A stretch of 64,000 nucleotides of DNA from Natrinema hispanicum (GTDB lineage: Archaea > Halobacteriota > Halobacteria > Halobacteriales > Natrialbaceae), in contig NZ_FOIC01000006.1 of the NCBI RefSeq assembly GCF_900111485.1, positions 1 to 64,000 on the forward strand. The letters are read 5' to 3'. The position numbers and the translations under genes are program-made. Position 1 is the stretch's first letter, and each line of letters starts with the position of its first letter. The notes beneath the pieces are model-generated. The model did not search any database. It had not been told where the DNA came from and saw only the letters and a list, made by a program, of their open reading frames with translations. Positions 1-64,000 of this stretch are shown here, one piece after another.

Positions 1-753
1 GAAGCCGACGTCAGCTTCGGCATCCTCTTCGACGACGAGAAATTCGACGGTAACGACATCCGCCGCGTCGGCGAGGAGTTCCTCTACATCGAACTTGCCG
101 GCCACCACGTCGAAACCTGGGAAGACTGCGAGTTCGACACAATCGTCTGTACGGATCCGCACTCCTACAACACCTTCAAAAACGAGTATCCCGAGGTCGA
201 CTTCGAAGAGTTCGCCGACGATCCGATGATGCCCTTCGAGTACGACGAGCAATGGAACGCCGACGGCGAAATTGACGTTCTTCACTGGACCCAGGCCGTC
301 GAAGAACTCGTCTCTGAAGGCCACCTCGAGCTGTCGGGGACGGAACTCGACTACACGGTCACTTACCACGATCCGTGTCACCTCGGCCGGTACAACGACG
401 AGTACGAAGCCCCCCGCGAACTCATCACAGCGACTGGCTGTACGCTCGACGAGATGCCCCGCAACCGCGCCAACTCCTTCTGCTGCGGTGGCGGCGGTGG
501 CGGCCTCTGGATGGACTTCGAAGAAGAGCCCAAACCCAGTGAAGAACGGATTCGTGAAGCGCTCGAGGACACCGACGCCGGCAGTGGCGTCGAGAAGTTC
601 GTCGTCGCCTGTCCGATGTGCATGACCATGTACGAGGACGGGCGCAAGACCGGCGGCTACGAGGACGAGATCGAGATCGTCGACATCGCTGAACTCATCG
701 TCGAAGCGATTGGGAAAGCGGACGAAGCGAAGGTCGATATCGCTGCGGACTAA
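1..753 (+). CDS. CCG-domain Fe-S protein, HdrD/GlpC-like (5' truncated)
   Basis: The reading frame is open from base 1, so the gene starts outside the window; 250 C-terminal residues are visible. It carries the cysteine-rich CCG signature of heterodisulfide reductase subunit D, GlpC and LutA relatives: VCTDPHSYN early on, then DPCHLGR, FCCGGGGGG and ACPMC, the usual Cys...CysCys...CysXXCys spacing that binds a noncubane [4Fe-4S] cluster. Proteins of this family pass electrons between dehydrogenases and quinone or thiol acceptors. The substrate cannot be named, because the N-terminal ferredoxin or membrane part is missing. It ends 128 bases before a convergent amidotransferase gene. Confidence 0.85.
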   Translation, partial: EADVSFGILFDDEKFDGNDIRRVGEEFLYIELAGHHVETWEDCEFDTIVCTDPHSYNTFKNEYPEVDFEEFADDPMMPFEYDEQWNADGEIDVLHWTQAVEELVSEGHLELSGTELDYTVTYHDPCHLGRYNDEYEAPRELITATGCTLDEMPRNRANSFCCGGGGGGLWMDFEEEPKPSEERIREALEDTDAGSGVEKFVVACPMCMTMYEDGRKTGGYEDEIEIVDIAELIVEAIGKADEAKVDIAAD

Positions 754-881
754 CTACGATTCGGTTTTCGAGGTCATCGCTCACGGCTACGTTTTCAGAA
801 CACAACTCGAGTAGCTCGCTTCGACAGAGAGATTCACGACCAGACGGCGTCACTCGTCTCGAGCGAGCCCGAATAGAAAGG

Positions 882-1622
882 TCAGTCGGAGCCGCCGGCT
901 TCCGCCGTCGCGTCGTGGCTCGCAGCCTCGGCGGCCCTATCTCCCACCGTCACCTCGCGGACGAACTCGAGGAAGTTCTCGAAGACCAGTTTCGCCTCAC
1001 AGGATCGCTGATAGTTCGCTTCGGTGATCTCGGCGAGGATCGACTCGAGCCGATCGTCGGCGAGGTCCTTCCGGTAGACGAGTTCGCGGGCGGTCTTGGT
1101 GTCGTACTCGGGGTGGAACTGGACGCCGAAGACCCGGTCTTTACAGAAGCCGTGGTTCGAGTACTCGTTTTCGGCGAGGGATTCGGCACCCGGCGGGAGC
1201 TCAGTGACCGCGTCGGAGTGGCTGGTAAAGGCAGTGAAGGTCTCGTCGATCCCCTCGAAGAGGCGTGACTCGCCCGTGTGTTCGATCTCGCTGTAACCAA
1301 CCTCGTAGACGCCCATGTCGTCGACGGTGCCCCCGAGGACGTCAGCCAGCAGTTGGTGGCCCCAGCAGATTCCGAGGAATGGAATGTCGCGGTCGATCGC
1401 CTCGTCGACCCACGCCTTGACGGACTGTATCCACTCCTCGTCCCAGTAGACCGACGACCGGGAGCCGGTGACGACGGCCCCATCGTAGTCGAAGCCGTCG
1501 GGGACCGTCCCGTCGGTGGCGTCGAACTCCGACAGCGAGGCGTCGAGTTCGCGCCGGAAGTTCCGCGTCGTGTTCTTGTCCTGATGGGCCGCGTTGAGGA
1601 CGGCGATTCGCAGGTGACGCAT
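882..1622 (-). CDS. class I glutamine amidotransferase (GMP synthase-like)
   Basis: 246 residues forming a stand-alone class I glutamine amidotransferase domain. The nucleophile elbow GICWGHQ places the catalytic Cys at residue 86, and QFHPEYD supplies His170 and Glu172, so the triad is complete. The domain hydrolyses glutamine and donates ammonia. No synthetase partner is fused or adjacent, so it belongs with the GMP synthase-like paralogues of unknown acceptor or the gamma-glutamyl hydrolase type rather than GuaA proper. The C-terminal 25 residues are Ala/Asp-rich and probably disordered. It lies 135 bases downstream of the adenylate-forming gene on the same strand. Confidence 0.85.
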   Translation of the reverse strand: MRHLRIAVLNAAHQDKNTTRNFRRELDASLSEFDATDGTVPDGFDYDGAVVTGSRSSVYWDEEWIQSVKAWVDEAIDRDIPFLGICWGHQLLADVLGGTVDDMGVYEVGYSEIEHTGESRLFEGIDETFTAFTSHSDAVTELPPGAESLAENEYSNHGFCKDRVFGVQFHPEYDTKTARELVYRKDLADDRLESILAEITEANYQRSCEAKLVFENFLEFVREVTVGDRAAEAASHDATAEAGGSD

Positions 1623-1757
1623 TACGGTCTAGTGGCAACTCGGTGAAAATAGGCCTTGCGTACGGTGCCGACGTTGCCGTAAGCGGTGACAGCCAGTTGA
1701 AGTCGGTCCCAACAATCGAGCCGAGTGACAGACCTCGGTCCCAGTCAACACGGTGGC

Positions 1758-2999
1758 TCACCGCAAGTGGTAGGCTCCGGCTTCATCACGGTGGAATCGG
1801 TCGCCAGTATGGAACCAGCCGTCCACGAATCGGCCGCGATCGTCGGCCGCGTCTGTGTCGGGACTGCCCACATAGCCGTCGGCGAGCATCGGCCCCGACA
1901 GCTGCACCTGTCCGTCGGCAACGCCTTCGAGGACCGCGCCCGCCTCATCGACCAGACGGGCCCGACAGCCGGGCACCGGGCTGCCAACGCCGGTCCCGTC
2001 GGAATCGCATCGATCCGGGTCGAATCGCCCGCTCATGGCGGTTGGACACTCGAGGCGGCCGTAAACCGGTACAACCGGAACGTTGCGGTCTCGGTAGGCC
2101 GCGACCGCCTCGTCGCCGATCGGTCCCTCGCAGACGACCCGCTCGAGCGAGTCGGCCGCATTGTCGAATCCGGATGCGGCTGCGATGTCGCGAATCGCCC
2201 GTTCGCGGCCGATCAGGAGCGTCGCGTCCGCCGCGGCCATCGCAGTCGTGGCGTCGCCGGGATCGAACGCGCGGTCGAGCAAGAGCGTACCGCCGACGTA
2301 GAGCACCGACAACGCGACGCGGACGAGACCGTCGGCGGTCGACAGCGGCATCGGAAGCGGCACGACGTCGTTGGCGGCGAGCCCCCACGCGACGACGCCC
2401 GTGATACAGTTGCGCTCGATGGCGGTGGCCGAATAGCCGGCGACCGGACGGCCGGACTCGCCGTGGAGCGCCAGCGCCGGCGTTGCGTCGGTCGGCCGCC
2501 CGTCGTGATCGATCGGCTCACCGCTGGTTTCAGCCAGCGCCTCGAGCGTCACGACCCGATCGAAGGGGATCGACCGCACTAGGTCGCGCTGGGCCGCTTC
2601 GGCGACGACGAGATCGGGTGCGAGGACGTCGAACGGGCGGTCGACCGAGGCGGGGGTCAGCAGATGCGAGATCGGCGCGAACGTCGCGCCGAGCCGGCGA
2701 CAGGCGAACCACAGCGCGAGCGCGACGACTCGGTTTCTGGTAACGAGACAGACTGTGTCGCCAGCGGCGATCCCACGCGCGGCGAGGCGCTCGGCTATCC
2801 GCTCCGCAAGCGTCGACAGTTCCCGGTAGGAGACCCGGTCCTCGTTGATCGTCTCCGCGGGGGCGGACAGCCGCTGCTCCGAGATGTCGATGACCGCCGT
2901 CCGATCCGGGAAGTGGTCGGCCCGCCGCGCCAGCGAGAGAGTCACGATAGTTACTCCCACGCTCGAGTACGTAGTAGATAGGGGATCAATCGCAAGCAT
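1758..2999 (-). CDS. short adenylate-forming (AMP-binding) enzyme, lacks C-terminal lid domain
   Basis: 413 residues related to acyl-CoA synthetases and MenE-like ligases. The N-terminal core is recognisable (ARRADHFPDRTA, VSYRELSTLAERIAERL, GDTVCLVTRNR, and a final GWFHTGDRFHRDEAGAYHLR). The protein stops where the hinge and the roughly 100-residue lid domain with its catalytic Lys should begin. The usual TSGTTGxPK phosphate loop is replaced by HGESGRPVAGY. Both losses argue against ordinary CoA ligation. Some in-frame GTG codons near residue 16 could be the true start. The next gene upstream on this strand encodes a hydrolase that also lacks a key residue. Confidence 0.75.
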   Translation of the reverse strand: MLAIDPLSTTYSSVGVTIVTLSLARRADHFPDRTAVIDISEQRLSAPAETINEDRVSYRELSTLAERIAERLAARGIAAGDTVCLVTRNRVVALALWFACRRLGATFAPISHLLTPASVDRPFDVLAPDLVVAEAAQRDLVRSIPFDRVVTLEALAETSGEPIDHDGRPTDATPALALHGESGRPVAGYSATAIERNCITGVVAWGLAANDVVPLPMPLSTADGLVRVALSVLYVGGTLLLDRAFDPGDATTAMAAADATLLIGRERAIRDIAAASGFDNAADSLERVVCEGPIGDEAVAAYRDRNVPVVPVYGRLECPTAMSGRFDPDRCDSDGTGVGSPVPGCRARLVDEAGAVLEGVADGQVQLSGPMLADGYVGSPDTDAADDRGRFVDGWFHTGDRFHRDEAGAYHLR

Positions 3000-3065
3000 G
3001 AGACCGGCTTGCCGGTCAGTTCGGTATCGATCCTGCCAACGCGCGCTCGCTGGTTTCGAGTCCGA

Positions 3066-3848
3066 TTACTCGTCGTCCGTCTGGTCCTCGAGAAAGCCCA
3101 GCAACAGATCGTTGACCGTCCGCGAGCGCTCGATAAAGCAGAGATGGCCCGCGCCCTCGAGTTCGCGGAACTCGCCACGGGGAAGCCCCCGTGCGAGGGC
3201 CTCGCCGGCCGACGGCGATACCAGTTCGTCAGCCCTGCCGTGGAACACCCGTGTCGGCTGCGTCACCTCGACCAGCCAGTCGCTTGCGTCAAAGTCCGCG
3301 AGCGCTGCGACCTGTGCCTCCCAGCCCGCACGATCCGCGTCGCCGTCGGCTCGCCAGTCGACGATGCCGTCGCACACGTCGGGCTGGGCCGCCAGGAAGT
3401 CATCGGAGAGTCCCGCCTCGAGCGACTCGCGAAGCGCGTCGGGATCGTCCGGCGGTGCGAACAGCGCCTCGAGATCGAAGTCCGATCCCTGCGCGGCCGT
3501 GCCAAACAACGTCAGCGTCGCGACGCGACTCGAGGTCCGAGCCGCTTCGAGTGCGATCGCACCGCCGAGCCCGCAGCCCACGAGGTGGGCGTTACGGATC
3601 TCGCAGTCGGCGAGCACTGCCTCGAGGTCGGCGACGAGCGTCTCGAGGCTATAGGGGCCGGGTGGGGCGTCCGACCGGCCAGTTCCTCGAAGGTCCCAGA
3701 CGACGGCCTCGTAGGGGCCGGCGACGGCAGCGTGTTGCCAGCCCCACAGCCAGCCGCCGAGGCCCGCCTCGGAGACAAAGACGACAGGCGCACCCTCGCC
3801 TGCGCGGTCGTAGTACAGCGAGACCGATCCGTTCGATGCAGTCGGCAT
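3066..3848 (-). CDS. alpha/beta-hydrolase fold protein lacking the nucleophile
   Basis: 260 residues with the order of elements expected of an alpha/beta hydrolase: strand 3 FVSEAGLGGW, then WDLRGTGRSD, the nucleophile elbow, Asp207 in GRADELVSP and His235 in GAGHLCFIE. The elbow reads VGCGLGG, so position 93, which is Ser, Cys or Asp in active enzymes, is Gly; Cys92 sits one residue early. The HG of the oxyanion loop is also missing. It is therefore a probable pseudo-enzyme or an enzyme with an altered mechanism. It starts 64 bases after alaS ends on the same strand and precedes the truncated AMP-binding protein. Confidence 0.85.
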   Translation of the reverse strand: MPTASNGSVSLYYDRAGEGAPVVFVSEAGLGGWLWGWQHAAVAGPYEAVVWDLRGTGRSDAPPGPYSLETLVADLEAVLADCEIRNAHLVGCGLGGAIALEAARTSSRVATLTLFGTAAQGSDFDLEALFAPPDDPDALRESLEAGLSDDFLAAQPDVCDGIVDWRADGDADRAGWEAQVAALADFDASDWLVEVTQPTRVFHGRADELVSPSAGEALARGLPRGEFRELEGAGHLCFIERSRTVNDLLLGFLEDQTDDE

Positions 3849-3912
3849 AGGTGACTCGAGGGGACGGACGCTGAAAGAAGGGGTCGATTTCGATGCGAGC
3901 GAGCAGCGAACG

Positions 3913-6690
3913 TCAGGCGTCCTGAACCTGCCGAAGTACGTCGGGTGCGTCCTCGAGCGCCCCGTCAAGATCGTCGACGTTGGGGCCGCCCCCCTGTGCG
4001 AAGTCCGCCGGGCCGCCGCCACCGCCGCCGACCTTCGAGGCCAGTTCGCCGACGACTTCGCCGGCGTTGACGCCAACGTCGTCGGGCACGGCGACGACAA
4101 ACTGGGCACCGCTTTCACCGCTGCCGAGGACGGCGATCTTGCCGTCTTCGGCGAGGGCGTTGGCGGTCGCGCGCAGTTCGTCCATGTCGGCGTCGATCCG
4201 GTCGATGACGGCCGTCGCGTCGCCGACATCGACTTCTTCGCCGCTGCCACCGCCGCCGGCGCGGGCCTCGGCGAGCTGTTCTTTCAGGTCCTCGATCTGC
4301 TTGCCGCGGTCCTTCCACTCCTCGAAGAACCGTTCGGCGGTGTCTGGGACCGCCTCGGGCGAGACGTCGAGGATTTCCGCGGCCTCGTAGAGGGCGTCTT
4401 CTTTCTCCTGAGTCGCCTCGATAGCGGCTTCGCCAGCGGCGAAGGTGATCCGTTCGACGCCGTCCTGGACGCGTTCGGTCGAGAGGACCTTGATCGCGCC
4501 GATGTCGCCGGTGCGGGCGACGTGGGTGCCACCGCAGGCCTGGGTGTCCTCGTCGACGTGGATCAGCCGGATCTGCTCGCCCGGCGGGATGCCACCCTGA
4601 TAGAGGTCGAAGCCGTGTTCGGCTTCGGCGTCGTGGCGGTCGGGCCACTCCTGGGTGACCGACGTGTTGTCCATGACGATTTCGTTGGCGCGGTTCTCGA
4701 TCCGCTTGATATCGTCGCGGCTGATGCGGTCGTAGTGGCGAACGTCGATTCGGGAACTCTCGACGCCCTTCTGGGCACCGGCCTGCCGGATGTGCTCGCC
4801 GAGAACTTGCCGAGCGGCGTGGATGACGATGTGGGTTGCCGTGTGATGGCGCATCAGTTGCCGGCGACGGCCGCCGTCGATCTGGCCGTTGACCAGTTCA
4901 CCCTTGCCGGGGTTCTCGTCGGTTCGGTGGAGGATGACGCCGTCTTCGATCTGGACGTCTTCGACCTCGACGGTCGTGTCGTCGGTCGAGAGCGTCCCCG
5001 TGTCAGCAGGCTGGCCACCGCCTTCGGGGTAGAACATCGTCTGGTCGAGGACGACATCGTAACCCTCCTCGCGCTCGAAGACGTCGAGGACGACCGCCTC
5101 GAACTGCGTACGCTGCTGGTCGTCGTAGTAGAGTTTCTCCGTCTCGGGGAGATCCTCGAATCGCTCGTCCTCGTCCTCGTCGGCCTCGGCGACCGCTTCG
5201 GGGGTGTCGTGGCGCTTCGCGACGAGACTGTAGAAGTCGTCGGGCACGTCGACCTCGGCACCCGCTTCTGCGGCGATCTCTTCGACCATATCCGGCTGGA
5301 GCCCGTGTGAGTCGTAGAGTTCGATCAGCTCCTCGGTCGGGATCGGCTCACCCGTCTCGGCGTACTCCTCGGCCATCGTCTCGACCCGGCGACCACCGCG
5401 CTCGAGCGTCTCGCGATACTTCTCGACCTCGGTGCGGACGATGTCACGGATCGTATCGCGGTTTTCGTACTCGAGACGTTCGGCCTGCATATCGACGAGT
5501 TCGTCCAGGGGCGCGTCGACGCCGGCGGTGTCACAGAGCCGTTTGGTGCGTCGCAGCACCATCCGCGTGAGATAGCCTGTCCCGACGTTCGAGGGGACGA
5601 TGCCGTCGCCGAGCATATAGGCCAGCGTCCGGCAGTGGTCCGCGATGGCGTAGATGTCCTCGAGGGGCTCCATCAGGTCCTCGAGTTCCGCGGTGTCGAC
5701 GTCGAGTTCGGCTGCGATCTCGCTTCGGGCGGTTTCCATGTCCTCGGCCTCGTCGATGTCCATGTGGCCCGCGAGCTTTGCTGCGCGATAGATCAGGTCT
5801 TCCTCCTCGTCGGTATGTTCGAGGCCCGCGTTCTCCTTGAGGAAGGCGATCATATCGGGGTAGACCGCCTCGTAGACCGTCGGCGTCCCCTGAGAGACCC
5901 AGGTCCACCGCTCTAACCCGTAGCCGGTGTCGACGATGTAGGTGTCCATCGGGCTGTAGCGGTTGCCGTCTTTCATCTCGTACTCGCCGTCGGGATCCTG
6001 CTCCATCGACATGAAAACGAGCGTGGCGAGTTCGACGCCCCGATAGATGACCTCGATGGCGGGCCCGGCGTTGCCGCCGCCGACCCACGGGTCCTCGATG
6101 TAGATGACTTCCTCGAGATCGACGCCCAGCGAGTCGAAAAAGCCGTCACAGAGTTCGACGGTCCGGTCCTTCCAGTAGACCTCACCGTAGTAGGCGTACT
6201 CGTCTTCGTCGACGTCCTCGCGCGTGTTGAACGCGTGGTGGGCCATCATCTCGAAGGCCATCGTGTGGCGGCCCGTCTTGCCGACGTTGTCGATGTCCTG
6301 CATCCGGATGCAGGGCTGGGAGACCGTCAGCGGGTTCGCCGGCGGCGGCGTCTCGCCGCTCGTGACCAGCGGCTGGAAGTCGTAGATCGACGCCTGGGTC
6401 AACAGGACGTCGTCGCGCCAGCGGTTCGCCGCAACCGGGTAGGGATCGATGCGTTCGTGGTCGTGATCCTCGAAATAGGAGAGAAAGGTCTCACGCATCT
6501 CCTCGAGGCTGTACTCGTCGTCGAACCCCGAGTTGTCGATGAAGCCGTACTCCTCGCACGGCGGCTCACCACAGGTCTCCCTGTCGTGGTCGCGCGTCCA
6601 GAAGTGAGCGCCACACGACGGGCACTCCTTGCGCTCGAACCCTTCCTCCTCGAAGTACTCGAGGCGGTACTCCTCCTCTAGTTCGCTCAT
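3913..6690 (-). CDS. alaS: alanyl-tRNA synthetase, archaeal type
   Basis: 925 residues. AlaRS charges tRNA-Ala in the cytoplasm. The archaeal N-terminal extension has four cysteines (CPSC at 23-26, C40, C45) that may bind zinc. The class II catalytic core follows ([14 protein letters not shown], and [14 protein letters not shown]). The editing domain carries HHTATH and CGGTH, the metal-binding motifs that hydrolyse Ser- and Gly-tRNA-Ala, and the C-terminal C-Ala domain ends with a Gly-rich stretch. The start was placed at MSELEEEY, which matches the family; an in-frame ATG 14 codons upstream gives an unlikely basic leader. No intein is present. Confidence 0.98.
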
Positions 6691-6810
6691 TACGCGTCTA
6701 TTGCCCGTGCAGCGCGTAAAACAGTTCCGCAACCGTGGTCGGGGACAGCTATCATGGACAGTCAGCCGACAGTATTAGCAGCCGTCGGGCGTCACCGTCG
6801 AGCCGGCCAG

Positions 6811-6822
6811 TAAATTTTTAAG
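6811..6822 (+). promoter_or_regulatory. TATA box of the degenerate sensor gene
   Basis: The AT-rich block TAAATTTTTAAG in a GC-rich surround is centred about 24 bases before the ATG at 6841. That spacing predicts a transcript starting at or next to the start codon, which supports choosing 6841. Confidence 0.55.
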
Positions 6823-6840
6823 AGATGACGGGCCCGACGT

Positions 6841-8340
6841 ATGGAGTATCGACTGTTCAAACGAATGACCCAGCCGTCATCGACGACACGACCGCGGACG
6901 GTCCTCTATGTCGCCGGCTCCGAGGCGACGGCCAGCGATGGTGCCGAGCGACTCGAGACCGCCGAACGCGACGGCCACGAGCGATCGGTTCGATCGGCGA
7001 CGACACTCGAGACCGAGCGAATCCGCAACTGGGCTCCTGCGGTCGACTGTGTCGTCTTCGCCGAGACGCCGACGACAACAGCAGGCTCGAATCTGCTCGA
7101 TGTGGTCGAAGCCTGTGGCTCGACGCCACTTGTCCTCTTTACCGACAGTTCGTTTACACCGGCGGCTGCCGGCTCGACCGGCGGCATCGACGGCTACGTT
7201 CGGCGTGATACCGACGACGCCATTGCCCACCTCGCAGACGAAATCGAGTGGGTCTGTCGCGACCAAAATCGCTGTCGACCGGACCGTGACCGGCTCCGAC
7301 CGGCCGTCACGGCACTCCCGATCCCTGTCCTGTGGTACGAATGCGAGGACGGCGAGCCCATCGTTCAAGCGGCCACCGACGCCGTCGCCGACGTCTTCGG
7401 CACTGATCCCGACGAGGTCGTCGGCGAGCCAGTCGACGAGTGGCTCGTCCCGTCGGGCCTCGAGCACCGCCGAACGACGCTGCGCGAGGCGCTACAGGCG
7501 GGCGAACGCCGCCAGTTCGAACGCTGCCACGATACCGACGACGGCATCCGCGACTTTCTGATCACGCTGAAGCCACTCGAATCGGCCGCAAGCGACGCTG
7601 GTGCGAACGCGGACAACCCAAGCGGACTACTCGTCTACCACGACGTAACCGAACGCCATCGTTGCAGACGAACGCGGGCCGCCACCGACGCGCGACTCGA
7701 GGCGATCACCGACCTGCTCGAGGACGACATCTGGCCGTCACTGAACGTCGCCCGCGGCTACCTCGGGCTCGACGCCGACACCGGGAAGAGCGACCACGTC
7801 ACGACCGTTGCGAACGCACAGGAGCGCGTCGAAGCAGCACTCGAGCGACTGGCCGCGCTCGCCGAGGGAGACGCGCTCGTCAATACCGAACCCGTCGGTG
7901 TCCACGACATCGCACGACAAGCCTGGATTAGCATCGAAACCGGCGAGACGCGACTCGTCACGCGGGACGCGACCGATCGCATCCTCGAGGCAAACAAGGC
8001 ACGGCTGCGGGAGTTGTTCGAGCACCTGTTTCGGCTCGTCGTCGACGACGAGACAGTACCGGCCGTCGTCGTCGGCGTGACCGACGACGGCTTCTGTCTC
8101 ACACAGTACGATCCGGAGGCGGACACCGAGGCCGTCGATGCGCTGGAGACGGAGCCAGACGCGACGGAACGAGTCGCCAGCCACTCGGCTGTGCTTGACG
8201 GTGCCGACGACGACCTCGAGCCTGTCGAGCGCATCGCCGATATGCACGGCTGGAGCGTCGACATCGTCGAAACAGACGGTCGAATCGCCGTCGTGTGTCG
8301 CGGTGTCGCCGACGGCGAGCGGGCGCTCGACGGAAGTTAG
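6841..8340 (+). CDS. PAS-containing degenerate histidine kinase
   Basis: 499 residues. Residues 20-135 look like a decayed receiver domain ([27 protein letters not shown]). Residues 155-270 form a PAS domain (LPIPVLWYE, ending [12 protein letters not shown]). The rest aligns with haloarchaeal HisKA and HATPase domains, but the H-box reads [14 protein letters not shown] (residues 293-305) with Asp where the phospho-accepting His should be. The N-box reads [10 protein letters not shown] without its Asn, and no GxG nucleotide-binding box is seen. It probably senses or dimerises without kinase activity. The last four bases overlap the end of convergent rfcS. Confidence 0.8.
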
Positions 8341-9335
8341 GCCTCGTCCTCGAGCGCCAGCGACGCCAACATGGCCTCGAGTTGCAGGCGCTCGTTTGCG
8401 CCCTCCGTAATTCGATAGTCGACTTCGCCAAGTCGCTCGAGCAGCCGCACCGTCGCCTGTTCGGGAATATCGAACGCCCAGGCCGAGCGGTGCAGTTGGT
8501 CGATAACGTCGCCGCCGGCGAGTCCGCGGTCGGTCAGCAGGTCCTCTAAGGCGGCGCGGGCGGCGGTGAAGTCGCCGTCGATGGCGTACTCGACCATCGC
8601 CTCGACCTCCTCGGGGCGGGCGGTAGCGGTGATCGCGAAGACGGTCTCCTCGTCGACGGTTTCGCCCATGACGGCCGCGGCCTGCAGGGCGTTGATCGCC
8701 TTGCGCATGTCGCCGTCGGCCGCATAGACCAGCGCGTCAACGCCGTCGTCGGTCACGTCGATTCCCTCAGTGGCGGCGATTTCGCGGACCTGCGCCTCGA
8801 TGGCGTCCTCGCCGAGTTCGGTGAAGCGAAAGACCGCACACCGCGACTGGATGGGGTCGATGATCTGACTCGAGTAGTTACACGAGAGGATAAAGCGGGT
8901 GTTGTTCGAGAACTGCTCCATCGTCCGGCGCAGCGCAGACTGGGCGTCGGAGGTGAGCGCGTCAGCTTCGTCGAGAAAGATGATGCGATGGTCGTAGCCG
9001 CCGAAACTCGAGCGCGCGAAGTCCTTGATTCGGTCGCGGACGACGTCGATGCCGCGCTGGTCGGAGGCGTTGAGTTCGAGGAAGTTCTCGCGCCAGTCGT
9101 CGTCGTAGACCTCGCGGGCGATGGCCTGTGCGGCCGTCGTCTTGCCGGTACCGGCAGGCCCCGCAAACATGAGATGCGGGAGGTCGTCCTGCTCAACGTA
9201 GCGTTTGAGCCGTGGCACGATGTTCTCGTGGCCTTTGATCTCGTCGAGTCGCTCCGGCCGGTACTTCTCGATCCAGACTTCCGTCTTCCCGGGGGTCGGC
9301 CCCGCCGCCTCGGCGTCGGCCTCGGCCTCGCTCAT
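8337..9335 (-). CDS. rfcS: replication factor C small subunit (clamp loader)
   Basis: 332 residues. RfcS forms the motor of the clamp loader that opens PCNA onto primed DNA. Visible motifs are the RFC box [13 protein letters not shown] (21-33), Walker [10 protein letters not shown] (59-67), Walker B IIFLDEAD (118-125) with the DEAD signature, and the SRC arginine-finger motif (164-166). No intein interrupts the gene, although many haloarchaeal rfcS genes carry one. The start at [10 protein letters not shown] is preferred over an ATG 25 codons upstream. Confidence 0.97.
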
Positions 9336-9501
9336 ACCGGCACCAGAGCGGGACGGAAGATAAATCGCCCGAAGGTCGGTCTCGAGTCGCGGGCCGACTG
9401 GTAGGCGCACCCGCTGGGAGCCGAAGAAGCCGAATCAAAACCAACACGGATCTTGACATCTGCATAACACGTTTTTGGTTGTGCTCGTAGAACGATACGC
9501 C

Positions 9502-10587
9502 ATGAAACGCGGGGAAAACCGAGGGTCACGGCTCGTCATCGCGTTGCTGGTCGCCATCGTCGTCATCGGTGCCGTCCCGGCGACTGTCACTGCCCAGACC
9601 GACGCCCGGGCCGGCGGGACAGTCGTCGTCGAGGAAGGCGAAACGGTCGACAGTCTGCAGGCGGTCGGTGGCACCGTCATCGTCCGGGGTACCGTCACTG
9701 GCGACGTCAGCGCCGCCGGGGGCGACGTCCAAATCGAGGAGACAGGGCAGGTCGACGGCGATCTCGAGGGCGGCGCGGGGAGCGTGACGATCGCGGGCAC
9801 CGTCGACGGCAACGTTGAGGTCGCGGCAGGGAGCGTGACGGTGGCCGAAAACGGCACCGTCAACGGCACGTTCACGGCCGGTGCCGGCACTGTCGTCATC
9901 GACGGGACGCTCGAGAGCGACGCCGAGATCGGTGCCGATACGATCCGGCTGGGCGAGACTGCCTCGATCGCGGGCGATCTGCGCTACGACGGCGATCTCG
10001 AGGGCAACACCGACGCGGTCGCGGGCGACATCGAAGAGGATCCCGCGCTCGGCGTCGACGTCGCGCCGACGGTCCAGCCGTTCGCAGCGTGGCTGTTCAC
10101 GGTCTACTCGTTCGTGATCAACCTCCTGCTCGGTGCCGTGTTGCTCGCGCTGTTCCCGCGGTTTTCCGGTCGCGTCGCCGATAGCGTCGCGACGGGACCG
10201 ATTCGCACCGGGCTGGTCGGGCTGGGGGTGTTCATCGGCGTGCCGCTCCTGCTGATCGCGCTCGCGATCACCATTATTGGGATTCCGTTGTCGATCATCG
10301 GCACGCTGGTCTTCGCCTTGCTGCTGTGGATCGGCGTCATCTATGGGCTCTTTGCCATCGCAGCGTGGGTCCTCTCACTGGTTGGCATCAGCAACCGCTG
10401 GCTTGCGCTCATCCTCGGCCTGCTGGTCGGTGCCGGCTTCTCTCTAGTGCCTATCGTTGGCGGCGTGGTCAACCTGCTCGTCCTCCTGCTCGGGCTCGGC
10501 GCGATCGCACGGGCGCTGTCTGGCCATCGACGAAGCGCTCGAAACCGGCGATCCGGTACTGGCTCGGACGAGCCGACGACGGACTAA
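9502..10587 (+). CDS. bactofilin-like (polymer-forming) membrane protein
   Basis: 361 residues. An N-terminal hydrophobic segment (residues 11-30) ending VTAQTDA looks like a signal peptide. Residues about 40-165 are short beta-strand repeats (VIVRGTVTGDVSAAGG, VTIAGTVDGNVEVAAG), the right-handed beta-helix pattern of bactofilin or polymer-forming cytoskeletal domains. Residues about 195-345 hold several membrane spans with Gly- and Pro-rich turns. The helix would lie outside the cell if the signal peptide is used, unlike cytoplasmic bacterial bactofilins. A TTG start nine codons upstream is possible; ATG is preferred. Confidence 0.75.
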   Translation: MKRGENRGSRLVIALLVAIVVIGAVPATVTAQTDARAGGTVVVEEGETVDSLQAVGGTVIVRGTVTGDVSAAGGDVQIEETGQVDGDLEGGAGSVTIAGTVDGNVEVAAGSVTVAENGTVNGTFTAGAGTVVIDGTLESDAEIGADTIRLGETASIAGDLRYDGDLEGNTDAVAGDIEEDPALGVDVAPTVQPFAAWLFTVYSFVINLLLGAVLLALFPRFSGRVADSVATGPIRTGLVGLGVFIGVPLLLIALAITIIGIPLSIIGTLVFALLLWIGVIYGLFAIAAWVLSLVGISNRWLALILGLLVGAGFSLVPIVGGVVNLLVLLLGLGAIARALSGHRRSARNRRSGTGSDEPTTD

Positions 10588-10653
10588 CGAGGCGAGATGG
10601 CTCGCCCACTGCCGGAGCGACGCGCTCAAGACCGTTGCCTCGTAACGCGGCGT

Positions 10654-10899
10654 ATGCACGTCACCGTCGACGTCAAAGGCGAAGACACCTACGAACTCGA
10701 ACTCGAGGCGGTGGCCGCCGCGTCCGATCGTCATGACGAGCACACTGCGGCGGCGACGCCGACGTACGCCGATCTCCTGCGTGCGGTCGAGTTGAGTCCC
10801 CACGAGGTGAGCGTCCTCGTCGACGGTCGCCCGGTTCCAGAGGACCAGCCGGTCGAAAGCGACCACGTGACGGTGTTGCGACTGATCAAGGGTGGATAA
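10654..10899 (+). CDS. samp2: small archaeal ubiquitin-like modifier SAMP2
   Basis: 81 residues with a beta-grasp fold and the C-terminal Gly-Gly needed for adenylation by the E1-like enzyme. The C-terminal half (TYADLLRAVELSPHEVSVLV then DGRPVPEDQ and VLRLIKGG) closely matches Haloferax SAMP2, which is conjugated to lysines and also supplies sulfur for tRNA thiolation. The loop after the first hairpin (EAVAAASDRHDEHTAAATP) is clearly longer than in Haloferax. The start ATG lies in a consistent frame; an upstream in-frame ATG would add 19 unrelated residues. Its stop overlaps the start of the next gene. Confidence 0.9.
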   Translation: MHVTVDVKGEDTYELELEAVAAASDRHDEHTAAATPTYADLLRAVELSPHEVSVLVDGRPVPEDQPVESDHVTVLRLIKGG

Positions 10900-11320
10900 T
10901 TCCGTGTTCGTCCGGACGGCAACCACTGGCGATGCTCTCGAGGTGCGCCGCATTCTCGATGCCGCGTTGCTCGAGCCCGGCGATGTTGAGGGTCGAATCA
11001 ACGCTGGTGACGTTTTCATCGCGGGTGATCGCAACGGGATGTCGGCACGTGCGGGCGACGGCGAACGAATCCTCGGCACGGTCGTCCTCGAGCCGCTCGA
11101 GCGCGAATCCGGGGCCCACGTCGGCGCAGTCGGCGTCCGGCGTCGCCATCGAGACCGAGGGATCGGACGGGCGCTGATCGAGACCGCCCTCGAGCGCGAA
11201 GGGCTGCTCACGGCGCGATTCGACGACGGCGTTCGTCCGTTCTACGAGCGGCTTGGGTTTTCGATCGAGCCGATCGACGAACAGCGCTACCGAGGCACCC
11301 TCACGCTCGACCGCGTCTAA
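10892..11320 (+). CDS. GNAT-family N-acetyltransferase
   Basis: 142 residues with the GNAT fold: FVRTATTGDALEVRRIL at the start, then AVGVRRRHRDRGIGRALIE, the acetyl-CoA pyrophosphate loop (R/Q-x-x-G-x-G/A), and a C-terminal FYERLGFSIEP. It uses acetyl-CoA to modify an unknown amine. The GTG start at 10892 overlaps the final eight bases of samp2, so the two are probably translationally coupled; a second GTG at 10904 is possible. Coupling to a ubiquitin-like modifier hints at, but does not prove, a role in protein modification. Confidence 0.8.
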   Translation: MDNSVFVRTATTGDALEVRRILDAALLEPGDVEGRINAGDVFIAGDRNGMSARAGDGERILGTVVLEPLERESGAHVGAVGVRRRHRDRGIGRALIETALEREGLLTARFDDGVRPFYERLGFSIEPIDEQRYRGTLTLDRV

Positions 11321-11391
11321 CCACGACCGCGACAGGGGCCCGTCTCCTGCCGGCAGACCTTTATCGGCGAGAACGTGGTAGCTACCGCCGC

Positions 11392-11757
11392 ATGGCGCTC
11401 CAACAGCTGCTCCGCGGCGATCCGTCGAAGCGTTCGAAGGTCTATTTGGCAATCGGTGCGCTCTCGCTGGTGAAAGCGATCGCGGTTCGGAACGACCGAG
11501 ATCGGTTCCGCCGTGAGTTGCTCGACGCTGGCCTGTTTCTCGGTATCGGCCTGGCACTGCGCCAGTTCGGCAAGCTCAAAGCCCAGAAGCGACAGGAACT
11601 CGAGTCACAGCTCCCCGACTGGGCGGCGGCTGCGATGCGTTCGGAGTCTGCACGACGGGGGGTGCGCTCGGTCGCAAAACGGCAACTCGGCCAGTCGGAG
11701 CCCGAACCGGAACCAACGCTGCGAGACCGTGCCCGCGGCGTTCTCGCGAGCCTGTAG
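11392..11757 (+). CDS. conserved haloarchaeal protein of unknown function
   Basis: 121 residues. I do not recognise a named family. The N-terminal half has a hydrophobic stretch (VYLAIGALSLVKAIAV) and a second one (DAGLFLGIGLALRQF), suggesting membrane association. The rest is basic and Arg/Lys-rich (KLKAQKRQELE, RSVAKRQLGQ), unusual for this acidic proteome. A TATA-like CTTTATCG lies about 28 bases upstream. Confidence 0.6.
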   Translation: MALQQLLRGDPSKRSKVYLAIGALSLVKAIAVRNDRDRFRRELLDAGLFLGIGLALRQFGKLKAQKRQELESQLPDWAAAAMRSESARRGVRSVAKRQLGQSEPEPEPTLRDRARGVLASL

Positions 11758-11805
11758 ACCCGCGCGTTCGCGTTCCGATGCGGCGACACCGCTGTCGGAG
11801 TCAGA

Positions 11806-12195
11806 TCAACGAACCGCGCCGTCGGTTCCGAGCCCGTCCCAGCAGATCGCTGTCAGTGCGTCGTCGATCTCAACGTCATCGATCCCGAACGCGTCCGACG
11901 GAATCCGCGTCTCGGTCGGTGCGGGACCGACGAGTTTTAGATCGGATCCGGCACCGGACGCACGCTCGCGATCGCTCTCGGTCACCCTTACCTCGCGTGC
12001 GGCCGCCTGAAGGTCAGCGAACACGTCCGCCGCCGTCACGTCGTCGGCGTCGATCGCTGCGTCGGTACTCGGGTCGTGCTCGCCACCGCTCGCGAGAAGC
12101 GCATCGGGATCGTCAGCGTCGTACGCGGCGAGGATCGCGTCCGGGTCGGGGTCGATCTCCGCGAAGACCTCCGTCACTGTCGGGTCGGTGCTCAT
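11806..12195 (-). CDS. acidic haloarchaeal protein of unknown function
   Basis: 129 residues, highly acidic. The start MSTDPTVTEVFAEIDPDPDAILAAYDADDP and the end DDALTAICWDGLGTDG look like short conserved ends around an Asp/Ala-rich middle. No catalytic motif is visible. It lies 141 bases downstream of lysC on the same strand and could share its transcript. Codon use matches its neighbours. Confidence 0.6.
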   Translation of the reverse strand: MSTDPTVTEVFAEIDPDPDAILAAYDADDPDALLASGGEHDPSTDAAIDADDVTAADVFADLQAAAREVRVTESDRERASGAGSDLKLVGPAPTETRIPSDAFGIDDVEIDDALTAICWDGLGTDGAVR

Positions 12196-12336
12196 GGCTG
12201 GAGTGTTCCCACCAGTCACCTTCGTTACGAACGCGCTACCGCTGTATTACGGGGAGAATACGTTCGTTACTACGACTCTCACAGAGAGCAGTCAGTCAGC
12301 AATCAGTGAACTGAACCGCGGGCCGGATAGCCCGGG

Positions 12337-13515
12337 TTAGAACAGGTCCTGCGTTAGCTCGAGGGTCTCCTCGCGGTCGTCCCAGTCGACAAAGAGCGCG
12401 ACGCTGGTCGCGCTGGTGATGATGTCGTTGAGCTGGATCCGAGCCTCGGCGAGGGGGTTGACGATCTCGCTGATGATCCCCGGCTGGTTGGGGAGTTCGC
12501 CGCCGGTGACGCGGACGACGGCGACCGGCGAGTCGACGGTGACACTCGAGAGTTCGTCACGCGCGATGACCTCGCGGTGGAGGATGTTCTCGGCGCGTTC
12601 GGCCTCTTCCTCGTCGATGTAGAATGTGACGGTGTCCATCCCGCTGGCGACCGCGTCGATGTTGATCTCGCTCTCGGCGAGTGAGTCCGAGAGGTGGTTG
12701 AAGATGCCGGGCTGGTTGCGGATCGCACGGCCGGCAACGGTCAGACACGCAAGCGGTCGCTCGCGCAGGTCGACGAGGTTCTTGAACTCGCCTTCGATAC
12801 TCGTCCCACCCGACAGCAAGTCACCGTGCTGGTAGTGGACGACGCGGACGTCGAGGCCGCCGTCTTTGTACGACAGTGCGGAGGGCGCGACGACTTCGGC
12901 ACCGCGGAACGAGAGGTTCCGGAGTTCGTCGACGGAAATCTCGCCGACGTTGCGGGCTCCTTCGACGACGTTCGGGTCGCCGGTCATGACGCCTTCGACG
13001 TCAGTGACGATGACGACCTCGTCGGCGTCCATGTACTTGCCCATCATGACGGCCGTGGTGTCGGAGCCACCGCGGCCGAGCGTCGTGATCGAGCCATCGG
13101 GCCCTTCCGCGAGGAAGCCGGTGATGACGGGCACAGTCCCGTCCATCTCCGCGGCGACTTCCTGGGCGCGCCGCTGGGTTTCCTCGACGTCGACCTCACC
13201 GTACTCGTCGGTGATGATCGGCCACTCCTCGCTGCCGGGCTCTAAGAAGGTCGCGTCGATTCCGCGGGCCGACAGCGCGGCCTTGAGCATCCGGACCGAC
13301 GTCCGCTCGCCCATACTGACGATCTGGGCGCGGTCGGCATCGTCGGTCTCGAAGGTGATCTCGTCGAGCAGTTCGTCAGTGGTCGATCCCATCGCGCTGG
13401 CGACGACGGCGATCTCGTGGCCGTCCTCAACGGCAGCAGCAACCGAGTCCGCGGCGCGGTTGATTCGATCCCCGCTACCGAGACTCGTTCCGCCGAACTT
13501 GGCTACGACGCGCAT
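12337..13515 (-). CDS. lysC: aspartate kinase
   Basis: 392 residues. It phosphorylates aspartate, the first step toward lysine, threonine and methionine. The amino-acid kinase domain starts VVAKFGGTSLGSG, has GERTSVRML and the Asp/ATP site TTLGRGGSDTTAV, and VTDVEGVMTGDP. Two ACT domains follow (VAGRAIRNQPGIFNHL and VTGGELPNQPGIISEI), the regulatory pair that normally binds lysine or threonine for feedback inhibition. The gene is monocistronic or heads a two-gene unit with the downstream acidic protein. A TATA-like block near 13610 would leave a leader of roughly 65 bases. Confidence 0.96.
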   Translation of the reverse strand: MRVVAKFGGTSLGSGDRINRAADSVAAAVEDGHEIAVVASAMGSTTDELLDEITFETDDADRAQIVSMGERTSVRMLKAALSARGIDATFLEPGSEEWPIITDEYGEVDVEETQRRAQEVAAEMDGTVPVITGFLAEGPDGSITTLGRGGSDTTAVMMGKYMDADEVVIVTDVEGVMTGDPNVVEGARNVGEISVDELRNLSFRGAEVVAPSALSYKDGGLDVRVVHYQHGDLLSGGTSIEGEFKNLVDLRERPLACLTVAGRAIRNQPGIFNHLSDSLAESEINIDAVASGMDTVTFYIDEEEAERAENILHREVIARDELSSVTVDSPVAVVRVTGGELPNQPGIISEIVNPLAEARIQLNDIITSATSVALFVDWDDREETLELTQDLF

Positions 13516-13769
13516 GCTGCCACCTCACAGACGACTCGCAGTGCGATGCTGTGACTCATACTCGAGTCGTTACCAGAGCGGGCAGATAACTGTGTCCCAT
13601 CGTCCCCGTTTTTATCATCCGTCCAATTGTCGACGATCGAGTCCCGAAACCACTGATTGACACCCCGATTACGGCCCGTCCACTGCCGAAATGTGTGGCG
13701 GACGCCGGCATGGCGTCGTCAATCGGGCAGGGTAACATTCACTGTCGTGCGCAGCGTCACCATACGTCG

Positions 13770-14225
13770 ATGAACGTACGTGACGCACTCGAGGCCGATG
13801 CCGACGCGCTCGCGTCGATTGCCGATTCCCCGACGGACGTGATGCGAAATCTCGTCCACGACCGCACGGTGCGCGTCGCAGAGGACGGCAGTCACGATCC
13901 GAACGCGAATATCTCGAACACACAGTACGACGGCTCTGATCCAGAGGACCTGCTCGGATTCATTAGCTTCGACGCGCGCGAAGACACCGTTCACGTCACC
14001 CAACTCGACGGGACAAACGACGCCTGCAAGCGGTTGCTAGCCGAACCGGTGCGGTTTGCCGAGCGCGAGTCGATGGCCGTCGAAGTGCTCGCAGCACAGG
14101 ATGCCACCGCGATCGAACGCGCCGCCGACGAACTCGGCTTCGAACGACGCGGCCGCGGCCCGCGATTCGACGGCGCGCCGACGGTGCGATTTCGGCTCGA
14201 GCCGGCGAGCTACAGTACCAACTGA
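13770..14225 (+). CDS. GNAT-like acetyltransferase domain protein
   Basis: 151 residues with a GNAT-like order: MNVRDALEADADALASIA at the N-terminus, LLGFISFDAREDTVHVTQLDG in the middle strands, and an end VEVLAAQDATAIERAADELGFERRGRGPRFDGAPTVRF that matches the last helix and strand of GNATs. The acetyl-CoA loop RxxGxG is not clear, so it may be a degenerate member. Its stop is followed by a stem-loop element shared with the convergent amidohydrolase gene. Confidence 0.6.
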   Translation: MNVRDALEADADALASIADSPTDVMRNLVHDRTVRVAEDGSHDPNANISNTQYDGSDPEDLLGFISFDAREDTVHVTQLDGTNDACKRLLAEPVRFAERESMAVEVLAAQDATAIERAADELGFERRGRGPRFDGAPTVRFRLEPASYSTN

Positions 14226-14233
14226 CTCGGGTC

Positions 14234-14311
14234 ATACGGTCTGCTGTCTCGCTGTCCCGGGGCAACCGCAGGACGGTCGCGGCCGGCCGGCACTGACTGA
14301 CAGGCGTCCGT
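14234..14311. repeat. stem-loop element, copy 1
   Basis: Imperfect inverted repeat in the gap between two convergent stops. The left arm ACGGTCTGCTGTC (14236-14248) pairs with GACAGGCGTCCGT (14299-14311), ten of thirteen positions matching. The right arm follows the block ACTGACT, which recurs in the other copies at 39.1 and 59.7 kb. A bidirectional terminator or 3'-end processing signal is the simplest reading. Confidence 0.6.
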
Positions 14312-14312
14312 C

Positions 14313-15233
14313 TTAGACACCGCCCGCAGTCTCCGTACCGTCTCCGAGGTCTGGCTCGGACTCGAGGCCGAGATAGTCGATCGCCGTCCGGTAGAAGACG
14401 TCTCGCATCGTCTCCCGTGGCAGATCGCGAGCGAGGAGGCCGGCCCGCTCGTTGCGATAGGGATACGGAATGTTCGGAAAGTCCGACCCGTACATGATCG
14501 ACTCCGAGAGCTCGACCACCGTCTCGTCGGCGATCGAGGATGGATCAAACCCCATCGTCTCCTCGGCCGACGTAGACATCGCAAACGTCGTATCGAGATA
14601 GACGGACGCATGCTCGCGCGCGAGCTCGAGAAACGCCTCGACCTCGTAGGTGCCCATGTGGGCACAGCAGACGCGCAGTTCCGGATAGGAACCGACCAGC
14701 TCGGCGAAGCCGTCGAAGCCGACGTAGGGGTTGTCCTCGAACATCGGTGCGGTGCCCCCGTGATAGGTGATCGGACGGTCGTATTCGGCCACTACCTCGA
14801 GAGCCGGCTCGAGTCGCGAATCCGCGGGCCGACATTCCTGGACAGGACAGTGGATCTTGAGGCCACGAGCGCCCGCCTCGAACGCGTCGCGGACGACGGC
14901 AGCGACGTCTTCGTCGTCGGGATGGACCGTCGCAAACGGAATCAGCAGGTCCGACGAGTCGGCCTGGTCGCAGAGCCAGGCGTTGAGTTCCCGCGCGAGC
15001 CCTGCCTCGTGGGCGTAGGGAAGCGCGACGGCGGCAGCGACGCCCGCAGAGCGAAGGACGGCTTCGATTGCCGACCGAGTCACAGGGTGTGAAAACTCCC
15101 AGTCGGTCTCATCGCTGAGTGAGCGTCGAATCGCGGCAGTAAGTCGTTCGGGAAACAGATGCGTGTGCGCGTCGATCGCGGGCCGAAACGCGGGTTCGGT
15201 GGTCTCCGCGGAGCGACTGTTATCAGGAGACAT
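14313..15233 (-). CDS. amidohydrolase-2 family metal-dependent hydrolase
   Basis: 306 residues with the TIM-barrel metal site of the ACMSD/uracil-hydrolase group: IDAHTHLFPE near residue 19 (HxH), GLKIHCPVQE, ITYHGGTAP, VCCAHMGTYE, and a C-terminal IMYGSDFPNIPYPYRNE with the metal-binding Asp. Members decarboxylate or hydrolyse small carboxylates or cyclic compounds; the substrate is unknown. The gene is alone between two gaps. Confidence 0.85.
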   Translation of the reverse strand: MSPDNSRSAETTEPAFRPAIDAHTHLFPERLTAAIRRSLSDETDWEFSHPVTRSAIEAVLRSAGVAAAVALPYAHEAGLARELNAWLCDQADSSDLLIPFATVHPDDEDVAAVVRDAFEAGARGLKIHCPVQECRPADSRLEPALEVVAEYDRPITYHGGTAPMFEDNPYVGFDGFAELVGSYPELRVCCAHMGTYEVEAFLELAREHASVYLDTTFAMSTSAEETMGFDPSSIADETVVELSESIMYGSDFPNIPYPYRNERAGLLARDLPRETMRDVFYRTAIDYLGLESEPDLGDGTETAGGV

Positions 15234-15302
15234 ATCGATTGGACGTCAGTCGCTAACGCGGTCGTGATCAATAGCTGTACCGCTGGCAATGAGCGGTCAC
15301 CG

Positions 15303-16862
15303 CTAGCTAAACTTCTGGACGGTCACGTCTAACGTGTCGAGATCGACGATCGGCGCGAAGCCAGCGTCGGGATCGATGTTGACGCTCTTCTGGAAGTCCG
15401 TCTGGGCCTGCCAACAGCCGGAGTTGATCGCGAGCACGTTGTGGTACTTCCCGAAGCCGAGTTTGTGGACGTGGCCGGTATGGAAGATATCGGGGACCTC
15501 CTCCATCACGAGGTAGTCTTTCTCTTCGGGGGCCAGCCGGGTATGGCCACCGAACTGAGGTGCGACGTGGCGCTTCTTGAGGAGGTGATACATCGCCTTG
15601 TGCGGATCGTCGTAACTGGCTTTTTCTTCGGGGAGTTCCGCGATGACTTCGTCCAGCGAGACGCCGTGATACATCAACACGGAGACGCCCTCGAGCGTGA
15701 CCGTCGAGGGGTTGCTTACGATCTGTGGGTCGTGGGCGGACATGATCTCCCGGAGTTCCTCGTCGAATCCCGGCTGTGGTTCCGCGAGTCGCACGGCGTC
15801 GTGGTTGCCAGGGATCATGACGATCTCGATGTCACCCGGTACTTTTTTCAGGTGCTCGCTGAAGGCCTCGTACTGCTCGTAGATGTCGACGATGTCGAGT
15901 TCCTCGTCCTGATCGGGATAGACGCCGACACCTTCGACCATGTCGCCGGCCAGCAGCATGTACTCGACGTGTTGGGCCTGCTCGGTGTGCAGCCAGTCGG
16001 CAAACGCGTTCCAGGCGTCTTCCATGAACTCCTGGCTGCCGACGTGGACGTCGCTGATCAGTGCTGCCTGGACGTGACGATCGGCCGTCGAGGGCTCGTA
16101 CGTGCGGGGCACGTCTGGAAAGTACATCGAGTCGACGAACGCGATTCCCGAGTCGTCCGCCAGCGTTCCCTCCATCGCCAGCACCTCGTCACAGAGCAAC
16201 TCGTCGACGAGGTCGACGTACTCACGGTCTTTCATCACCAGCCACGGGAAGGTCCCGGTCGCGTCCTCGAGTTCGATCAACCAGTGGCCGCTGGCGGTCG
16301 AGCGAATGTCGTTGACCAGTCCGACCATCGCAGCCTCGCTACCGCCGGGCATCGACTGAATCGCCGTCGCCGGGCGGTGATTGACCCGCCCGCGCAGTTT
16401 CGAGCCGAGTCGATCGAGTCGATCGCGGAAGACGGAGACGAAATCGCTGTACTCGCCGGTCCCCGTGCTCTCGCCGGTCATGTCGCCGGTGATCTCGAGC
16501 GAGCGCACCGCAGGATCGGTTTCACGGTTCGCCGAACTCGACCCCACAGTTTCAACTGGAGATCGAGTTGAACAATCGCGTTCCTGCGCCGAGTGTGTTC
16601 CAGTCGAAACAGCGGGTGTCGAATCTGCCGACGAGCCGGGAGGGCCATCGGAGTGAGTCGCCCCGCCAGCGTCGGTCGCAAGCGCCGCCTCAACGTGCTC
16701 GGCTCGGACGACCAACACGTCATCTGGGACGTCCTCGAGAACGCGCTCAAGGGCCGCACGCGGGTCGTCGGCTGCCGTGAGCCGCGTTACCGCCTCGCGC
16801 TCGGCGTTGTAGCCACGGCTCGTGAGTTCGCTCACGAGTCGGGCGGCAGCCTCGAGTGGCAC
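15303..16862 (-). CDS. polD1: DNA polymerase D small subunit (DP1)
   Basis: 519 residues. DP1 is the proofreading partner of the PolD replicative polymerase. An N-terminal helical domain (1-60) is followed by a Ser/Thr/Asp-rich linker (about 64-150), an OB fold (AMVGLVNDIRSTASGHWLIELED) and a calcineurin-like phosphoesterase domain. The metal motifs of that domain are intact: ISDVHVGS, LLAGDMVEG, IPGNHD, MYHGVSLDEVI and FHTGHVHKLG. This indicates an active Mre11-like 3'-5' exonuclease, unlike the inactive eukaryotic B-subunits. The linker-coding DNA contains two ORB-like sequences (16541-16561 and 16600-16620). It diverges from the signal peptidase gene. Confidence 0.96.
   Translation of the reverse strand: MPLEAAARLVSELTSRGYNAEREAVTRLTAADDPRAALERVLEDVPDDVLVVRAEHVEAALATDAGGATHSDGPPGSSADSTPAVSTGTHSAQERDCSTRSPVETVGSSSANRETDPAVRSLEITGDMTGESTGTGEYSDFVSVFRDRLDRLGSKLRGRVNHRPATAIQSMPGGSEAAMVGLVNDIRSTASGHWLIELEDATGTFPWLVMKDREYVDLVDELLCDEVLAMEGTLADDSGIAFVDSMYFPDVPRTYEPSTADRHVQAALISDVHVGSQEFMEDAWNAFADWLHTEQAQHVEYMLLAGDMVEGVGVYPDQDEELDIVDIYEQYEAFSEHLKKVPGDIEIVMIPGNHDAVRLAEPQPGFDEELREIMSAHDPQIVSNPSTVTLEGVSVLMYHGVSLDEVIAELPEEKASYDDPHKAMYHLLKKRHVAPQFGGHTRLAPEEKDYLVMEEVPDIFHTGHVHKLGFGKYHNVLAINSGCWQAQTDFQKSVNIDPDAGFAPIVDLDTLDVTVQKFS
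16541..16561 (-). repeat. ORB-like sequence inside polD1
   Basis: Read on the minus strand it begins CTCCAGTTGAAAC and ends GGGGT, matching origin element ORB2 at 18 of 21 positions; only the three bases before GGGGT differ. It lies in the part of polD1 that encodes the disordered linker. No G-run follows the final T, unlike the true origin copies. Confidence 0.5.
16600..16620 (+). repeat. weaker ORB-like sequence inside polD1
   Basis: Contains TCCAGTCGAAAC, identical over 12 bases to the ORB-like element at 49461, with a degraded G-rich end (15 of 21 overall). With the copy at 16541 it forms an inverted pair 38 bases apart, with the same outward orientation as ORB1 and ORB2 in the origin. 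Confidence 0.35.
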
Positions 16863-16994
16863 ACACTCCGCATTCGCGAGCGACGCAAAAAGGGTAGCGG
16901 ATCAGCGATCGGAGTGACAGACACTCGTGACGGAAACGGGGTGATGATGATGGTGCCGGAAGGTTGATGACGAGGTCGTCGAAATCGAACGCTA

Positions 16995-17876
16995 ATGGAC
17001 GGTCCCGACGCCGGTAAGTCAGACTCCGATCGGTCCGACCGTCTCGATGCGCTCTCGAGACGGGACCGAGACCCGACGACGGAGTCGGACGGCCGCGGAC
17101 AGGACGTCGGCACGCGACCGCGAACACGCGGCAGCGATGCGGAGACGATCGCAGACGACGGGATCGGTCGCTGGCTACTCGAGACGGACACTCGAGTTGG
17201 CACCGCGATTCGAGACATCGTGACGATCGTCGCGATCGTCGCGATCAGTGGCTGCCTGCTGGTCGGGATCGGCGGTGTCTGGCCGCCGTTTGTCGCTGTC
17301 GAGAGCGGCAGTATGGAACCAAATATCGGGCAAGGGGATCTCGTTTTTATCGTCGATGAGGGACGGTTCGCCGGCGATGGTGCAGTCGCGGAAACGAGCA
17401 TCGTCACCGTCCGGCGCGGCCACGACAGCAGCTACCAACGGTTCGGGAAGTCGGGTGACGTCATCATCTTCCTGCCGAACGGCGATCCGACGAAGACGCC
17501 GACGATCCATCGCGCCCAGTTTCGAGTCGAAGAGGGAGAACGGTGGGTCGAAACGAAGGCCAATCCCGCGTATTTAAACGGTGCGAGCTGTGCCGATCTC
17601 GCATCGTGTCCAGCACCCCACGATGGGTTTATTACGAAAGGCGACGCCAATCCGGCCTACGACCAGGTACCGTGGTCGGGTGCGAATACGACCGTCGTCA
17701 GCGCCCAGTGGGTTACTGGCAAGGCGATGGTTCGAGTCCCGTGGATCGGAGAGATTCGACTGGCAGCCGATTCGGTCCGTTCAGTCGTCGGTATTGGCCC
17801 GATCATCGTCGCCACCGTTGGCAGCGTACTCGCGCTCATCTGGTACGGGACGGCCGCCGAGACGCGCGACCCGTGA
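16995..17876 (+). CDS. sec11: signal peptidase I (S26B, Sec11-type), first copy
   Basis: 293 residues. It cleaves signal peptides on the outer face of the membrane. An acidic cytoplasmic extension (1-65) leads to a membrane span (residues 73-93). The catalytic Ser106 is in VESGSMEP, His172 in PTIHRAQF replaces the bacterial Lys, and FITKGDAN gives the Asp217 region, the archaeal Ser-His-Asp arrangement. A second hydrophobic segment (VVGIGPIIVATVGSVLALIWY) ends the protein. It is followed after 96 bases by a paralogue, and diverges from polD1. Confidence 0.93.
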   Translation: MDGPDAGKSDSDRSDRLDALSRRDRDPTTESDGRGQDVGTRPRTRGSDAETIADDGIGRWLLETDTRVGTAIRDIVTIVAIVAISGCLLVGIGGVWPPFVAVESGSMEPNIGQGDLVFIVDEGRFAGDGAVAETSIVTVRRGHDSSYQRFGKSGDVIIFLPNGDPTKTPTIHRAQFRVEEGERWVETKANPAYLNGASCADLASCPAPHDGFITKGDANPAYDQVPWSGANTTVVSAQWVTGKAMVRVPWIGEIRLAADSVRSVVGIGPIIVATVGSVLALIWYGTAAETRDP

Positions 17877-17972
17877 CATGCTCCGCGCCGTAACCGCCGC
17901 GAGGCTCTTGTCACTCAAAAATAGCCCGTGCGAACAGAAGGTTGATTTTCGCGCCCGGTGAAACGAGTGACG

Positions 17973-18917
17973 ATGAGCGGCTCTAGCTCCGGGACTTCTC
18001 CTGGCGATTCCGGCGACGACGACCGCGACCGGTCGGATGAACGCGCCGGTAGTCCCCAGACGCCGTCACCGGAACCCTCACCGACCGCGTCTGATTCCGA
18101 CGACGTGACGATCGAAGACGACGGAGTCATCCGCTGGTTCCTCAAGACGAACGATGAGACTGTCATGGTGACACGAGACGTCTTGAGCAGCGTCGCTATC
18201 GTCGCCGTCGTCGCCCTCCTCTTATTCGGCGTCAGTGGGATCTGGCCGCCACTGGTCGCCGTCGAGAGCGGTAGTATGGAACCGAACATGTACAGAGGAG
18301 ACCTCATCTTCGTCGTCGAGGAAGACCGGTTTGTCGGCGATAACGCAATCGAGGGAACCGGCGTCGTCACCCTCGAGCGCGGTCAGGAGACCGACTACAC
18401 CAAGTTTGGCAATCCTGGCGATGTCATCGTCTTCAGGCCAAACGGCAATCCGGCGAGGACACCGGTCATCCATCGCGCCCACTTCTGGGTCGACGAAGGT
18501 GAAAACTGGGTCGATACGAAAGCCAGCGAAGAGATCGTCGGCGACGCAACCTGTCAGGGGGTTCCGAACTGTCCCGCACCGTACGCCGGCTTCGTCACGA
18601 AAGGCGACCACAACCTCGGCTATGATCAAACGGGTGGCGGTGCCAACACCAACATCGTCAAACCCGAATGGATCACCGGCAAAGCACAGTACCGGATCCC
18701 GTGGCTCGGCCACGTCAGACTGGCCGTCGACGACCTTCTTGGGGGCATGCTCGTTCCGCCGTCACCCTCGAGCCAGCTGGCAGATACACAGCCGGAGCCG
18801 GCACCGATGACACCCGCCGGTCCCGCGTCCGGTTTCGAGTCGAACGGCGAACTCGCCGGTATCGCTGGCGTCGCCGGCGGCAGTATCGCACTGGCCGCAG
18901 GTCGGTATCGACCCTGA
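17973..18917 (+). CDS. sec11: signal peptidase I (S26B, Sec11-type), second copy
   Basis: 314 residues, a tandem paralogue of the preceding gene. It has the same plan: Ser/Asp/Pro-rich N-terminal extension, one membrane span (about 72-91), Ser101 in VESGSMEP, His167 in PVIHRAHF and Asp212 in FVTKGDHN. The C-terminal tail is longer (SSQLADTQPEPAPMTPAGP, then a final hydrophobic stretch). The ATG at 17973 was chosen over an in-frame GTG at 17958. Two Sec11 paralogues are known in other haloarchaea; which precursors each one prefers cannot be told from sequence. Confidence 0.92.
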   Translation: MSGSSSGTSPGDSGDDDRDRSDERAGSPQTPSPEPSPTASDSDDVTIEDDGVIRWFLKTNDETVMVTRDVLSSVAIVAVVALLLFGVSGIWPPLVAVESGSMEPNMYRGDLIFVVEEDRFVGDNAIEGTGVVTLERGQETDYTKFGNPGDVIVFRPNGNPARTPVIHRAHFWVDEGENWVDTKASEEIVGDATCQGVPNCPAPYAGFVTKGDHNLGYDQTGGGANTNIVKPEWITGKAQYRIPWLGHVRLAVDDLLGGMLVPPSPSSQLADTQPEPAPMTPAGPASGFESNGELAGIAGVAGGSIALAAGRYRP

Positions 18918-18974
18918 GTTGCACCGCTGACTCACTCCACGTCGTCAGATTCGCTATCTGTCGTCTGCCGTATT

Positions 18975-18995
18975 CTCGAGTGGAAATAGAGGGGT
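18975..18995 (+). repeat. ORB-related 21-bp repeat, variant D, copy 1
   Basis: A 21-bp sequence starting CTCGAGTGGAAATAG and ending AGGGGT, identical over its full length to 26935-26955 on the other strand. It agrees with the 49461 element at 16 of 21 positions with no gap, so it looks like a diverged ORB. It sits in the 201-base gap between the convergent ends of sec11 and orc1; I see nothing else in that gap. Confidence 0.55.
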
Positions 18996-19118
18996 ACGGA
19001 GAGCGACGGAGAACGGTGCGATCACGAGCCAGGCGGAACGCGTTCCTCGAGACCGATGTGACTGAGCGGCTGACATCAAAACCGAATGCGACCGCGATGT
19101 CGGCGGCCACGCTACTCG

Positions 19119-20897
19119 TCAGTTCTCGAACCGAGCCTGAATAAATGGCTGCACGTCGTCGATATCGCTCAGCCGGGAATCACTCAGTAACACAGCCTCC
19201 GTCTCTTCGAGTGGAACGGAGAGACTGATCTCTTTGGTCCGACCGTACCGACCCTTCGAGACGACGACGGCGTTGACGATGCCGAGCATGTCGAGTTCGC
19301 TGATGAGGTCCGTCACCCGGCGCTGGGTCAGGACATCGGCGTCGATCTCCTCACAGAGACGCTTGTAGATGTTGAACACCTCGCCCGTGTTGATGCTGTG
19401 GACGCCGTTTTTCTCGAGCAAGATGATCGCAAAGAGCACGAGTTTGCTCTGGGTCGGCAGCGTCCGGACGACTTCGACGACGCGGTCGAGTTCGATCTTG
19501 TCCTGGGCCTGCCGGACGTGTTCCTCGACGATCGTTTCGGCCTGGGAGCGCTCGGCCAGCTCACCCGCGGTGCGAAGCAGATCGAGTGCACGACGTGCGT
19601 CACCGTGTTCCTGTGCGGCAAACGCTGCACACAGCGGGATCACGTCCTCGGAGAGGGCACCGTGCTTGAACGCGACGTTCGAACGATGCTCGAGGATGTC
19701 GCGTAACTGATTCGCGTCGTACGGTGGGAACACGATCTCCTCTTCGCCCAGCGATGACTTGACCCGGGGGTCGAGGAAGTCGGTGAACTTCAGATCGTTC
19801 GAAATGCCGATGATCGAGACCCGCGAGTTCTCGAGTTCGGAGTTCATCCGCGAGAGGTTATAGAGCGTATCGTCGCCGCTTTTCTCGACGAGTTTGTCGA
19901 TCTCGTCTAACATGATGACGACGACCCGCTCGTCGTAGTCGACGGCGTCGAAGAAGACGCTGTAGACACGGTCGGTCGGCCAGCCAGTCATCGGAACCTC
20001 CTCAAACGACTCCCTGTCGGCCTCGAGTTCCTCGATGCGGGCTTCGACCGCCTCGCGACTCTCGAACGGCGTCGACTCGAGAGGGTGGTCCGGTGGAAGC
20101 GCGGTCGAATCGGCAGCCGTCGCGTCCCCGGTGCCGTCGACCGGTGTCGAATCGGATTCAGTGGAGGGCAAGGACGCTTTCGATTCTGACGCTCCCGAAT
20201 ACCCCTCTGCTTCAGGTGGAGAACCGCCTGACTTGGACTCGATGTCGTCTCCAGACGAAACGTTGGTCTTTGACTCCGTCGCGTCCTCGAGTGCGACCTC
20301 GAACGGGTCCGACGCCGGTTGGTCGTTGGACCGGTCGTCCGCGTTTTCCCCGTGGGTATCACGAGCGTCGACGGTCGCATCGTACTCATCGAGGGCGTCT
20401 AGCAGCGACTCGAGGGTCGCGAGTTGCTCGTCGATCCGTTGTTCGTTCTTCTCGATGAACTTGTTCGCCAACTGTGCGAGCACGCGATACTGGGTGTCAG
20501 TGACCTCACAGTTGATGTACTCGACGTCACACGGGACGCTGTACTTCTGGGACGTGCTCTCGAGTTCCTTGCTGACGAACTTCGCGCTTGCGGTCTTGCC
20601 GGTGCCGGTTTTACCGTAGATGAGGATGTTCGACGGCGTTTCGCCGCGAAGGGCAGCCACCAGAATGGTCGCCATCTTATTGATCTGGTCGCTTCGATGG
20701 GGAAGTTCGTGTGGCGTGTAGGATGGACGGAGTACCTCTTTGTTCTCGAAGATAGGTTCACCGCTGAGGAGATCGTCGAACAACCCCTGATTCGACTCCT
20801 CGTCACCGAGATCAGCGTTCTCGAAGTTCGTCGAGAACCCCCTCGTTCCGTCGATTTCAACCTCGTCCGAATCTGCGGTTTCTGAGTCGTCTGACAT
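19119..20897 (-). CDS. orc1: Orc1/Cdc6 replication initiator
   Basis: 592 residues. It binds ORB elements at the adjacent origin and loads MCM. Walker A GKTGTGKT is at 95-102, Walker B VVVIMLDEID at 325-334, sensor 1 IIGISNDL, sensor 2 region HGDARRALDLLRTAGE, and a C-terminal winged helix (VLTQRRVTDLISELDMLGIV, SKGRYGRTKEISL). Typical members have about 400 residues; the excess is an acidic, Ser-rich insert at about 155-300 between Walker A and B. The DNA of that insert holds an ORB-like sequence. The start is 14 bases from an ORB-like site overlapping the promoter, suggesting autoregulation. Confidence 0.97.
   Translation of the reverse strand: MSDDSETADSDEVEIDGTRGFSTNFENADLGDEESNQGLFDDLLSGEPIFENKEVLRPSYTPHELPHRSDQINKMATILVAALRGETPSNILIYGKTGTGKTASAKFVSKELESTSQKYSVPCDVEYINCEVTDTQYRVLAQLANKFIEKNEQRIDEQLATLESLLDALDEYDATVDARDTHGENADDRSNDQPASDPFEVALEDATESKTNVSSGDDIESKSGGSPPEAEGYSGASESKASLPSTESDSTPVDGTGDATAADSTALPPDHPLESTPFESREAVEARIEELEADRESFEEVPMTGWPTDRVYSVFFDAVDYDERVVVIMLDEIDKLVEKSGDDTLYNLSRMNSELENSRVSIIGISNDLKFTDFLDPRVKSSLGEEEIVFPPYDANQLRDILEHRSNVAFKHGALSEDVIPLCAAFAAQEHGDARRALDLLRTAGELAERSQAETIVEEHVRQAQDKIELDRVVEVVRTLPTQSKLVLFAIILLEKNGVHSINTGEVFNIYKRLCEEIDADVLTQRRVTDLISELDMLGIVNAVVVSKGRYGRTKEISLSVPLEETEAVLLSDSRLSDIDDVQPFIQARFEN
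20201..20221 (-). repeat. ORB-like sequence inside orc1
   Basis: On the minus strand it starts CTCCACCTGAAGCAG and ends AGGGGT. It agrees with origin element ORB1 at 17 of 21 positions. It lies in the part of orc1 that encodes the variable acidic insert, not the conserved AAA+ core. Confidence 0.45.
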
Positions 20898-20910
20898 CCG
20901 TCGTACACAG

Positions 20911-20931
20911 GCCCCCTTATTTCGTGTGGAG
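20911..20931 (-). promoter_or_regulatory. ORB-like site overlapping the orc1 promoter
   Basis: On the minus strand this reads CTCCACACGAAATAAGGGGG; 15 of 21 positions fit the ORB pattern. Its GAAATAAG part is also the only TATA-like block upstream of the orc1 start, centred about 23 bases ahead, so a leaderless orc1 transcript is predicted. Either function alone could explain the sequence; together they suggest Orc1 represses its own gene. Confidence 0.4.
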
Positions 20932-21417
20932 TGTCGAGTCGGGAATCAGGAATCTCATGGTCTGATGGGGTCCATAGGTGGATCCACAGTTCCAGATACC
21001 CGAGTCGGGTCCAGTTGATGCAAACGAAACAGAGGAAAACCACAGTAATAAAGCCTTCCTTTCCCTTCATCTCGTGCTGGAACGACGATCAGTGACGCTC
21101 GAGTCGGCTCGAATTGAAATAGTCCGAGTACTAATTCAGATGAGCGTCATGTCGGATTGACAATACTGAGGAACTGTGTTAGCGCTGTTTCTCGATTATG
21201 AATTGTTGTTACGCGCGAGTGGGGTGTCAGAAACGATAAACAGAGACAAGATCGTAGCAGATCGGGGACGAATAACGAGAGTGCAGTTGGTGTTCAGATT
21301 CTCCATACCGATGTTCCGTACGTTAGGATCGACCGAGACACGGGATGTGTGATTCGGACGTTTATTGAGATGGTCGTTACCGTTTCACAGAGTTATATGT
21401 TAGTAGCTACTATATGC

Positions 21418-21450
21418 GTTCCCCCCCCCACCCCTTCGTTTCAGGTGGAA
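21418..21450 (-). repeat. ORB1 with G9 string
   Basis: On the minus strand the core is TTCCACCTGAAACG followed by AAGGGGT and nine G. It fits the haloarchaeal origin recognition box bound by Orc1. Its orientation is opposite to ORB2, so both G-strings point outward from the central region. Confidence 0.85.
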
Positions 21451-21452
21451 CG

Positions 21453-21470
21453 CTCCGAAGGAGGGGGGGG
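21453..21470 (+). repeat. shortened ORB (mini-ORB)
   Basis: CTCCGAAGGAGGGGGGGG looks like an ORB from which the central nine bases (AGTTGAAAC) have been removed. With the C-run of ORB1 it forms a quasi-palindrome of about 50 bp (C-run and CCTTCG at the left, CGAAGG and G-run at the right). Confidence 0.5.
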
Positions 21471-21483
21471 TGAGATGAGGTTT

Positions 21484-21661
21484 CTAGAAGGGAAGGTTTT
21501 AGGTTGGTTGGCTAGAAACAGTAACCGTAGAACTAGCAGAACAGCATGTCTTACTAGAGATGCGTTCTTTATTACTAGTATCTACTAGCCTATATTCTTG
21601 GAACTGCTAGTACTAGTAACTAGTAGAATCCATTACTAGATCCGTTCTACCCCTTTACTAG
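21484..21661 (+). repeat. CTAG-rich array with partial 21-22 bp spacing
   Basis: Eleven CTAG tetramers start at 21484, 21512, 21533, 21554, 21575, 21585, 21607, 21613, 21620, 21636 and 21658. Four successive sites are exactly 21 bp apart (21512 to 21575); the last two are 22 bp apart, as are 21585 and 21607. Several share the longer word TTACTAGA. CTAG is rare elsewhere in the window. Two helical turns per step would put the sites on one face of the helix. Confidence 0.7.
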
Positions 21662-21676
21662 ATCCGTTCTACCCCT
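21633..21676 (+). repeat. 22-bp perfect tandem direct repeat (two copies)
   Basis: Two contiguous identical 22-bp units, 21633-21654 and 21655-21676, each starting TTACTAGATCCGTTCT and ending ACCCCT. They form the right end of the CTAG array, about 110 bp left of ORB2, and may be iterons. Confidence 0.85.
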
Positions 21677-21720
21677 ATCAATCTCCATCAATTCGTCTGA
21701 TTTCGCGCTGTAGAACCCAT

Positions 21721-21740
21721 CTCAAGCCAAAAAGAGGGGT
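21721..21740 (+). repeat. degenerate ORB in the origin
   Basis: CTCAAGCCAAAAAGAGGGGT resembles the variant-D ORB with one base missing in the middle; both ends are conserved. It has the same orientation as ORB2, 47 bases to its left, and lacks a G-string. Confidence 0.35.
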
Positions 21741-21786
21741 AACTGGCAGCTCTCTGGCCACACACCGGCCCCATACACTCGACAGT

Positions 21787-21816
21787 CTCCAGTTGAAACG
21801 AAGGGGTGGGGGGGGG
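21787..21816 (+). repeat. ORB2 with G9 string
   Basis: Core CTCCAGTTGAAACG followed by AAGGGGT and nine G. It is inverted relative to ORB1, 336 bases away. The equal length of the two G-runs suggests selection. Confidence 0.85.
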
Positions 21817-22085
21817 AGCTCCTCTCCGTCAGTAACAACTCCCTTACAACAATCGTGATACTAATTATTGATAGCTAATTACGATGCCTAGACGTATTAT
21901 CACACATGTTTGTGACACTCATCCATGCACATGTATTCGAAACCCAGCTGGGTGGCTAGTACGCTTCCTGCAGATAGTACGCTTTCCGCACTAGGTGTCA
22001 GTGAGATCAGACTGTCTAAAGTAGTCTGCATGTGTACAACTCACACGAGATTCACCCGACGTATCTGGTGATTTCATTCTGATTT

Positions 22086-22113
22086 TTGACACTCTTCTTG
22101 TCTGGAGTGTCAA
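22086..22113. promoter_or_regulatory. 9-bp perfect inverted repeat upstream of oapA
   Basis: TTGACACTC (22086-22094) and GAGTGTCAA (22105-22113) are perfect complements separated by ten bases. The site lies 78 bases before the oapA start and ahead of a TATA-like CTTAAG near 22129. It could be an operator for the oap operon or an origin element. Confidence 0.45.
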
Positions 22114-22190
22114 CATGTCTGACGTAGGCTTAAGTGAGTTCGCTTAGTAGTACGCGCAGATGCACCCCGCGGTGCTGGAGGGCCCAACAG

Positions 22191-22829
22191 ATGGGACTGT
22201 TCACAGAACTCAAAGATAGTATCTCTCGGGTGACGGATCGCCTGTTTTCGGAACAGGAGCCCAAACGAATCGGTATCTATGGTCCGCCGAACGCCGGCAA
22301 GACCACGCTCGCAAACCGCATTGCACGCGACTGGACGGGTGATGCCATCGGTGCGGAGAGTCACATCCCCCACGAGACGCGTCGCGCACGCCGCAAAGAA
22401 AACGTCGACATCGAACGCAACGGGAAGACGGTAACGATCGACATCGTCGACACGCCCGGTGTGACGACCAAGGTCGACTACGAGGAGTTCACGGACGAAC
22501 TCGACGAAGAGGACGCGATTCGTCGCTCCCGTGAAGCGACCGAAGGCGTCGCCGAGGCGATGCACTGGCTACGCGAAGACGTCGACGGCGTCATTTACGT
22601 ACTGGATAGCGCCGAAGACCCGATCACGCAGGTCAACACGATGTTGATCGGCATCATCGAGTCTCGCGATCTTCCGGTTCTCATCTTCGCGAACAAGACT
22701 GACCTCGATGACTCGAGCGTCAAGCGGATCGAGGATGCCTTCCCACAGCACACGACTGTGCCTCTCTCTGCGAAGGAAGGCGACAACATGGACGAAGTGT
22801 ACGACAAGATCGCGGAATACTTCGGGTGA
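22191..22829 (+). CDS. oapA: origin-associated Era-like GTPase OapA
   Basis: 212 residues with a full GTPase set: G1 GPPNAGKTT (31-39), switch region with HIPHETRRA, G3 DIVDTPGV, and G4 NKTD. The fold is Era-like. It is the first gene after the origin, in the conserved order orc1-origin-oapA-oapB-oapC. The function is not established; the constant position suggests a link to replication or its timing. Start MGLFTELKD was preferred over an upstream in-frame codon whose 19 residues look non-coding. Confidence 0.88.
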   Translation: MGLFTELKDSISRVTDRLFSEQEPKRIGIYGPPNAGKTTLANRIARDWTGDAIGAESHIPHETRRARRKENVDIERNGKTVTIDIVDTPGVTTKVDYEEFTDELDEEDAIRRSREATEGVAEAMHWLREDVDGVIYVLDSAEDPITQVNTMLIGIIESRDLPVLIFANKTDLDDSSVKRIEDAFPQHTTVPLSAKEGDNMDEVYDKIAEYFG

Positions 22830-22835
22830 GAAACA

Positions 22836-23237
22836 ATGCCGAAGGCAACCAACGCAGACGATTCGGAGCCGTCCGACGGCGTACAGATCGATCTGATAAG
22901 CGGCGAGCGCATGGACGGGATGGCCACGATGGAAAAGATCAGGATGATCTTGGACGGCGTCCACGACGGGAACATCGTCATCTTAGAGGAAGGGCTGACG
23001 CCGGACGAGGAGAGTCGCCTCATCGAGGTGACGATGGCTGAAATCAGCCCAGACGAGTTCAACGGGATCGAGATCGAGACTTATCCCAAGTCCGAGGCCC
23101 GTGATTCGTCGCTGCTCGGCCGTATTATGGGTAGCGACAAAGTGGAGACGAAACTCACCGTGATCGGACCGGCCAACCAGATCGAGACACTCCACAAGGA
23201 CGAAACGCTCATCAGCGCGCTCGTCTCCCGTAATTAA
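22836..23237 (+). CDS. oapB: origin-associated DUF2073 protein OapB
   Basis: 133 residues of the DUF2073 family (VQIDLISGERMDGM, KIRMILDGVHDGNIVILEEGL, VTMAEISPDEFNGIEIETYP). In other archaea members are described as origin-associated. No catalytic residues stand out. It starts six bases after oapA and its stop TAA overlaps the ATG of oapC by one base, so the three genes form one operon. Confidence 0.88.
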   Translation: MPKATNADDSEPSDGVQIDLISGERMDGMATMEKIRMILDGVHDGNIVILEEGLTPDEESRLIEVTMAEISPDEFNGIEIETYPKSEARDSSLLGRIMGSDKVETKLTVIGPANQIETLHKDETLISALVSRN

Positions 23238-24142
23238 TGCCTCATCAGTGTACGAACTGCGGTCGAACGTTCGCTGACGGTTCCAAGGAGATGCTATCGG
23301 GCTGTCCCGACTGTGGCGGGAACAAGTTTCAGTTCGCACCCACAACTGCGGCCACAGCAGACACCTCCGATGGGGCCAGCGACACGGAAGCGGCCGACGC
23401 AGAATCGACTGAGTCGGGCAGCGTCACGAGCCGTGCCACGGAGACCGTTCGCGATTGGATCACTAAAGACGACGACCCGATGGATGGGCGGAACCGACAA
23501 TCTCCCGACCCTGCTGTACAGTCTGCGCCCGACGGCTCGAGCGCTGCTGTCGAGTCGGAGCGGTCGTGGCCCTCGAACGGTGGGGCTGACACCACCGAGG
23601 CAGACGGTGAAACCGACGAGCAGTTCGCTGAGTGGCCCGAGACGGCGCGGCGACCCGAGAACCGAACCGACACGCAGACCGAGACGATCGACGAATCCGG
23701 CGATAGCGAGCGGTCACACCAGCGATCTGACGAGCCGACCACGACGCTTGCAGACAACGAGAGTTCGGCCCAGGCTGACGCCCGAAGCGAGGTCATTTCT
23801 GCAGGCGACTTGCCGACTCACACCGATGGAGCCACCGTCTCCGACCCTCGACACGGCGTCGATGCAGACGAGCCGACCGATGCCACAGCAGGTGACGATC
23901 GACCGCCGGAACACGGTCGCGTCGTCAGCGAACCGAGCGGGGATCGTCCGTCGATCGACGACCTGCGGGAAGAGCTCAACAAACAATTCGAGAGCATCAA
24001 GATCGTCCGACCGGGCCAATATGAGCTCAATTTGATGGAACTCTACAACCGCGAAGAGTACATCATCTCTCTCCAGGAGGACGGCCGATACGTCATCGAC
24101 GTCCCCGATTCCTGGCGCGACGGTGGCGACAGCGACGAGTGA
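23237..24142 (+). CDS. oapC: origin-associated zinc-ribbon protein OapC
   Basis: 301 residues. A zinc ribbon opens the protein (C5, C8, C23, C26 in QCTNCGRTF and GCPDCGG). A long Asp/Ser/Thr-rich, probably disordered segment spans about 35-235. A conserved C-terminal domain (about 238-298: SIDDLREELNKQFESIKIV, LNLMELYNREEYIISLQ, YVIDVPDSW) closes it. It is the last gene of the oap operon; a hairpin follows. Confidence 0.85.
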   Translation: MPHQCTNCGRTFADGSKEMLSGCPDCGGNKFQFAPTTAATADTSDGASDTEAADAESTESGSVTSRATETVRDWITKDDDPMDGRNRQSPDPAVQSAPDGSSAAVESERSWPSNGGADTTEADGETDEQFAEWPETARRPENRTDTQTETIDESGDSERSHQRSDEPTTTLADNESSAQADARSEVISAGDLPTHTDGATVSDPRHGVDADEPTDATAGDDRPPEHGRVVSEPSGDRPSIDDLREELNKQFESIKIVRPGQYELNLMELYNREEYIISLQEDGRYVIDVPDSWRDGGDSDE

Positions 24143-24209
24143 TGGACGCGCAGAACCCACCGGACCGTTTCTACTGTAGCACAGAGAAATCACTCCGGAA
24201 AACGCTACG

Positions 24210-24233
24210 CAGTTGGGAATCGAGTTCCAACTG
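24210..24233. terminator. hairpin downstream of oapC
   Basis: CAGTTGG (24210-24216) pairs with CCAACTG (24227-24233) around a ten-base loop, 68 bases after the oapC stop. No long T-run follows, so termination is only a suggestion. The sequence just after it (TTCCAACTGAAA) has an ORB-like half-site. Confidence 0.35.
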
Positions 24234-24343
24234 AAATACTGGTTGTCGACCAATGGCGATGGTGTAATGCGACTGCTCGAGTCGTTGTAATTCGACCGGC
24301 ATACGGGGACGAGCGGGTCGAGACGGCGGACGGAGACAGATGG

Positions 24344-24350
24344 ATTTAAG
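24344..24350 (+). promoter_or_regulatory. TATA box of the microprotein gene
   Basis: ATTTAAG lies about 28 bases before the ATG at 24375, the spacing of a leaderless haloarchaeal transcript. It supports the short gene being real. Confidence 0.6.
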
Positions 24351-24374
24351 CAATGGCGATACGAGGGGGCACAT

Positions 24375-24464
24375 ATGAGCACTGCAACCAAGGTTGTTCT
24401 TTCCACGGTCGCCGTATCGGCACTGCTGTCGATCCTGCTCGTTTTCCAGACGGCGTTCGCCTGA
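24375..24464 (+). CDS. 29-residue single-span membrane microprotein
   Basis: Translates to a 29-residue peptide beginning MSTATKVVLSTVAVSALL and ending QTAFA: a short polar start with one Lys, then one hydrophobic helix. It has its own promoter at the correct distance, and its stop TGA overlaps the ATG of the next gene (TGATG), so the two are translationally coupled. Small one-span proteins of this kind are common in haloarchaea and of unknown role. A signal-like remnant is an alternative. Confidence 0.6.
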   Translation: MSTATKVVLSTVAVSALLSILLVFQTAFA

Positions 24465-25249
24465 TGTTCGAGACTCGTGCGCTCCCGGATCGACTCACGT
24501 CGGTTCGTGACGCTCACGCACCGGGCGCTCGAGTTCTCGACTGCGAGCGTGACTTCGAAACCCTTCCACCAGCGCTCGCTGAGGACCTCGGCTTGCTCGT
24601 CGACGCGCTCGAGCCGGCCAGCTATCCGGCAGCCTGGCTGCCCGAAGACGCGCCAACGCTGCTCGCTCGCTACGCGAGTTCGGATTTCACGATCGGAATG
24701 CCGGGCGACGGCAGCGTCGCCTGGACCCGTCAGACGGAGCCGCCGGTCGTGGTGGTCAAACCCAGAGTCGAGGGCTCGCCCGAATCGTTCGTCGAGTTTC
24801 TGATCGCCGAGGCGTTCGTCCAGGTCGGACTCGAGGTGCCCGAACAGTTCATTGGTTTCTTCGAGGACTCGTATCGCGAGCTCGATCGAGCAGTCCCGCT
24901 CGACCCGAACAGCACCTATCAGGTCGCCGCCGCGCTGTATGATGGCTGGATCGGTCTCCAGACCCGAGAGATCTTCGCAGACTGGCACGGCGATCATCCG
25001 GCCCTTGCTGACGCCTGGCAGGACGCGGGGTCGCGACTCGAGGATCGCGTCGCGGGACTGCCACGGGCGGTTGCTCGTGGCGAGACTGATTTCGCGGACG
25101 CGACCGAACTGGCGTGTGCGGCGATCAAACACGCGATCGAACTGCCCGCGCCGTTCGCTGCGCTCGATACAGAGGCTTACCGGGATCACGGCCCGGCGTA
25201 TGCGATCCGGTGGGCCGAGAAGACGTTCGACTCGCTGGTCGACGAGTAA
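24464..25249 (+). CDS. haloarchaeal protein of unknown function
   Basis: 261 residues, soluble and acidic, with no catalytic motif I recognise. Conserved-looking segments include DRLTSVRDAHAPGARVLDCERDFETLPPALAEDLG, YPAAWLPEDAPTLLARYASSDFTIGMPGDGSVAWTRQTEPPVV, and the end YRDHGPAYAIRWAEKTFDSLVDE. I recall it as one of the haloarchaeal DUF7000-series families usually beside the gene on its right, but this is from memory. It is coupled to the microprotein gene upstream. Its stop is 64 bases from a convergent gene. Confidence 0.75.
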   Translation: MFETRALPDRLTSVRDAHAPGARVLDCERDFETLPPALAEDLGLLVDALEPASYPAAWLPEDAPTLLARYASSDFTIGMPGDGSVAWTRQTEPPVVVVKPRVEGSPESFVEFLIAEAFVQVGLEVPEQFIGFFEDSYRELDRAVPLDPNSTYQVAAALYDGWIGLQTREIFADWHGDHPALADAWQDAGSRLEDRVAGLPRAVARGETDFADATELACAAIKHAIELPAPFAALDTEAYRDHGPAYAIRWAEKTFDSLVDE

Positions 25250-25313
25250 CTGTTCGATTTTAGGCCGCGTGGCGGCTCTCGAGCGGGCTCGTGATCGAAC
25301 GCGACTGGACTGG

Positions 25314-25892
25314 TTAGAACTCGGCGTCGATGCTCCCGTCTTCGTCGAGGTCGATCACGCCGTCGAACAGTCCGCGGAACTCGTCGACGAGCGCGGCGTC
25401 GTGTGGTTCTTCCGAGAGATGAAAGAGGCCGACTGCGTCGTGGTCCTCGAGCAGTGCGAGGATTCGTTCGACGGCCTCGAGGGCTCGCTCGTCACCGGCG
25501 TAGTAGGCGAGTTCGGTGACGGAATCGAAGCTGATGCGGACTTTTCCCTCATGGGTGTCGAGGAAGGCGTCGATCTGAGCGACGATGCCGTCGATGTTGT
25601 CCGGAGCGGCCACGTAGTGGACGGTATCGGACGACCGCCGGGAGTAGCCGCGTTCGATACTTAGCGTATCGAGGATTTCGGCACACTCCTCGTTGACATC
25701 GTAGTACTCGAGTTTCTGTTTGACTTCGCGGGCAGTGGTTCGCGTCGAAACGACGAGGAAGTGGTCGGTGTCGGCTTTGAGGAAGTCGGTATCGATACGG
25801 TCGGTTTCGCCAGTGCTTGGATGCAAGAGGAGGACGCCGGTCCCGCCCGGTACCGTCTCCGGTGTCCCGTCTATCTCGAGGCTGTAGTCCAT
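25314..25892 (-). CDS. haloarchaeal RecA/KaiC-like protein lacking a Walker motif
   Basis: 192 residues. The pattern PGGTGVLLLHPSTGETDRIDTDFL at the start, FLVVSTRTTAREVKQKLEYYDV, then VRISFDSVTELAYYAGDERALEAVERILALLEDHDAVGLFHLSEEPHDAALVDEFRGLFDGVIDL follows the strand order of archaeal RecA/KaiC-type ATPases. The usual GxxGxGKT loop is absent, so ATP binding is doubtful. Start chosen at MDYSLEIDG; a TATA-like CTTAAG on the minus strand near 25920 fits a leaderless message. Confidence 0.7.
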   Translation of the reverse strand: MDYSLEIDGTPETVPGGTGVLLLHPSTGETDRIDTDFLKADTDHFLVVSTRTTAREVKQKLEYYDVNEECAEILDTLSIERGYSRRSSDTVHYVAAPDNIDGIVAQIDAFLDTHEGKVRISFDSVTELAYYAGDERALEAVERILALLEDHDAVGLFHLSEEPHDAALVDEFRGLFDGVIDLDEDGSIDAEF

Positions 25893-26070
25893 ACTGGCGT
25901 GAACAACTTTCGGCACTCCCTTAAGCGTGCGGATATATCATGCGACGAAACTGGACTCCGGAAACCGGAGGAAGGGTCCAAAACTGGCGAGGGGGTGGGA
26001 CAGTGTGGCTCACCGAGGATCGCGAACTCCAGATGCCCACGGAGTTCGATCACCGACGACCCTTCACTTG

Positions 26071-26092
26071 CTATAATTTAGGCCAGCCTAAA
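26071..26092 (+). promoter_or_regulatory. orphan TATA box with DtxR-type metal box
   Basis: CTATAATTTA overlaps the palindrome TTTAGGC-CA-GCCTAAA (26077-26092), seven-base arms around two bases. The half-sites TTAGG and CCTAA are those of DtxR/IdeR/SirR iron or manganese repressors. The box sits between the TATA box and the predicted start near 26103, a classic repressor position. No gene follows directly. Confidence 0.5.
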
Positions 26093-26102
26093 GTATCTGT
26101 CG

Positions 26103-26215
26103 GTGGTTCTCATAACGGTGAGAATGGCTCTCATGGGGTGTTGTCCGTCGACCGTGTCGGCTTCAATCACGACTGTGAGCGACGCCACAGCGTTCCGCGA
26201 CGTCATGCGAACGCG
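26103..26215 (+). ncRNA. candidate metal-regulated small RNA
   Basis: Predicted product of the orphan promoter at 26071. It would begin with a perfect hairpin, TTCTCA (26107-26112) and TGAGAA (26119-26124). The only open frame here is short, basic and overlaps the next gene, so it is unlikely to be translated. The 3' end is a guess, set before the methyltransferase promoter. Confidence 0.25.
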
Positions 26216-26244
26216 TTTATCCCTGCGTCACACATCGCCACGTT

Positions 26245-26925
26245 ATGAGCGTACGCGAGGAGTTCGACGACTGGGCAACGAGCGGCCGTGACAAGGGAAT
26301 GGAAGATAGACACTGGCACACCGCAAAGCACGCACTCGCGCGGATGCCAGTCGAACCGGGAGAGACCGTCCTCGATCTCGGCTGCGGGAGCGGCTACGCC
26401 GGCCGCGCACTCCGGGATACAAAGGGCGCTGGCCGCGTCTACGGACTCGACGGCGCACCCGAAATGGCCCGCAATGCGGCCAGCTATACTGACGACGCGA
26501 GCGTTGGCTTCCTCGTCGGCGACTTCGACGCGCTCCCCTTCGCTGACGACTCGATCGATCACGTCTGGTCGATGGAAGCGTTCTATTACGCCGCGGATCC
26601 CCACCACACTCTCGAGGAGATTGCCCGCATCCTCCGGCCCGGCGGCACCTTCTACTGTGCAGTCAACTACTACGAGGAGAACGTCCACTCCCACGAGTGG
26701 CAGGAGTTCATCGACATCGAGATGACCCGCTGGGACCGCGACGAGTACCGCATGGCCTTCCGCGAGGCAGGCCTGCACGTCGCCGAACAGGACAACATCC
26801 CCGATCGCGAAATTACGATTCCCGACGACGACGAGTTCCCGCTCGAGGACTGGGACACCCGCGAGGCGATGGTCGAGCGCTACCGCGAGTTCGGCACGCT
26901 GTTGACCGTCGGCGTCGCTCCCTGA
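26245..26925 (+). CDS. class I SAM-dependent methyltransferase
   Basis: 226 residues. Motif I VLDLGCGSGYAGRAL (about 42-56), motif II VYGLDGAPEMARNA, motif III FLVGDFDALPFADDSIDHVWSMEAFYYAADPHHTLEEIARILRPGGTFYCAV place it in the UbiE/COQ5-like methyltransferase group. It transfers a methyl group from S-adenosylmethionine; the substrate is unknown. TTTATCC about 26 bases upstream fits a leaderless transcript starting at the ATG. Confidence 0.88.
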   Translation: MSVREEFDDWATSGRDKGMEDRHWHTAKHALARMPVEPGETVLDLGCGSGYAGRALRDTKGAGRVYGLDGAPEMARNAASYTDDASVGFLVGDFDALPFADDSIDHVWSMEAFYYAADPHHTLEEIARILRPGGTFYCAVNYYEENVHSHEWQEFIDIEMTRWDRDEYRMAFREAGLHVAEQDNIPDREITIPDDDEFPLEDWDTREAMVERYREFGTLLTVGVAP

Positions 26926-26934
26926 CCGGTCGAA

Positions 26935-26955
26935 CCCCTCTATTTCCACTCGAGC
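26935..26955 (-). repeat. ORB-related 21-bp repeat, variant D, copy 2
   Basis: Exact reverse-complement copy of 18975-18995, nine bases after the methyltransferase stop and ahead of the convergent DUF1684 gene. In the same gap, CTCGAGTCGAAACG (26997-27010) resembles an ORB left half without the G-rich end. Confidence 0.55.
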
Positions 26956-27112
26956 CCCCAGTTCCCGTCGTACAGCCCGCAACGCGGCCGGTGGCTCGAG
27001 TCGAAACGGCCCCTTGCGAAAACCCCTCATATCCGTCTCGCGCTCGAGCGCAGCGGCTGAGACGGAGCACGGGTCGGCGATGTGTCGGGTCGCGACTTGC
27101 GAGACCGCTGTT

Positions 27113-27694
27113 CTATTCGTATCGCTCGCCTGCCGGAATCGCGATCTCGAGCCAGTTTTCCTCCGGCGGCAGCGGACAGTCGAACGTCTCGCTGTACGCA
27201 CAGAACGGCGAGTACGCGAGATTAAAGTCGACGACGAGCTCGTCGCCGTCTTCGAGGTCGCGGTCCGCTTCAAGCTCCATGTAGCGACCACCCTGATAGG
27301 TTTGCTGCCCTGTGGTCTTGTCCCGGAACGGGACGAACAGCGGCTCCGCGTTCGGACTCTCCTGTTGATATGCAGCCAACTCGAAGGTTCCATCTTCGAG
27401 AGCCTCGTCGTCACGATTCAGGTCGAACTCCAGTGTCGCCACGCGAAGATAGCGCACCTCTCTTCCCGCGGTGGACTCCATCAAGACGACCTCGGGGTCG
27501 TCGTGGACCGTCGCCGTCGCGGTCACGCGGTAGGTCGGATCGGGGTCGAAGTAGTCCAGCCCGTCGAAGTCGTCGCGTTCCTCGGGCGGGATCGGCGACT
27601 GTGGATGGGTCGCGAAGAAGTCGTCTTTCTCGGCGCGTTTCGACTCGAGTTCGTCCCGATATTGGTCGGCGTCGATGGAACTGGTGTCGCTCAT
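27113..27694 (-). CDS. DUF1684 family protein
   Basis: 193 residues of the DUF1684 family. The signature is the C-terminal VDFNLAYSPFCAYSETFDCPLPPEENWLEIAIPAGE, preceded by FVPFRDKTTGQQTYQGGRYMEL and, near the start, RDELESKRAEKDDFFATHPQSPIP. The family has a beta-barrel-like fold of unknown function. The start MSDTSSIDAD follows the family length; upstream in-frame residues look non-coding. Confidence 0.88.
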   Translation of the reverse strand: MSDTSSIDADQYRDELESKRAEKDDFFATHPQSPIPPEERDDFDGLDYFDPDPTYRVTATATVHDDPEVVLMESTAGREVRYLRVATLEFDLNRDDEALEDGTFELAAYQQESPNAEPLFVPFRDKTTGQQTYQGGRYMELEADRDLEDGDELVVDFNLAYSPFCAYSETFDCPLPPEENWLEIAIPAGERYE

Positions 27695-27769
27695 AGCCGA
27701 GGTAGAGCGCCAGGACTGGAAGGCGTTACGTTCTCGGTGGTCCTGACGCTCCGTCGTTCTCGAGCCACC

Positions 27770-27779
27770 GTTTAAATAC
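27770..27779 (+). promoter_or_regulatory. TATA box of the Rad3-like helicase gene
   Basis: GTTTAAATAC is centred about 50 bases before the ATG at 27825, predicting a leader of about 25 bases. Confidence 0.5.
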
Positions 27780-27824
27780 GATCGAGCGGCCACTCGTGTT
27801 CGTCAACCCTATGACCGACCGACG

Positions 27825-30215
27825 ATGAGTACGGCAGGAATGACGAACTGGCGTGCGATCTTCGGCCACGACAGCCCCTACGAGCCGCAGGTCGACGGCA
27901 TTGAAACCGCCATCGAAACCGGACAGGAGGGCGGCTACACCGTCATCGAAGGGGCCTGTGGCACCGGAAAGACGATGATCGCACTCACCGCGGGGATCGA
28001 CCTCGTACGCGATCCGGACACCGACTACGAGCGCGTCCTCGTCCTGACGAGCGTCAAACAGCAACTACGCCAGTTCGAGGCCGACCTCGAGACGATCAAC
28101 GAGCATCTGCCCGGCGACTGGGACCCAGTATCGGGACTCACGCTCGTCGGCAAGGCCGACGTCTGTCCGTACAACCGCGAGAGTGCAGCAGGAATCGACG
28201 ACGGAAACGTCTACGACCGCTGTGAGACGCTGCGGGACCGTACTCGTGACCTCACCGGCGAGGGCGGTGACACGACCGCGCAAAACCTCGCTGCCCGCGC
28301 CCGCAGCCAGCAGATCGGGCTGGCCGACAGCGGGGCTCGCGCCAGCGACGGCCGGTTCCTCGAGACCGCGGGCGAACCGACGCCTTATCCGCCCGAACTG
28401 CCTGAGTACGGCGAGGGCGGCCCCGTCGGGGCCGAAACCGAGTACTGTCCGTTCTACGCACAGTACCTCGAGGATTTACCGGACGACGAAGACGGCGCGG
28501 CCGCCGAAGCAGTCCCGTACGATTTCACCGACGCCGGCATGGTCACGCCCGAGGAGCTGGTCGCGCGCTCAGCGAGACACGGCACCTGTCCCCACTCCGT
28601 GATGGGGGCTGCCCTTGGCGATGTCGAGGTCGTCATCGGAAACTACTACCACGCCTTTGACCCCCGGACGGTCGGCTCCTTTACCGGCGCACTGCTCGAC
28701 GACTCGACGTTCGTCGTCTGTGACGAGGCCCACATGTTAGAGCCACGCGTGCGCGACTTGGTCAGCGAGGGCGTCGCCGACGCGACGCTTCGGGACGCCG
28801 AGACGGAACTCTCGCGGGTCATCCAGCCGCTCAAATTCGAACGCGAGGGCAGACAGGCCGAAGGCGGCTCCAAGACCGCCGACGCCGACCTCGTGCGCGG
28901 GGAACTCAACGAGAGCGACGTCTCCTTCGAGGAACTCAATCGAACCCTCGAGTTCGTCCGTGACCTCCGAGCCGAACTCGACCGCCGCGTGACTGCCTTC
29001 CTCGACCGGAACTACCGGGGCTGGCAGTCGAACCTGACCGAGCTGAACGACGACGAAATTCCGCTCCGTGATCCGAGCAAGCCCGCCGAAGACGAACTCA
29101 GCGAGTGGGCCCGCGAGGCGGGGTATGGCGACGCCGACTGGGTCCGTGCCGAGTCTGTCGGTGCGGTCGCCGGTCGAATCTTGAACGAGGCCGAAGACGA
29201 GGACCGAAGCCGCGCTGCGCCAACTGTCGGCCGCGTCCTCGGCGAGTGGTACCGGCAGGGTCACACCGACTACTTCCGCGAGATCGAACTCGAGCGCATC
29301 TGGGATGACACCGAGCCCGCCGACTCGTGGCGGCGGGCCTACAACGCTCGCCTTGCGTTGCACAACTGCGTCCCCAGCGATGCCATCGGCGACCGCCTCG
29401 GGATGTTCGGTGGCGGTATCTTGATGAGTGCGACCCTCGAGCCGATGGAGGCCTTTACCGAGGTAACCGGGCTCCAGTATCTCGCACGCGAGGAAGACCG
29501 GCCAGTGGTCGAGCGCCGATACGGGCTGCACTTTCCTGCCGAGAACCGCGAGAGCTTCGCGGTCGCCGCGCCGAAGTACACGTACGACAATCGCGGCCGA
29601 CCGGGTGACGAAAATCCGACGCGGCGAGCCTACGCGAACGCCATCGCGAAGGTCGCCCGGCTTCCCGGCAACGTCCTCGTCGGCATGCCCAGCTACGCTG
29701 AAGCCGAGTGGGCCGCCGGCGTCCTCGAAGGGCGAGTCGACAAGCCGGTCTTGCGCGACGCCGCAAGCGACGACGAGACGACCCAGTCGCTCAAAGCCGA
29801 CTTCTTCGCGGGCGACGGCAAGGTCCTCGTCACGAGCCTTCGGGGAACACTGACCGAGGGCGTCGACTACAGCGGCGACCGGCTGGCCGCGGCGGTCGTC
29901 TGTGGTGTCCCGATCGTCAACACCTCGAGCCCGCGGACGAAAGCCGTCCGCCGAGCGTACGACGACGCGTTCGGCGACGGCTTTACCTACGCGCTGACGA
30001 TTCCCGCCGTGCGAAAGGCCCGGCAGGCGATCGGCCGCGTCATCCGCAGCCCCGATGACGTCGGCGTGCGCGTCCTGTTGGACGAACGCTACGCCCGCGA
30101 GAGCTGGGACTCGGTGCGCCCATACTTGCCTGCCGACGGCGAGTTCCAGCCGGTCAGCCCCGATATGTTGGATGTCGGCCTCGAGCGGTTCCGCTCGCGA
30201 CTGTCCTCGCAGTAG
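27825..30215 (+). CDS. Rad3/XPD/DinG-type DNA helicase with Fe-S cysteines
   Basis: 796 residues, superfamily 2. Motif I EGACGTGKTM (42-51), DEAH at 300-303 (VVCDEAHML), and motif VI AIGRVIRSPDDVG near the end. Four cysteines between motifs I and II (114, 133, 208, 255) match the [4Fe-4S] domain of XPD and DinG. It should unwind DNA 5'-3' in repair or R-loop removal. The residues around the second to third Cys form an unusually long insert (about 75 residues). An alternative ATG lies five codons downstream. Confidence 0.9.
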   Translation: MSTAGMTNWRAIFGHDSPYEPQVDGIETAIETGQEGGYTVIEGACGTGKTMIALTAGIDLVRDPDTDYERVLVLTSVKQQLRQFEADLETINEHLPGDWDPVSGLTLVGKADVCPYNRESAAGIDDGNVYDRCETLRDRTRDLTGEGGDTTAQNLAARARSQQIGLADSGARASDGRFLETAGEPTPYPPELPEYGEGGPVGAETEYCPFYAQYLEDLPDDEDGAAAEAVPYDFTDAGMVTPEELVARSARHGTCPHSVMGAALGDVEVVIGNYYHAFDPRTVGSFTGALLDDSTFVVCDEAHMLEPRVRDLVSEGVADATLRDAETELSRVIQPLKFEREGRQAEGGSKTADADLVRGELNESDVSFEELNRTLEFVRDLRAELDRRVTAFLDRNYRGWQSNLTELNDDEIPLRDPSKPAEDELSEWAREAGYGDADWVRAESVGAVAGRILNEAEDEDRSRAAPTVGRVLGEWYRQGHTDYFREIELERIWDDTEPADSWRRAYNARLALHNCVPSDAIGDRLGMFGGGILMSATLEPMEAFTEVTGLQYLAREEDRPVVERRYGLHFPAENRESFAVAAPKYTYDNRGRPGDENPTRRAYANAIAKVARLPGNVLVGMPSYAEAEWAAGVLEGRVDKPVLRDAASDDETTQSLKADFFAGDGKVLVTSLRGTLTEGVDYSGDRLAAAVVCGVPIVNTSSPRTKAVRRAYDDAFGDGFTYALTIPAVRKARQAIGRVIRSPDDVGVRVLLDERYARESWDSVRPYLPADGEFQPVSPDMLDVGLERFRSRLSSQ

Positions 30216-30217
30216 GT

Positions 30218-30239
30218 CGGCCGCCCGTTTGAGCGGCCG
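30218..30239. terminator. GC-rich hairpin behind the helicase gene
   Basis: CGGCCGC and GCGGCCG are perfect complements around an eight-base loop CCGTTTGA, just after the helicase stop. The first possible GTG of the permease gene lies at its right edge, which makes that start less likely. Confidence 0.4.
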
Positions 30240-32260
30240 TGCGCCGCTGGCTCGAACTCGAGGTCGGACCGAGGCCTTCAAACGGGACCGTCACCGACTC
30301 CGTACTGTCAATCGTGTCCGGATTTTCACTGCTTGCTAGCGGTACGACTCCGCTAGCGGCTGACTCGAGCGGGCTGGCGGTGACTCCAGAGATGGTGGTC
30401 GTCTTCGGGATCATCGTCGTTGCACTGGTGTTGTTCGTGACCGAGTGGCTCCCGATCGACGTGACCGCGATCCTCGTGATGGTGCTGTTGATGGTACTTG
30501 GAGCCGACGGTGTGGTGAATTTCACCGAGATTTCGACGGCAGAGGGAACGTCCGGATTCTCGAACTCGGCGACGATTACTGTGCTGGCGATGCTCATTCT
30601 CAGTTCCGGGATCAGCCGGACGGGGGTCGTCCAGATCATCGGCCGGAAGATGTCCGCGTTCGCCGGTGACGACCTCGATAAACAGTTGTTCGCGACGATC
30701 GGCGTCAGCGGCCCGATTTCCGGCTTTATCAACAATACGCCGGTGGTCGCCATTCTCGTGCCCGTCATTTCGGATATCGCCCATAAGGGAAAGACCTCCC
30801 CCTCGAAACTGCTGATTCCGCTCTCCTATGCGTCGATGTTCGGCGGGATGCTCACGCTGATCGGCACCTCGACGAACATCCTCGCGAGCGACGTCTCCGC
30901 GCGGCTGCTCGACCAGCCCTTTTCGATGTTCGAGTTTACCCAACTCGGGATCGTCGTGCTGGTCGTCGGGAGCCTCTATCTCATGACTGTCGGCCATCGA
31001 TTGCTGCCCGAACGCGTCCCTGTCGACGAGGACTACGTCAAGGAGTACGCCATCGAGGAGTACCTGACAGACGTCGTCGTCGACGACGATTCCCCACTGA
31101 TCGGGTCGACCGTCGACGACGCCATCGACCACGTCGCGTTCGACGCCGACATTCTCCAGGTCGTCCGCGACGGCGAGGAGTTCATCGAACCGATCGGCCA
31201 GAAGACGCTCCGGGCCGGCGACTTGCTTCGATTGCGGGCCGACCGGCCGACTGTCCAGCAACTCGTCGACAGAGAGACGCTGACCTTCGCCGGCAACCCC
31301 CAGAGTGCGGACGAACTCGAGCCCGAGGCAGTCTCCGAGCAGACGCTCGTCGAGGTCGTCATCCCACAGGGGTCGTTTCTCGCGGGCAAGTCGCTCGAGA
31401 GCTCGACCTTTCGCCAGCGGTATGACGCGACCGTGCTGGCCTTCCGCAGCCGGGGCGAGACGGTTCGGTCCAACATCGACGAGCGTCGGATCCGCATTGG
31501 CGACACGCTGTTAGTACAGGCCGCTCCGGACAGCATCGATCGGCTCTCACAAAACGACGATTTCATCGTCGCCCACGAACCCGACGAACCCGACTACCGA
31601 ACCGAGAAGATCCCCCACGCGGCGGCGATTATGGCGGGGGTCGTCGGCACCGTCGCGATGCCGTGGGGAATGGTCGGCTCGACTCTCGCCGGTGTGACCG
31701 GTATCGGCGCGTTCACTGCGCTGTCTGCGCTCTCCCTGCCAATTCTCGTGACCGCGCTTGCAGGTGTCGTTGCGATGGTTGCGACGGGCGTGCTCAGACC
31801 GACCGAGATTTACGACGCTGTCGAGTGGGACGTGATCTTCCTGCTGGCCGGCATCATCCCGCTGGGGATGGCCTTAGAGCAGACCGGTGGCGCAGACCTG
31901 CTTGGCAGCCTCGTCGCAGCGACCGGCGCGTACCTGCCGGCGCTGGGTGTCCTGTGGGTGTTCTACATCGCGACGGGGCTGATCACGGGCGTCATCTCCA
32001 ACAACGCAAGCGTCGTGTTGATGCTGCCAATCGCCGTCGAAACTGCGTCCCAGATCGGTGCGAACCCGTTCGCGTTCGTACTCGCCGTGACGTTCGCGGC
32101 CTCGACGGCGTTTCTCACCCCCGTCGGCTACCAGACGAATCTCTTCGTTTACGGTCCCGGCGGCTACAAGTTCTCGGACTTCGTCCGGGTCGGCGCGCCG
32201 CTACAGTTGCTGCTTTCCGTCGTGACCACCTTTGGCATCGCCTTTTTCTGGGGTCTGTAG
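30239..32260 (+). CDS. SLC13/DASS-type permease with TrkA-C domains
   Basis: Up to 673 residues. Two halves of membrane spans flank a soluble middle (about 255-450) with two TrkA-C-like domains (DILQVVRDGEEFIEPIGQKTLRAGDLLRLRA and RIGDTLLVQAAPDSIDRL). The ion-transporter motifs GFINNTPVVAIL and GVISNNASVVLMLPIA with TPVGYQTNLFVYGPGGYKF are those of the SLC13 and ArsB-like group, which carry sulfate, dicarboxylates or similar anions with sodium. The GTG start at 30239 falls in a hairpin; the true start could be an internal GTG or the ATG at 30392. Confidence 0.85.
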   Translation: MRRWLELEVGPRPSNGTVTDSVLSIVSGFSLLASGTTPLAADSSGLAVTPEMVVVFGIIVVALVLFVTEWLPIDVTAILVMVLLMVLGADGVVNFTEISTAEGTSGFSNSATITVLAMLILSSGISRTGVVQIIGRKMSAFAGDDLDKQLFATIGVSGPISGFINNTPVVAILVPVISDIAHKGKTSPSKLLIPLSYASMFGGMLTLIGTSTNILASDVSARLLDQPFSMFEFTQLGIVVLVVGSLYLMTVGHRLLPERVPVDEDYVKEYAIEEYLTDVVVDDDSPLIGSTVDDAIDHVAFDADILQVVRDGEEFIEPIGQKTLRAGDLLRLRADRPTVQQLVDRETLTFAGNPQSADELEPEAVSEQTLVEVVIPQGSFLAGKSLESSTFRQRYDATVLAFRSRGETVRSNIDERRIRIGDTLLVQAAPDSIDRLSQNDDFIVAHEPDEPDYRTEKIPHAAAIMAGVVGTVAMPWGMVGSTLAGVTGIGAFTALSALSLPILVTALAGVVAMVATGVLRPTEIYDAVEWDVIFLLAGIIPLGMALEQTGGADLLGSLVAATGAYLPALGVLWVFYIATGLITGVISNNASVVLMLPIAVETASQIGANPFAFVLAVTFAASTAFLTPVGYQTNLFVYGPGGYKFSDFVRVGAPLQLLLSVVTTFGIAFFWGL

Positions 32261-32272
32261 TCGGCTCCGAAC

Positions 32273-32434
32273 CTACTCGTCCGCTGTATCCTCGTCTTCG
32301 GCCGCCTCCTCGTCGTCCTCGAGCGGCGGTTCGGCTTCGTCACCACGCTCGAGTTCCTCCGCGAGTTCTTGCTCTCGCTGGTGTTTCTCCGCGTCGTCTG
32401 CTTGCTTGTCTCGTCCCTTCTTTGTGTCTCCCAT
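32273..32434 (-). CDS. small highly acidic protein
   Basis: 53 residues, too short for most gene finders: begins MGDTKKGRDKQADDAEKHQR and continues with Glu/Asp-rich helix-forming sequence to the end. Nearly half of the residues are charged. I recall similar short acidic proteins in many haloarchaea; no function is known. It is convergent with the SLC13 permease, with a 12-base gap. Confidence 0.6.
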   Translation of the reverse strand: MGDTKKGRDKQADDAEKHQREQELAEELERGDEAEPPLEDDEEAAEDEDTADE

Positions 32435-32492
32435 AGCAACGGTCTACATCCGTGAGCAGCATAACGCTGTGCCCGTTCGTCGCCACTGACTG

Positions 32493-32804
32493 TTATCGCG
32501 GTCCGACCCAGCCGAGCGGGCGAAGTGCGGTCGCGTTCGGCACGACTCGAACGAGCGCCGACGCCGGTTCGTACGCCTCGCGCTCGGTCGGTGACGTCGC
32601 CGCGACGAGCTTCCAGAACCCGGGCGAGTCAAATCGCAACCGGCACAGGCCGCGTTCGTCCGTCCGTGTAGATTTCGTCTGTGTCGCAACGATCGCTCCC
32701 TTAACGGGCCGTCGTCGATCGTCACGGACGCGAACGGTGATCTCGGTCCCGACAGCCACCTCCCGTCGGTCGATATCGATTCGGAGCTGCCGAACCACCT
32801 TCAT
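32493..32804 (-). CDS. small beta-sandwich (carboxypeptidase-regulatory-like) protein
   Basis: 103 residues beginning MKVVRQLRIDIDRREVAVGTEI, then TVRVRDDRRRPVKGAIVATQTKSTRTDERGLCRLRFDSPGFWKLVAA, a pattern of an Ig-like or carboxypeptidase-regulatory-like fold. There is no signal peptide, so it is likely cytoplasmic. It diverges from the AI-2E-type permease gene 97 bases away. Function unknown. Confidence 0.65.
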   Translation of the reverse strand: MKVVRQLRIDIDRREVAVGTEITVRVRDDRRRPVKGAIVATQTKSTRTDERGLCRLRFDSPGFWKLVAATSPTEREAYEPASALVRVVPNATALRPLGWVGPR

Positions 32805-32901
32805 GCGTGTGACTACCACGATCCCGTCGAAAAAGGCAACCCTGCGCGTTCCGGTTCGCTCACCAGACAAAGACTTTAGCCCTCGAGTGAGAGTCCCGGC
32901 T

Positions 32902-34023
32902 GTGACAGGGTCTGGAAACGAGAACGCCGGCCTGAGCCGCCAGCGCCGGTACGTCCTCGCGGGGATCGTCTTCGCGCTTGGCGTCGTGACCGGCGGGATC
33001 TTACTCGAGGTACTCGGGACGATCCTCCTCGCGCTGACCGTGGCCTACGTCCTCGTGCCGGTCCAGCGCTGGTTCGTCAGGCGCGGGCTCACCGAGTGGA
33101 CCGGCGCGCTGGCCGCGACCCTGGTCGGCTTCGGTGTCGCACTCGCGGTTAGTACGCCGCTGGTCGTCGTGTTCTCTCTCCGGCTCGAGCAGGTCGTCAA
33201 CGCCGTCGCGGCGCTGCCCCGAGAGCTGTCAGTTTCGGCGTTCGGGATGACCTATGCGATCGAAACCGGGGCGGTTCAGACCGCCGCTCTCGAGTTCGTT
33301 CAGGGGGCTGCGACCTCGTTCGCGCTGGCGTTGCCGGTGCTTGCGATCAAGTTCGCGCTGTTCGTCGTGTTGCTATTCGGCCTGCTGCTCAAAGGTGACG
33401 CGGCGGGCCGGGCGGCCATCGCACCGGTACCCTACGAGTATCGAGACGTAGTCTACGCGCTGGCCCGGCGGGCCCGCGAGACGCTGTATGCGATCTACGT
33501 GCTGCAGGTCGCGACGTCGATCGCGACGTTCGCCGCCGCCTATCCGCTGTTCTGGGGGCTCGGTTACGAGGCGGCGCTAACGCTCGCGATCGCCGCTGCC
33601 GTCCTCCAGTTCGTTCCGATCATCGGTCCGAGCATGCTCGTTATTCCGATCGCGCTCTACCACGTCGCCGTCGGCGACCTCGTCGCAGCAGCGCTGCTTA
33701 GCACGCTCGGACTCGTCCTGATCGCCTGGCTGCCAGATGTCGCTGTTCGGCCGCGACTCGCCAGACGCTCGGCCGGCCTTCCCGGCAGCCTCTATTTCGT
33801 CGGTTTCACTGGCGGCCTCTTTACCCTCGGTGCGATCGGCGTCGTCGTCGGCCCGCTGCTCGTCGCGGTGTTCGTCGAAGCCGTCGATTTGCTCGCAGAC
33901 GAGGTCAACGGCGATGCCACGTTCACCGACCTCGTCGAAGACGACCACGAGGGTCCTGCACGCAATCCCGACGAAACAGAGACCACGTTCGAGGAGCCAG
34001 ATTCGAAGGCTGCTGACGACTGA
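32902..34023 (+). CDS. AI-2E family permease
   Basis: 373 residues with about eight membrane spans. The family pattern is seen in LEVLGTILLALTVAYVLVPVQRWFVRRG, the central hydrophilic loop before YEYRDVVYALARRARETLYAIYVLQV, and the C-terminal GLGYEAALTLAIAAAVLQFVPIIGPSMLVIPIALY. Members are thought to export small molecules or sodium/protons. The GTG at 32902 was chosen because an upstream TATA-like ACTTTAG lies about 25 bases away; a GTG at 32887 is possible. The tail is acidic. Confidence 0.85.
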   Translation: MTGSGNENAGLSRQRRYVLAGIVFALGVVTGGILLEVLGTILLALTVAYVLVPVQRWFVRRGLTEWTGALAATLVGFGVALAVSTPLVVVFSLRLEQVVNAVAALPRELSVSAFGMTYAIETGAVQTAALEFVQGAATSFALALPVLAIKFALFVVLLFGLLLKGDAAGRAAIAPVPYEYRDVVYALARRARETLYAIYVLQVATSIATFAAAYPLFWGLGYEAALTLAIAAAVLQFVPIIGPSMLVIPIALYHVAVGDLVAAALLSTLGLVLIAWLPDVAVRPRLARRSAGLPGSLYFVGFTGGLFTLGAIGVVVGPLLVAVFVEAVDLLADEVNGDATFTDLVEDDHEGPARNPDETETTFEEPDSKAADD

Positions 34024-34112
34024 GAGAGACCGCCCCGGATTGGCGACTGGGCTTCGACGACAGAGCGTCTTGGACCACCGACACTTTTCTCTCTGCCGTC
34101 CTTTCGTCTAGT

Positions 34113-34673
34113 ATGGTTCAGACGCGAACGCTCGTCAACGCGATTATCGGCGCTGTCATCAGCGTCGTCGCCTCGTTTATCCCGGGCTCGACCGTCCTTG
34201 GCGGGGCTGTCGCGGGCTTTCTCGAGGGGCCGGACGAACGAGCGGGCGCAATCGCGGGGGCGCTGGCCGGCGCGATCACGTTCGTCCCCTTCCTGATTTT
34301 TGGGTTCTTCTTGGCCGGGTTTTTCAGCCTCGGCCTGATCGGCGGCTTCCCGATCGAAGGGGTGGTCCTGTTTACCTTCGTGATCGTTAGCTTCGGCTTT
34401 TTCCTGCTGCTCTATACCGTCGGTCTTTCACTGCTCGGTGGCTATCTCGGCGCGTACCTCGCTCGAGAGTATCCCGACCGTCACCGGCAAACCCGGGAGA
34501 CGGTTGGCTTCGACACGAACGAGGCCGCTCGCCGTTCCGACACGCCGTCGACGCGAGACGACGAGTTCGGCGAGCCGTCGACGTTCGATACGGGATTTGA
34601 GGACTCGAGCGATCGCGCTGACGACCGAGACGCACAGCGAGAGCGCGACCGGGATTCCGATCGAGAGGTGTGA
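34113..34673 (+). CDS. DUF5518 membrane protein
   Basis: 186 residues. Three to four spans rich in Gly and Ala (NAIIGAVISVVASFIPGSTVLGGAVAGFLEG, GAIAGALAGAITFVPFLIFGFFLAGF, GGYLGAYLARE) are typical of the haloarchaeal DUF5518 family. The C-terminal 65 residues are charged and disordered. Function unknown. It ends seven bases before the convergent ABC permease gene. Confidence 0.8.
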   Translation: MVQTRTLVNAIIGAVISVVASFIPGSTVLGGAVAGFLEGPDERAGAIAGALAGAITFVPFLIFGFFLAGFFSLGLIGGFPIEGVVLFTFVIVSFGFFLLLYTVGLSLLGGYLGAYLAREYPDRHRQTRETVGFDTNEAARRSDTPSTRDDEFGEPSTFDTGFEDSSDRADDRDAQRERDRDSDREV

Positions 34674-34679
34674 GTTCAC

Positions 34680-35972
34680 TTACTCGTATCTGAGCGCATC
34701 GATCGGGTCCGTCCGAGCGGCCCGCCAGGCCGGATACAGCCCGGCGAGAATACCCACAACCATCCCAACGATGATCGCGAGCGCGACGTACTCGAGGGGG
34801 TAGACTAACGGGAGATCGATGTACTGGGCCCCGAGATAGCCCCCGACGAGCCCCAGCCCGGTGCCCAGGATCGCGCCGATGACGCCAAGGATTACCGATT
34901 CGGTCAGGAACAGCCCGAGAACGTCGCGATTTTGCGCGCCGACGGCTTTCATGATACCGATCTCGCGGGTCCGCTCGGTGACGCTGACGAGCATGATGTT
35001 CGCAATGCCGATCGAGCCGACCAGCAATGAGATGGCCGCGATCCCGACGATGAAGTTCTGCAGGAGGTTCAACACGTCCTGGAGCTGGCCCAGCAGTTCC
35101 GTACTCGTCTGAAGCTGTACCTCGAGGTCGTCATCCAGCAACTCGCTGGCGTCGGCGGCGTCGCTCTCGAGGTAGTCGGTTGCGCTCTCGCGGGCGGCGT
35201 CGATGTCTGTCTGGTCGGCCGACTCGGCCTCGATGATGATCGCGAGGAACCGGGCCTCGCCGCCGGCGAGGCTCTGGTTGCCAGCACCACCGCCACCGCC
35301 ACCGCCGATTCCCAGCATCGAAGCCTGTTCCGTGTAGTAGGGGTTAGTCGGCACGTAGACCCGCGGTGAGGACTCGAATCCTTCGAACGGGCTCAGTCCC
35401 TCGCTGTTGTCGGTGATGCCGACGACTTCGACGTCCATTCGCTGCCCGCCGAGCATCGTCACGGTCAGGTTCTCGCCAACGCTGACGTTCTCCTCGAACT
35501 GATTCGCAGCCGCTGGGTTGAGCACCGCCTCGCGTGCTCCCATCTCGAACTGTCTGCCCTCGGCGATACGCTCCTCGCGGATGTACGACGGTCCCGACGC
35601 GATCAACCCGCTGCCTTGCGCCACCGTCTCCTCGCCGTTCGAGATCGCCTGCGTCTGCAGCGTCGCGTAGCCGTAGGCCGCGTCGATGTCCTCGCGATCC
35701 TCGACTGCATCGAGGTCGTCTTGTGTGAAGACGGGCTGTGCGCCTGCTAGCGGGCCGCCTTCGGTGTTGGGTTCGGCGGCCCAGCCGTAGAGGTTTCGCT
35801 GGTCATCGGGACTGATGTCGCCGATCACGCCGGCTTGGAGGCTTGCACCCAGCGTGACGAAGGCGATTACCGCCGCGATGCCGATCACGATCCCGAGCGT
35901 CGTCAGCGCCGACCGAAGCCGGTGGCCACGGATCGATCGCCACGCGAGGCGCAGACTCTCGAGCGGATTCAT
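34680..35972 (-). CDS. MacB-like ABC transporter permease
   Basis: 430 residues. One N-terminal span (ALTTLGIVIGIAAVIAFVTLGAS), a large outer domain of about 240 residues with a run of Gly (GGGGGGGAGNQ), then three C-terminal spans forming an FtsX domain (VTERTREIGIMKAVGAQNRDVLGLFLTESVILG). This plan is that of MacB and LolC type exporters acting by mechanical transmission. It overlaps the ATPase gene upstream by four bases (ATGA), so they form one transporter. Confidence 0.92.
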   Translation of the reverse strand: MNPLESLRLAWRSIRGHRLRSALTTLGIVIGIAAVIAFVTLGASLQAGVIGDISPDDQRNLYGWAAEPNTEGGPLAGAQPVFTQDDLDAVEDREDIDAAYGYATLQTQAISNGEETVAQGSGLIASGPSYIREERIAEGRQFEMGAREAVLNPAAANQFEENVSVGENLTVTMLGGQRMDVEVVGITDNSEGLSPFEGFESSPRVYVPTNPYYTEQASMLGIGGGGGGGAGNQSLAGGEARFLAIIIEAESADQTDIDAARESATDYLESDAADASELLDDDLEVQLQTSTELLGQLQDVLNLLQNFIVGIAAISLLVGSIGIANIMLVSVTERTREIGIMKAVGAQNRDVLGLFLTESVILGVIGAILGTGLGLVGGYLGAQYIDLPLVYPLEYVALAIIVGMVVGILAGLYPAWRAARTDPIDALRYE

Positions 35973-36721
35973 TCGTCGCTCCCTCCCGGTTCTTGGCCGG
36001 CCGGCGTTCCCGGCTGCGACCCGCTGGCACCGTTAAGTTCCTCGATTCGCTCGATCCGTCCATCGAGGAGGTGGACGATCCGGTCGGCCCGCTCGGCGAC
36101 GTGGCGCTCGTGGGTGACGACGAGCATCGTCGTCCCGCCTGCATGGAACTCGTCAAAGAGATCAAGAATGTCCGCTTCGGTGTCCGTATCGAGGTTCCCC
36201 GAGGGCTCGTCGGCCAGCACGATCGCCGGGTCGTTGACCAGCGCGCGGGCAAGTGCGACCCGCTGGCGCTGGCCGCCCGATAGTTCGTTGGGCATGTGAT
36301 CGGTTCGGTCGCCGAGGCCGACGCGCTCTAAGAGGTCTCGTGCCCGCTCGAGACGCTCAGCACGGCCGACGCCCTGAAACAACTGCGGCAGTGCGACGTT
36401 CTCGACGGCGTTCAACCGCGGCATGAGGTTGAACGTCTGAAAGACGAAGCCGACCTCGGTCCCTCGCAGCCGTGTTCGCTCGCGATCGCCGAGTGTCCCG
36501 ACGTCTTGCCCACCGACGACCACCGTTCCTTCCGTCGGCGTGTCCAGACAGCCGACGAGATTCATCAGCGTCGACTTCCCCGATCCACTCGGCCCCATGA
36601 TCGCGGTATAGGAGCCACGGGGGACCTCGAGAGAAACACCGTCGAGTGCGTGGACCGGCTCGCCGATACGATACGTTTTGCGGACGTTCGAGAGAGAAAC
36701 GGCCGTGCCCGAACTCGCCAT
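35969..36721 (-). CDS. MacB/LolD-type ABC transporter ATPase
   Basis: 250 residues. Walker A GPSGSGKST, Q-loop FQTFNLMPRLN, signature LSGGQRQRVALARAL and Walker B IVLADEPSGNLD, with H-loop THERHVAE, are intact. It powers the adjacent FtsX-like permease. The start MASSGTAVSL was preferred over an in-frame ATG 27 codons upstream. The 3' end overlaps the permease start by four bases. Confidence 0.93.
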   Translation of the reverse strand: MASSGTAVSLSNVRKTYRIGEPVHALDGVSLEVPRGSYTAIMGPSGSGKSTLMNLVGCLDTPTEGTVVVGGQDVGTLGDRERTRLRGTEVGFVFQTFNLMPRLNAVENVALPQLFQGVGRAERLERARDLLERVGLGDRTDHMPNELSGGQRQRVALARALVNDPAIVLADEPSGNLDTDTEADILDLFDEFHAGGTTMLVVTHERHVAERADRIVHLLDGRIERIEELNGASGSQPGTPAGQEPGGSDE

Positions 36722-36795
36722 GCCCGTTCGACGACGGACGGTCTCAAAAAAGTTCTGCGCAACGTCACGCCGGTTTCGGCGACTGAGTCGACGTG

Positions 36796-37107
36796 CTACC
36801 ACTCTCCGCCGGCCGTCTCACCGGTCATTGGCTCCGTCGTCGTCTCATCACTCCGGAGGATGACGTATGCGATCAGTGCGATGACGCCGATGGGGAAAAA
36901 CAGGAACAATAGCGCGCCGACGCCGATCGCCCATGCGAGTTCGTTGTTGTCGCGCTTCGCGGCATCTTTATATACCCAGTAGGCAGCGCCGACTGCGATC
37001 ACGACCCCGATGATGAACCCGATCACCATCGCGATCAGCATCGTTGTGCCGTCGATCTGAGCCGTTTCGCCGCCAGCTTGCAAGGGAAGGAGGGCGTAGT
37101 GCAACAT
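36796..37107 (-). CDS. small two-span membrane protein
   Basis: 103 residues. A short N-terminus leads to two spans (TMLIAMVIGFIIGVVIAVGAAYWVYKDA and WAIGVGALLFLFFPIGVIALIAYVILRSDE) separated by AAKRDNNELA. The tail is Thr/Glu-rich. The pair of spans with a positively charged turn resembles phospholipase-D-like N-terminal domains, but no enzyme part is present. It lies 74 bases upstream of the ABC ATPase gene on the same strand and may belong to that unit. Confidence 0.65.
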   Translation of the reverse strand: MLHYALLPLQAGGETAQIDGTTMLIAMVIGFIIGVVIAVGAAYWVYKDAAKRDNNELAWAIGVGALLFLFFPIGVIALIAYVILRSDETTTEPMTGETAGGEW

Positions 37108-37206
37108 TATTTCACCCGACGTGAGCGGCCTGTCGTTCGAACGCGGGACCATCGGTGTCGATCGAGTGTCGTTCGATCGACGGAGGGCAGGGTCAGTTCG
37201 ATCATA

Positions 37207-37238
37207 GTGTAATCCAACATATGGTATTGAATTTACAC
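37207..37238. promoter_or_regulatory. candidate operator upstream of the ABC-2 operon
   Basis: GTGTAA (37207-37212) and TTACAC (37233-37238) are inverted around a central CATATG in an AT-rich 240-base gap between divergent genes. The rest of the gap shows several AT blocks that could be promoters for either side but no clear single TATA box. Confidence 0.3.
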
Positions 37239-37347
37239 GATACAAATCATTTGCTCTTGGTACCAACAATTGATAGGACTTCGTTCCATGTTAACTTGTC
37301 AACGAGGTAAGCTATTTGTAACTCCTCAATGGTAGTCTGATTGAACA

Positions 37348-38286
37348 ATGCCCTCCATCGATATCGCAGGCGTAACGAAGCGGTACGGCACCGACACAGC
37401 CCTCGAGGGACTGGATCTCACCGTCGAACGCGGCGAGATCTACGGCTTCCTCGGGCCAAACGGCGCGGGGAAGTCGACGACGATCAACCTCGTGCTCGAT
37501 TTCATTCGGCCAACCAGCGGCGAGGTGCGGGTGTTCGACCTCGACGCGCAGGCAAACGCCCTCGCGATCCGGAAGCGGACCGGCATCCTCCCCGAAGGTG
37601 TCGAGCCTTACGACCGGCTGACTGGCCGCCAGCACGTCGCGTTCGCGATCGAATCGAAAGGGGCCGACGACGACCCCGACGATCTCATCGAGCGGGTTGG
37701 GCTCTCGGCCGACGCAGCCGACAAGAAAGCCGGCGGCTACTCGAAGGGGATGACCCAGCGGCTCATGCTCGCGACGGCGCTGGTTGGCGAGCCGGACCTG
37801 CTGATTCTCGACGAACCGTCGACCGGCCTCGACCCCAACGGCGCTCGCCGGATGCGCGAGATCATTCGTGAGGAAAACGACCGCGGCGCGACCGTCTTCT
37901 TCTCCTCACACGTCCTCGGGCAGGTCGAGGCCGTCTGTGATCGCATCGGCATTCTGCGTGACGGCCACCTGATCGCCGAGGATACCATCGACGGGCTGCG
38001 TGATGCGATGCCCGATCAGACCCGGCTTCGCGTGACTCTCGACCGCGTTCCCGACGACTCGACAGCCGCCCTCGAGGCAGTCGAATCGATCGACGGTGTC
38101 TCGTCGGTGACGCCGGAGGGCCGGACCCTCGTCGTCGCCTGTACAGACCGTGCGAAGACGACCGTGTTACACACGATCGAGGAGTACGATGTGACTGTCG
38201 AGGATTTCACAACCGACGAATCCTCGCTCGAGGACCTGTTCGTGGCGTATACGTCGGACGCCACGCCGGCGGAGGTGGCCCAATGA
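37348..38286 (+). CDS. ABC transporter ATPase (ABC-2 exporter type)
   Basis: 312 residues. Walker A GPNGAGKST, signature YSKGMTQRLMLATAL (a GYSKGM variant common in drug or lipid exporters), Walker B LLILDEPSTGLDP and H-loop SSHVLGQVE are intact. The C-terminal 90 residues form a regulatory domain (VTLDRVPDDSTAALEAVESIDGVSSVTPEG). It overlaps the permease gene by four bases. Confidence 0.92.
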   Translation: MPSIDIAGVTKRYGTDTALEGLDLTVERGEIYGFLGPNGAGKSTTINLVLDFIRPTSGEVRVFDLDAQANALAIRKRTGILPEGVEPYDRLTGRQHVAFAIESKGADDDPDDLIERVGLSADAADKKAGGYSKGMTQRLMLATALVGEPDLLILDEPSTGLDPNGARRMREIIREENDRGATVFFSSHVLGQVEAVCDRIGILRDGHLIAEDTIDGLRDAMPDQTRLRVTLDRVPDDSTAALEAVESIDGVSSVTPEGRTLVVACTDRAKTTVLHTIEEYDVTVEDFTTDESSLEDLFVAYTSDATPAEVAQ

Positions 38287-39140
38287 GCGCGATTATCGTC
38301 GCGAAGAAGGACTTTCGGGACGCCGTTCGCTCGCGGGTCCTGCTTGCACTGACCGGCCTGTTCGCCCTGTTTACCGTCGGCGGTGCGTTTCTGGCCTCGC
38401 GGCTTTCGGCGCTGTTCGAGGAGGGTGGCGCGGAGTCGACGATCGATCTGATACTCGCGTTGCAGACGCCCGCGAGTTTTCTCGTCCCGATTATCGCCCT
38501 GTTCGTCGGCTACGGTGCGATCGCCGGCGAGCGAGAGAGCGGGAGCCTGCAGTTCATGCTCGGACTCCCCCATCGTCGCCAGGATGTCGTGCTGGGGAAG
38601 GTACTCGGTCGGACTGGCGTGGTCGCCGTCTCGATTCTGATTGGCTTTACCGTCGGCCTGCTTGGGCTCTTCGCGTTCGTCGGCTCGGTCTCGCTCGTTG
38701 ACTACGTTGCCTTTACTCTGGTAACAGTGCTGTTCGGGTTCGTCTACGTCTGCCTTGGCGTTGGCCTCTCTGCGATGACGCGGTCGACGACCAGAGCGGC
38801 AGTCGGTGCGGTCGGACTCGTCGTGTTGCTCTGGTTCGCCTGGAGCGTGCTCGCTCAGGCGCTGCTGTTCGTGATCGAAGGGACGATCATCCCCGAAACG
38901 ATTCCCGGCTGGTACATCGTCATGAACTCCGTGACGCCGGACGCCGCCTATGGCTCCGCGATCACTGCCGTGCTCGGCGCTGGCCAGTTCACGGCCTCGA
39001 GCGCATACGAGACACAGGGGCTGATCGATGGTGGTGTGCCAATCGTCGCCAAGCCGTGGTTCGGCTTCGTCTTGCTCGCACTCTGGGCGCTCGTCCCGCT
39101 AGCGCTCGGGCTCTGGCGGTTCGATCGTGTCGACCTTTGA
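38283..39140 (+). CDS. ABC-2 type permease
   Basis: 285 residues with six spans. The pattern IVAKKDFRDAVRSRVLLALTGLFALF, then LFVGYGAIAGERESGSLQFMLGLPHRRQDVVLGKVLGR (the conserved loop before span 3) and the end FVLLALWALVPLALGLWRFDRVDL is that of NatB/CcmB-like ABC-2 permeases. It works with the preceding ATPase; the substrate is unknown. Copy 2 of the stem-loop element follows immediately. Confidence 0.9.
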   Translation: MSAIIVAKKDFRDAVRSRVLLALTGLFALFTVGGAFLASRLSALFEEGGAESTIDLILALQTPASFLVPIIALFVGYGAIAGERESGSLQFMLGLPHRRQDVVLGKVLGRTGVVAVSILIGFTVGLLGLFAFVGSVSLVDYVAFTLVTVLFGFVYVCLGVGLSAMTRSTTRAAVGAVGLVVLLWFAWSVLAQALLFVIEGTIIPETIPGWYIVMNSVTPDAAYGSAITAVLGAGQFTASSAYETQGLIDGGVPIVAKPWFGFVLLALWALVPLALGLWRFDRVDL

Positions 39141-39219
39141 TACGGTCTGCTGTCACGAGTGCCCGGCCGCCCGCAAGGCGAGTCGCGGGCGAGCCGTACC
39201 TGACTGACAGGAGTCCGTA
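39141..39219. repeat. stem-loop element, copy 2
   Basis: The best-preserved copy: TACGGTCTGCTGTCA (39141-39155) pairs with TGACAGGAGTCCGTA (39205-39219), 13 of 15 positions. A nested stem GCCCGC (39169-39174) and GCGGGC (39185-39190) lies inside. It starts on the base after the permease stop and ends 71 bases before rpiA. Confidence 0.65.
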
Positions 39220-39290
39220 TGACCACCGAATGGGTCGATCGACGCGGCCAAGTTACAACGTTTTTCCCGTCGCCGCTCGCTTGCACACGC

Positions 39291-39998
39291 ATGAAGACGG
39301 ACGGTGGCTCAGACGCAGCGAAACGACGCGCCGGCGAACGCGCGGCCGAGGACGTCGAAGACGGGTTCGTCGTCGGCCTCGGCACCGGGTCGACGACTGC
39401 CCACGCGATCCGGGCGCTCGGCCGGGCCGTCGACGACGGCCTCGAGATCCGCGGGATTCCAACCTCGTTTCAGTCCCGCCGGCTGGCACTCGAGGTCGGC
39501 ATCCCGTTGACCGACCTCGACGCGGTCGACGGCGTCGACATCGCGATCGACGGCGCGGATCAAGTCGTCGACGATTCCGATACGGCCGCTCACGGCGCGC
39601 TCATCAAAGGCGGCGGCGCAGCCCACGCGCGCGAGAAACTCGTCGACTCGGCCGCGGATCGATTTCTCGTCGTCGCTGACCCCTCGAAGCTGACAGAGCG
39701 ACTCGAGCGGCCGGTACCGGTCGAAGTGCTCCCCGATTCCCACACCCTCGCGGCGGATCGGGTTCGGGAACTGGGCGGCGAGCCGACGCTCCGGGATGCC
39801 GAGCGCAAGGACGGGCCGGTCGTGACTGATAACGGCAACCTGGTACTGGACTGTGCGTTCGGCCGGATGGACGACCCCGATAGGTTGGCGACACAGCTTT
39901 CCGCGATCCCTGGCGTCGTCGAACACGGCCTGTTTGTCGGCCTTGCTGACGTGGCCTACGTCGGACGCGAGGACGGCGTCGAGCGCCGGGACTACTGA
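39291..39998 (+). CDS. rpiA: ribose-5-phosphate isomerase A
   Basis: 235 residues. It interconverts ribose 5-phosphate and ribulose 5-phosphate. Family motifs are GLGTGSTTAHAI (the phosphate loop), GIPTSFQSRRLA, VDIAIDGADQVV with the catalytic Asp, LIKGGGAAHAREKLV with the catalytic Lys/Glu region, and VTDNGNLVLDCAF. The ATG at 39291 fits the family start; 24 upstream in-frame residues do not. Confidence 0.95.
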   Translation: MKTDGGSDAAKRRAGERAAEDVEDGFVVGLGTGSTTAHAIRALGRAVDDGLEIRGIPTSFQSRRLALEVGIPLTDLDAVDGVDIAIDGADQVVDDSDTAAHGALIKGGGAAHAREKLVDSAADRFLVVADPSKLTERLERPVPVEVLPDSHTLAADRVRELGGEPTLRDAERKDGPVVTDNGNLVLDCAFGRMDDPDRLATQLSAIPGVVEHGLFVGLADVAYVGREDGVERRDY

Positions 39999-40023
39999 GG
40001 TCGCCTCTCAACCGCAGACCGTA

Positions 40024-40449
40024 TCAAGCGGCCGTCGCGTCAGCGTCGGTGTCGGCTGTTCGTTCAGTTCCCGCCGAGCGCGACAGCAAGAGCACTGTCA
40101 GGTAGAGCACACCCAGCAGCCGCGCCGCGGGCACCACCCACAACCGGAGCTCGAGGTCGTCGGTGTTGGCATACACCAGATGTTGGCTGAACGTGATGAT
40201 CGGCCGCGGAACCAACACGAGTATCAGCCCGGCGAGCCCGAGTAGCGCGCTGACGAGCGTCGTTCCCTCGCGGCCGCGGAGGAGCAGCCAGACGAAGGCC
40301 AATCCCTCGAGCCGTGCGCCGGTCAGCGCCAGCGGCCGTCGCAGAGCCGTCTCGGGGTTTCGCAGGCCGATCCGCTCGCAGGCCTCGATCACTGGTCGTG
40401 GCGTGACGATTTCGACGAGCCCGAAGCCGAGCAAGAGTGTACGTAGCAT
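40024..40449 (-). CDS. haloarchaeal membrane protein of unknown function
   Basis: 141 residues. Hydrophobic stretches [30 protein letters not shown] and [27 protein letters not shown] give two or three spans; the start [33 protein letters not shown] looks conserved. No function can be assigned. It is convergent with rpiA (25-base gap) and diverges from fni. Confidence 0.65.
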
Positions 40450-40574
40450 GGGAACAGTTCTACCGCGGGGAGGAGGAAAAAACGCGAGTCGCTGTCGCAG
40501 TTCGTGCAGCGACAGGGCCGACGAATGGACACCTTTTCAATACCGTCACACCACCCTCCGATGGAGACGATTCG

Positions 40575-41636
40575 ATGCCCGAGACATCCGACAGGAAAGA
40601 CGATCACATCCGCATCATCGAAGAGGAAGACATCGAAACGGACGGCGCAGGGTTCGCCGATATCGACCTCGTCCACGAGGCACTGCCGGATGTCCACCGC
40701 GACGAGATCGACACGACCACCTCGCTGTTCGGCCACGACCTCGCCGCCCCCATCGTCATCGAGAGCATGACTGGCGGCCACCCGAACACGACGAAAATCA
40801 ACCGGGCGCTGGCCGAAGCCGCCCAGGAGACGAATATCGCCATGGGCGTCGGCAGCCAGCGTGCCGGCCTCGAGCTCGACGACGAAGACTTACTCGAGTC
40901 CTACACGGTCGTCCGGGACGTCGCACCCGACGCCTTCCTCTATGGCAATGTCGGCGCGGCCCAACTGCTTGAGTACGATGTCGATGACGTCGAGCGCGCC
41001 GTCGAGATGATCGATGCCGACGCGATGGCGGTCCATCTGAACTTCTTACAGGAAGCCGTCCAGCCGGAGGGAGATGTCGACGCGCGCGGCTGCCTCGACG
41101 CGATCGAGGCCGTCGCCGCCGACCTCTCGGTGCCGGTGATCGTCAAGGAGACGGGCAACGGAATCGCACGTGAGACGGCGCGTCGGCTCGCCGACGCCGG
41201 TGTCGACGCCGTCGACGTCGCCGGGCAAGGCGGCACGACGTGGTCGGGAATCGAGTCCCACCGCGCGGCCGCAGTCGGTGCTGACCGTCAGGAAGCGATC
41301 GGACAGCTGTTCCGGGCCTGGGGTGTCCCCACTGCAGTGAGTACGCTCGAGGCGGCGTCCGTCCACGACTGCGTGATCGCAAGCGGCGGTGTCCGTTCTG
41401 GACTCGACATCGCGAAGGCGATTGCCCTCGGCGCGCGCGCTGGCGGGCTTGCAAAGCCGTTCCTCGCTCCGGCAGGGCAGGGGACCGACGCCGTCGTCGA
41501 CTTGATCGAGACGCTTGCCCTCGAGTTACGGACGGCGATGTTCGTTACCGGATCGGCGTCGATCCCGGAACTGCGCGAGACCGACTACGTGCTACTCGGT
41601 CGAACCAACGAGTACGTGACCCAGCGCCAGCGCTGA
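40575..41636 (+). CDS. fni: type 2 isopentenyl-diphosphate isomerase
   Basis: 353 residues. This FMN-dependent enzyme converts IPP to DMAPP, needed for archaeal lipids and carotenoids. Motifs seen: KDDHIRI at the N-terminus, [29 protein letters not shown], the FMN/IPP region [29 protein letters not shown] and [18 protein letters not shown]. The start at [10 protein letters not shown] was chosen because it places KDDHIRI near the N-terminus as in the family. The 41637-41805 gap behind it holds nothing recognisable. Confidence 0.96.
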
Positions 41637-41805
41637 TACTGCTGGAGAACACGATTTACACCGCTCGCACGCGAAAGACGATCAGCGCTGTACGGACCTC
41701 TGTCTCTCAGTACGTGTCTATCGATCGATCTCGAGGGAACTGGCTAGCGACGGATACGCGCGACTCTCGGTCGCGGCGTCGATAAAAAACGAAGCAGTCT
41801 CGACC

Positions 41806-41973
41806 TTACAGGTCGCGGGGCTGGACCGTCTTCCGGTCGTTGGCCTCTGCGCGTCGGGCAGCGTCGTCGAGCAGCTCGGAGACCTCCTCGTCGAGGGCGT
41901 CGTAGAAGTCCGAGGCGACGTTTTTGTCATCGAGCGCTTCCTTTACGGCGGCTTTGACGATAAGATCTGCCAT
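41806..41973 (-). CDS. DUF1931 histone-fold-like small protein
   Basis: 55 residues: starts MADLIVKAAVKEALDDKNVA, continues with helix sequence ending RKTVQPRDL. This is the DUF1931 histone-like family widespread in haloarchaea. The fold is a single histone-type helix-strand-helix; whether it binds DNA is not known, as the protein is acidic (AAVKEALDDK, DALDEEVSELLDDAA). A strong TATA box lies 27 bases upstream. Confidence 0.85.
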   Translation of the reverse strand: MADLIVKAAVKEALDDKNVASDFYDALDEEVSELLDDAARRAEANDRKTVQPRDL

Positions 41974-41997
41974 ACGATCTATTTCTTTCCCGTTACC

Positions 41998-42006
41998 CTA
42001 TATAAG
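41998..42006 (-). promoter_or_regulatory. TATA box of the DUF1931 gene
   Basis: On the minus strand CTTATATAG lies about 28 bases before the ATG at 41973, the spacing of a leaderless transcript. Confidence 0.65.
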
Positions 42007-42269
42007 AATTGTGCTTACTACCGGAAATACGGGGGTTGCAGCGGTTGATTCGCCGGTTTCGATGACCAGACTCACCGGAAAGTATATGTCTAATGAGCGA
42101 CCGGGTTCGATTTCGAAGGCGGTTATTCACCGGATTCCGGCTCGCGCGCGGTCCTCCGGGGCTCGCGCGCACGTTCAGTACCAGTCCAACCAGCCCAGAC
42201 CCCTCGTTCGCTCGGTTGTTCTCGACGCTAGGTCGACGGATTCGAGTGTCTCGGCCGCGGAGAGCGTGT

Positions 42270-43028
42270 ATGCGTGAACTCCTCGACGCCGTCGCCGATG
42301 GTACCGTTTCGCCAGCGGCGGCCGAGGCCGAACTCAGGGGGTATGCCACCGGCGAGGCGGGCCGGTTCGACGCAGCCCGCGACCAGCGCCGTGGGGTCCC
42401 AGAAGCGATCTTTGCGGAGGGAAAATCGATCCCGCAAGTCGTCGCACTGGCCGAAACCGCACTCGAAACGACCGGGCGAGCACTGCTTACCCGTGTCTCT
42501 GACCCGCAGTTTGCCGCTCTCGAAGACTACATCGCGGAGACGACTCCGGACGCGACGATCGACCGCCACAGCGGCGCGGTTCGGGTGATGACTGTCGACT
42601 ACGAGCCGCCGTCGCTCGAGGCGACTATCGGCATCGCCACCGGCGGGACGGTCGACGAGGCAGTCGCCGACGAAGCCGAGGCCGTCTGTCTGGACGCCGG
42701 CGCGACGATCGATCGGGTCGACGACGTCGGTGTTGCAGCGCTGTCTCGCACGCTCGATCAACTCGACCGTTTCCGCGACGCTGACGTGATGATCGTCGCT
42801 GCCGGCCGGGAGGGTGCCTTGCCGACCGTCGTCGCCGGTCTCGTCGATACGCCGGTCATCGGCGTCCCTGTCTCGAGTGGCTACGGGTACGGCGGCGACG
42901 GCGAGGCGGCACTCGCCGGGATGTTACAGTCCTGTACTGTTCTCTCGGTCGTCAACGTCGACGCGGGCTTTGTCGCTGGCGCACAGGCGACCCTGATCGC
43001 ACAGGCGATCGCCACGGCTCGTGATTGA
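42270..43028 (+). CDS. larB: nickel-pincer cofactor biosynthesis protein LarB
   Basis: 252 residues. LarB carboxylates and hydrolyses nicotinic acid adenine dinucleotide to start synthesis of the nickel-pincer cofactor of lactate racemase and related enzymes. The N-terminal part (MRELLDAVADGTVSPAAAEAEL, FDAARDQRRGVPEAIFAEGKS) and the PurE-like C-terminus (ATGGTVDEAVADEA, DVMIVAAGREGALPTVVAGLVDTPVIGVPVSSGYG) are typical. larC, larE and a racemase are not in the window. The 264-base gap upstream has a TATATG block near 42082 and, near 42013, GGAAATACGGGGG, vaguely ORB-like. Confidence 0.9.
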   Translation: MRELLDAVADGTVSPAAAEAELRGYATGEAGRFDAARDQRRGVPEAIFAEGKSIPQVVALAETALETTGRALLTRVSDPQFAALEDYIAETTPDATIDRHSGAVRVMTVDYEPPSLEATIGIATGGTVDEAVADEAEAVCLDAGATIDRVDDVGVAALSRTLDQLDRFRDADVMIVAAGREGALPTVVAGLVDTPVIGVPVSSGYGYGGDGEAALAGMLQSCTVLSVVNVDAGFVAGAQATLIAQAIATARD

Positions 43029-43147
43029 CACGCATACTTAGTTAGGGAAAAATACTTCCTGCTACCGGAAAGCCAAACAGTGTTTGGAGAAGACTATTTA
43101 ACTGTTCACCCGGTATAATCGAGTACCGGCTTCGGCCGGTGTGTCCA

Positions 43148-43297
43148 ATGCCCAAGTGTGACCACTGCGGCGCGCACGTCTCCGAACGGTTCGCACGCGT
43201 TTTCGCCAACGAACGCGGTGAGATACACGCGTGTGTCAGCTGTTCGGCGAACGCTGGAATCGCTGAAGCCGCGAAAGAACGCGCTCGCGGCGTCTGA
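43148..43297 (+). CDS. small zinc-finger protein (DUF7563-like)
   Basis: 49 residues from ATG to TGA, starting MPKCDHCGAHVSERFARVF and continuing ERGEIHACVSCSANAGIAEA. Two CxxC pairs (C4/C7 and C29/C32) suggest one zinc site. Many haloarchaea encode such single-finger proteins, possibly regulators. A TATA-like TATTTAAC near 43095 would leave a leader of about 25 bases. The DUF number is from memory. Confidence 0.7.
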   Translation: MPKCDHCGAHVSERFARVFANERGEIHACVSCSANAGIAEAAKERARGV

Positions 43298-43369
43298 ACG
43301 TATCGCGACGACCGATCAGGACCCCTACGGACGTGAGACTTTTTGCGGCTCCGTCCCATTCGACAGTCG

Positions 43370-43624
43370 ATGGCTGAGGCTGCCCACGTCGTCTACGTCC
43401 TCGAGTGTGCTGATGGCTCTCTCTACACTGGCTACACGACCGACCTCGAGCGACGCGTGGCCGAACACGACGCCGGCGACGGTGCGAAATACACCCGTGG
43501 GCGGACACCGGTCGAACTCCGCTATCACGAGCGGTTCGACTCGAAATCAGCTGCGATGTCCCGTGAGTACGAGATCAAGCAGCTTTCGCGTGCCGAAAAA
43601 GAACGGCTCGTCGGACTCGAGTGA
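43370..43624 (+). CDS. GIY-YIG nuclease domain protein (UPF0213 type)
   Basis: 84 residues: [49 protein letters not shown]. The GIY and YIG positions are YVL and YTG, followed by the Arg of RRVAEH and a Glu in SREYEIKQL, as in UPF0213 single-domain proteins. DNA-repair and structure-specific cutting are suspected for the family; the catalytic residues appear complete. Start MAEAAHVV was preferred over an upstream in-frame codon. Confidence 0.88.
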
Positions 43625-43700
43625 GCCGTGTTCACACACATAGGCCCGCCTGCCAGTCCAGTGGCCGGTCTCGGAGCCGACCTGTCCGTCCGACAACTAA

Positions 43701-44690
43701 ATGTGTGATGGTGATGACAATCGTCTCGAGATGCAACTCGACGTCGTCGACGAACTCAGACAGCCCGACTACACGGGCGAAAACCGCTGCGAACCGTGTA
43801 CCGTCTTGAACCTGGCTATCGCGATGGTCACCGGTTCCCTCATCGCGCGGAAATCACGCCTTGGCGGCCTTCTCGCTGTCGTGATTTCGATCGCGGTGAT
43901 CTACCTGCGAGGGTATCTCGTCCCCGGCACGCCGACGCTGACCAAGCGGTATCTCCCGCCGACAGTCCTCCGCTGGTTCGGCAAGGACCCCGACCCTGAT
44001 GTGGCGAGCGGTCTCGGTGGTGCCGACACCGCGGCGACTGCAGACATCGATACGGATCACGGCAATACCGACTCAGCCGACGCTGACGATGTGACAAGCC
44101 GCGATGTGGATGCGGCGGCCGAACCCGACACCACCGCCGGCGAGGCCGATGAACTCGCTGACGCCTTCGAACTCGACCTCGAGACGCTGTTTCTCGAGCA
44201 CGATGTCCTCGAGCCCTGCGACGACCGGGACGATCTCTGTCTGACCGACGCCTTCGAGGCCGACTGGTTCGACGAGATCGACGCCGTCGAGGAGTCGGGG
44301 CTCGACGCTGCGGCCGCCGTCGACGCGTTCGGGTTCGACGCCGCTCCAGACGAGTTTGACCTCGACGACCGCGACGAAGCCCGCACGTTGCGCTCCCCGT
44401 CCGGCGTGGCGGGTCGCTGGCCCTCTCGTGCCGCGTTGCTCGCTGACGTCGCTGCCAGCCGCGTTCTCGAGTCGTGGGTGCCCGACTGGGACGCCTACCA
44501 GCCCGAGACGAAGGGGGCGGTGCTCAACGGACTTCGGATGTTCCTCGAGACCTGTCCGTCCGGTGGCGACGTACGCATGGGCGAGGACGTCGTCGAATCC
44601 TGCTGTAGCTCCCACAAGGTCGTCGCGGTCACCTGCGAGGAGACGGGCGAACGGCTCTTCGAACAGCGTCTCGCCAACGTCGACGCCTGA
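43701..44690 (+). CDS. haloarchaeal membrane-anchored protein of unknown function
   Basis: 329 residues. A CxxC (ENRCEPCTVLN) precedes two hydrophobic segments (AIAMVTGSLIARK, LGGLLAVVISIAVIYLRGYLVPG). An acidic linker follows (about 95-150). A C-terminal domain with ASRVLESWVPDWDAYQPETKGAVLNGLRMFLETCPSGGDVRMGEDVVESCCSSHKVVAVTCEETGERLFEQRL contains a Cys-Cys pair and a further Cys. I recognise no named family. ATG at 43731 is an equally good start. Confidence 0.65.
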   Translation: MCDGDDNRLEMQLDVVDELRQPDYTGENRCEPCTVLNLAIAMVTGSLIARKSRLGGLLAVVISIAVIYLRGYLVPGTPTLTKRYLPPTVLRWFGKDPDPDVASGLGGADTAATADIDTDHGNTDSADADDVTSRDVDAAAEPDTTAGEADELADAFELDLETLFLEHDVLEPCDDRDDLCLTDAFEADWFDEIDAVEESGLDAAAAVDAFGFDAAPDEFDLDDRDEARTLRSPSGVAGRWPSRAALLADVAASRVLESWVPDWDAYQPETKGAVLNGLRMFLETCPSGGDVRMGEDVVESCCSSHKVVAVTCEETGERLFEQRLANVDA

Positions 44691-44776
44691 GTCGGTCTGC
44701 TGTGGTGTGACTTGCCATCTTTCTGTGGTCGCAGTCGCCCGTCGCTTTTTTCGCACCGGCCCGCGACCACCGCACC

Positions 44777-46168
44777 ATGGAGACGATTAGCTTCGGTACC
44801 GATGGCTGGCGGGCGACGCTCGAGGAGTTTACGACGCCACGTGTCCGGATGGTCGGACAGGCGGTGGCGACGTATCTCGACGATGAGGGGCTCGAGGGTC
44901 CGGTTGCGGTCGGATACGACGCCCGCGAGACCTCCCGCGGGTTCGCCGAGGAACTGTCGCGAGTGCTGTGTGCAAACGGGTTTGACGTGGTGCTCTCCGA
45001 TCGGGACCGGCCGACGCCGCTGGTCGCCCACGCGATCGTCGACCGCGAGCTGGCGGGCGCGCTCGTCATTACGGCCTCGCACAATCCGCCCGAGTACAAC
45101 GGCGTGAAGTTCATTCCCGACGACGGCGCGCCGGCGCTGCCCGCCGTCACCGATGCCATCGCGGATCGCCTTGCCGAACCCGAGTCGCTTCCCGAAGCCG
45201 ACCACGGCACCGTCCGCGAGGTCGACTTTACCGAGTCCCACGCGGACGCCATCTTCGATCTGGTCGAATCGATCACCGGCAGCACCGACCTCTCGGGGCT
45301 GTCCGTCGCCTACGACGCCATGCACGGCAGCGGCCGCGGAACCACCGACGCGGTCCTCGAGCGCGCCGGGGCCGACCTCGAACGCTTCCGGTGCGAGCGC
45401 GATCCCGACTTCGGCGGTGGCTCGCCCGAACCCGCCGCGGAGAACCTTGAGACGCTGATCGAAACCGTCACCGACGACAGCGGCGTCGATCTCGGGATCG
45501 CCAACGACGGCGACGCCGACCGCATCGCCGTCGTCACGCCCGAGCGTGGCTATCTCGACGAGAACCTGTTTTTCGCCGCGCTGTACGACTATCTGCTCGA
45601 GGACGCGTCCGGATCGGCAGTCCGGACCGTCTCGACAACGTATCTGATCGACCGGATCGCCGAGGCCCACGGCGAGACCGTCCAGGAGGTCCCGGTCGGC
45701 TTCAAATGGGTCGCCGAGGCGATGGCCGAGGGCAACGCGCTCGTCGGCGGCGAGGAGTCCGGCGGCTTCACGGTTCGTGGCCATGTCCGCGAGAAAGACG
45801 GCGTGTTGATGGCGTTGCTCGCGGCCACAATGCACGCCGACGAGCCACTGGACGAGCGAGTCGACCGACTCCTCGAGACCCACGGGACTGTCGTTCAGGA
45901 CAAGCTCAGCGTCGACTGTCCCGACAGCGAAAAGACGCGGGTCCTCGAGGATCTCGAGACGGCGATCCCCGAAACCGTCGCAGACACCGCCGTCGAGGAC
46001 GTCAACACTGCCGACGGGTTCAAACTCCTGCTGGCCGACGGCTCGTGGCTGCTCGTTCGCCCCAGTGGGACAGAACCAGTGTTGCGGGTCTACGCCGAGG
46101 CAGCGGACGAGAAACGGGTTCGTGAGTTGCTCGAAGCGGGTCGAGAACTGCTCGAGCCGCTCGTGTGA
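44777..46168 (+). CDS. phosphohexomutase (phosphoglucomutase/phosphomannomutase family)
   Basis: 463 residues. Family blocks are FGTDGWRA at residues 6-13, the active-site serine loop ITASHNPPEYNGVKF, the metal loop GIANDGDADRIAVV, the sugar-specific loop GGEESGGFTVRGH, and the phosphate-binding LLVRPSGTEPVLRVYAEA. The sugar loop GEESGG is common to glucose- and mannose-phosphate enzymes, so the preference cannot be set from sequence. It should supply sugar phosphates for glycan synthesis. Confidence 0.93.
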   Translation: METISFGTDGWRATLEEFTTPRVRMVGQAVATYLDDEGLEGPVAVGYDARETSRGFAEELSRVLCANGFDVVLSDRDRPTPLVAHAIVDRELAGALVITASHNPPEYNGVKFIPDDGAPALPAVTDAIADRLAEPESLPEADHGTVREVDFTESHADAIFDLVESITGSTDLSGLSVAYDAMHGSGRGTTDAVLERAGADLERFRCERDPDFGGGSPEPAAENLETLIETVTDDSGVDLGIANDGDADRIAVVTPERGYLDENLFFAALYDYLLEDASGSAVRTVSTTYLIDRIAEAHGETVQEVPVGFKWVAEAMAEGNALVGGEESGGFTVRGHVREKDGVLMALLAATMHADEPLDERVDRLLETHGTVVQDKLSVDCPDSEKTRVLEDLETAIPETVADTAVEDVNTADGFKLLLADGSWLLVRPSGTEPVLRVYAEAADEKRVRELLEAGRELLEPLV

Positions 46169-46190
46169 CCGGCTGACTCGGCTGCGTTCG

Positions 46191-46709
46191 TCAGTCGACC
46201 CGTTCTGCTGGGACGCCGACGACAGTCGTACCGGGTTCGACGTCCTGTGTGACGACAGAGCCGGCACCGACGGCCGCGTTTTCGCCGATCGTGATGTCGC
46301 CGAGCAGCGTCGCGTTGGCTCCCAATTGCGCACCCGATTCGACCGTCGGATGGCGCTTGACCGGTTCGTTCGTGGCCCCACCGAGCGTGACGCCGTGGTA
46401 CATGTGGACGTCGTCGCCGATCTCTGCCGTCTCGCCGATGACGACGCCCATCCCGTGATCGATCGTCACCCGACGACCGAGATCCGCGCCCGGGTGGATC
46501 TCGACACCGGTCAACAGCCGCACGAGCTGCGAGAGCAGCCGCGCTACGAATTGCTCGCCAGTCCCGCCGCCGGTCCAGCATCGGTGTGCGATCCGGTAGG
46601 CCCAGACCGCGTGCAGCCCCGGATAGCAACACAGCACCTCGAGCCACCCCTTCGCTGCAGGGTCACGCTCGCGCATCGCTCGCATGTCCTCGTAGATGCG
46701 CCTAAACAT
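46191..46709 (-). CDS. cysE: serine O-acetyltransferase, EpsC type
   Basis: 172 residues. It makes O-acetylserine for cysteine synthesis. Sequence begins MFRRIYEDMRAMRERDPAAKGWLEVLCCYPGLHAVWAYRIAH, followed by hexapeptide repeats of the left-handed beta-helix (VEIHPGADLGRRVTIDHGMGVVIGETAEIGDDVHMYHGVTLGG) with the catalytic His in DHGMGVVIG and HMYHGV. The shorter length fits the EpsC group. The 204-base gap upstream, to the phosphoesterase gene, has a CTTTAAC block near 46880 and otherwise nothing clear. Confidence 0.93.
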   Translation of the reverse strand: MFRRIYEDMRAMRERDPAAKGWLEVLCCYPGLHAVWAYRIAHRCWTGGGTGEQFVARLLSQLVRLLTGVEIHPGADLGRRVTIDHGMGVVIGETAEIGDDVHMYHGVTLGGATNEPVKRHPTVESGAQLGANATLLGDITIGENAAVGAGSVVTQDVEPGTTVVGVPAERVD

Positions 46710-46913
46710 CAGCCTCGATCGTCACCCCTGTCGATCCGGTCTCGAGGCGTCGTCGGTTCCGAGACGGACGCAAGCGACAACACCGGCCCACGACGTGCCG
46801 TGGCTGGTTCCGATCGGTACACACAGTCGAGCCGGGAGCTCCCATGTCAGACAGTAGCCGTGGGAGACGTGTTAAAGCGTCCCTTTCCGTAGTCGCGTGC
46901 CGGCTCACGTCTC

Positions 46914-47588
46914 TCACTCCCCGCGTGCGAGCCGCGTTCCGATACGATCGGGAAGTCCGGCCTCGTCGACGGCCGTCTGCACCGCCTCGATGTCGTAGTC
47001 GACGCGCTCGGTCTCGACGGTCAGCGCCTCGAGATCCACGACGGCGTACCCCGCCCGCGGATCTCCATCGCGGGGCTGGCCGACACTGCCGGGGTTGACG
47101 ACGATCCCCTCGGCGAACCGCTCGACGCCCTGAACGTGCGTATGACCGAGCACCAGGACGTCCTCGTCGCCGAGCAGCCGCGGTGTAAACTCCTGCAGGT
47201 AGGTATATCTGGTATAGCGATCCGGATCGTCCGGATGGCCGTGGACGAGCTTCAGCCGCCCGTCGTCGACGTGGCGCTCGGTCGGGAGTTCGGCAAGCCA
47301 CTCGAGCTGGTCGTCCGAGAGCTGTTTTTCGGCGTGCTCGACGCCCGCCTGCGCCATGCCGTTGAACCGGAAGGAAGTCTCCGCGGCGACGGCGGCGTCG
47401 TGGTTGCCCATCACCGTCGGTATGTCCCGCTCTCGCAGCATGTCGACACAGTCAGCCGGCCAGGGGTTGTAGCCGACCACGTCCCCTGCACAGCACAGTT
47501 CGTCGACGTCGGGCATGGCCTCGAGGACGGCCTCGAGTGCGACCCGGTTCCCGTGGATATCCGAGATGAGTCCGATCTTCATGCCCAT
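46914..47588 (-). CDS. YfcE-like metallophosphoesterase
   Basis: 224 residues with the calcineurin-like metal set: LISDIHGNRVALEAVLE (D-x-H), CAGDVVGYNPWP (GD), VMGNHDAAVA (GNHD), KLVHGHPDDP, and VLGHTHVQG (GHTH). NPGSVGQPRDGDPRAGYAVVD closes the domain. Members act on phosphodiesters such as cyclic nucleotides or lipids; the substrate is unknown. ATG codons at 47588 and 47582 are both possible. Confidence 0.9.
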   Translation of the reverse strand: MGMKIGLISDIHGNRVALEAVLEAMPDVDELCCAGDVVGYNPWPADCVDMLRERDIPTVMGNHDAAVAAETSFRFNGMAQAGVEHAEKQLSDDQLEWLAELPTERHVDDGRLKLVHGHPDDPDRYTRYTYLQEFTPRLLGDEDVLVLGHTHVQGVERFAEGIVVNPGSVGQPRDGDPRAGYAVVDLEALTVETERVDYDIEAVQTAVDEAGLPDRIGTRLARGE

Positions 47589-47722
47589 AGCTATCAGGTG
47601 CCAGTAATTTGTAGGTTATCCAGCAGTCCATCGCAGCGGCCGGCAGCCGCCGCCGGTGCCCGTTCGGTAGCGATCGCTCACGGCTCCCTGTCGTATCTGG
47701 CGAGAAACGCAAACCGCGATGC

Positions 47723-48313
47723 TCAGTTGCCGTTTTCGATCGCCGTCTCGAACCCGTCGTCAGTCAGTGCGACGCCAGCCGCACAGACGGCGTGCTCGAA
47801 CTCGTGGTCGTAGACCTCGCTCGCGGCCGCGTCGGCGCTGTCTGCCTCGAGATCGAACGCTTCGGGGGCATCTTTCTCGTAGGTCGCAACCAGCGTCGGC
47901 TCGTCGACGGTCTCGACGAGCAGCGCATCCTTGCGAACCGTGCCGATCATGGCCTCGCCATCGTCGCCGATCGTCGCCGCGATCCGGGGCGTGTCGTAGT
48001 CGTCCTTTTCGTAATCGAGTGCCAGCAGGCTCTCCGCGAGCGCGTCGCGAGCGGGATAGCCGAGTTCGAGTTTCTCCGCGATCGGGTCGACGTGTGAGCC
48101 GTTGCCGAAAGCAGCCGTCTCACCTGTTGGCGTCTCGACGACGCGCAGGCAGTTGTAGGAGACGTAGGGGTTGTCCGTCTCCGGTGCGTCGTCGGTCGGC
48201 CCGACGGTGAGCGCTTCCTCTCGAGCGGTAATCTCGCGGTTGGGGAACGAGCGTGAAGAGACGCGATACGCGCCGACCTCGGGGCCGACGACGACGAATC
48301 GTCCGACGTACAT
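47723..48313 (-). CDS. purO: archaeal IMP cyclohydrolase
   Basis: 196 residues of the archaeal PurO family, which closes FAICAR to IMP in the last purine step and is unrelated to bacterial PurH. Hallmarks are the start [57 protein letters not shown], and [19 protein letters not shown]. The start fits the family exactly; the longer upstream frame is not coding. Confidence 0.93.
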
Positions 48314-48391
48314 ACTCGGGGGTGCGCGAGAGCGGGAAAAAGGAATGTCGGTTCGCGCTCGAGCGGCTGAATTCGCCGGTATCGGGCGAGA

Positions 48392-48399
48392 TTTTATAC
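48392..48399 (+). promoter_or_regulatory. TATA box of the tandem-HNH gene
   Basis: TTTTATAC lies about 27 bases before the GTG at 48423, which supports that codon as the start of a leaderless message instead of an upstream in-frame codon. Confidence 0.55.
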
Positions 48400-48422
48400 G
48401 CGATAACGCGGCCAACGGTAGT

Positions 48423-49208
48423 GTGACGACGGACGAGGAGTGTCTCGAGGCCCTTCGGGAGGCCGCCGACCGACTCGGTGAGTCGCCGACGAAAGCACAG
48501 TACGAGGAGTTGGGGTTGACACCGGCTTCTGCGACTATCATTCGAACATGTGGTAGTTGGAACGGCGCGAAAGAGCGTGCAGGATTGGCAACGGCACCGT
48601 CTACTGGCTCTCGCGTACCGCCGAAACCTGACGATGTTGATCTCCCGTCGAATCTCGACTGGGAAGAGCTTTCAGTCGATCAGCGATGGCACTATCGGAA
48701 TACCGAATGGAATGCAGAACGAACGTTACGTCGTCGTTCTCGACTCCGGTCGTGGCTCAACGAACAAAAGCGAGACCGTGGGTGTTCCCAATGCAATATC
48801 GAGACTATCGCTTGTCTCGATTTCCACCACGTCGATGAAACGACAAAGAAGATGGCGGTCGGACGAATGGTTACGTTCGGCTACGGAAAAGACGCACTTC
48901 GTGATGAAATTCGAAAATGTACTGTTCTCTGTGCTAACTGTCACCGAAATAAACACTACACGCCACCGCAACGCGAACGGAAACGATGGGTACACGCTCA
49001 AAAGCGTGATATGGGTGGATGTGTGCGGTGTGAAGAGTCAAATCCAGCTTGCCTTGACTTCCATCATAATAATGATAAGAGAGCAACTGTTGCAGAATTA
49101 CTCTCTGATAACAGATCGAAGGACCGAATTCGCTCTGAGATCAACCGGTGTACCGTTCTCTGTGCGAACTGCCACCGGATGGAACACTACGACCCATCGA
49201 TCGAATAA
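48423..49208 (+). CDS. HNH nuclease-like protein with tandem HNH domains
   Basis: 261 residues. The N-terminal 55 ([50 protein letters not shown]) match the repeat found in many homing-endonuclease-associated proteins. Two copies of a zinc-HNH domain follow, 79-80 residues apart: C121/C124, HH135-136, C170/C173 and C200/C203, HH214-215, C247/C250. Each has CLDFHH and [10 protein letters not shown]. The two copies suggest duplication; each HNH could cut one strand. Its codons look less GC-rich than its neighbours, a hint of transfer. It lies 131 bases before a tRNA gene. Confidence 0.8.
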
Positions 49209-49339
49209 TTGCCATCAAGGCGAGCCTTTCTCCAGCGTGGGTCGCTGTTCCATGCGTCGTCCAGGTTCGTAACACTCTAATATGAACACGCGCTATGATT
49301 AAGTACCTCGTCGGTAGTTGAAACCGACGAAGACATATC

Positions 49340-49412
49340 AGTCCATTGGGGTAGTGGCCAATCCTGAAGCCTTCTGGGGGCTTCGACCCTGGTTCGAATC
49401 CAGGATGGACTA
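49340..49412 (+). tRNA. tRNA-Gln (anticodon CUG)
   Basis: 73 bases. A seven-pair acceptor stem is perfect (AGTCCAT with ATGGACT), the T arm is CCTGG-TTCGAAT-CCAGG, and the anticodon stem AAGCC/GGCTT holds the loop TTCTGGG with anticodon CTG. The discriminator is A and CCA is not encoded. In haloarchaea the glutamine is formed on the tRNA from glutamate. An AT-rich block, ATGATTAAG, lies about 50 bases upstream. Confidence 0.93.
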
Positions 49413-49460
49413 CTTCTCTTCCGTTTCGACTCGAGCACCTTCTTAGCTCCTGCCGCCGAT

Positions 49461-49481
49461 CTCCAGTCGAAACGAAGGGGT
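49461..49481 (+). repeat. near-perfect ORB-like element away from the origin
   Basis: Starts CTCCAGTCGAAACG and ends AAGGGGT, differing from ORB2 at one base. No long G-run follows (TCTGCTGG comes next). It sits in the 187-base gap between tRNA-Gln and the convergent oxidoreductase gene, 27.7 kb from ORB2. Confidence 0.6.
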
Positions 49482-49599
49482 CTGCTGGTAGCGCTCGAGT
49501 CACCAGAACTGATCTCTCATCGCCGCCGGTAGCGAGCCGGTAGAATCGACGGACCCTCCTTGTTGTAACCGACGAGCACTGCCGTAACGCCCTGAGTGG

Positions 49600-50946
49600 C
49601 TACCGGTCGGACCGCTCGTAGGCCCCTGCTCGCTCGAGTTCGCCCCGTTTCTGTAGCACATTGGGCGTCCGACAGATACCCGGTGCGCCGGTCACCTGTG
49701 GCACTGTACAGTTGTTACAGCTCTCGCAGACGACACGCGGCCCATCGCCGTCCGGTTCGACCTCGAGCAGCCGCGCGCCCAGCCGCGGTTCGGCGTAGAA
49801 GGGCCGGGCCAGTCCGACCATATCGCAGGCGGGAGTTTCGTTCCCGCTCGAGTCGAGCAGCCGATCCATCTCCTCGCGCCCCCGAATCCCACCCTCCGCG
49901 AGGACGGGGATCGATACCTGCTCGCGGACGCGCCGACAGAACTCCTCGTTCCACGCCGGCTCAAAGTCATACTGGAGCGACTGGACGCGATTCGCCAGCG
50001 CGACGAGCCGTCGTCGAGTCGCGCCGCCGAAGGCTGCGTCGTATGCGTCCTGCAGGGCCCCGTTCTCCCACGCGCGTTCGGGATACGCTCCGCGAACGAT
50101 GCTCATGTCCCAGGTGACCGACGTCTGGACGGGGACAACCGCGTCGTAGCCGATCCGCTCGAGTCGGCGGGCGATCTCGATCCCATCCGCGAGCGAGAGG
50201 TTCCGCCGAACGATGGGCGCGGGCGGGGCGGGCGTCTCGGCGGGTACCTTGGTCACCAGCGGCACGTCGCCCGCCCGCTCGCGGATCTCGTCGTGGACGA
50301 CTGCGAGAAACGTGAGGCGAGCCTCGGGTGAGCCGCCGAACTCGTCATCGCGCCGGTTGTAAAACGGCGAGAGAAACTGCTGGACGATCCCCATGTTTGC
50401 CCCGGCGAGGTGAATCCCGTCGTAGCCCGCGTCGACGGCGCGAGCCGCCGCGCGGCCGAAGTCGGCGGCGAGGTCGTACACCTCCGCGGTCGAGAGGACG
50501 TGTGGATCGTACTCGAGGAATCCGATCCGATCCAGCAGCCGCAACTGCCACGGCGGTTCCGACACTGCGAGTTGCTCGAGGCCCGGATGCTCCGTTCGGT
50601 ACTCGGCGTGCCAAGTCTCCATACTCCGCAGGCCCCCGTGCTCGAGCTGGATGAAAATCCGGCTTCCGTGGTCGTGAATCCGGTCGGTCAGCCGAGAGAG
50701 TCGGGCGACGAAGTCGGGGTCGTGAACGCGGGTCATCCCCGGCGCGGCACAGCCGCCCTCGCCGCGGACGATCGTCGCGCCCTGGCAGATGAGCCCGACG
50801 CCCGACTCGGCGGCCGGTTCGAGGTCGTCGATCAGCGTGTCGACCGCGTCGGGGCCGTTGCCCGCACACTCGAGTAGGGGTGCGCGATAGAGCCGGTTGG
50901 GGACCGTCACACCGCCGATCTTGATGGGATCCTCGAGCGTTGCCAT
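49600..50946 (-). CDS. Old Yellow Enzyme-like NADH:flavin oxidoreductase
   Basis: 448 residues with an FMN TIM barrel: TVPNRLYRAPLLE at the start, FIQLEHGGL, the substrate and FMN segment YDGIHLAGANMGIVQQFLSPFYNRRDDEFGGSPEARLTFL, and VGLARPFYAEP. The C-terminus has CESCNNCTVPQVTGAPGICRTP, four cysteines in the 2,4-dienoyl-CoA reductase spacing for a [4Fe-4S] cluster, but the NAD-binding domains of that enzyme are absent. It should reduce activated C=C bonds. Start MATLEDPI was preferred over an upstream ATG. Confidence 0.88.
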   Translation of the reverse strand: MATLEDPIKIGGVTVPNRLYRAPLLECAGNGPDAVDTLIDDLEPAAESGVGLICQGATIVRGEGGCAAPGMTRVHDPDFVARLSRLTDRIHDHGSRIFIQLEHGGLRSMETWHAEYRTEHPGLEQLAVSEPPWQLRLLDRIGFLEYDPHVLSTAEVYDLAADFGRAAARAVDAGYDGIHLAGANMGIVQQFLSPFYNRRDDEFGGSPEARLTFLAVVHDEIRERAGDVPLVTKVPAETPAPPAPIVRRNLSLADGIEIARRLERIGYDAVVPVQTSVTWDMSIVRGAYPERAWENGALQDAYDAAFGGATRRRLVALANRVQSLQYDFEPAWNEEFCRRVREQVSIPVLAEGGIRGREEMDRLLDSSGNETPACDMVGLARPFYAEPRLGARLLEVEPDGDGPRVVCESCNNCTVPQVTGAPGICRTPNVLQKRGELERAGAYERSDR

Positions 50947-51041
50947 GGGGGCCGTATCACGTGCCCGGGCAAGAGTGTAGTGCCGGTCGGCGACCGACTG
51001 CCGTCTTGGCACGAGCCGTCGGCATCGCGTCGCCGGCTAGC

Positions 51042-52085
51042 TCAGGGTGGGAGGATGACCGCCCGGCCTTCGATTTCGTTGTGCTCGAGGCGTTCGGCGA
51101 CCGTGTTGATCTCGCCGAGATCGTGGCGTTCGGTACGCAGTTCAACTTCGCCGCGATCAACGAGCGCGACGAGTTCCTGGAGTTCGGCGTACTTGCCGAC
51201 CAGCGTCCCTCGGTAGGCGAACTCGCCGTTGACCAGCGCCTGGCTGGGTTCGTGGATGTGGCCGCCGTAGCCGACGATGTGGTGGTCGCCCCCGGCGGCG
51301 ACGATCTCGGGTGCCAGTCCCGTCGTCTCGTCGCCGCCGACGAAGTCGATGACCTGCTGGGCCCCATCGTCGTCGGTCAAATCGGCGATGACGTCCGGGA
51401 GGTCCTCGTCGGAAGCATTGACCGTGTGGTGTGCGCCTATCTCGTCCGCGAGCTCGAGTGCCTCGTCTTTGATGTCGACGGCGACGATGTCCGCGGCGCT
51501 CATCGCCTCGAGACACTGCACCCCGATGTGGCCGAGGCCGCCGACACCAATGACGACGCTGGTGTCGCCGGGATTCAGCTCGTCGACCGCCTTCTTGACG
51601 GCGTGGTAGGCCGTAATCCCCGCGTCGGCGTGGGGGGCGATGTCGGTCGGATCGACGCCGTCGGGCAGCGGAATCACGGCGCGCTCGTTGGTCAGGAGGT
51701 ACTCGGCGAAGCCGCCGTTAGTCGTGAGGCCATTGAACGCGCTATTTTTGCAGTACATGTCCTCGCCGAGCCGGCAGGGACGGCAGATGCCACAGGTCTG
51801 GACGGGATGGCAGATCACCGGGTCGCCTTCTTCGACCAGCGTTACTTCATCGCCAGTTTCGGCGACGATCCCCGCGTTTTCGTGGCCCAGCGTCATCGGC
51901 AGGTCCTGTGGGGCGTACTCTTCCCACATCCCTTCGATGATGTGGTTGTCTGTCTGACACCAGCCCGCGCCCTCGACCTCGATCAACACGCCGTCGGACC
52001 GTTCGATATCCGGCCGGTCGATATCGTCGATCGAGAGCGCGTCGCTCATGTCCTCGGTGTATCCGTGGAGTCTGGCTGCTTGCAT
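51042..52085 (-). CDS. zinc-dependent alcohol dehydrogenase
   Basis: 347 residues of the medium-chain dehydrogenase family. The catalytic zinc site is C43 (GWCQTDNH) with the GHENAG Glu; the structural zinc has four cysteines in CGICRPCRLGEDMYC. The nucleotide fold is VVIGVGGLGHIGVQCLEAM followed by the acidic VAVDIKDEALELADEIG, favouring NAD. The end DLGEINTVAERLEHNEIEGRAVILPP is typical. It diverges from an amidohydrolase and MIP18 gene pair; the same trio accompanies propane and related monooxygenase clusters in actinobacteria. Confidence 0.92.
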   Translation of the reverse strand: MQAARLHGYTEDMSDALSIDDIDRPDIERSDGVLIEVEGAGWCQTDNHIIEGMWEEYAPQDLPMTLGHENAGIVAETGDEVTLVEEGDPVICHPVQTCGICRPCRLGEDMYCKNSAFNGLTTNGGFAEYLLTNERAVIPLPDGVDPTDIAPHADAGITAYHAVKKAVDELNPGDTSVVIGVGGLGHIGVQCLEAMSAADIVAVDIKDEALELADEIGAHHTVNASDEDLPDVIADLTDDDGAQQVIDFVGGDETTGLAPEIVAAGGDHHIVGYGGHIHEPSQALVNGEFAYRGTLVGKYAELQELVALVDRGEVELRTERHDLGEINTVAERLEHNEIEGRAVILPP

Positions 52086-52167
52086 GGGACTGACACACAG
52101 TTCACCGTCATCCGTGATAACATTCCCCTCGCCTCTCGTGTCACATGAGTGTTTTGGATTTGATACT

Positions 52168-52250
52168 ACTACCCACCACCGCTAATTTTGGCCGCGAAAA
52201 TCGATCCGAGTGTCGCATTCATCTCTGCCTGAAAAAGAGTAATGGGTAGT
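52168..52250. promoter_or_regulatory. inverted repeat between divergent ADH and amidohydrolase genes
   Basis: ACTACCCA (52168-52175) recurs inverted as TGGGTAGT (52243-52250); the second copy covers codons 1-3 of the amidohydrolase. A shared regulator is possible. No clear TATA box was found in this 156-base gap. Confidence 0.3.
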
Positions 52251-53336
52251 GGTACCGATGTGCATGGTACGATGTATCAGCACAACGGAGAGGAGATCTT
52301 CGTCATCGACGGCCACGTGCACCTGTGGGACGCGACGGAGGAGAATATCCAACACCAGGGAGGGGAAGAGTTCATCCAGTGTTTCTATGACTATCACACG
52401 ACGTTCACGCCCGAGGAACGCCAGTGGGACATCGACGAGTATCGCAAGTACGGCGCTGACCGGATGGTCGAGGACCTGTTCGGCAACGCTGCCGCCGACA
52501 TGGCCATTTTCCAGCCGACGTACCTCACCGACTTTTACGACGAGGGATTCAACACCACCGAGCAGAACGCCGAACTCGCGACCGAACACCCCGAGCGATT
52601 CGTCTTAAACGGTACCTTCGACCCCCGTGATGGCGAGGAGGGCCTCGAGTACCTCGAGGAACTCCATGAGAAATACGATATCCCCGGCGTCAAGCTCTAT
52701 ACCGCCGAGTGGCGCGGTGACTCGAAAGGGTGGCGACTCGACGACGAGGACGCCTTCGAGTTCTTGGAGAAGTGTCAGGAACTCGGGATCGAGAACATCC
52801 ACGCTCACAAAGGACCGACGATCCGCCCCCTCAACCGCGACGCGTTCGACGTGAAAGACGTCGACGATGCGGCCTCGTCGTTCCCGGAACTCAACTTCAT
52901 CGTCGAGCACGTCGGCCTGCCACGGCTGGACGACTTCTGCTGGATCGCCGCCCAGGAGACGAACGTCTACGGCGGACTGGCCGTCGCCGCGCCGTTCGCC
53001 CAGAACCGACCGGGCAAGTTCTCCGAGATCATGTCCGAACTGCTGTGGTGGCTCGGCGAGGACCGCGTCCTCTTTGGCTCGGACTACGCACTGTGGAACC
53101 CCGATTGGCTCGTCGAGGAGGTTCTGGAAGCCGAACTCACCGAGGAACACCGCGCGGAGTACGGCGTCGAGTGGGACCTCGAGACGAAAAAGAAGGTCAT
53201 GGGCGAGAACATCGCCGACCTCTACGACATCGACATCGAGGCGAAACGCCAGACGTTCGAAGACGACGAGATCAGCCAGCAGTTCGAGCTCGAGGACCAC
53301 TACGCGAGCGAAGAACCCGCAGCCGCAGACGACTGA
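52242..53336 (+). CDS. amidohydrolase-2 family protein (ACMSD-like)
   Basis: 364 residues. The metal site is visible: FVIDGHVHLWD (HxH), GVKLYTAEW, NIHAHKGPTIRP, FIVEHVGLPRL and LFGSDYALWNPDWL with the Asp. The insert WDIDEYRKYGADRMVEDLF and the end KKKVMGENIADLYDID fit the group found next to bacterial multicomponent monooxygenases. Its stop overlaps the start of the next gene (TGATG). The ATG at 52272 is an alternative start. Confidence 0.88.
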   Translation: MGSGTDVHGTMYQHNGEEIFVIDGHVHLWDATEENIQHQGGEEFIQCFYDYHTTFTPEERQWDIDEYRKYGADRMVEDLFGNAAADMAIFQPTYLTDFYDEGFNTTEQNAELATEHPERFVLNGTFDPRDGEEGLEYLEELHEKYDIPGVKLYTAEWRGDSKGWRLDDEDAFEFLEKCQELGIENIHAHKGPTIRPLNRDAFDVKDVDDAASSFPELNFIVEHVGLPRLDDFCWIAAQETNVYGGLAVAAPFAQNRPGKFSEIMSELLWWLGEDRVLFGSDYALWNPDWLVEEVLEAELTEEHRAEYGVEWDLETKKKVMGENIADLYDIDIEAKRQTFEDDEISQQFELEDHYASEEPAAADD

Positions 53337-54112
53337 TGAGTACGCAGACATCCGACGGCCCCGCGCCCGCGCGAGCGGCCGTCCGCGATCAACTCGATCG
53401 GGTCACCGATCCGGAACTCGACCGTTCGATCGTCGCGCTCGAGTACGTCGACGCGATCGAGATCGACGGTGGCCACGTTAGTGTCGACCTCACGCTGCCG
53501 ACGGCGTGGTGTTCGCCGGCCTTCGCGTGGATGATGGCCGTCGACGCCCGCGACGAGATCGAATCGCTGCCGGCGGTCGAGGAGGCCCGGATCACGCTCC
53601 ACGAACACATGCACGAGACGGAAATCAACCGCGGCGTCAACGAAGATCTCTCGTTCGCCGAGGCGTTTCCGGACGCCGACGGCGACGTCGCCGCAGTCCG
53701 CGCGGAACTCGACGACAAGGCCCGCGTCGCCCGCCAGTACGACGCGGTCGAGGCGCTGCTCGAGGCCGGACTCGACGCCAGGGCGATTGTCGACGTTCGA
53801 CTGCGAGATCTCGAGTACGTCGACGGAGCTGATTCCGTCTCGATCTACGTCCGCGACAGCTCCTTTGCCGTCACCGTTCCGGAAGCGCCGCTCGAGCGCT
53901 ACCTGGAGAAGACCCGCGAAATCGGCCTCGTCTCGGCCCCGGCCGACCGCCTGTTTCGAACGCCGGAGGGCGAGCCGATCGATCCCGACTCGTTCGATCT
54001 CGTCCACCGACGTGGCCGCCTCGCACAGGTCAATATGTCGAGTCAGGGTGGCATCTGTGATGGCCTTCGAGAGGCACGGGAGGGTCGGCTCGAGGAAACT
54101 GCAGGCGACTGA
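53336..54112 (+). CDS. MIP18/DUF59 metal-sulfur cluster assembly protein with C-terminal extension
   Basis: 258 residues. The N-terminal MIP18 (DUF59) domain has VTDPELDRSIVALEYVDAIEIDGGHVSVDLTLPTAWCSPAFAWMMAVD with the conserved Cys of this group. It continues with LHEHMHETEINRGVNEDLSFAEAFPD, then a region typical of proteins encoded near propane or acetone monooxygenases, where they are thought to help build the metal centre. A C-terminal domain (LVHRRGRLAQVNMSSQGGICDG) follows. It is translationally coupled to the amidohydrolase. Confidence 0.85.
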   Translation: MSTQTSDGPAPARAAVRDQLDRVTDPELDRSIVALEYVDAIEIDGGHVSVDLTLPTAWCSPAFAWMMAVDARDEIESLPAVEEARITLHEHMHETEINRGVNEDLSFAEAFPDADGDVAAVRAELDDKARVARQYDAVEALLEAGLDARAIVDVRLRDLEYVDGADSVSIYVRDSSFAVTVPEAPLERYLEKTREIGLVSAPADRLFRTPEGEPIDPDSFDLVHRRGRLAQVNMSSQGGICDGLREAREGRLEETAGD

Positions 54113-54188
54113 CGGTGCAGCGGTGGAACCGGAGCGTCATCGGGATCGCTGTTCCCCACTGCGCTCTGGCCCGGTCATCGCCGCGAGC

Positions 54189-54695
54189 CTACTTCTCGAC
54201 CTCGAGCAGCGCCACCCGCTCGCAAACCAGCGCCGACAGCGGTGCGTCGGTGGCCTCGCGTTCGGCGTCGGGAACGTCGAAAAAGGCACACAACGTCTCG
54301 ACGTCTTGGGTCTCGAGTGTCGGCTCGTGGTCGACGAACGCATCCAGCGTTTCGACTGCCTCGAGCGCTGCCGCCTCGTTCTCCTCCGAATCGCCGTCGA
54401 CGAGCACCACGGCCTGAGTTTCGCCTTCGTCGACGCCCATCGCGAGCGCACAATCGATCTGCCGACGGCCGGCGGCGTACAGCAGGATCTCGACGGCGCG
54501 ATCGCGGGCGACGTTCTCGCCGCGGTCGATGGCGCGGTCGGCGAACTCGACGGCCCGCTCGAGATGCCGGCGGCCGGCGACGTAGCGGGCGTCGAACGCC
54601 TGAATCGTCACGCCGTGGCGATCGCCGAGGTTGCCGAGTTCGGCGACGAACGCGTCCAGATCGTCGATCTCGAGTCGGCATTCGAGGAGTTTCAT
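54189..54695 (-). CDS. cgi121: KEOPS complex subunit Cgi121
   Basis: 168 residues. Cgi121 recruits tRNA to KEOPS for t6A synthesis. The body reads [69 protein letters not shown], the family pattern. It overlaps the end of hel308 by four bases and follows it on the same strand, a linkage seen in other haloarchaea. Confidence 0.9.
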
Positions 54696-57052
54696 TCGAA
54701 ATCACCCAGGCTCGACTGGCTGTCGTCTGCTCCGTTTGTTACTGTTCCGTCGTCGGTCCCGCCACCGCCGCTCGAGGTGGCTGTCATACCGCCATCGGCC
54801 GACCCCGCCGAGTTCGGCTCGACGCCGTCCATTGAGGGGTCTTCGCGACCGGCGTTCTCGAGGATGGTCTCGGCTGTCTTCTCCCCTTTGAGCGCGCCAA
54901 GAACGACGCCTTTGTCGGCCGTTCGCAGGTCGGCAGGCTCTTCGATTCCCGCCTCGTAGAGCCGGCGGGCACGCTTGCGGCCGACGCCGCCGACCGAGAC
55001 GAGTTCGAGGAGCTCGTCGCCGACGCCATGTTCGACGCGGGCGCGGGCTTCGCGGACGGCGACGGTCCACTCGCTGTCGATCTCGGCGGCCAGCGACTCG
55101 GCCGCGCCGAGCAGCCACTCGGCGGTGTCGACCTTCCCACGCAGGTCGCCCGGCCCGATCTTGTATCGGTCTGTCAGTCGTTCTTCGTCGGTTTCGTCGG
55201 CCCAGTCCTCGAGCAGCTTGCCGGTCTTGAGCGCGGCCAGCCAGTCCTCGAAGCGATCCTCCTCGAACTCGCTTGGGGTATCGCCCAGCAGTTCGGCCTC
55301 GCGCTCGTAGAAGAGTTCGCCGAATTTCTCGTCCTCGCCCGAGCGCAGGTAGAGTTCGTACATGTCCGGCGTGCGTGAGACGAGCTGGTAGAGGCCGAGT
55401 GCGGTCGGCCGGTCGTCCGCATGCTCTAACCCGTGGACGATTTCGGCGGCGCTCATCGGATCGAGGTAGAGCCGCGAGACGGTATGCCCGAGGCTGGTCG
55501 CCTCGAGTGCTTCCTCGCCGTCGTCGGCGGCAAGGTCGGCAGCGGCGGTGAACGCGCTGCCGTCGTCTTCGGCCCCGTCACTGCTATCGCTTTCCCGTTC
55601 GATGAAGTCGTTCGACTCGAGGTACGCCAGAACCGTATCGGTCACCGTCTCGAGGCGGCCGGCTTCGGTCGACTGGCTGGCGTAGAGCGTGGACTCGAGA
55701 AATTCGAGGAGTTCCGCTCGCGTGCGGGCGAAGCCGGAAGCGATGGTCGCGAGCACGTGCGTTCGCAGGGCGGGTTCGGCCGCCAGTTTCGACCGGACCG
55801 GCTCGGGATCGGCCCAGATATAGCGGTCGAACAGCTCTTGGCTCTCGTCGTGGTTTTTGGCCAGCAGGACGGCCTCGCCGTAGGGATCGAGTCCCGGTCG
55901 GCCGGCCCGCCCCATCATCTGGTGGACCTCGAGGACATCCAGGGGAGCCATCCCGCCGGCGCTGGAATCGAAGCGCCGCCAGTCGCGGACGATCACGCGG
56001 CGGGCGGGCGTGTTCACCCCGGCAGCAAGCGTCGGCGTCGCCGAGATTATCTTCAACAGGCGATCGCGGAACGCGTCCTCGACGAGGCTCCGCTGAGTGC
56101 TCGAGAGACCGGCGTGGTGAAACGCCGAGCCCCGCTCGACGCAGTCTGCTAAGTCTCTGCTCGTCTCGGTGTCGCTGTCGTCGCGGATGTCGGCGGCCAG
56201 TTCTGCGAGGTCGGCTTCTTCCTCGGCGGTCAATTCGTTTCTCGAGACGCCGCCCAACCGTTTCGCGGCGGCTTCCGCGTTCCGTCGGGAGTTGACGAAT
56301 ACGAGCGAGGAGCCGTCCTCCTGTAAGATGTCGCGGACGAGTGCGGCCTCTTGCTTTTCCGATCCCTCGACGGGTACCTCGCGTGTCGAGCCATCGTCGA
56401 AGTTCAGCGCGTTCCCGTAGTGGACGCCCGTCTGGAGATCGATCGGCCGCCAGTCGGTGTCGACGAGTGCGGCGTCGAGCCAGTCGGCGATCTCGTCGGC
56501 GTTGCCGACCGTCGCCGAGAGCGCGACCGTCTGTAGCCCGGGGTTGAGCTGGCGGAGTTTCGCCAACGTCACCTCGAGTGTCGGCCCCCGGTTGCGGTCG
56601 TCGATCAGATGGACCTCGTCGCTGACGACGCAGGTGAGATCGGAAAGCCACTCTGCGCCGTTGCGAACCAGTGAGTCGACCTTCTCGCTGGTGGCGACGA
56701 CGATGTCTTTCGTTGCGAGCCAGTCGCTCGTGCTCTCGTAGTTGCCCGTCGTGACGCCGACCGTGACGCCGAACTGTTCATAGGCCTCGAATTCGGCCTG
56801 TTTCTCGCTTGCGAGCGCTCGCAGCGGAACGATGTACAGTGCTTTTCCGCCGCGTTCGATCGCCGAGAGCATCGCAAGCGCGGCGATCATCGTCTTCCCG
56901 CTGGCGGTGGGGACGGCCGCGACGAGGTTTTCGCCTTCGGTCGCGCCGGCCTCGACCGCCTCGGCTTGTGGCGGGTAGAGCTCCTCGATGCCCTCGCTGC
57001 GGAAGTGGTCGATGGCACCGGGTGGGAGCCCCGACAGCTCCTCGAGATTCAT
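54692..57052 (-). CDS. hel308: Hel308 (Hjm) DNA helicase
   Basis: 786 residues. It unwinds lagging-strand forks and aids recombination. Motif [12 protein letters not shown] (about 46-56), motif Ia [18 protein letters not shown] box SDEVHLIDD, motif [20 protein letters not shown], motif [24 protein letters not shown] and motif [14 protein letters not shown] are all present, followed by the winged helix, ratchet and helix-hairpin-helix ([21 protein letters not shown]). The tail is Gly/Thr-rich and ends QSSLGDFE, which resembles a PCNA-interacting peptide. Confidence 0.96.
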
Positions 57053-57156
57053 TGTCCGTGCTTGGCCCCGTTTGCGGTTTAAAGTATCGTCTTTCGGACT
57101 CCGTCGATCGAGGCTGCGTCGGGATTACTGTGTGTTCCCGCGTGCGCTGCTCCAGC

Positions 57157-57585
57157 TCACTGGCCGGCACTGCGGTCGGTCAGGACGCCCACACAGACGA
57201 CTGCTGTCGTGACGTGCATCAGCCCGAGGATCGCGCCGGCGAAGAGACTCCCGCCGGGTTGATTGGGGATAACCGTGAAATCCGGCACGAGCGAGAGCAC
57301 CAGAACGATCGCTGCAACGATGAGAAACAGTCGATCGGGGCTGGCACTGAATCGCGCAAGCAGCCCGTAGGTGACGGTCGCACCGATGACGCCGAGGGTC
57401 GTAAAGAACGTGACCGGGCCGTAATTCAGTGCTTCCAGTTGTGGTGCGATACCGCCGGCGTTGGCCACGAACACGATGAGCAAATTGATGCCCAACGATA
57501 CTGCAAGCGCGACGACCCCTGACCGTGTCAGACCGCTGGCCGTGAGTGATCGTGCCGATGACGACATTCCTGTTTCGGTGCCCAT
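57157..57585 (-). CDS. four-span membrane protein (DUF6069-like)
   Basis: 142 residues with four spans: VVALAVSLGINLLIVFVANAGG, VTFFTTLGVIGATVTYGLLARF, RLFLIVAAIVLVLSLVPDFTV and FAGAILGLMHVTTAVVCVGVL. The His in the last span and the general plan resemble the DUF6069 family; this is from memory. Function unknown. It diverges from the UspA gene; the shared gap holds a TATA box at 57631. Confidence 0.65.
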   Translation of the reverse strand: MGTETGMSSSARSLTASGLTRSGVVALAVSLGINLLIVFVANAGGIAPQLEALNYGPVTFFTTLGVIGATVTYGLLARFSASPDRLFLIVAAIVLVLSLVPDFTVIPNQPGGSLFAGAILGLMHVTTAVVCVGVLTDRSAGQ

Positions 57586-57630
57586 GAGTATCCCTCCGCC
57601 GCCACTGATGAAAAGCGTTTGTCAGAAATC

Positions 57631-57640
57631 CCTTTTATAT
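57631..57640 (+). promoter_or_regulatory. TATA box ahead of the UspA gene
   Basis: CCTTTTATAT predicts a start near 57660. The first ATG after that is at 57675, which would add 25 residues to the UspA protein; the ATG at 57750 fits the family better and would leave a leader of about 90 bases. Confidence 0.45.
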
Positions 57641-57749
57641 CCGGATCGGTGACTGATTATCTAGTTGGGTATTGATGCATCCCCGACCTGCCCCGGAGCG
57701 TGGGATCGGCGGCGATAGACCGATGGGATCGGCACCCGAAGACCGTCCT

Positions 57750-58184
57750 ATGGCCGATCCCGACCGCGTCCTCGTTCCCACGCTCGGCCGACCACAGGAG
57801 GACGAAGCGCTTTCCTACGCCCTCGAGACGTTTCCCGACGCCGAGATCACGCTGTTGGCGGTCGTGACACCGCTTGGCGCGCCGCTCAGTGAGGGTGGGG
57901 TCTTGGAGCGACGCGAGGAGCGAACGACACAGGCACGAGCCAGCGCCGCGGAATTGCTCGAGTCGGTTGCCGGCCCTGACACAGGGGACCGCGTCCGGAT
58001 CGCACTTGCCGAGGGTCGACCCGGCACCGTCGTTCCCCGATACGCGTCGGAGGCGGGGATCGATCACGTCGTGATGGCCGGCGACAGAACCCGATCGAAC
58101 TGGTTCATCAGGCGATTTCTCGGTCGTGATATCGCCACGACGGTCGTCGAACGGACGACGCAGCCGGTGACGATCCTCGAGTGA
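57750..58184 (+). CDS. universal stress protein, UspA family
   Basis: 144 residues: RVLVPTLGRPQEDEALSYALETFPDAEITLLAVVTP at the N-terminus and the nucleotide loop VVMAGDRTRSNWFIRRFLGRDIATTVVERTTQPVTILE at the C-terminus. The usual GxxG-9x-GS/T is altered to GDRTRSNWFIRRFLGRDIA, which may weaken ATP binding. It is a small cytoplasmic stress regulator. An ATG at 57723 or 57675 is an alternative start. Confidence 0.85.
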   Translation: MADPDRVLVPTLGRPQEDEALSYALETFPDAEITLLAVVTPLGAPLSEGGVLERREERTTQARASAAELLESVAGPDTGDRVRIALAEGRPGTVVPRYASEAGIDHVVMAGDRTRSNWFIRRFLGRDIATTVVERTTQPVTILE

Positions 58185-58195
58185 GTTCGAACGAA

Positions 58196-59404
58196 TCAGC
58201 CGGCCATCACCGTCGCGAACAGTCGATACAGGCCGTATCCGACGACAACTGAACTGCCGAGTGTCAGTAGCCAGAAGGTGATCGTGACGCCGACCTTGCG
58301 CCGCGAAACCCCGGCCGAGCCGCCGGCTAGTCCGCCACCGATGACGCCCGAGAGGATGATGTTGTTGAGCGAGATGGGGATGCCGAGTGCAATCGCCAGT
58401 TGGGCAATGATAAAGCCCGGCACCAGCGCCGCGATCGACCGCCGCACGCCGAGTTGGGCGTACTCGCGAGAGGTCGCCTGTAACAGCCGCGGCGCGCCCA
58501 TCCAGGCACCGGCGAGGATGCCGGCTGCGCCGATCGCGAGCAACAGAGACCCTGGGAGCCCGAGCTCGGTCCGAAAGAGGTTCTCGAGTGGGCCGGTTGC
58601 GAGTCCGACCTGCGACCCGCCAGAGGAGAAGGCGACGATGCCGCCGAGGAGCAACAGGAACGACCGAATCCCGCCTTCGACTGACTCGCGGACCTGTCGT
58701 CGCACCCAGGAGAACGCGAGCAGTCCGACGGCGATCGTCACGACGACGGTCCCGAGATCGACGCCGGCGGCGAGCGTCGGGCCGCCGCCGAACTGCCGGG
58801 CGACAAAACCCGCAAGCGTGCCCTGCTCGGCGGTCGGATCGGGAATCACACCGAGGCGGACGTTGGCGACGATCGCGCCGACGATACCGGCCAACAGCGG
58901 GACGCCGACCGTCTCGGGGACGTCGTCGCGTCGCAGGACCGTCGCCGTCGCGTAGGCGAGTCCGCCGGACATGATCGGCACCAGTAGCCAGAAGGTGCCG
59001 AGCCGGCGATAGGTCGTCATCGCCGGATCACCGCCGAGCGAAAGCCCGACGCCGACCATCGCGCCTGTCGTCGCGAACGCTGCGGGGATCGGGTACCGCG
59101 TGTAGATGCCGATCGACATGAAGCCAGCCGCGGTTAGCAGGCCCGCGGTGGCCGCAAGCGGCGTGATCGTCACGCCGTTGATGAGGTCGGCCCCGATCGT
59201 CTCGGAGATGCTCCCGCCCTGCATGAGCGCCCCCATGGCTGCGAGCAGCCCGATGACGAACGCCGCCCGCATCGTCGAGATCGCGTTCGCGCCGACCGCG
59301 GGGGCAAAGGGCGGCGAGTTGCTGTTCGCACCCAGGACCCACGCCATGAACAGACAGGTGAGAACGGCGATCCCGATGAGGGCAACAAAGGAGAACGCAA
59401 CCAT
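58196..59404 (-). CDS. PiT-family inorganic phosphate permease
   Basis: 402 residues with about ten spans. The PiT signature is duplicated: ANSNSPPFAPAVGANAISTMRAAFVIGLLAAMGALMQGG near the N-terminus and GAWMGAPRLLQATSREYAQLGVRRSIAALVPGFIIAQLAIALGIPISLNN near the C-terminus. It carries phosphate (or a similar oxyanion) with sodium or protons. It is convergent with UspA and diverges from the ferredoxin gene. Confidence 0.9.
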   Translation of the reverse strand: MVAFSFVALIGIAVLTCLFMAWVLGANSNSPPFAPAVGANAISTMRAAFVIGLLAAMGALMQGGSISETIGADLINGVTITPLAATAGLLTAAGFMSIGIYTRYPIPAAFATTGAMVGVGLSLGGDPAMTTYRRLGTFWLLVPIMSGGLAYATATVLRRDDVPETVGVPLLAGIVGAIVANVRLGVIPDPTAEQGTLAGFVARQFGGGPTLAAGVDLGTVVVTIAVGLLAFSWVRRQVRESVEGGIRSFLLLLGGIVAFSSGGSQVGLATGPLENLFRTELGLPGSLLLAIGAAGILAGAWMGAPRLLQATSREYAQLGVRRSIAALVPGFIIAQLAIALGIPISLNNIILSGVIGGGLAGGSAGVSRRKVGVTITFWLLTLGSSVVVGYGLYRLFATVMAG

Positions 59405-59501
59405 TCGTCTCGTCTCTCTTTCAATGACTGGCCGCAAAAGCGTTCCCTCGAGTCCATCGACGACCGCTACCGATTTACCGCAACCGTGCGAAACACCGCC
59501 T

Positions 59502-59747
59502 ATGAAGATCGAATACGACGAGGACACCTGTATTGGAATGTTCCAGTGTGTCGCCGAATGGGACGCCTTCGAGGAGGACAAATCGAAGGGGAAGGCCATC
59601 CTCGAGGACAGTGAGGAGGTCGAGGACGGCGTTTTCGTCCGCGAGGTTCCCGAGGACGCGGAACTCGACGCGAAGTTCGCCGCCCGGACCTGTCCCGTCG
59701 ACGCGATCACAGTTTACGACGACGACGGCGAGCAGCTGATCCCCTGA
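59502..59747 (+). CDS. [3Fe-4S]-type ferredoxin
   Basis: 81 residues. Only three cysteines occur: C10 and C16 in CIGMFQC and one in ARTCPVDAI. The position four after C16 is Trp, and the third ligand position is Met, so a single [3Fe-4S] cluster is predicted. It carries electrons in the cytoplasm for an unknown partner such as a cytochrome P450 or oxidoreductase. Very acidic. It starts 97 bases from the divergent phosphate permease. Confidence 0.85.
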   Translation: MKIEYDEDTCIGMFQCVAEWDAFEEDKSKGKAILEDSEEVEDGVFVREVPEDAELDAKFAARTCPVDAITVYDDDGEQLIP

Positions 59748-59749
59748 TA

Positions 59750-59817
59750 GGTCTGCTCCCGCTGTGTACCGGCGCGACGGGTCGCGGATGCGCCGGAACT
59801 GACTGGGAGCGGTCCAT
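59750..59817. repeat. stem-loop element, copy 3
   Basis: GGTCTGCTCCC (59750-59760) pairs with GGGAGCGGTCC (59805-59815). The arms differ from the other copies at the inner end on both sides (CTCCC/GGGAG in place of CTGTC/GACAG), which preserves pairing. An inner perfect stem CCGGCGC (59769-59775) and GCGCCGG (59790-59796) is present. It lies between convergent ferredoxin and mdh genes. Confidence 0.6.
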
Positions 59818-59858
59818 ATGCAGGCTCGAGAAAAAAGCCGTGCCGTGCCGACCGTCGA

Positions 59859-60773
59859 TTATGCGATCTTGTCGTACTGTTCGGAGAGCTTCTCGGCGGC
59901 CTCGCCGAGCTGGTTGCGCTCGAACTCGGTGAGCTCCCACTCGACGATCTCTTCGACGCCGTCGGAGCCGAGCTTGACCGGGACGCCGAAGGCGGTGTCC
60001 TCGTGGCCGAACTCGCCCTCGAGTTTGATGCTGCCGGGTACCACTGCACCCGTATCGCGGAGGATGGCCTCGACCATGTGGCCGACGCCGGTCGCTGGCC
60101 CCCACTCGGTTGCGCCTTTCTTCTCGATGACGTTCATCGCCGAGGTCTGGAGTTCGGAGAGCAGTTCTTCCTTTTCGTCCTCGTCGAACTCGAGGTCCTG
60201 GCCGTTGACCCGTACTTTGGAGAAGACGGGGACTTGCGCGTCGCCGTGTTCGCCGAGGATCGTCGCGTCGACGTTCTGGACGGGCGCGTCGTAGCGCTCG
60301 GAGATCACGTAGCGGAAGCGCGCGGAGTCGAGGCGACCGCCGAAGCCGATTACCTGCTCGCGGGCCCGATCGCCCGTCTCGTAGAGGTGCCGATTGAGCA
60401 GGTCGACGGGGTTGGACGTGGTGACGGTGATGAAGTCGTCGTTGTACTCAGCCAGCGAGGAACCGATGTCCTCCATGATCGGTGCGTTGGTATCCGCCAG
60501 ATCGATCCGCGTTTGGCCCGGCTGGCGTGGAATCCCTGCCGTGATAACGACGACATCCGACCCTGCGGTGTCCTCGTAGCCACCCTGTCGGATCGTCGTG
60601 TTCGAGTCGTAGGCCACGCCGTGGTTTGCGTCGGCAGCCTGTCCGACCGTATCGTCTTCCTTGTCCGGAATGTCGACGAACACGAGTTCGTCCGCAACGT
60701 CCCGAAGCGCGATGTTGTAGCCTGCGGCGGCCCCGACGGTGCCGGCCGCGCCGACCACGCTCACTTTCGTCAT
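59859..60773 (-). CDS. mdh: malate dehydrogenase (LDH-like)
   Basis: 304 residues, the length of the well-studied Haloarcula enzyme. NAD site [22 protein letters not shown] followed by VDIPDKED; catalytic and substrate residues are in [13 protein letters not shown] (Arg pair), [16 protein letters not shown] (Asn, Asp/Arg region), and [14 protein letters not shown] (catalytic His). Arg102-type R in the RQPGQTR loop favours oxaloacetate. It converts malate and oxaloacetate with NAD in the citric acid cycle. Confidence 0.96.
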
Positions 60774-60923
60774 ACCACGTAATGCTTCCCCATCCCACAC
60801 GTTAAATCCGTCGGAAATTCCAGCCTCAGACGAGTCTGACGATATGAAGGTTCGACGACTGTCGTTCCCTCTCTTCTCCTCGAGGCCGAACCGATCATGG
60901 CCGATGCCTGCGCCCGTTCGAGT

Positions 60924-61382
60924 ATGCGCGTCAGCGTCATCGGCGGCGGACAGGTTACCGACAAACAGGCGGCTCGCGCCGAGGCAGTGGGCCGCGAACT
61001 CGCCGCACGCGGCCACACGGTCGTCTGTGGCGGTCGCGGCGGCACCATGGAGGCGGTCTGTCGTGGCGCGAAAGCCGAGGGCGGAACGACGATCGGCATC
61101 CTGCCGAGCGAGCGCCGCGCACAGGCCAACGACTACGTTGATATCCCGATCGCCACGGGACTGGGTCACGCCAGAAACGCGCTCGTCCCATTGAACGGTG
61201 ACGCTGTCATCGCGCTTGCCGGCGGCGTCGGGACCCTCTCTGAACTCGGCTTCGCCGGCATCTACGACCGGCCCGTCGTCGGCCTCGCAACCCACGACGT
61301 CGCCGCTGCCGGGATTGACCTCGAGTCTGTCGACACTCCCGAAGCGGCCGTCGACGCTGTTGAAGCCGCACTCGAGACGTAA
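60924..61382 (+). CDS. LOG-family-like Rossmann protein (TIGR00725 type)
   Basis: 152 residues: [61 protein letters not shown], then [40 protein letters not shown]. The PGGxGT motif of nucleotide-processing LOG proteins is AGGVGTLSE here, without the leading Pro-Gly-Gly and with a conserved Glu. The family has a suspected but unproven nucleotide-hydrolysing role. An ATG at 60897 would add nine residues. Confidence 0.85.
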
Positions 61383-61451
61383 GTGTCACCGTCACGGCCC
61401 TGGAATCTCGTTGTCGCAGCTTTTTCGACGCTCCGACACCTCTAGCTGGAC

Positions 61452-62126
61452 ATGAGCGACTTCGACAAGGAAGCAGAGCGCGAGAAACTCCGTGAGAAGT
61501 ACGAACGCGACAAACAAGAGCGCAAGGCCACCCAGCGAATGAGCGATCTGTTACTCAAGGGCGCGACGATGACCAACACTCACTGTGGGACCTGTGGCGA
61601 CCCGCTGTTCCAGATGGACGGCACTACGTTCTGCCCCAGCTGCCATGGCAATCCCGACGCCGTCGAGGGAACCGACCTCGAGGCCCAACCGGCCGACGAA
61701 CAGTCGTCCACGGATCACTCTGAGCCGGACCAATCCGCCGCGGACGAACCCACCCCTGCTGCATCGGCCGAGCCGACGGCCACAGCTACGTCGGACGCGT
61801 CGACGGCCGAGACGGACGCAAACAGCCAGCGCGAATCGTCGGTCACAACGCCATCCCGGGATGAGCGCCAGCCCACACCCCAGGCCGATGTCTCGAGTCG
61901 GACCGCCGACGATCGGGCGAGCGAGCCGAGCGCACCGTCTCGCTCCCCTGCGTCGACCCCGACTCCGCAACCGGCCGACGGCGACCTTGAGGTCGCACAC
62001 GACGCGCTCGTCCGCACGCTCGAGAAGTTCGCCACGGAGGCGGCCGCGACGGACGACCCACGATACGCACGGGAGTGTCTCGAGGCGGCGCGCGAGGCCG
62101 GCGAGACGCTGTCCACCTTGCGCTGA
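61452..62126 (+). CDS. zinc-ribbon protein (Sjogren's/scleroderma autoantigen 1 family)
   Basis: 224 residues. A charged helix (KEAEREKLREKYERDKQERKATQRMSDLLLKGATMTN) precedes a zinc ribbon CGTCGDPLF/CPSCHG (C45/C48 region and C62/C65 region), the pattern of the archaeal and eukaryotic SSSCA1 (ZNRD2) family. A long Ala/Ser/Thr/Asp-rich linker (about 75-175) leads to a C-terminal helical segment (LEVAHDALVRTLEKFATEAAATDDPRYARECLEAAREAGETL). Function unknown. Confidence 0.85.
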   Translation: MSDFDKEAEREKLREKYERDKQERKATQRMSDLLLKGATMTNTHCGTCGDPLFQMDGTTFCPSCHGNPDAVEGTDLEAQPADEQSSTDHSEPDQSAADEPTPAASAEPTATATSDASTAETDANSQRESSVTTPSRDERQPTPQADVSSRTADDRASEPSAPSRSPASTPTPQPADGDLEVAHDALVRTLEKFATEAAATDDPRYARECLEAAREAGETLSTLR

Positions 62127-62254
62127 CAGCTAACGGCGCTCGAGACGGTCGGACTGCTTCCTGGACGTTCTTTCCTGTGAGAATGTGCGTGTCGTTTCGT
62201 CGATCAGTACGCGACTCTCTACACCCAATATGACAGATATGAACTACATCACTA

Positions 62255-62285
62255 GATATATATTTGATAGTATGGTGTGCCATAA
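62255..62285 (+). promoter_or_regulatory. TATA box and palindrome ahead of the PAP2 gene
   Basis: GATATATATTTG (62256-62267 region) is the TATA box. TATGG-TGTG-CCATA (62272-62285) is a palindrome covering the predicted start near 62283, so it could be a repressor site. A leader of about 125 bases would follow. Confidence 0.4.
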
Positions 62286-62408
62286 CATCGCTCGAACGTG
62301 GGCCAGATCGGCCGCTGTGTCGGTCGTGTGCCGGGTCGACACCGATTCCACCCTCCATGTACCGGCCCGCGGTCGCTCACCGACCCACGGAGAGAGGAGA
62401 CCCTACCG

Positions 62409-63260
62409 ATGGCACTTGGATTCGTCGTATTACTCACGGTACTCGTCGTTTGTATCGGCTTGCTCGGGACCACTGCGATCTGTCTCGACCGAACCGCCCT
62501 GAAACGGACGGCGGCCGACTACGACCGCCGGCTCGCCGAAATATCGCCGTATCTCGGCGTCGCGGGGGTATTCTTCCTCGCAAAACGAGCAACCCACGGC
62601 CATAGTTTACGGATCTCGCGCGCGCTCGACTGGGATCTCACCGCGGAAATCTACGCTCTCGAAGGGGAGTTCGTTGCAGTCCTCCAGGACGTCGTTCCCC
62701 ATACAGTCACGCTCGAGTTCTTCTCGGCGATGTACATGTTTGGGTTCCCATTCCTGCTGGTGACTGGCCCCATCCTCTATTTCCTGTTGCCGTCCCAGCG
62801 CCACCTCAAGGAACTCCTCTTGGCATACGTGTTCAACTATCTGATCGGCTCGCTCTGTTATACGCTCTTTATCGTCTATGGGCCGCGCAATCACCTCTCG
62901 TCCGTCGACGGCCTGATGTATTCCTTTTACCCGCAGACTCAGGAAGTCACTGCGGCAGTATCGGCGAACACGAACGTCTTCCCCTCGCTGCACACGTCAC
63001 TGGCGGTCGTCGTCATGCTATTCGCCTGGCGCTCGCGCGAGGAGTACCCACGATGGTTCCAGATCGCGTCGTTCGTGACGATCTGTGTCGTCTTCTCGAC
63101 GATGTACCTCGGGATCCACTGGCTGATCGACGTCATCGCAGGCATTCTCCTCGCCGTCGGGAGCGTTATCGCGGCCGAACGGATCGTCACCCGTGCGGAG
63201 GGAGCGGCCGGCTCCGTTCCTCCAAGCGAGGATAGCATCGCGTCCGACGCGAGCGATTGA
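62409..63260 (+). CDS. PAP2-superfamily membrane phosphatase
   Basis: 283 residues with five to six spans. The C2 and C3 active-site motifs are NVFPSLHTSLAVVVMLF and YLGIHWLIDVIAG with the two catalytic His; the C1 motif is weaker (FIVYGPRNHLSSVDGLMYSF, or the preceding loop). Closest to the inositol phosphorylceramide synthase-like group of lipid phosphatases or transferases. It should act on a phospholipid or prenyl phosphate. The tail is acidic and Ser-rich. Confidence 0.85.
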   Translation: MALGFVVLLTVLVVCIGLLGTTAICLDRTALKRTAADYDRRLAEISPYLGVAGVFFLAKRATHGHSLRISRALDWDLTAEIYALEGEFVAVLQDVVPHTVTLEFFSAMYMFGFPFLLVTGPILYFLLPSQRHLKELLLAYVFNYLIGSLCYTLFIVYGPRNHLSSVDGLMYSFYPQTQEVTAAVSANTNVFPSLHTSLAVVVMLFAWRSREEYPRWFQIASFVTICVVFSTMYLGIHWLIDVIAGILLAVGSVIAAERIVTRAEGAAGSVPPSEDSIASDASD

Positions 63261-63280
63261 TTGCCGTTGCCTCGGCTGTC

Positions 63281-64000
63281 TTATCCAGTATAGTCGCTGC
63301 CGATCACTTCTCGAATCCGCTCGGCAGTCACCTGTCCGACGCCGTCGGCATCCTGTAACTCGTCTTCGGTCGCGATCATCATTTCCTCGACCGTGCCGAA
63401 CTCCTCGAGAAGCGACCGCGCGGTGACGGGGCCGATCTCGGCGATCGAGGCGACGACGTACTCCTGTTGCTCGCTTAACGTCTTGGTGCCTTTCTCGCCG
63501 TGGACCGACACCTCTCGGTCGGCGGTCGCCTGTTCGCGGCCGGCGATTACGGCGAGCAGTTCCGTCGTGTCGGCCTCGCTTTCGGTCCGTAGAACGCTCG
63601 CCCCGAAGTCGACCGCAAGACTCGAGAGTGCGCCCCGAATCGCGTTCGGATGAATGTCCCGCTGTTCGTACAGCCCCTCGCCCTCGACGACGACGATCGG
63701 CCGCGAGTAGTGTCGCGCCATCGCACCGACCTGCTCGAAGACCGACCGGTCGCCCCCGACCAGCGAGTCGACGAAGTCGGCGACGGACTTGCGCTCGACG
63801 ACCACCCGATCCGACAGGACGTAGTCGCCGACATCGAGCGTCTCGAGGCTGATCTCGATCTCCTCGCGGCGCGAGAGATCGCGGGCGATGTTGGCGTCCA
63901 TCTCGCGCTGGTCGGCGACGATTTCGACGGTCTCACCCTCGGCGTGTGGCTCGTGGGTTTCGACCTCGCCGTCCTCGTTCGGCTCTGTCTCTTCGTCGGC
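63281..64000 (-). CDS. hef: Hef helicase/nuclease, C-terminal nuclease part (5' truncated)
   Basis: The frame is open to the right edge; 239 residues are visible. The ERCC4 (XPF) nuclease core is intact: VADQREMD, VGDYVLSDRVVVERKSVADF (the catalytic V/IERKxxxD), YSRPIVVVEGEG. It ends with a tandem helix-hairpin-helix (VASIAEIGPVTARSLLEEFGTVEEMMIATEDELQDADGVGQVTAERIREVI). Hef processes stalled forks and is related to FANCM; the helicase half lies outside the window. It ends 20 bases from the convergent PAP2 gene. Confidence 0.9.
   Translation of the reverse strand, partial: ADEETEPNEDGEVETHEPHAEGETVEIVADQREMDANIARDLSRREEIEISLETLDVGDYVLSDRVVVERKSVADFVDSLVGGDRSVFEQVGAMARHYSRPIVVVEGEGLYEQRDIHPNAIRGALSSLAVDFGASVLRTESEADTTELLAVIAGREQATADREVSVHGEKGTKTLSEQQEYVVASIAEIGPVTARSLLEEFGTVEEMMIATEDELQDADGVGQVTAERIREVIGSDYTG

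What the first reader, a model, noticed from the sequence alone, without database searches (positions are those of the whole stretch)
21484..21676. CTAG array with partial helical spacing inside the replication origin
Eleven CTAG tetramers occur in about 180 bp; four are exactly 21 bp apart and two more pairs 22 bp apart, about two helical turns. CTAG is rare in the rest of the window, as in most haloarchaeal DNA. The array lies between the inverted ORBs, where an unwinding element or a second initiator site would be expected. The shared word TTACTAGA suggests an unknown DNA-binding protein. I know of no described haloarchaeal origin element of this kind, but I have not searched.
Basis: partly seen in the sequence, partly recalled or inferred. 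Interest (0 to 1): 0.75.

Follow-up and report, generated by a model that had tools for sequence, protein, structure and literature searches.

The report
Phased CTAG array inside haloarchaeal oriC1
Between the two initiator-binding boxes of a salt-loving archaeon's main replication origin lies an evolutionarily conserved row of CTAG sites, a word that is rare elsewhere in its genome and is the likely target of a DNA methyltransferase it carries, so the row may be a methylation-sensitive switch on DNA replication.

Summary
In detail: 11 CTAGs lie in 178 bp between the inverted G-string ORBs of oriC1 in a Natrinema-like genome (CTAG background about 0.4/kb). It is a conserved origin element. In 27 Natrialbaceae genomes (12 genera by reported genus tags) the core CTAGs sit at fixed distances from the left ORB (spacings about 20/22/10/31 bp). 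They are 93% identical, like the ORBs, while the spacers are 37% identical. The array stays with the ORBs in three genomes where the origin lies 0.14-1.3 Mb from orc1. CTAG clusters (not phased) lie between the ORBs in several other haloarchaeal families. Unphased CTAG clusters also flank a second origin in 17 of 20 Natrialbaceae tested. Part of this is known: Blow et al. 2016 reported CTAG clusters upstream of orc1/cdc6, correlated with an orphan m4C-CTAG methyltransferase; this genome has a homologue. New here are the element's exact anatomy, helical phasing and conservation, plus limits on the methylation idea: the methyltransferase link loses significance after phylogenetic correction, and five methyltransferase-positive Halorubrum genomes lack the array. 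Best guess, about 40%: a methylation-sensitive control array in the unwinding region. Main rival: a methylation-independent CTAG-binding origin protein.

The parts
19119..20897 (-). orc1/cdc6 initiator gene next to the origin (592 aa)
   Evidence: NCBIfam NF001625 and TIGR02928, Pfam Cdc6_C
21421..21452 (-). left ORB with G-string
   Evidence: ORB scan; exact coordinates
21460..21472 (.). G-rich repeat just inside the left ORB, placed like the G-rich enhancer repeat of H. hispanica oriC1
   Evidence: sequence; comparison with PMC3936714
21484..21487 (.). CTAG-1, about 35 bp inside the left ORB; present in 12 of 27 Natrialbaceae and at similar offsets in several other families
21495..21530 (+). 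conserved block: T-rich box (here TTTTAG; TTTAT in most relatives), then GAAACAGTAACCGTAG; conserved in most families even without CTAG
   Evidence: alignment of 70 inter-ORB segments; fuzzy match frequencies
21512..21515 (.). CTAG found at this column in 7 of 27 Natrialbaceae, all in the window's own genus tag
21533..21588 (+). core of the array: CTAG at 21533, 21554, 21575, 21585, conserved in 23, 27, 27 and 26 of 27 Natrialbaceae at fixed spacing
21607..21623 (.). three CTAGs (21607, 21613, 21620) lying where 24 of 27 genomes have one CTAG 31 bp after the core
21633..21675 (+). CTAG 21636 (10 of the 11 genomes of the window's genus tag) and its recent 22-bp tandem copy at 21658
21788..21816 (+). 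right ORB with G-string
22191..22829 (+). Era-like small GTPase gene, the conserved neighbour on the other side of oriC1

Best explanation
The array is a conserved cis element of the haloarchaeal chromosomal origin, lying in the unwinding region between the inverted ORBs (shown by comparison; about 95% sure). Most likely it is a methylation-sensitive control element (inferred). The orphan cytosine-N4 methyltransferase of the zim/HG1 type, encoded elsewhere in the genome, methylates both strands of each CTAG. After the fork passes, the sites are briefly hemimethylated, and this state changes how the Orc1 complex, or an unidentified CTAG-binding protein, engages or melts the segment, so that initiation is gated. 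In Natrialbaceae the sites are spaced by whole helical turns (about 21, 10, 31 bp), which would put them on one face of the DNA for cooperative binding. The confidence is for this mechanism, not for the conservation.
For: CTAG is the most over-represented of the 256 tetramers between the ORBs in f1 (177 vs 32 expected) and f4 (96 vs 19), second in f7 and f12/14. The core is 93% identical across Natrialbaceae while spacers are 37%. CTAG itself stays while its flanks vary, as expected if the 4-bp word is what is read. It stays between the ORBs in 3 genomes where oriC1 lies 0.14-1.3 Mb from orc1, so it belongs to the origin and not to the orc1 promoter. A second origin with a different ORB also has CTAG clusters, in 17 of 20 Natrialbaceae, with unphased, mostly short spacing: what the two origins share is CTAG density, as a methylation target would require. 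The genome carries an N6/N4 methyltransferase with the TSPPYPMIEMWD motif that is absent from most genomes tagged g17 and from G060, whose contig length equals that of Haloquadratum walsbyi C23; this matches the published HG1 m4C-CTAG family, absent from Halorubrum and Haloquadratum. All inter-ORB segments with 3 or more CTAGs are in genomes that have this enzyme. Within f5: methyltransferase-negative 4 CTAG in 13 origins, positive 19 in 14, Mann-Whitney p=0.006. Precedent.
Against: With phylogenetic correction the methyltransferase-array link is not significant (p=0.085 density, 0.15 count; only 4 changes on the tree). The enzyme is not sufficient: five methyltransferase-positive Halorubrum genomes have 0, 0, 0, 0 and 1 inter-ORB CTAG, many f17 genomes have 0-2, and genus g5 has the enzyme but few or no CTAGs near its GTPase-side gap. 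No SeqA homologue and no conserved neighbour gene of the methyltransferase, so no reader is known. Deleting the enzyme in H. volcanii gave no growth defect, though its oriC1 is not CTAG-dense either. A methylation reader does not by itself explain the TTA...A flanks in this family. The methylation state of these sites is unknown.
Confidence: 0.4

Rival explanations
1. Methylation-independent binding array: an unidentified origin-binding protein (nucleoid protein, second initiator or helicase-loading factor) binds TTACTAGA-like sites on one face of the helix and shapes the DNA between the two Orc1-bound ORBs.
For: In Natrialbaceae most core sites share the same asymmetric TTA-CTAG-A context on the same strand at helical spacing. 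Phasing at 10.5 bp in f1: p=0.0005 against random placement. The array is locked in register to the left ORB, while the distance to the right ORB varies. In Sulfolobales a nucleoid protein binds an essential non-ORB origin motif (PMC12141716).
Against: Flank and phasing are not seen in other families nor at the second origin, where CTAG alone is shared. CTAG clusters are not found between the ORBs in genomes without the methyltransferase.
Confidence: 0.35
2. Physical unwinding element: CTAG is favoured because its central TpA step is flexible and easily melted; phased steps aid bending and opening of the origin.
For: The array coincides with the thermodynamically weakest stretch between the ORBs.
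Against: The f5 origins, mostly without CTAG arrays, have an equally weak stretch at the same place. A purely physical role would accept other TpA words, yet CTAG alone is invariant and ranks first of 256 tetramers.
Confidence: 0.13
3. Operator of a promoter inside the origin: the T-rich box plus conserved block is a promoter firing towards the GTPase gene, and CTAG sites around its start are repressor sites.
For: In the class-wide alignment a TTTAT box lies about 26 bp before a conserved CCG, a typical archaeal TATA-to-start distance (own knowledge), with CTAG-2 just after it.
Against: No transcript data; no RNA family match; the array persists in three genomes where oriC1 lies away from orc1, and in only one of them is the GTPase still next to it.
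Confidence: 0.08
4. Neutral relic: CTAG is avoided elsewhere and merely tolerated in this AT-rich gap, or multiplied by tandem duplication.
For: The last copy at 21655-21675 is a recent tandem duplicate.
Against: Other AT-rich gaps lack such clusters; shuffles never reach 11; the core is conserved across 12 genus tags with diverged spacers.
Confidence: 0.02

Closest known systems
CTAG clusters at haloarchaeal orc1/cdc6 genes correlated with an orphan m4C-CTAG methyltransferase (Blow et al. 2016, PMC4752239 Fig 6D; HG1 in PMC10609329; cHG U in PMC6471742; zim/HVO_0794 in PMC5867850)
   Same: CTAG enrichment at orc1/cdc6-linked origins, methyltransferase in the genome, clusters at more than one origin
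   Different: The main text read here treats motif density over 50-kb regions. Not found there: location between the ORBs, fixed register to one ORB, helical phasing, conservation of sites over spacers, retention when the origin is separated from orc1, the phylogenetically corrected test, and absence of the array in several methyltransferase-positive lineages
E. coli Dam/SeqA sequestration of oriC (GATC cluster)
   Same: Cluster of a short palindromic methylation target inside the origin. SeqA in vitro prefers two GATC sites phased by 2-3 helical turns (PMC5145175)
   Different: Other word and base, no SeqA homologue here. E. coli oriC GATC sites are not phased. No functional data here
G-rich inverted repeat inside oriC1 ORBs of Haloarcula hispanica (enhancer; PMC3936714)
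   Same: A non-ORB element between the inverted ORBs of the same origin class; a similar G-rich stretch is present here at 21460-21472
   Different: Different sequence; the CTAG array lies further inside and is not mentioned in the passages read
ucm/UBP origin motif of Sulfolobales (PMC12141716)
   Same: A non-ORB origin element read by a chromatin protein
   Different: Different lineage; the motif sequence was not compared here
Plasmid iterons
   Same: Direct repeats near 21-22 bp apart next to an initiator gene
   Different: Here only a 4-8 bp word repeats and the spacers are unrelated

Membership tests
Haloarchaeal oriC1 | Inverted ORBs with G-string flanking an AT-rich segment next to orc1/cdc6 | tested here: met
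   ORBs at 21421-21452 (-) and 21788-21816 (+); inter-ORB GC 46% against 64% for the window; Orc1 at 19119-20897
CTAG-cluster/orphan-methyltransferase origin system (Blow 2016) | CTAG cluster at an orc1/cdc6-linked origin | tested here: met
CTAG-cluster/orphan-methyltransferase origin system (Blow 2016) | Orphan m4C-CTAG methyltransferase in the genome | tested here: inconclusive
   Homologue at G000:C65:72997-74046, PF01555, absent from the same lineages as HG1. No search for a partner restriction enzyme was made; specificity and activity are inferred, not shown
CTAG-cluster/orphan-methyltransferase origin system (Blow 2016) | Cluster presence follows methyltransferase presence across genomes | tested here: inconclusive
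   Mann-Whitney p=0.006 within f5, but PGLS p=0.085; five methyltransferase-positive Halorubrum genomes lack the array
CTAG-cluster/orphan-methyltransferase origin system (Blow 2016) | Sites are actually methylated | not testable with these tools
   No methylome data held
Dam/SeqA-type sequestration | SeqA or homologue | tested here: not met
   PF03925 finds nothing in the genome; the control finds E. coli
Dam/SeqA-type sequestration | Origin held inactive while hemimethylated | not testable with these tools
   needs experiment
Iterons | Tandem direct repeats of about 17-22 bp with conserved full unit | tested here: not met
   Spacers 37% identical; only CTAG and short flanks conserved

The most novel reading that the evidence does not exclude
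The helically phased CTAG array is the docking platform of an unknown archaeal protein that reads m4C-CTAG methylation at the origin, an archaeal counterpart of Dam/SeqA control of initiation that arose independently.
Probability: 0.27. Interest if true: 0.88.

Novelty: new variant of a known kind. Interest (0 to 1): 0.6.

Why it matters
Three papers read here state that the function of CTAG methylation in haloarchaea is unknown. This work replaces a density signal with an exact element: named sites at fixed positions between the ORBs, with natural variants that have and lack it. It also offers a reason why the one deletion test read here, in Haloferax volcanii, showed no growth defect: that organism's oriC1 is not CTAG-dense, and the f5 genomes examined here mostly lack the array. 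Natrinema, with chromosomal-origin shuttle vectors available (PMC5350488), is a better test organism.

Tried and rejected
GATC replacing CTAG in genomes without the enzyme: rejected, 14 observed against 9.7 expected, rank 50. Class-wide helical phasing: rejected, p=0.22 at 10.5 bp outside Natrialbaceae. A reader gene next to the methyltransferase: no conserved neighbour among the 12 loci where my ORF caller found the gene; it missed the gene in 8 loci. SeqA homologue: none. RNA family match: none. Plasmid records with similar origin DNA: none. No structure prediction was run.

Full report
Observation. The window carries orc1 at 19119-20897 (-) and an Era-like GTPase at 22191-22829 (+), with oriC1 between them. 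All eleven lie between two inverted G-string ORBs at 21421-21452 and 21788-21816. Dinucleotide shuffles of the inter-ORB segment reached at most 10 in 5000 trials. Background in the same genome is 0.397 CTAG/kb, and AT-rich windows elsewhere hold at most 4. A genome-wide pattern search for three close CTAGs gives 27 places in 4 Mb: 9 here, 7 at C70 upstream of another orc1/cdc6 gene, and 1 at C38 upstream of a third.

Source of the genome. The methyltransferase's best named relatives are Natrinema limicola and N. hispanicum at 95%, so the window is from Natrinema or close to it; I therefore call family tag f1 Natrialbaceae. G164 is N. limicola JCM 13563, matched by the position of the gene on its contig.

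Conservation in the family. I took the orc1 side of 119 further genomes (120 regions) from 195 searched genomes of the order and cut out the segment between the inverted ORBs where a pair was found. In 27 Natrialbaceae genomes (12 genus tags) the CTAGs fall at nearly fixed distances from the left ORB: about 35, 84, 104, 125, 135 and 166 bp. Core columns hold CTAG in 23, 27, 27, 26 and 24 of 27 genomes. Mean pairwise identity is 0.93 in CTAG core columns, 0.93 in the ORBs and 0.37 in the spacers; 15 of 20 core columns but 0 of 44 spacer columns are identical in 26 or more of 27 genomes. The alignment program favours shared words, but the distances from the left ORB were measured without alignment. 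The window's own array keeps four core sites (21533, 21554, 21575, 21585); the site at +166 is replaced by three CTAGs, and the last site is a recent 22-bp tandem duplicate.

The element belongs to the origin. In G024, G100 and G094 the inverted G-string ORBs lie about 158 kb, 143 kb and 1.34 Mb from orc1. In all three the array lies between the ORBs (20, 8, 23, 10, 21, 21; 31, 10, 22; and 20, 22, 10, 31 bp), while the sequence upstream of orc1 has no array there.

Phasing. Against random placement, 10.5-bp phasing in Natrialbaceae gives p=0.0005, best period 10.25; outside them p=0.22. Because these genomes share one ancestral arrangement, the f1 result is one evolutionary arrangement kept across genera, not twelve independent ones. 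The flank TTA-CTAG-A is mostly on one strand in this family and is not seen elsewhere.

Other families and a second origin. CTAG ranks first of 256 tetramers between the ORBs in f1 and f4, second in f7 and f12/14, twelfth in f17, nineteenth in methyltransferase-positive f5 and 206th in methyltransferase-negative f5. At a second origin with a different ORB, 17 of 20 Natrialbaceae with enough upstream sequence have 3 or more CTAGs within 200 bp, mostly outside the ORB pair and with short unphased spacing. This favours CTAG itself, rather than TTACTAGA or phase, as the shared feature.

Methyltransferase. The genome encodes a PF01555 enzyme (G000:C65:72997-74046) with TSPPYPMIEMWD near the N-terminus. 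It was found in 176 of 195 genomes; among complete ones it is missing only in f5, matching HG1, the m4C-CTAG orphan family missing from Halorubrum and Haloquadratum. Genomes without it have 0-2 inter-ORB CTAGs (mean 0.31, n=13); f5 genomes with it average 1.36 (n=14; p=0.006); all positives average 3.68 (n=104). With phylogenetic correction the effect is not significant (p=0.085; four changes on the tree). Five Halorubrum genomes with the enzyme have 0, 0, 0, 0 and 1 CTAG. So where an array was seen the enzyme was also present, but the enzyme does not imply an array, and independent losses are too few to prove dependence. GATC does not replace CTAG in the negatives.

Anatomy between left ORB and array. 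The class-wide alignment of 70 segments shows: left ORB and G-string, G-rich stretch, CTAG-1 in many, a TTTAT box, then AAACARTATCCGCA followed closely by CTAG-2 in many genomes. The TTTAT/AAAC/CCG block persists in most genomes that lack CTAG, so it is a separate conserved element. The weakest 30-bp windows lie across this block and the first core CTAGs, in genomes with and without the array.

Mechanism. Shown by comparison: a conserved origin element in the unwinding region, made of CTAG sites. Inferred: methylation by the zim-type enzyme, a change after replication, and gating of initiation. The strongest hints are that CTAG alone is shared between the two origins and among families, that CTAG persists while flanks vary, and the published correlation. 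The main rival is a methylation-independent binding protein, supported by direction and phasing in Natrialbaceae.

Literature. Blow et al. 2016 reported CTAG clusters upstream of orc1/cdc6 genes and the correlation with the orphan enzyme; its main text prints the motif as CATG while the Fig 6D legend says CTAG. PMC5867850 found CTAG density near oriC2 only in H. volcanii and no growth defect on deletion. PMC10609329 and PMC6606915 state that the function is unknown. In the held library I found no description of positions between ORBs, phasing or site conservation, but supplements could not be read and subscription journals are largely missing.

Noticed in passing
window 21495-21530; aligned inter-ORB segments of 70 genomes: A second conserved origin block, TTTAT-N14/15-AAACARTATCCGCA, between the left ORB and the array, kept in most genomes without CTAG; TATA-like distance to a conserved CCG.
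   Followed up: partly
G000:C70:65889-65999 (L163) and L285-L307: A second CTAG cluster beside an oriC2-type origin, mostly outside its ORB pair, with short unphased spacing; 17 of 20 Natrialbaceae tested.
   Followed up: partly
L166 (G024), L167 (G100), L168 (G094): oriC1 lies far from orc1, by about 0.14-1.34 Mb, with the array still between the ORBs.
   Followed up: yes
window about 20911-20936: An ORB-like box about 14 bp upstream of the orc1 start, also seen in most Natrialbaceae examined; possible autoregulation.
   Followed up: no
G087, G134, G169 (genus g5): No exact match to the G-string ORB pattern GAAACRAAGGGGTGGGG and 0-3 CTAGs near the GTPase, although the methyltransferase is present.
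   Followed up: partly
G178, G195-G198 (Halorubrum-like): Five methyltransferase-positive genomes without the array.
   Followed up: yes
window 16995-17876 and 17958-18917: Two adjacent, similar ORFs with a signal-peptidase-like look (VAVESGSMEPN), apparently a tandem duplication.
   Followed up: no
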